From NCBI GenBank assembly GCA_015661045.1, contig JACVQG010000056.1, positions 1-10,729 of the forward strand: a stretch of 10,729 nucleotides of DNA, written 5' to 3'. A program made the translations under genes and the position numbers. The notes beneath the pieces are model-generated. The model made no database searches. It saw nothing but the letters and a program-made list of their open reading frames with translations, and was not told where the DNA came from. Below are positions 1 through 10,729 of this stretch, in pieces (positions within the stretch are counted from its first letter, which is position 1; every line of letters begins with the position of its first letter). The DNA is from Dehalococcoidia bacterium. Its GTDB lineage: Bacteria > Chloroflexota > Dehalococcoidia > JACVQG01.

Positions 1-1
1 T

Positions 2-484
2 CCCAAAAAGAATATCCTGGGCGGTCAGGGCAAGGGCTGGCTGGTCATCGAGAAGGTCCTCCAGAGGGCGGCGGTGGCCAAGTGCGCCGAGATGCTGGGC
101 GGAGCCCAGCAGGTGCTGGAGATGACCGTTGACTATGCCAAGCAGCGGGTACAGTTCGGTAAACCTATCGGCAGCTTCCAGGCTATACAGCACCACTGCG
201 CCAATATGGCTATAGATGTGGATGGCTGCCGCTTTATCACCTATCAGGCGGCATGGATGCTCAGCGAGGGAATCCCTGCCACCAAAGAGGTAGCTATGGC
301 CAAGGCATGGACATCGGAGGCATACCGCCGGGTGACAGCGTTGGGTCACCAGGTGCATGGCGGCATAGGGTTCATCAAAGACCACGATATGCAGCTTTAC
401 TACCGCCGGGCCAAGGCTGCCGAAGTAACCTACGGCGACGCCGATTTCCACCGCGAGGTGGTGGCGCGGGAAATTGGGATGTGA
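2..484 (+). CDS. acyl-CoA dehydrogenase, C-terminal part (5' end outside window)
   Basis: This is the C-terminal 160 residues of a flavin acyl-CoA dehydrogenase, which would oxidise an acyl-CoA to the enoyl-CoA and pass electrons to ETF. The frame is open from base 2 (PKKNILGGQGKGW...), so the GTG at 74 is internal and not a start. The C-terminal helical domain is clear: RVQFGKPIGSFQAIQH (FAD and dimer contacts), then QVHGGIGFIKDHDMQLYYRR. The usual active-site stretch (YEGTSEIQR in MCAD, base Glu376) reads VTYGDADFHRE here, so the Glu is replaced by Tyr in my by-eye alignment. This GDADFHRE pattern is shared by a broad group of 'acyl-CoA dehydrogenase family' proteins whose base lies elsewhere or is unknown. 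The substrate cannot be told. The gene ends 94 bases before the next gene, across a hairpin, and may belong to a separate upstream operon. It looks more GC-rich than the gene after it (44 of 60 G+C at 61-120 against 28 of 60 at 901-960). Confidence 0.9.
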   Translation, partial: PKKNILGGQGKGWLVIEKVLQRAAVAKCAEMLGGAQQVLEMTVDYAKQRVQFGKPIGSFQAIQHHCANMAIDVDGCRFITYQAAWMLSEGIPATKEVAMAKAWTSEAYRRVTALGHQVHGGIGFIKDHDMQLYYRRAKAAEVTYGDADFHREVVAREIGM

Positions 485-496
485 GAACTTGTAGTT

Positions 497-512
497 GCCC
501 GATTTATCGGGC
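497..512. repeat. short palindrome GCCCGATTTATCGGGC
   Basis: This near-perfect inverted repeat (stem GCCCGAT/ATCGGGC) starts 13 bases after the acyl-CoA dehydrogenase stop. It has no T-run after it, so it is a weak candidate for an intrinsic terminator. Its 14-base core CCCGATTTATCGGG recurs in inverse orientation at 7085-7098, which suggests a dispersed repeat. Confidence 0.55.
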
Positions 513-535
513 TATGTTACATAAAAATAATTTAC

Positions 536-556
536 ACTACTGGTAGTACGGTAGTA
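536..556. promoter_or_regulatory. small overlapping repeats upstream of the first lipoprotein gene (possible operator)
   Basis: GGTAGTA occurs twice, at 542-548 and 550-556, 8 bases apart. ACTAC (536-540) forms an inverted pair with GTAGT (543-547). The cluster lies just before the Shine-Dalgarno sequence AAAGGAGG (565-572) and after an A/T-rich stretch (513-534) that could hold a -10 element, though I see no convincing -35/-10 pair. A regulator-binding site is possible but only inferred from position. Confidence 0.2.
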
Positions 557-578
557 ATCACATCAAAGGAGGCTTCGT

Positions 579-1733
579 ATGATTAACAGCAAGGTTTGGG
601 CAATACTTTCTTTATTTGTTATGGCATTGGTAATCCTATCGGCGTGCACCCCTCAAACCCCTCCTGCTTCAACACCGGTGCCATCAACGCCTGTACAGAC
701 ATCCGTTCCCACCTCTAACATCCCACTTCCCACCTCACAAGATGCCGCCTGGACTAATATTGTAAAAGCCGCTAAACAAGAGGGAGTAGTAACAATCTAC
801 TCCGTTGCCTTTGTTGGCGATGTAGGCCGCCGTATATCCCAGGACTTTACCAATCAGACAGGTATTCGCACCGAGATTTTAGTCGGTAGTGGCGCTATTC
901 TGCTGGAAAAAATAAAGGTAGAGCAAGCCATGAAACGGCCGGTGGGCGATTTATGGAATTCCCGTTCAGCCAGCAGCATCGCTGAACTGGTGTTACTCGG
1001 GGGCGCTGATAGTATTGCCGGGGGGCTTCCCTCGCTGCGGGATAAGGCGGCATTCAAAATTGATCCAGTTTATTCGCCGGGTGGTGAAGCCGTGGTCTGG
1101 GCTATGGGTTACGGTGATGCGGTAATAAATACTAAGCAGATTAAACCCGAGGATGAACCCCGGTCATATAAAGACCTGCTCAGTCCCACCTGGAAGGGCA
1201 AAATCCTGACCCAGGACCCCCGCACCAGCGGCGGCACTATCTTCTATGCTAACTTGAGATACCACAAAGTGCTGGATCTGGACTACTTCACCCGGTTAGC
1301 GCAACAGGATATGGCAATTTGGGGAGGCTCTGCTACCGAGGGCCATATGAAGATAGCCAGAGGTGAGTTTCCAATGTTATTATCTGGCACAACCGATATA
1401 GCAGCGCCCATAATAGCTGAAGGCGCCCCAATAAAGGTATTAACCCCCGACGAGGGGAATTCCGCTGGGTTAGGAGCAGTTGTGGCCATGAAAGGCTCTC
1501 CTCATCCCAACGCAGCCAGGGTTTTTGTGAACTGGCTGCTCAGCCAGGAAGGGCAGCGCTCATATGCCGAGGCGGCTTCAGTGACCTCCATCAGAAAAGA
1601 TGTCCCTGATTTTACTAATCCGGTTGCGCGGGTGACTCCCAAGAAGATATGGGCCCGTAACTGGGAGATGGAAGAGTGGGCCAGGAAAGACCTGGCAGCC
1701 AAGACAATGGAGAAGATATTCGGCAGTAAATAA
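579..1733 (+). CDS. ABC-type substrate-binding lipoprotein (COG1840-like)
   Basis: This is a predicted membrane-anchored extracellular solute-binding protein of 384 residues. The N-terminus has a Lys, a hydrophobic segment and a lipobox VILSAC, which puts the lipidated Cys at residue 23. A Pro/Thr/Ser-rich tether follows (about 24-53), then a two-lobe periplasmic-binding fold (about 54-384). Family-typical blocks include AWTNIVKAAKQEG (57-69), KDLLSPTWKGK and ARVFVNWLLSQEGQ. The start is set by AAAGGAGG at 565-572, six bases upstream. I do not see the paired Tyr ligands of FbpA-type iron binders, so an organic anion is as likely as iron. That is inference. No permease or ATPase gene is nearby. 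It is followed after 27 bases by the bicupin gene, probably in one operon. It is a paralogue of the lipoprotein at 5486-6652, sharing the TSQDAAW...IV.AAK.EG start of the mature domain and the KDLL.P.WKGK and PNA.RV..NWL blocks. Confidence 0.88.
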   Translation: MINSKVWAILSLFVMALVILSACTPQTPPASTPVPSTPVQTSVPTSNIPLPTSQDAAWTNIVKAAKQEGVVTIYSVAFVGDVGRRISQDFTNQTGIRTEILVGSGAILLEKIKVEQAMKRPVGDLWNSRSASSIAELVLLGGADSIAGGLPSLRDKAAFKIDPVYSPGGEAVVWAMGYGDAVINTKQIKPEDEPRSYKDLLSPTWKGKILTQDPRTSGGTIFYANLRYHKVLDLDYFTRLAQQDMAIWGGSATEGHMKIARGEFPMLLSGTTDIAAPIIAEGAPIKVLTPDEGNSAGLGAVVAMKGSPHPNAARVFVNWLLSQEGQRSYAEAASVTSIRKDVPDFTNPVARVTPKKIWARNWEMEEWARKDLAAKTMEKIFGSK

Positions 1734-1750
1734 ATTCAACAAAGCGAGTT

Positions 1751-1755
1751 GGAGG
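1751..1755 (+). promoter_or_regulatory. ribosome binding site GGAGG that sets the bicupin start
   Basis: GGAGG lies five bases before ATG 1761. A TTG at 1749 in the same frame is also possible as a start, but it overlaps this site and has no Shine-Dalgarno sequence of its own, so ATG 1761 is preferred. Confidence 0.7.
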
Positions 1756-1760
1756 AAAAA

Positions 1761-2693
1761 ATGGCGGACCCGGCAATAATAAGTAAGCAACAAACCGCAA
1801 TAGCCACTCCTTACGAGCTATGGCAGAAATCCGAAGCCATACCCGTAATTACGGGGTATTATATTGAAGACCTTAAAACCGTTCACCTTGAACCCTGGCC
1901 GGGCAAAGGCGGCTTGGGCGCTTTTGTTAACCTGACGGGAACCGGGGACGCCGATGATGCCTATGTTTGTGAGATTCCCCCCGGTGAAAGTTTAAAACCT
2001 CAAAAGTGTATGTTCGAGGAAGTTGTTTTTGTGCTCACCGGGCGGGGGGCAACCAATATTTGGACTGACGGTGGAAACAAACAGACTTTCGAGTGGCAGG
2101 AGGGGAGTATTTTTTCACCGCCGCTTAACACCTGGCGGCAGCATTTCAACGGCCAGGGGAACAAGCCGGTAAGGTTTCTGGTTGTAACGACTGCGCCATT
2201 GATATTAAATCTATTCAGAAGCGTTGATTTTGCCTTTAATAATAATTATGTATTCAAAGACAGGTACGATGCCCGTCGGGACTATTTTAGTTCCGAGGGT
2301 AAAACCCTCGATATGGGTATGGGAAAGATATGGGAAAGCAATTTCATTCCTGACGCTTATAGCTTCAACCTGCCTGACAGGCCTGAAAGAGGCCTCGGGG
2401 CCAAGATTATCAAATTTGCAATGGCGAGCAATACATTAGGGATTCATATCTCTGAATTCCCTATAGGAATGTATAAAAAGGCCCACCGCCACGGCCCGGG
2501 CGCCCATGTCGTCATCCTTAGCGGCGAAGGCTATTCCCTTTTGTGGCCGGAAGGCAAACCAAAACAAAAGGTAGATTGGCATGAAGGCAGTATGCTTGTC
2601 CCCCCGGACTTCTGGTTCCACCAGCATTTCAATACCGGCAACAAACCCGCTAAATATATGGCAAAGCGCGAAGTCAGGTGGAAACCAAATTGA
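1761..2693 (+). CDS. bicupin-fold protein (gentisate dioxygenase-like superfamily), C-terminus frameshifted
   Basis: This is a 310-residue reading frame with two cupin barrels. In barrel 1 (about 50-145) the metal-binding HxH is missing: the motif reads GESLKPQKCMFEEVVFVLTG (76-95), with only H128 in its second motif. Barrel 2 (about 215-300) has a good metal site: AHRHGPGAH (H242, H244, H249) followed by FHQHFNTG (H287, H289). This resembles uncharacterised bicupins related to gentisate 1,2-dioxygenase, where one barrel is catalytic and the other degenerate. The substrate is unknown. The frame ends in KREVRWKPN, which does not fit the family. The expected tail (GGNQIEYEDE...) is in the +1 frame immediately alongside and is listed separately. 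It lies between a binding-protein gene and a CoA-transferase gene, so it may act on the imported compound or serve as a sensor or isomerase. Barrel assignment is firm; function is not. Confidence 0.82.
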   Translation: MADPAIISKQQTAIATPYELWQKSEAIPVITGYYIEDLKTVHLEPWPGKGGLGAFVNLTGTGDADDAYVCEIPPGESLKPQKCMFEEVVFVLTGRGATNIWTDGGNKQTFEWQEGSIFSPPLNTWRQHFNGQGNKPVRFLVVTTAPLILNLFRSVDFAFNNNYVFKDRYDARRDYFSSEGKTLDMGMGKIWESNFIPDAYSFNLPDRPERGLGAKIIKFAMASNTLGIHISEFPIGMYKKAHRHGPGAHVVILSGEGYSLLWPEGKPKQKVDWHEGSMLVPPDFWFHQHFNTGNKPAKYMAKREVRWKPN

Positions 2694-2787
2694 GTATGAG
2701 GACGAGGAACGGGAGATAAGAGAGATTTTTGAGAGCGAATTAAAGAGGAAGGGTTTAGAGTCGAAGATGCCCCGGGTGAAGCATTGA
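2671..2787 (+). pseudogene. displaced C-terminal tail of the bicupin (+1 frame)
   Basis: In the frame one base ahead of the bicupin, the sequence reads KSGGNQIEYEDE, then an acidic/basic helix (REIREIFESELKRKGLESKM), ending at TGA 2785-2787. From memory, GGxQIEYEDEDP...FEEEL is the usual C-terminus of this bicupin family, so this is the missing end of the preceding gene and not a separate gene. It has no start codon of its own. The switch must occur between about 2665 and 2680, where the run AAGCGCGAAG could hold one extra base. Removing one base gives a 341-residue protein. The restored stop overlaps the CoA-transferase TTG start (TTGA at 2784-2787), which is typical of translational coupling and supports this end as genuine. 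Confidence 0.7.
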
Positions 2788-5258
2788 AGGTTGGCCTCCC
2801 GATGAATTATCCCGATTCCACCCTGTCTCCTTACCGGGTACTTGACCTGACTGATGAAAAAGGCCACTTCTGCGGCAAGATGCTGGGTGATTTAGGGGCG
2901 GATGTCATCAAGATAGAACCTCCCGCGGGAGACCCCAGTCGAAGCACTGGCCCCTTTTACCACGACATCCCCGATAAGGAGAAGAGCCTTTCCTGGTTTG
3001 CTTTCAACACGAGCAAACGGAGCATTGTCCTGGATTTGGGAACCAAGGAAGGAAAGGCGGTCTTCAAGCGCTTAGTAGCCACATCGGATTTTATCATCGA
3101 GTCATTTTCTCCCGGCCACATGGATAAATTGGGATTGAGCTATGAAACCCTAAACGGGATTAATCCGGGGATTATCGTAATCTCCATCACACCCTTCGGG
3201 CAGACAGGCCCTTACCGCGACTTCAAGGCCCCGGACATTATACTCATGGCTATGGGCGGCCAGATGCATGGAGCGGGGGAACCTGACCGGCCTCCCGTCC
3301 GTGTCAGCCTCCCTCAAGCACTCCTTTTCGGGAGCGTACACGCTGCTCTGGGAGGAATGATTGCTCTGCAATACCGGCAGCGCACCGGGTTGGGACAGCA
3401 TGTGGATGTCTCTATACGGGAAGGGGTGCTCCGTACCCTTGGAACCGTGATCTCTTTCTGGGAGTTCGGCCGTGAACTGTGCCCGCGTATGGGGCCTTTT
3501 CGAGCCAGAGGGAAGCTCATGCAGCGGGAGGTCTGGCCGTGTAAGGACGGAGACGTGATTCTCAGCGTGATGGGAAGCGCTCATCGCAGCGGAATGGAAC
3601 CCCTGGCACAGTGGATGAAGGAGGAAGGGTGGACAGGAAAGTTCTCCAGTGTGGACTGGGAGTCCTCTAACATCCCGGAAGCGTTCGATGAAGAGGTGGC
3701 AACCTGGCAGGATGAGATTGCCCGTTTCTTTCTAACCCATACTAAAGCCGAGCTTAATGAGAGAGCTTTGAAAAGCCGCATCCCTCTATCAGCCTGCCAC
3801 ACGCCAGGCGATATCTTAGAAGATAAACAACTTACTTCAAGAGACTTCTGGGTAAATGTGGCGCATCCAGAGTTAGGTACCGCTATTACCTATCCCGGCG
3901 CTCCCTGCAAGCTATCCCTGACGCCGTGGCGCGTAAGCCGCCGTCCGCCTCTTATCGGTGAGCATACCAAGGAAATTCTCCGGGAAATAGCTTCGCTACC
4001 CATTAAAAAGACTGTGGCTCAAAACGGCGCTCAAACTCCAGTTGCATCGAGGAAAGCCCTGGAAGGGATAAAGGTAGCCGATTTTAGCTGGATTCTGGCC
4101 GGCCCTCTTGTCACCAAATCCCTGGCCGATTTTGGCGCCACTGTGGTCCGCATAGAGTCTCGAAAACGGGTTGACCCCAGCAGGGCGGGCGCCCCCTTCA
4201 AAGACGGGATCCCGGGGGTTAACCGCGGTGGTACGTTCCGTTTTCAAAATAGCAGCAAATACAGCATGGGACTTGATTTAAGCCAGCCAAAAGGGTTAGA
4301 AGTGGCCAAGAAACTGGTGGCCTGGGCTGATGTAGTGGTGGAAAATTTCGGACCCGGCACTATGGAGAGAATGGGCCTCAGCTACCGGCATTTAAAGGAA
4401 ATAAAGCCCGACATCGTTATGTTAAGCAGCAGTAACCAGGGGCAGACCGGCCCCCACCGGGAGCAGCGAGGCTTTGGCTGGAATTTGGGTGGACTGGCTG
4501 GTTTCAATCACTTCACTGGCTGGCCGGACAGGGTGGGTGTGGCGCCTAATCCGGCCTGGACCGATTTCTATGCGCCGTGGTTTGGCGCAGTGGCCCTCCT
4601 GGGAGCAATGGGGTATCGCGGCCGCACCGGAAAAGGGCAATACATTGACCTTTCCCAATATGAAGCCGGGTTGAATTTTCTGGCTGTAGCTTTGCTGGAC
4701 TATACGGCTAATGGCCGGGAGCAAATACGACAGGGGAACCGGTCTCCCCATGCAGCCCCTCACGGCGCCTACCCCTGCCGGGGCGAGGACCGGTGGTGTG
4801 TTATAGCCGTCCAAACACAGGAAGAATGGCTCGCCTTTGCACGGACTATAGGTAATCCTGACTGGGTTAAAGACTCCAAATTTGCCACCCTGGAGACTCG
4901 CAAGAAACATGAGGACGAGTTGGAAACACTGGTAGCAGCATGGTCTATCAACTTTAGTCCGGATGAGATTATGGTTAAATTGCAGGGAGCCGGGGTTCCA
5001 GCCGGGGTTGTAGAGGATACCAGTGACCTGCTGGAAAATGACCCGCAGGTGAAGCATAGGGGTTATTTTAAATACCTGAATCATCCCGAAATGGGCATGG
5101 CACTTCACCTTGATTGGCCGGCCCATTTATCTTTGACGCCGGCGCAGCTAAGAAGCGCTCCTCTTCTGGGTGAGCATACCGAAATGGTATGTAAAGAAAT
5201 CCTCGGTATGTCGGAGGGTGAATACGGGGAATTGCAGGCAACAGGCATTTTACAATAA
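2784..5258 (+). CDS. fused tandem CaiB/BaiF (class III) CoA-transferase
   Basis: This is an 824-residue protein, about twice the usual 380-420, with two complete family III CoA-transferase domains in tandem. Domain 1 (about 16-402) has LGADVIKIEPPAGDP (37-51), GLGQHVDVS (202-210) and a C-terminal PPLIGEHT (388-395). Domain 2 (about 425-815) has FGATVVRIESR (450-460), NFGPGTMERMGLSY (521-534), GKGQYIDLSQYEAGL (616-630) and a C-terminal PLLGEHTE. Where formyl-CoA transferase has its catalytic Asp169, the by-eye alignment places Glu in both halves (E213 and E627). Family members move CoA between carboxylic acids through acyl-enzyme anhydride intermediates. Two-subunit relatives such as BbsEF and SmtAB suggest the fusion replaces a heterodimer. 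The likely role is activation of an organic acid captured by the neighbouring lipoproteins (inference). The TTG start at 2784 overlaps the restored bicupin stop; ATG 2802 (residue 7) is an alternative, and neither has a strong Shine-Dalgarno sequence. Confidence 0.9.
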   Translation: MKVGLPMNYPDSTLSPYRVLDLTDEKGHFCGKMLGDLGADVIKIEPPAGDPSRSTGPFYHDIPDKEKSLSWFAFNTSKRSIVLDLGTKEGKAVFKRLVATSDFIIESFSPGHMDKLGLSYETLNGINPGIIVISITPFGQTGPYRDFKAPDIILMAMGGQMHGAGEPDRPPVRVSLPQALLFGSVHAALGGMIALQYRQRTGLGQHVDVSIREGVLRTLGTVISFWEFGRELCPRMGPFRARGKLMQREVWPCKDGDVILSVMGSAHRSGMEPLAQWMKEEGWTGKFSSVDWESSNIPEAFDEEVATWQDEIARFFLTHTKAELNERALKSRIPLSACHTPGDILEDKQLTSRDFWVNVAHPELGTAITYPGAPCKLSLTPWRVSRRPPLIGEHTKEILREIASLPIKKTVAQNGAQTPVASRKALEGIKVADFSWILAGPLVTKSLADFGATVVRIESRKRVDPSRAGAPFKDGIPGVNRGGTFRFQNSSKYSMGLDLSQPKGLEVAKKLVAWADVVVENFGPGTMERMGLSYRHLKEIKPDIVMLSSSNQGQTGPHREQRGFGWNLGGLAGFNHFTGWPDRVGVAPNPAWTDFYAPWFGAVALLGAMGYRGRTGKGQYIDLSQYEAGLNFLAVALLDYTANGREQIRQGNRSPHAAPHGAYPCRGEDRWCVIAVQTQEEWLAFARTIGNPDWVKDSKFATLETRKKHEDELETLVAAWSINFSPDEIMVKLQGAGVPAGVVEDTSDLLENDPQVKHRGYFKYLNHPEMGMALHLDWPAHLSLTPAQLRSAPLLGEHTEMVCKEILGMSEGEYGELQATGILQ

Positions 5259-5262
5259 TGCA

Positions 5263-5295
5263 GTCCCACCGGTGGGACAGGCCTCCGTGCCTGTC
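5263..5295. repeat. double hairpin (REP-like), possible transcription end
   Basis: The perfect 16-bp palindrome GTCCCACCGGTGGGAC (5263-5278) overlaps a second stem-loop, GACAGGC (5276-5282)/GCCTGTC (5289-5295). The two stems share GAC and so would compete. It begins four bases after the CoA-transferase stop. There is no T-tract, so it is more likely a dispersed REP-type repeat, perhaps protecting the mRNA end, than a classical terminator. Confidence 0.6.
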
Positions 5296-5358
5296 ACCAA
5301 CCGGGTAAGGCAGTGTCACCTTTGACCAGGTTCAATAGGTGGCATATTTTGTATTTGC

Positions 5359-5387
5359 TTGACAAGGCCAAAGCGCTGGGCTATGCT
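5359..5387 (+). promoter_or_regulatory. sigma70-type promoter for the second lipoprotein gene
   Basis: A perfect -35 TTGACA (5359-5364) is separated by 17 bases from a -10 TATGCT (5382-5387, four of six consensus bases). Transcription would start near 5394 and give an untranslated leader of about 90 bases before GTG 5486. Its position after the 5263-5295 hairpins suggests the second lipoprotein gene is a separate unit. Confidence 0.6.
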
Positions 5388-5473
5388 TGCCTGCAACGAT
5401 GATTTTGACGCATAGACATATGCTTCAAAAGATTCGTGGGGATATTTGTAAGCGCTGTGATAAATACAATTTG

Positions 5474-5480
5474 AGGAGGA
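5474..5480 (+). promoter_or_regulatory. ribosome binding site AGGAGGA that sets a GTG start
   Basis: AGGAGGA lies five bases before GTG 5486 (core GGAGG 5475-5479, six bases away). The frame is open further upstream to an ATG-like start near 5387. However, that would put 33 charged residues before the signal peptide and overlap the promoter, so GTG 5486 is preferred. Confidence 0.75.
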
Positions 5481-5485
5481 AACAC

Positions 5486-6652
5486 GTGAGGATAATAAGG
5501 GCATGGTTAATATTAGTTATTTTTCTGGGCCTGCTTGCAGCCTGTACCCCCCAGGCGGGCCAACAACAGTCGCCTCCTGCCAGCGTCACTGCTGCGCCAA
5601 TATCTCCGGGTACCACCGCAGGCACTCCCACCTCCAACCTCTCACCTCTTACTTCTCAGGACGCCGCCTGGGCCAAAATAGTTGAGGCGGCAAAGAAGGA
5701 AGGCAAAGTTAATGCCTATTCCTTTACCTGGGTAGGCGATATCGGCCTGGCGGTAGCCAAAGCTTTCAAGGAGAAATACGGAATCACCTTAGGAATTATG
5801 ACGGGCCGGGGGGCCGAATTTGCCGAAAGAATAAAGACCGAGAGGCGTTTGGGCCAGCAGGTGGCAGATATGACAGAGGGTAGCGTCGGGCTTATAGACA
5901 ATATGAGATTAGATAAGGTTCTGACATCTGTATATGATGATTTGCCTTCGCTTAGGGAAAAAGGCGTTTGGTTGGTAGAGCCTACGGTCGTGGACCCGCA
6001 GGATAAAGCTAATCTGACATGGCGGGTCCTGGCCTATACACCTTATATAAACCCCAAGTTAGTCAAGCCTTCCGAAACGCCCCAATACTGGAAAGACCTG
6101 TTAACTCCCGCATGGAAGGGTAAGATGGGCATGAACGACCCCCGGCTGACTACTTCCTCATATCAAATGATAGTTGTCTTGATGGACAGCAAGGTCTGGG
6201 ATGAAGATTACATTCGGGCATTGTACCGGCAGAATCCACGCTTCTATGTGACCGGAGCGGAAGCTTTTCCAGCGCTGGCCCGTGGAGAAATCAACCTGGT
6301 AGTGGACGGTGCAGATGCCAATGCCGGCCGGTTTGCGCTGGAGGGCGCCCCTATCCAGGCCATTGATATAAAGGATGGGACACTGCTTACTACAGCCTCG
6401 ATCGCCGCTATTACCGGTGGACCCAATCCCAATGCAACACGGGTTCTCCTTAACTGGCTTTTTAGCCCGGAAGGACAAAGCATAGCCGGTAAAGCCCAGG
6501 GGAACAAGATGGTACGCAAGGATATCCCCGATTTCCGTCCCGAAGCCCTTCAAGCGCAAATCACCAAACCTCTGGTAATAACTGTAAAGCAACTCGATAA
6601 ATCTACCGAGATGTTCCGTGAAAAATGGTTTGATAAGCTGGTGGGAAGATAG
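5486..6652 (+). CDS. ABC-type substrate-binding lipoprotein, paralogue of the one at 579-1733
   Basis: This is a 388-residue extracellular solute-binding lipoprotein. From GTG 5486 it begins MRIIRAWLILVIFLGLLAAC, a compact signal peptide with lipobox LLAAC and the lipidated Cys at residue 20. A Pro/Ser/Thr/Gln-rich tether follows (about 21-56), then the binding domain opening with LTSQDAAWAKIVEAAKKEG (55-73). Blocks shared with the first lipoprotein include KDLLTPAWKGK, LARGE, EGAPIQ, PNATRVLLNWLFSPEGQS and RKDIPDF. The pair therefore arose by duplication, but they differ across the ligand-facing middle, so their ligands may differ. The gene has its own promoter and lies downstream of the CoA-transferase gene. 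No transporter membrane subunits follow; the next 576 bases are repeats. COG1840 proteins bind ferric iron, thiamine, phosphonates or organic anions, and the sequence does not tell which. Confidence 0.88.
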   Translation: MRIIRAWLILVIFLGLLAACTPQAGQQQSPPASVTAAPISPGTTAGTPTSNLSPLTSQDAAWAKIVEAAKKEGKVNAYSFTWVGDIGLAVAKAFKEKYGITLGIMTGRGAEFAERIKTERRLGQQVADMTEGSVGLIDNMRLDKVLTSVYDDLPSLREKGVWLVEPTVVDPQDKANLTWRVLAYTPYINPKLVKPSETPQYWKDLLTPAWKGKMGMNDPRLTTSSYQMIVVLMDSKVWDEDYIRALYRQNPRFYVTGAEAFPALARGEINLVVDGADANAGRFALEGAPIQAIDIKDGTLLTTASIAAITGGPNPNATRVLLNWLFSPEGQSIAGKAQGNKMVRKDIPDFRPEALQAQITKPLVITVKQLDKSTEMFREKWFDKLVGR

Positions 6653-6760
6653 ATGCTACCATTTTTACAGGTATGAATTGTCATTAATTATGGTCATTGA
6701 CTAAATAGATGTACATCACACATTGTCATTGCTCCGAAAATAGACAAATTCCCAATTGTC

Positions 6761-6818
6761 GTAGGGTCAGGTTTTTAACCTGACCGCTTGGGCGGGCGGG
6801 TTCGAAACCCACCCCTAC
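6761..6818. repeat. two-hairpin repeat bounded by GTAGGG/CCCTAC
   Basis: The outer arms GTAGGG (6761-6766) and CCCTAC (6813-6818) enclose a perfect 9-bp stem, GGTCAGGTT/AACCTGACC (6765-6785, loop TTT), and an imperfect stem around GGGTTCGAAACCC. An A/T-rich stretch follows (6819-6838). It lies 108 bases after the second lipoprotein gene and could end its transcript, but it looks like a dispersed repeat unit. Confidence 0.55.
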
Positions 6819-6833
6819 ATTAAAAATATATCT

Positions 6834-6878
6834 ATTTTCATCTTTCATGGTGCCTCGTACAACTGGGCATGGGGGATT
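6834..6878 (+). repeat. direct repeat copy A (about 45 bp)
   Basis: This copy matches 7018-7061 at 34 of 45 aligned columns with one gap, sharing ATTTTCATC, TGGTG, TACAA and GGCATGG in order. Each copy stands just before one of the two inverted-repeat units of the region, suggesting duplication of a repeat-plus-flank module. Confidence 0.55.
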
Positions 6879-6899
6879 ACTGTGAAAATAGCTCAAACA

Positions 6900-7007
6900 C
6901 GTCATTGCGAGGAGTCAACCGAAGGCGGACGACGAAGCAATCTCTACTTCTGAAAAAACGGTATCAACTAAAAGTCATGAGATTGCTTCGCTTCGCTCGC
7001 AATGACG
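6900..7007. repeat. long imperfect palindrome CGTCATTGCGAG...CTCGCAATGACG
   Basis: The ends CGTCATTGCGAG (6900-6911) and CTCGCAATGACG (6996-7007) are perfect 12-bp inverted repeats. Inside them CGAAGCAATCTC (6933-6944) pairs with GAGATTGCTTCG (6979-6990). The left arm carries about 16 extra bases (GTCAACCGAAGGCGG region), and the centre (6945-6978) is unpaired. The arms resemble the GTCATTGCGAGGAGCGAAG-type repeat scattered in many sediment and Chloroflexota genomes (from memory). Confidence 0.65.
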
Positions 7008-7017
7008 TAATGTACTC

Positions 7018-7061
7018 ATTTTCATCCTTAGTGGTGTCTTTTACAATAGGCATGGCAGATT
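7018..7061 (+). repeat. direct repeat copy B (about 44 bp)
   Basis: This is the partner of 6834-6878 (34 of 45 columns identical). It runs directly into the ATTCTGAA arm of the next inverted repeat. Confidence 0.55.
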
Positions 7062-7159
7062 CTGAAGGAGCGTAGCGACTGAATCCCGATAAATCGGGAT
7101 CACCACAGTGACAACCCCGTATCAGCGAGAAATTAGAGATTCTTCACTACGTTCAGAAT
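7059..7159. repeat. inverted repeat unit ATTCTGAA...TTCAGAAT with inner CCCGATAAATCGGG hairpin
   Basis: The arms ATTCTGAA (7059-7066) and TTCAGAAT (7152-7159) are inverted and are extended by related GGAGCGTAG/CTACG-type bases. Inside lies the strong hairpin ATCCCGAT-AA-ATCGGGAT (7083-7100). The right part (AGAGATTCTTCACTACGTTCAGAATGAC region) resembles another widespread repeat type ending in TGTCATTCTGAA on the opposite strand. Confidence 0.55.
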
Positions 7160-7228
7160 GACAGTCAGTGTAAACTTATTCTGTTAATGACCATAATTAA
7201 TGGCCGTAACGGGCAAGGAGGATAAGCG

Positions 7229-7819
7229 ATGTCTGAATATTGTGAAAAGATTTTAGCCGGGTCCAGGTCATGGATAGGCAGGGAGACGAACCTTATATGG
7301 GGACGGTATCCGGTGGAGCGGGAGCCTATAAGAAGGTGGTGTCACATGGTAAGGTGCGAGAACCCGCTCTATCTGGATGAAGAATACGCTAAAAAAACTA
7401 TCTGGGGGGGCATAATATGTCCGCCATTGATGATCCCTATATTTGGACTCCGGCGCTACGGGCCGAGCTCCAGCGGGCCTGAGATTGATTGGCCTCCGCT
7501 AAAAGAGGGGGAAGAAGACGACTCAGCCATGCTGGTGCCGCCGACGGCTGGCAAAAGCGTGGTCAATTTAGGCGGCCCGATAGAGTTTGTAAAAGTTGTC
7601 CGGCTGGGGGACAGGATTGGCAAAAAGGAAAAGGTCGTAGACATTTATTTAAAACAAATCCGCTTTGATCCCGAAGCCTTCTGGATTGTTAGCGAGACAA
7701 CCTATCTTAACCAGTATCTCGATCCTGTCGCAATCCTGCACAACACACTGGTGAAACACCGAAGCCCCGAAGAGATAAAGGCCACTACACCTGAGCAATT
7801 AACTCAGATACAGTCTTAA
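7229..7819 (+). CDS. hot-dog fold dehydratase subunit (FAS1-like / MaoC N-terminal type)
   Basis: This 196-residue protein resembles the N-terminal hot-dog domain of MaoC-like and HadA-type hydratases. It has RWCHMVRCENPLYLDEEYA (36-54), matching the family's GDxNPxYxDExYA pattern, then GGIICPPLM (60-68), matching the G.IAPPTF loop. A second conserved strand region follows from about residue 112. In this family the N-type subunit usually shapes the acyl-chain tunnel and pairs with a catalytic hot-dog partner, here the next gene 30 bases downstream. It is longer than a minimal hot-dog domain, with a Pro/Glu-rich insert (about 78-105) and a polar C-terminal tail. The start is fixed by AAGGAGGA (7215-7222), six bases before ATG 7229. 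It is the first gene after the repeat element. The expected role is half of an enoyl-CoA hydratase or 3-hydroxyacyl-CoA dehydratase; the substrate is unknown. Confidence 0.8.
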   Translation: MSEYCEKILAGSRSWIGRETNLIWGRYPVEREPIRRWCHMVRCENPLYLDEEYAKKTIWGGIICPPLMIPIFGLRRYGPSSSGPEIDWPPLKEGEEDDSAMLVPPTAGKSVVNLGGPIEFVKVVRLGDRIGKKEKVVDIYLKQIRFDPEAFWIVSETTYLNQYLDPVAILHNTLVKHRSPEEIKATTPEQLTQIQS

Positions 7820-7839
7820 CTGGAACGTAAACTGTAGGG

Positions 7840-7844
7840 GGGAG
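7840..7844 (+). promoter_or_regulatory. ribosome binding site GGGAG that sets the second hot-dog start
   Basis: The G-rich run GGGGGGAG (7837-7844) ends five bases before ATG 7850. The in-frame GTG at 7844 overlaps this site, so ATG 7850 is preferred. Confidence 0.65.
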
Positions 7845-7849
7845 TGAAC

Positions 7850-8287
7850 ATGAGACAGCAGGTCTATTTTGAGGACGTGAAAGAGGGAGAGGATTTACCA
7901 ACAGGCTATTCCTTACACCTCGATCCGCTGCGCTGGCATTTACAGACCAGCGGGACTCAGGACTATCACCGGCAACACCACGACTTAGAGTTTGCCCGCA
8001 AGCAGGGGCAACCCAATGTGTTTTTAAATACCGGTTTCTACCATGCTGCCTTAAGCCGTGTTGTCACCGACTGGATGGGTGACGGAGGCTGGCTACAGAA
8101 ATTCAACATGCAGATGAGAAAAATGAACTTCCCCGGAGATACCTTGACGGTTAAAGGGAAAGTAATAAAGAAATATGTTAAGGATGGGAAAGGACATGTG
8201 GATTGCGAAATCTGGGCGGAAAATCAGCGTGAAGGGATGACCACCCCTGGCTCGGCTACGGTAGTTCTCCCAATGCGGGCGCCATAG
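7850..8287 (+). CDS. MaoC-like (R)-specific enoyl-CoA hydratase subunit, hot-dog fold
   Basis: This 145-residue single hot-dog domain begins VYFEDVKEGEDLPTG (5-19), the usual opening strand of MaoC-like proteins. The hydratase-2 catalytic pattern Asp-x4-His is present as D38...H43 in SGTQDYHRQHHDLEFA (34-49), with an extra H44 and D45. It corresponds to Asp31/His36 of Aeromonas PhaJ in my by-eye alignment. The motif is altered from the usual DxNPIHxD: NPI is replaced by YHRQ, so activity is likely but specificity is open. FPGDTLTVKGKV (94-105) is the conserved later strand. Lying 30 bases behind the N-type subunit, it very probably forms a heteromeric hydratase with it, as HadA/HadB do. The reaction would be reversible hydration of an enoyl-CoA. 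After it come 221 bases with a possible promoter but no gene. Confidence 0.85.
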   Translation: MRQQVYFEDVKEGEDLPTGYSLHLDPLRWHLQTSGTQDYHRQHHDLEFARKQGQPNVFLNTGFYHAALSRVVTDWMGDGGWLQKFNMQMRKMNFPGDTLTVKGKVIKKYVKDGKGHVDCEIWAENQREGMTTPGSATVVLPMRAP

Positions 8288-8328
8288 CTTTATAGAAATC
8301 GTTGTATTTCACGTTTCCGCGAATGTTA

Positions 8329-8357
8329 TTGACAACAGTAAAAAAAACCTATAGGCT
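8329..8357 (+). promoter_or_regulatory. possible promoter for the mutase gene
   Basis: TTGACA (8329-8334) is a perfect -35. The -10 is weaker: TATAGG at 8350-8355 (15-base spacer) or TAGGCT at 8352-8357 (17-base spacer). The leader to ATG 8509 would be about 145 bases. I see no riboswitch-like cobalamin-box sequence in it, although this is a B12 enzyme gene. Confidence 0.4.
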
Positions 8358-8508
8358 TACATCATTCTTTTTAACAGGGCAGTAGCAGTTCGTTTGATCC
8401 CCTCCGCTACAAGGAACGCCAGAAAGATTATATCCCGTCGGAAAAGCTCATCACATTAACGGTCCCGGGGGTCCTCTTTTTAGACTTCATGATAGAGGTA
8501 AAAAGAAT

Positions 8509-10014
8509 ATGTTTTCGATAGACAAACTAAGAGAAATAGAAAAGAAAAAGAAAGAGTGGCAGGAAGGAACTCTTAAAGAATCTCTGAAGAGGTTCAAAGC
8601 CACGGAAAGCCCCAACAGGTTCTATACCCCTCTGGATATTCCCGATTTTGATTTTCTGGAAAAGGTCGGTTTCCCCGGCGAGTACCCTTATACAGCCAGC
8701 ACCTATCCCAGCATGGTCCCGGGCACCGGCCCCGTGAAAGGTGGAGGTCCGTTTGCTGTGGCAGGCCTGGCCAGGGCAGGTCGTTACTCCGGCTATGCCA
8801 CTGCCGAAGATACCAGGGATTATTATAAAGATATGATTGCCCGGGGCTGGCGGGTGGGGGCTAATCTGGCTTTTGACCTGCCTACCCAATGTGGTTATGA
8901 CTCCGATCATCCCATGGCCGAGGGAGAGGTCGGGAAAACCGGCGTAGCCATAAATACCCTCCAGGATATGGAAACAATCTTTGAACCTTTCATCGGGGAC
9001 CTGGGGTTGGACAGGGTTGCCACAAATATGAACATCAATGCTCCTGCAATTATCATGCTCTCGATGTTTATCACAGTAGCGGAGAAAAAAGGCGTTCCTC
9101 TGAATAAACTCCGGGGCACCCCCCAGAACGATATCCTTAAAGAATACACAGGACGCGGTACCTACATATTTCCACCCGGACCCGCTTTACGCCTGAGCCG
9201 AGATAGCTTTGTTTACCTCAGGAAAAATGTGCCATCCCTGAATATTATCAGCATTTCCGCCCATTTCCGGGACGGCGGCGCCGATAGCGTAAAGTCATTT
9301 GGCTATCAATTCTCAAACGCCATCGCCTATGCTCAGGTTGCTCAGGAAGGCGGCCTGGACGTGGACGACTTTCTACCTTACTTCACCCTGGGGACAGGCG
9401 GATGTCATACCATGGAAATCCTCCATGCTATCGCGCAAATCCGCGCCTCCCGGAGGGTCTGGGCTAAGCTGACCAGGGAACGCCTCAAGGCTAAAGACCC
9501 GAAGAGCTGGATTGTACGTACCATACCTGGGCGGCTCCTGGCTAATCTCACCACCAGGCAACGGCCCTTGAATAACTTCACGCGGACAGTGCTGGGGGGA
9601 GTGGCCATTGCCCTCAGCGGCGACGTTCCTGCCGTTGGACCCGGCTATGACGAGCCATTGGGTCTGGGCACCAGCCTGGAGGCGCAGCAGCTCTCCGAGG
9701 ATGCAGCCCGGATTCTCTTCCATGAGGCCAGGCTTTGTGATGTCATAGACCCGTTTGCCGGCTCGTATTATATGGAGGCGTTGACCAACCAGGTGGAAGA
9801 GGAAATCTGGAAAACAATTGGAAGGATAGATGCTGTAGGAGGGGCAGTAGCCGCCATTGAAACCGGGTTCTTGCAGCGCGAGATTGCCCAGAACGCCTAT
9901 AAAATCCAGAAGGAGATTGAAACCGGAGAAAGGGTGATAGTGGGCGTAAATAACAGCAGGAGCCCCATCCCTATGACCCCAAAAGGCGGCAGCAGGCTGA
10001 AGAAAAACAGATAG
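8509..10014 (+). CDS. divergent coenzyme-B12-dependent acyl-CoA mutase, large (catalytic) subunit, frameshifted near 3' end
   Basis: This 501-residue frame has the methylmalonyl-CoA mutase TIM-barrel scaffold: LEKVGFPGEYPYT (50-62), AFDLPTQCGYDSDHP (121-135), RGTPQNDILKEYTGRGTYIFPP (202-223) and DPFAGSYYMEALT (414-426). It lacks the C-terminal cobalamin domain, so like two-gene mutases it needs a separate small B12 subunit, not seen here. R216 matches the carboxylate-binding Arg207 of Propionibacterium MCM. Other active-site parts differ. After YPSM (66-69) there are about 14 extra Gly/Ala/Pro-rich residues before GRYSGYAT. The Tyr89 equivalent appears to be V70. The SISGYH loop reads SISAHF (248-253). 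The HTNS-DEA loop reads VGPGYDEP (376-383). The substrate is therefore probably not methylmalonyl-CoA; it may be another branched acyl-CoA, perhaps a substituted malonyl type because the Arg is kept (inference). From about residue 483 the frame departs from the family until TAG 10012. AGAGGT (8494-8499) is a modest ribosome site. Confidence 0.88.
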   Translation: MFSIDKLREIEKKKKEWQEGTLKESLKRFKATESPNRFYTPLDIPDFDFLEKVGFPGEYPYTASTYPSMVPGTGPVKGGGPFAVAGLARAGRYSGYATAEDTRDYYKDMIARGWRVGANLAFDLPTQCGYDSDHPMAEGEVGKTGVAINTLQDMETIFEPFIGDLGLDRVATNMNINAPAIIMLSMFITVAEKKGVPLNKLRGTPQNDILKEYTGRGTYIFPPGPALRLSRDSFVYLRKNVPSLNIISISAHFRDGGADSVKSFGYQFSNAIAYAQVAQEGGLDVDDFLPYFTLGTGGCHTMEILHAIAQIRASRRVWAKLTRERLKAKDPKSWIVRTIPGRLLANLTTRQRPLNNFTRTVLGGVAIALSGDVPAVGPGYDEPLGLGTSLEAQQLSEDAARILFHEARLCDVIDPFAGSYYMEALTNQVEEEIWKTIGRIDAVGGAVAAIETGFLQREIAQNAYKIQKEIETGERVIVGVNNSRSPIPMTPKGGSRLKKNR

Positions 10015-10217
10015 CCAAGCTGCATAAGGTGAAACGGGGACGGGACAACAGGTCTGTATCCGCCTCGCTGAAGCGGCTAAAGGATGCAGCCGCCGATGAA
10101 AAGGTAAATCTTTTCCCTCCGGTAATAGAAGCGGTGAAACTGTATGCCACGGTAGGCGAGATCTGCGATAGTTTGCGAGAGGTTTTTGGAGAGTACCACG
10201 AATATGGAGTGATATAG
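9954..10217 (+). pseudogene. displaced C-terminal segment of the acyl-CoA mutase (frameshift continuation)
   Basis: In the frame one base behind the mutase, the sequence reads QQEPHPYDPKRRQQAEEKQI and continues AKLHKVKRGRDN, ending with FPPVIEAVKLYATVGEICD and SLREVFGEY. The last part is the standard C-terminus of MCM catalytic subunits (YATLGEICDALREVFGEY), so this belongs to the upstream gene. A frame stop at 9951-9953 bounds the switch to about 9952-9960, where one base seems missing after GTAAATAA. Restoring it gives a protein of about 569 residues, normal for large subunits of two-subunit mutases. GTG 10029 could start a short 62-residue peptide, but nothing supports independent translation. 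Confidence 0.85.
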
Positions 10218-10219
10218 TA

Positions 10220-10729
10220 ATGGATTCAGTATCTAAAGATGAGCTACTGGTAGAAATAAAGGCCTTTATCTGTACAATTACCATCAACCGCCCGCACAGA
10301 AGAAACGCTTTGAATGCCGATGTGCTTACTAAACTCGGTGATACGTTGAACTCCTTCAAGGCAACAGGAGATGTCAGGGCTGTTATCCTGAGGGGTGAAG
10401 GCGAGGAGGCTTTCTCCTCGGGGATGGATTTGCTCAGCAGCAGGGAAGGTGGGGAGGGAGAAAGACGTAAGTCGGCTCTTCCCTATGCCAGGGAGAGTAT
10501 TATTAATTGTCCCTGTCCGGTTATCGCCATGATTTTTGGCTATGTTGCCGGGGCAGGCTGCGACCTGGCGGTCACCTGTGATTTCAGAATTGCAGCCGAT
10601 AATGCTCAGTTTGCTATGCCCCCGGTAAAACTGGGACTGGTCTATGATTATAAGGCAATCCAGCGTTTCATTAACTTAATAGGACTGGGGAATGCCAAAG
10701 AGCTTTTTCTAACAGCCAAATTTGTAGAT
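10220..10729 (+). CDS. enoyl-CoA hydratase/isomerase family protein (crotonase fold), 3' end outside window
   Basis: The first 170 residues of a crotonase-superfamily enzyme start at ATG 10220, two bases after the restored mutase stop, with GGAG (10206-10209) as a ribosome site. Family motifs: ITINRPHRRNALNADV (20-35), AVILRGEGEEAFSSGMDL (oxyanion-hole region with SSGMDL), then GYVAGAGCDLAVTCDFRIAA and PPVKLGLVYD. Rat crotonase uses two Glu residues, in GGCEL (Glu144) and QPEILLG (Glu164). Here the first is Asp (GAGCDL) and the second is Pro (MPPVKLG). A normal syn-hydration is therefore doubtful. Isomerase, hydrolase or lyase chemistry, or a hydratase with different residues, would fit better. 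Its tight coupling to the mutase suggests that it acts just before or after the carbon-skeleton rearrangement. Confidence 0.88.
   Translation, partial: MDSVSKDELLVEIKAFICTITINRPHRRNALNADVLTKLGDTLNSFKATGDVRAVILRGEGEEAFSSGMDLLSSREGGEGERRKSALPYARESIINCPCPVIAMIFGYVAGAGCDLAVTCDFRIAADNAQFAMPPVKLGLVYDYKAIQRFINLIGLGNAKELFLTAKFVD

Follow-up and report, generated by a model that had tools for sequence, protein, structure and literature searches.

A B12-dependent acyl-CoA mutase with a rebuilt substrate entrance from an uncharacterised clade of a known enzyme family

To our knowledge few substrates of B12 acyl-CoA mutases are established, and every addition has led to a new pathway, as with ethylmalonyl-CoA, 2-hydroxyisobutyrate and indoleacetate. 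A contig from a Dehalococcoidia bacterium carries a mutase gene for which a reading of the letters alone (the sequence-only reading) proposed a remodelled active site and probably a new substrate. Several questions should be addressed. Is the gene a genuine mutase and is this copy intact? Which catalytic residues are retained? Does the protein fall within a characterised group? What do the neighbouring genes suggest about the acid on which it might act?

The window, by which we mean the whole stretch of 10,729 nucleotides that was analysed, is one whole contig of a metagenome-assembled genome (MAG), which totals 2.14 Mb over 373 contigs and is 67% complete. PF01642 is matched 15 times in this genome, over roughly a dozen genes or gene pieces. 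The genes of the window considered here are as follows.

2..484, + strand: acyl-CoA dehydrogenase, C-terminal part, cut by the contig start (PF00441).
2784..5258, + strand: fused double family III (CaiB-type) CoA-transferase, 824 aa (PF02515 in two stretches).
7229..7819, + strand: MaoC/FAS1-type dehydratase-like protein (PF13452).
7844..8287, + strand: weakly MaoC-like protein (PF01575 at 22.3 bits against 27, below the Pfam cut-off).
8509..10014, + strand: B12 acyl-CoA mutase large subunit, a 501-aa open frame with its last approximately 20 residues out of frame (PF01642 and TIGR00641 above cut-off).
9954..10217, + strand: C-terminal tail of the mutase gene, continued in frame +3 beyond a frame change that costs approximately 13 residues (tblastn of homologue P0001).
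10220..10729, + strand: crotonase-fold protein, cut by the contig end, in which ScpB Tyr140 is matched by Tyr, the hydratase Glu by Pro and ScpB His66 by Met.

The genes at 579-1733, 1749-2693 and 5387-6652, which run in the mutase direction, encode two extracellular solute-binding proteins and a cupin.

The open frame at 8509-10014 does encode the large subunit of an AdoCbl-dependent acyl-CoA mutase. It scores 370 bits against PF01642 (cut-off 22.1) and 390 bits against TIGR00641 (cut-off 303.8), which bears out the earlier proposal of a methylmalonyl-CoA mutase (MCM) family scaffold. The protein has the mutase TIM-barrel fold, which matches MCM as well as HCM (the large subunit of 2-hydroxyisobutyryl-CoA mutase), and the closest solved structure is that of HCM (PDB code 4r3u, 2.4e-82). 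There is no fused B12 domain. The NCBIfam model PRK09426, of 721 positions, gives 327 bits against a cut-off of 876 and the match covers only model positions 42-468.

A frame break, implied by the sequence-only reading, is indeed present. The intact homologue P0001, of 581 aa and 98% identical, aligns by tblastn to 8509-9966 in frame +1 and then to 9954-10214 in frame +3, placing a small deletion or frameshift near 9951-9966. This copy might be inactive. One explanation is a decaying or mis-assembled gene whose own function is moot while the clade described below is still real, and the loss of approximately 13 residues with a change of frame at 9951-9966 would agree with that, as would a second mutase in the source genome that carries an in-frame TAG. 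We consider it improbable as the account of this locus: outside the junction 478/486 and 83/87 residues are identical to P0001, which is intact, and a MAG in 373 contigs invites assembly error. That second mutase (L007, C32:9617-11232) is split by its stop codon. A further near relative (P0004; L011) comes from a Chloroflexi groundwater MAG; its contig, JACQUA010000206.1, which carries an intact gene, also occurs in genome G048, of the same class as the source. All the residues analysed below (Y93, R216, H252, E382 and the loops) lie upstream of the break.

The active site was mapped by aligning the window protein with E. coli MCM, P. shermanii MCM, HCM and ECM. P. shermanii numbering is chain position +1 and human numbering chain position +10, the latter verified on Arg228 through a primer printed in PMC10356863. 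Features are listed below; counts out of 120 refer to the best-scoring 120 of 7,999 homologue candidates.

8716..8784, + strand: residues 70-92, an enlarged Gly/Ala/Pro-rich stretch ending just before the Tyr89 equivalent, 23 residues against 10.
8785..8787, + strand: Y93 in RYSGY, aligned with MCM Tyr89 and human Tyr110; 120/120.
9154..9156, + strand: R216, aligned with MCM Arg207 and human Arg228; 119/120.
9247..9264, + strand: SISAH loop, one residue shorter than SISGYH, with H252 at MCM His244; His in 119/120, the deletion in 7/120.
9394..9408, + strand: TGGCH stretch (296-300), which exceeds that of MCM by two residues and that of the wider clade by one.
9634..9657, + strand: VGPGYDEP in place of HTNSxDEA, with Glu E382 kept; 120/120.

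The Tyr89, Arg207 and His244 set of MCM is therefore present as Y93, R216 and H252. We take Tyr89 and His244 to have roles in the MCM active site, and PDB titles bearing 'Y89F' and 'H244A' are consistent with both being studied active-site residues; among the literature matches listed no paper addressed the contacts of Tyr89, Arg207 and His244. Gln206 and Arg89 are likewise invariant, each in 120/120 of the best 120 of 7,999 candidates. The combination that marks HCM, ICM and IcmF, Gln at the Arg207 site with Ile or Phe at the Tyr89 site, is not seen, the window protein having Arg and Tyr. Three other mutases of the source genome (L004, L005 and L006) have F/Q/S, Y/R/V and N/E/S at the Tyr89, Arg207 and His244 sites.

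On one point the sequence-only reading has to be corrected. It placed Val70 at the Tyr89 site and the alignment rejects this. P. shermanii Tyr89, chain position 88, falls on Y93, a Tyr in 120/120 of the best 120 of 7,999 candidates, and V70 aligns with the tyrosine that is human Tyr100. Its other residue assignments stand: R216 is the retained Arg207, a Gln in HCM; the SISGYH loop is altered and one residue shorter, with its histidine kept; HTNSxDEA has become VGPGYDEP; and the approximately 14 Gly/Ala/Pro-rich residues said to be inserted between YPSM and GRYSGYAT correspond to 23 residues between M69 and Y93, 14 of them Gly, Ala or Pro, where E. coli MCM and HCM have 10, a net gain of 13. 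The TGGCH lengthening, and that of the RTIPGRL stretch, which is one residue longer than MCM, were absent from it.

What might the enlarged stretch do? It lies between the equivalents of human Tyr100 and Tyr110. PMC4441004 places the Y100C substitution of human MCM in the substrate-binding region, near the substrate channel. We caution that in that study it is the KM for AdoCbl that Y100C increases, and that none of the mutants shows a large rise in KM for methylmalonyl-CoA. The spacing between M69 and Y93 ranges from 16 to 26 residues in the best 120 of 7,999 homologues, 24 being commonest, so the enlarged entrance is a trait of the whole listed group. The shortened histidine loop, by contrast, occurs in only seven of these 120 (P0001-P0005, P0007 and P0008); it belongs to a small subclade and was rejected as a mark of the whole clade. 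As judged from the alignment the catalytic core is conventional and the entrance is not. The possibility that the changes amount to a surface loop on a site with Tyr and His in place holds in its second half, Tyr, Arg and His all being kept, and as judged by homology appears to fail in its first.

The retained arginine fits a substrate bearing a carboxylate, since PMC10356863 describes a salt bridge from human Arg228, at the same site, to malonyl-CoA and undetectable activity in R228Q. The sequence-only reading had combined a retained Arg with loss of the Tyr to suggest a malonyl-type substrate with a different or larger side group. The arginine part of that argument is supported; the part built on the tyrosine falls, as Y93 is kept.

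Does the enzyme belong to a characterised group? A FastTree phylogeny was calculated from 546 columns and 195 tips, the sequences kept out of 258 after thinning at 85% identity. The references comprised one HCM, one ECM, two IcmF and a few MCM sequences, with IaaG and the alkylmalonyl-CoA mutases absent. The window mutase lies in a clade of 85 of the 195 tips with support 1.0 and a stem length of 0.42, made up of the window mutase, all 69 P-numbered homologues that were retained, and 15 tips that come from fetched loci. This clade excludes MCM (the E. coli and P. shermanii enzymes are both outside it), ECM, HCM with its F/Q relatives and IcmF; the single ECM reference groups with MCM. The window mutase thus stands apart from the characterised reference groups that were placed, as the earlier reading expected. 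Nested within the clade is a subclade of seven tips that includes the window mutase (support 1.0, stem 0.20). A mutase of the clade occurs in 11 of 60 related genomes, the source genome included. The enzyme family of the window mutase is thus known, and the clade to which it belongs is real and uncharacterised. A search covering acyl-CoA mutase classes, mutase expansions in Chloroflexota, and MmgE together with CaiB, mutase, decarboxylase and DUF512 gave no description of the clade in the titles and opening parts of abstracts among the matches listed, which is weak evidence because it extends to those matches and, for the most part, to papers outside subscription.

The gene neighbourhoods bear on whether this is simply an ordinary methylmalonyl-CoA mutase with a drifted entrance, the same substrate and the same role in propionate metabolism. 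Neighbours within 9 kb were counted for 18 clade mutases, the window included, and 78 mutase loci outside the clade. One mutase was counted per locus (L128 holds three) and L011 and L123 are one place. Fifteen of the 18 were placed by the tree or are identical to a tip's locus, and L100, L131 and L135 by 51 to 56% identity. A CaiB-type (family III) CoA-transferase is found at 9/18 clade loci and 0/78 outside, an MmgE/PrpD protein at 10/18 and 1/78, and a radical-SAM/DUF512 protein at 4/18 and 0/78. MeaB shows the reverse, 2/18 against 27/78 (P 0.04), with the caveat that this and the other context P values are too small, as some clade loci went into the building of the HMMs and these loci are mutually related. 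A B12 subunit gene is present at 12/18 clade loci, L011 among the places where it is seen, and at 45/78 outside. MaoC occurs at 2/18 and 1/78, and genes for solute-binding proteins of two kinds at 3/18 and 4/18, both against 0/78. Twenty mutases of the same class from outside the clade have no CaiB, PrpD or radical-SAM neighbour and three have a crotonase. The crotonase enrichment, 6/18 against 2/78 overall, consequently does not survive comparison with this same-class control (6/18 against 3/20, P 0.17).

The ordinary MCM explanation accounts for the retained catalytic set and for a fold that matches MCM as well as HCM. We regard it as unlikely given the long stem of the clade, the dearth of MeaB and the neighbours, CaiB and PrpD, that are absent or nearly so from outside loci; furthermore the source genome has separate paralogues with the Tyr, Arg, His set (L001 and L002) that are placed among ordinary mutases. 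A new substrate for the clade is likely, mainly on the basis of clade and gene context; the argument from loss of Tyr89, on which the sequence-only reading drew, is gone.

In the window itself the crotonase gene directly follows the mutase and the contig ends within it, and the CaiB pair is upstream. The gene run at L011 is mutase, crotonase, B12 subunit, CaiB. MmgE/PrpD is absent from the window, as is a B12 subunit gene up to the contig end. A B12 subunit gene elsewhere in the source genome, on contig C205, was considered as partner and rejected: the genes beside it appear epimerase-like, so this gene, the best in the genome, is probably the partner of an ordinary MCM. At L122, a locus with a close relative of the window mutase, no crotonase was seen. 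Upstream of that relative are three UbiD-family decarboxylase genes (L122:1300-7741), two identified by Pfam and the third by a custom HMM. The best NCBIfam models for the two CoA-transferase halves of the window are those of mesaconate and glutarate CoA-transferases, in both cases below cut-off, and appear in line with C4-C5 dicarboxylates.

Is the crotonase a decarboxylase? Crotonases were aligned to E. coli ScpB, PaaF, PaaG and CaiD, 34 of 46 matches being kept after removal of duplicates; ten of them are encoded at loci of clade mutases or, in one clade genome, at the radical-SAM locus L221. Tyr140 of ScpB, the E. coli methylmalonyl-CoA decarboxylase, is conserved in eight of these ten against none of 27 controls (Fisher P 1.2e-6), the latter being 17 other crotonases of the source genome, seven from near mutases outside the clade and three E. 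coli hydratases or isomerase. The exceptions are the first L011 copy, with His, and a distant crotonase at L133, with Ala. The hydratase Glu (ScpB position 133) is missing from all ten, replaced by Pro or Ala in nine and Gly in one; its absence is weak evidence since 17 of the 27 controls also lack it. ScpB His66, which we take to be catalytic, is not kept; Met (in the window), Ile, Tyr, Phe, Leu or Gly is found there. NF008506, the methylmalonyl-CoA decarboxylase model with a cut-off of 257, gives 98.5 bits for the cut window protein and 145.5-201 for six intact relatives, and the six all score best with an enoyl-CoA hydratase subfamily model, whose cut-off they likewise miss. With His66 not kept, none of the six intact members reaching the decarboxylase cut-off and a hydratase subfamily as best model, decarboxylation by the neighbouring crotonase is something we infer.

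Starting from the family and fold, the conserved Tyr, Arg, Gln, His and Glu, the rebuilt entrance stretch and the clade-wide gene context, our best reading, put forward tentatively and at a little less than even confidence, is that a substituted succinate is activated, rearranged by B12 chemistry and then decarboxylated, in a cycle like that of the E. coli sbm operon with another substrate. The family III CoA-transferase would activate the acid, a substituted succinate or a comparable dicarboxylate, as its CoA thioester. The window mutase would bind the substrate as one of the two subunits of an AdoCbl-dependent acyl-CoA mutase and shift the thioester group, so that the corresponding substituted methylmalonyl-CoA is formed, with its free carboxylate held by R216. 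The separate B12 subunit is encoded downstream in relatives and in the window presumably lies beyond the contig end. With its enlarged stretch 70-92 the acyl/CoA entrance may be reshaped to admit a substituent that is bulkier or more polar. The neighbouring crotonase would then decarboxylate the product and the CoA-transferase recycle CoA. The E. coli scpA-scpB-scpC genes are presented as a cycle for succinate in PMC5512728, with an epimerase needed for propionate from glucose, and that need calls for caution over the cycle proposed here also.

The same neighbourhood might instead serve an aryl- or alkyl-succinyl-CoA mutase of the IaaGH kind (phenylsuccinyl-CoA/benzylmalonyl-CoA, from the indoleacetate pathway), feeding an acyl-CoA dehydrogenase and not a decarboxylating crotonase. 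IaaGH has as partners the CoA-transferase IaaL and the decarboxylating acyl-CoA dehydrogenase IaaF (PMC8360864), and the window holds both a family III CoA-transferase and the dehydrogenase fragment at 2-484; acyl-CoA dehydrogenases are, however, not enriched beside clade mutases (2/18 against 5/78). PFL-like glycyl radical enzymes, the superfamily of the fumarate-adding, succinate-making enzymes, occur in six of the 11 clade genomes, the source included, and are missing from the other five. The best of these in the source genome matches 8iof, deposited as a benzylsuccinate synthase alpha subunit, at 4.0e-148, yet it is nearer to choline lyase (2.9e-184), with MasD (3.4e-85) and TutD (2.5e-65) far behind. 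The four enzymes scored against NCBIfam, out of 46 matches and from four genomes (the source, G031, G048 and G040), were below the cut-off of every model listed. The 46 PFL-like matches over the clade genomes include 24 in G031, 12 in G048 and three in the source genome. A link of the clade to fumarate-adding glycyl radical enzymes is not supported. The same-class crotonase control and the 8iof match lower our estimate of the decarboxylating reading and raise that of the aryl- or alkyl-succinate alternative, which we nevertheless judge to be rather unlikely.

Part of the clade has a further association. A radical-SAM/PDZ(/DUF512) protein is encoded beside four clade mutases (L124:5957-7765, L133:11177-13009, L134:5031-6728 and L012:6994-9045). 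A Pfam scan of the L124, L134 and L012 proteins found radical-SAM and PDZ domains in all three, DUF512 in L134 being just below cut-off at 23.2 against 25 bits. According to PMC11659888, DUF512 domains bind cobalamin and the role of the accompanying PDZ domain is left open; the main text of that paper does not contain the word mutase. The close radical-SAM subfamily is present in five of 60 related genomes, all among the ten others with a clade mutase (hypergeometric 5.0e-5), and in three of 400 Chloroflexota genomes, all among the four, source included, with a mutase of at least 59% identity to P0010 (3.8e-7). The subfamily is absent from the source genome and G048, which represent the window's subclade, and also from G003, G004, G031 and G040. 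The radical-SAM gene is thus tied to part of the clade and not to the window enzyme. At L222:6435-12147 (G051) the radical-SAM gene lies between genes that look electron-transfer-flavoprotein-like and HyuA/HyuB-like.

Could the clade as a whole represent an anaerobic pathway, so far undescribed, for succinates that are bulky or carry multiple carboxylates? In such a route MmgE/PrpD, with the radical-SAM PDZ-DUF512 protein in part of the clade, would prepare the acid, the CoA-transferase would load it, the mutase would rearrange it via the enlarged entrance and the Tyr140 crotonase would decarboxylate it. We offer this as a doubtful though specific proposal. If true, two different B12 radical chemistries would be joined in one pathway and the DUF512 radical-SAM proteins would gain a metabolic context. 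The co-occurrence makes the role of that cobalamin radical-SAM family approachable, and a deep clade whose chemistry is intact but whose entrance differs offers a direct, testable place to look for a new carbon-skeleton rearrangement among uncultured bacteria.

Comparisons with known systems place the window mutase among its relatives. MCM (human, P. shermanii and E. coli ScpA) differs from it in having a fused B12 domain, an entrance 13 residues shorter, the HTNS motif and other neighbours. HCM (4r3u) has Ile and Gln at the Tyr89 and Arg207 sites, a 10-residue stretch and an intact SGYH loop, as opposed to Tyr, Arg, 23 residues and a shortened loop. The ethylmalonyl-CoA mutase of Ruegeria (L139, annotated 'protein meaA') keeps Tyr, Arg and His as the window does, and groups with MCM outside the window clade. 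IaaGH benzylmalonyl-CoA mutase, compared by description only, likewise has a CoA-transferase partner in an acid-degradation pathway, the difference being that its partner enzyme is a decarboxylating dehydrogenase (both from PMC8360864). The E. coli sbm operon (scpA-argK-scpB-scpC) resembles the locus in bringing together a mutase, a crotonase-fold partner and a CoA-transferase; in the window the CoA-transferase is of family III, the B12 subunit of the relatives is separate, and the crotonase keeps Tyr140 and not His66.
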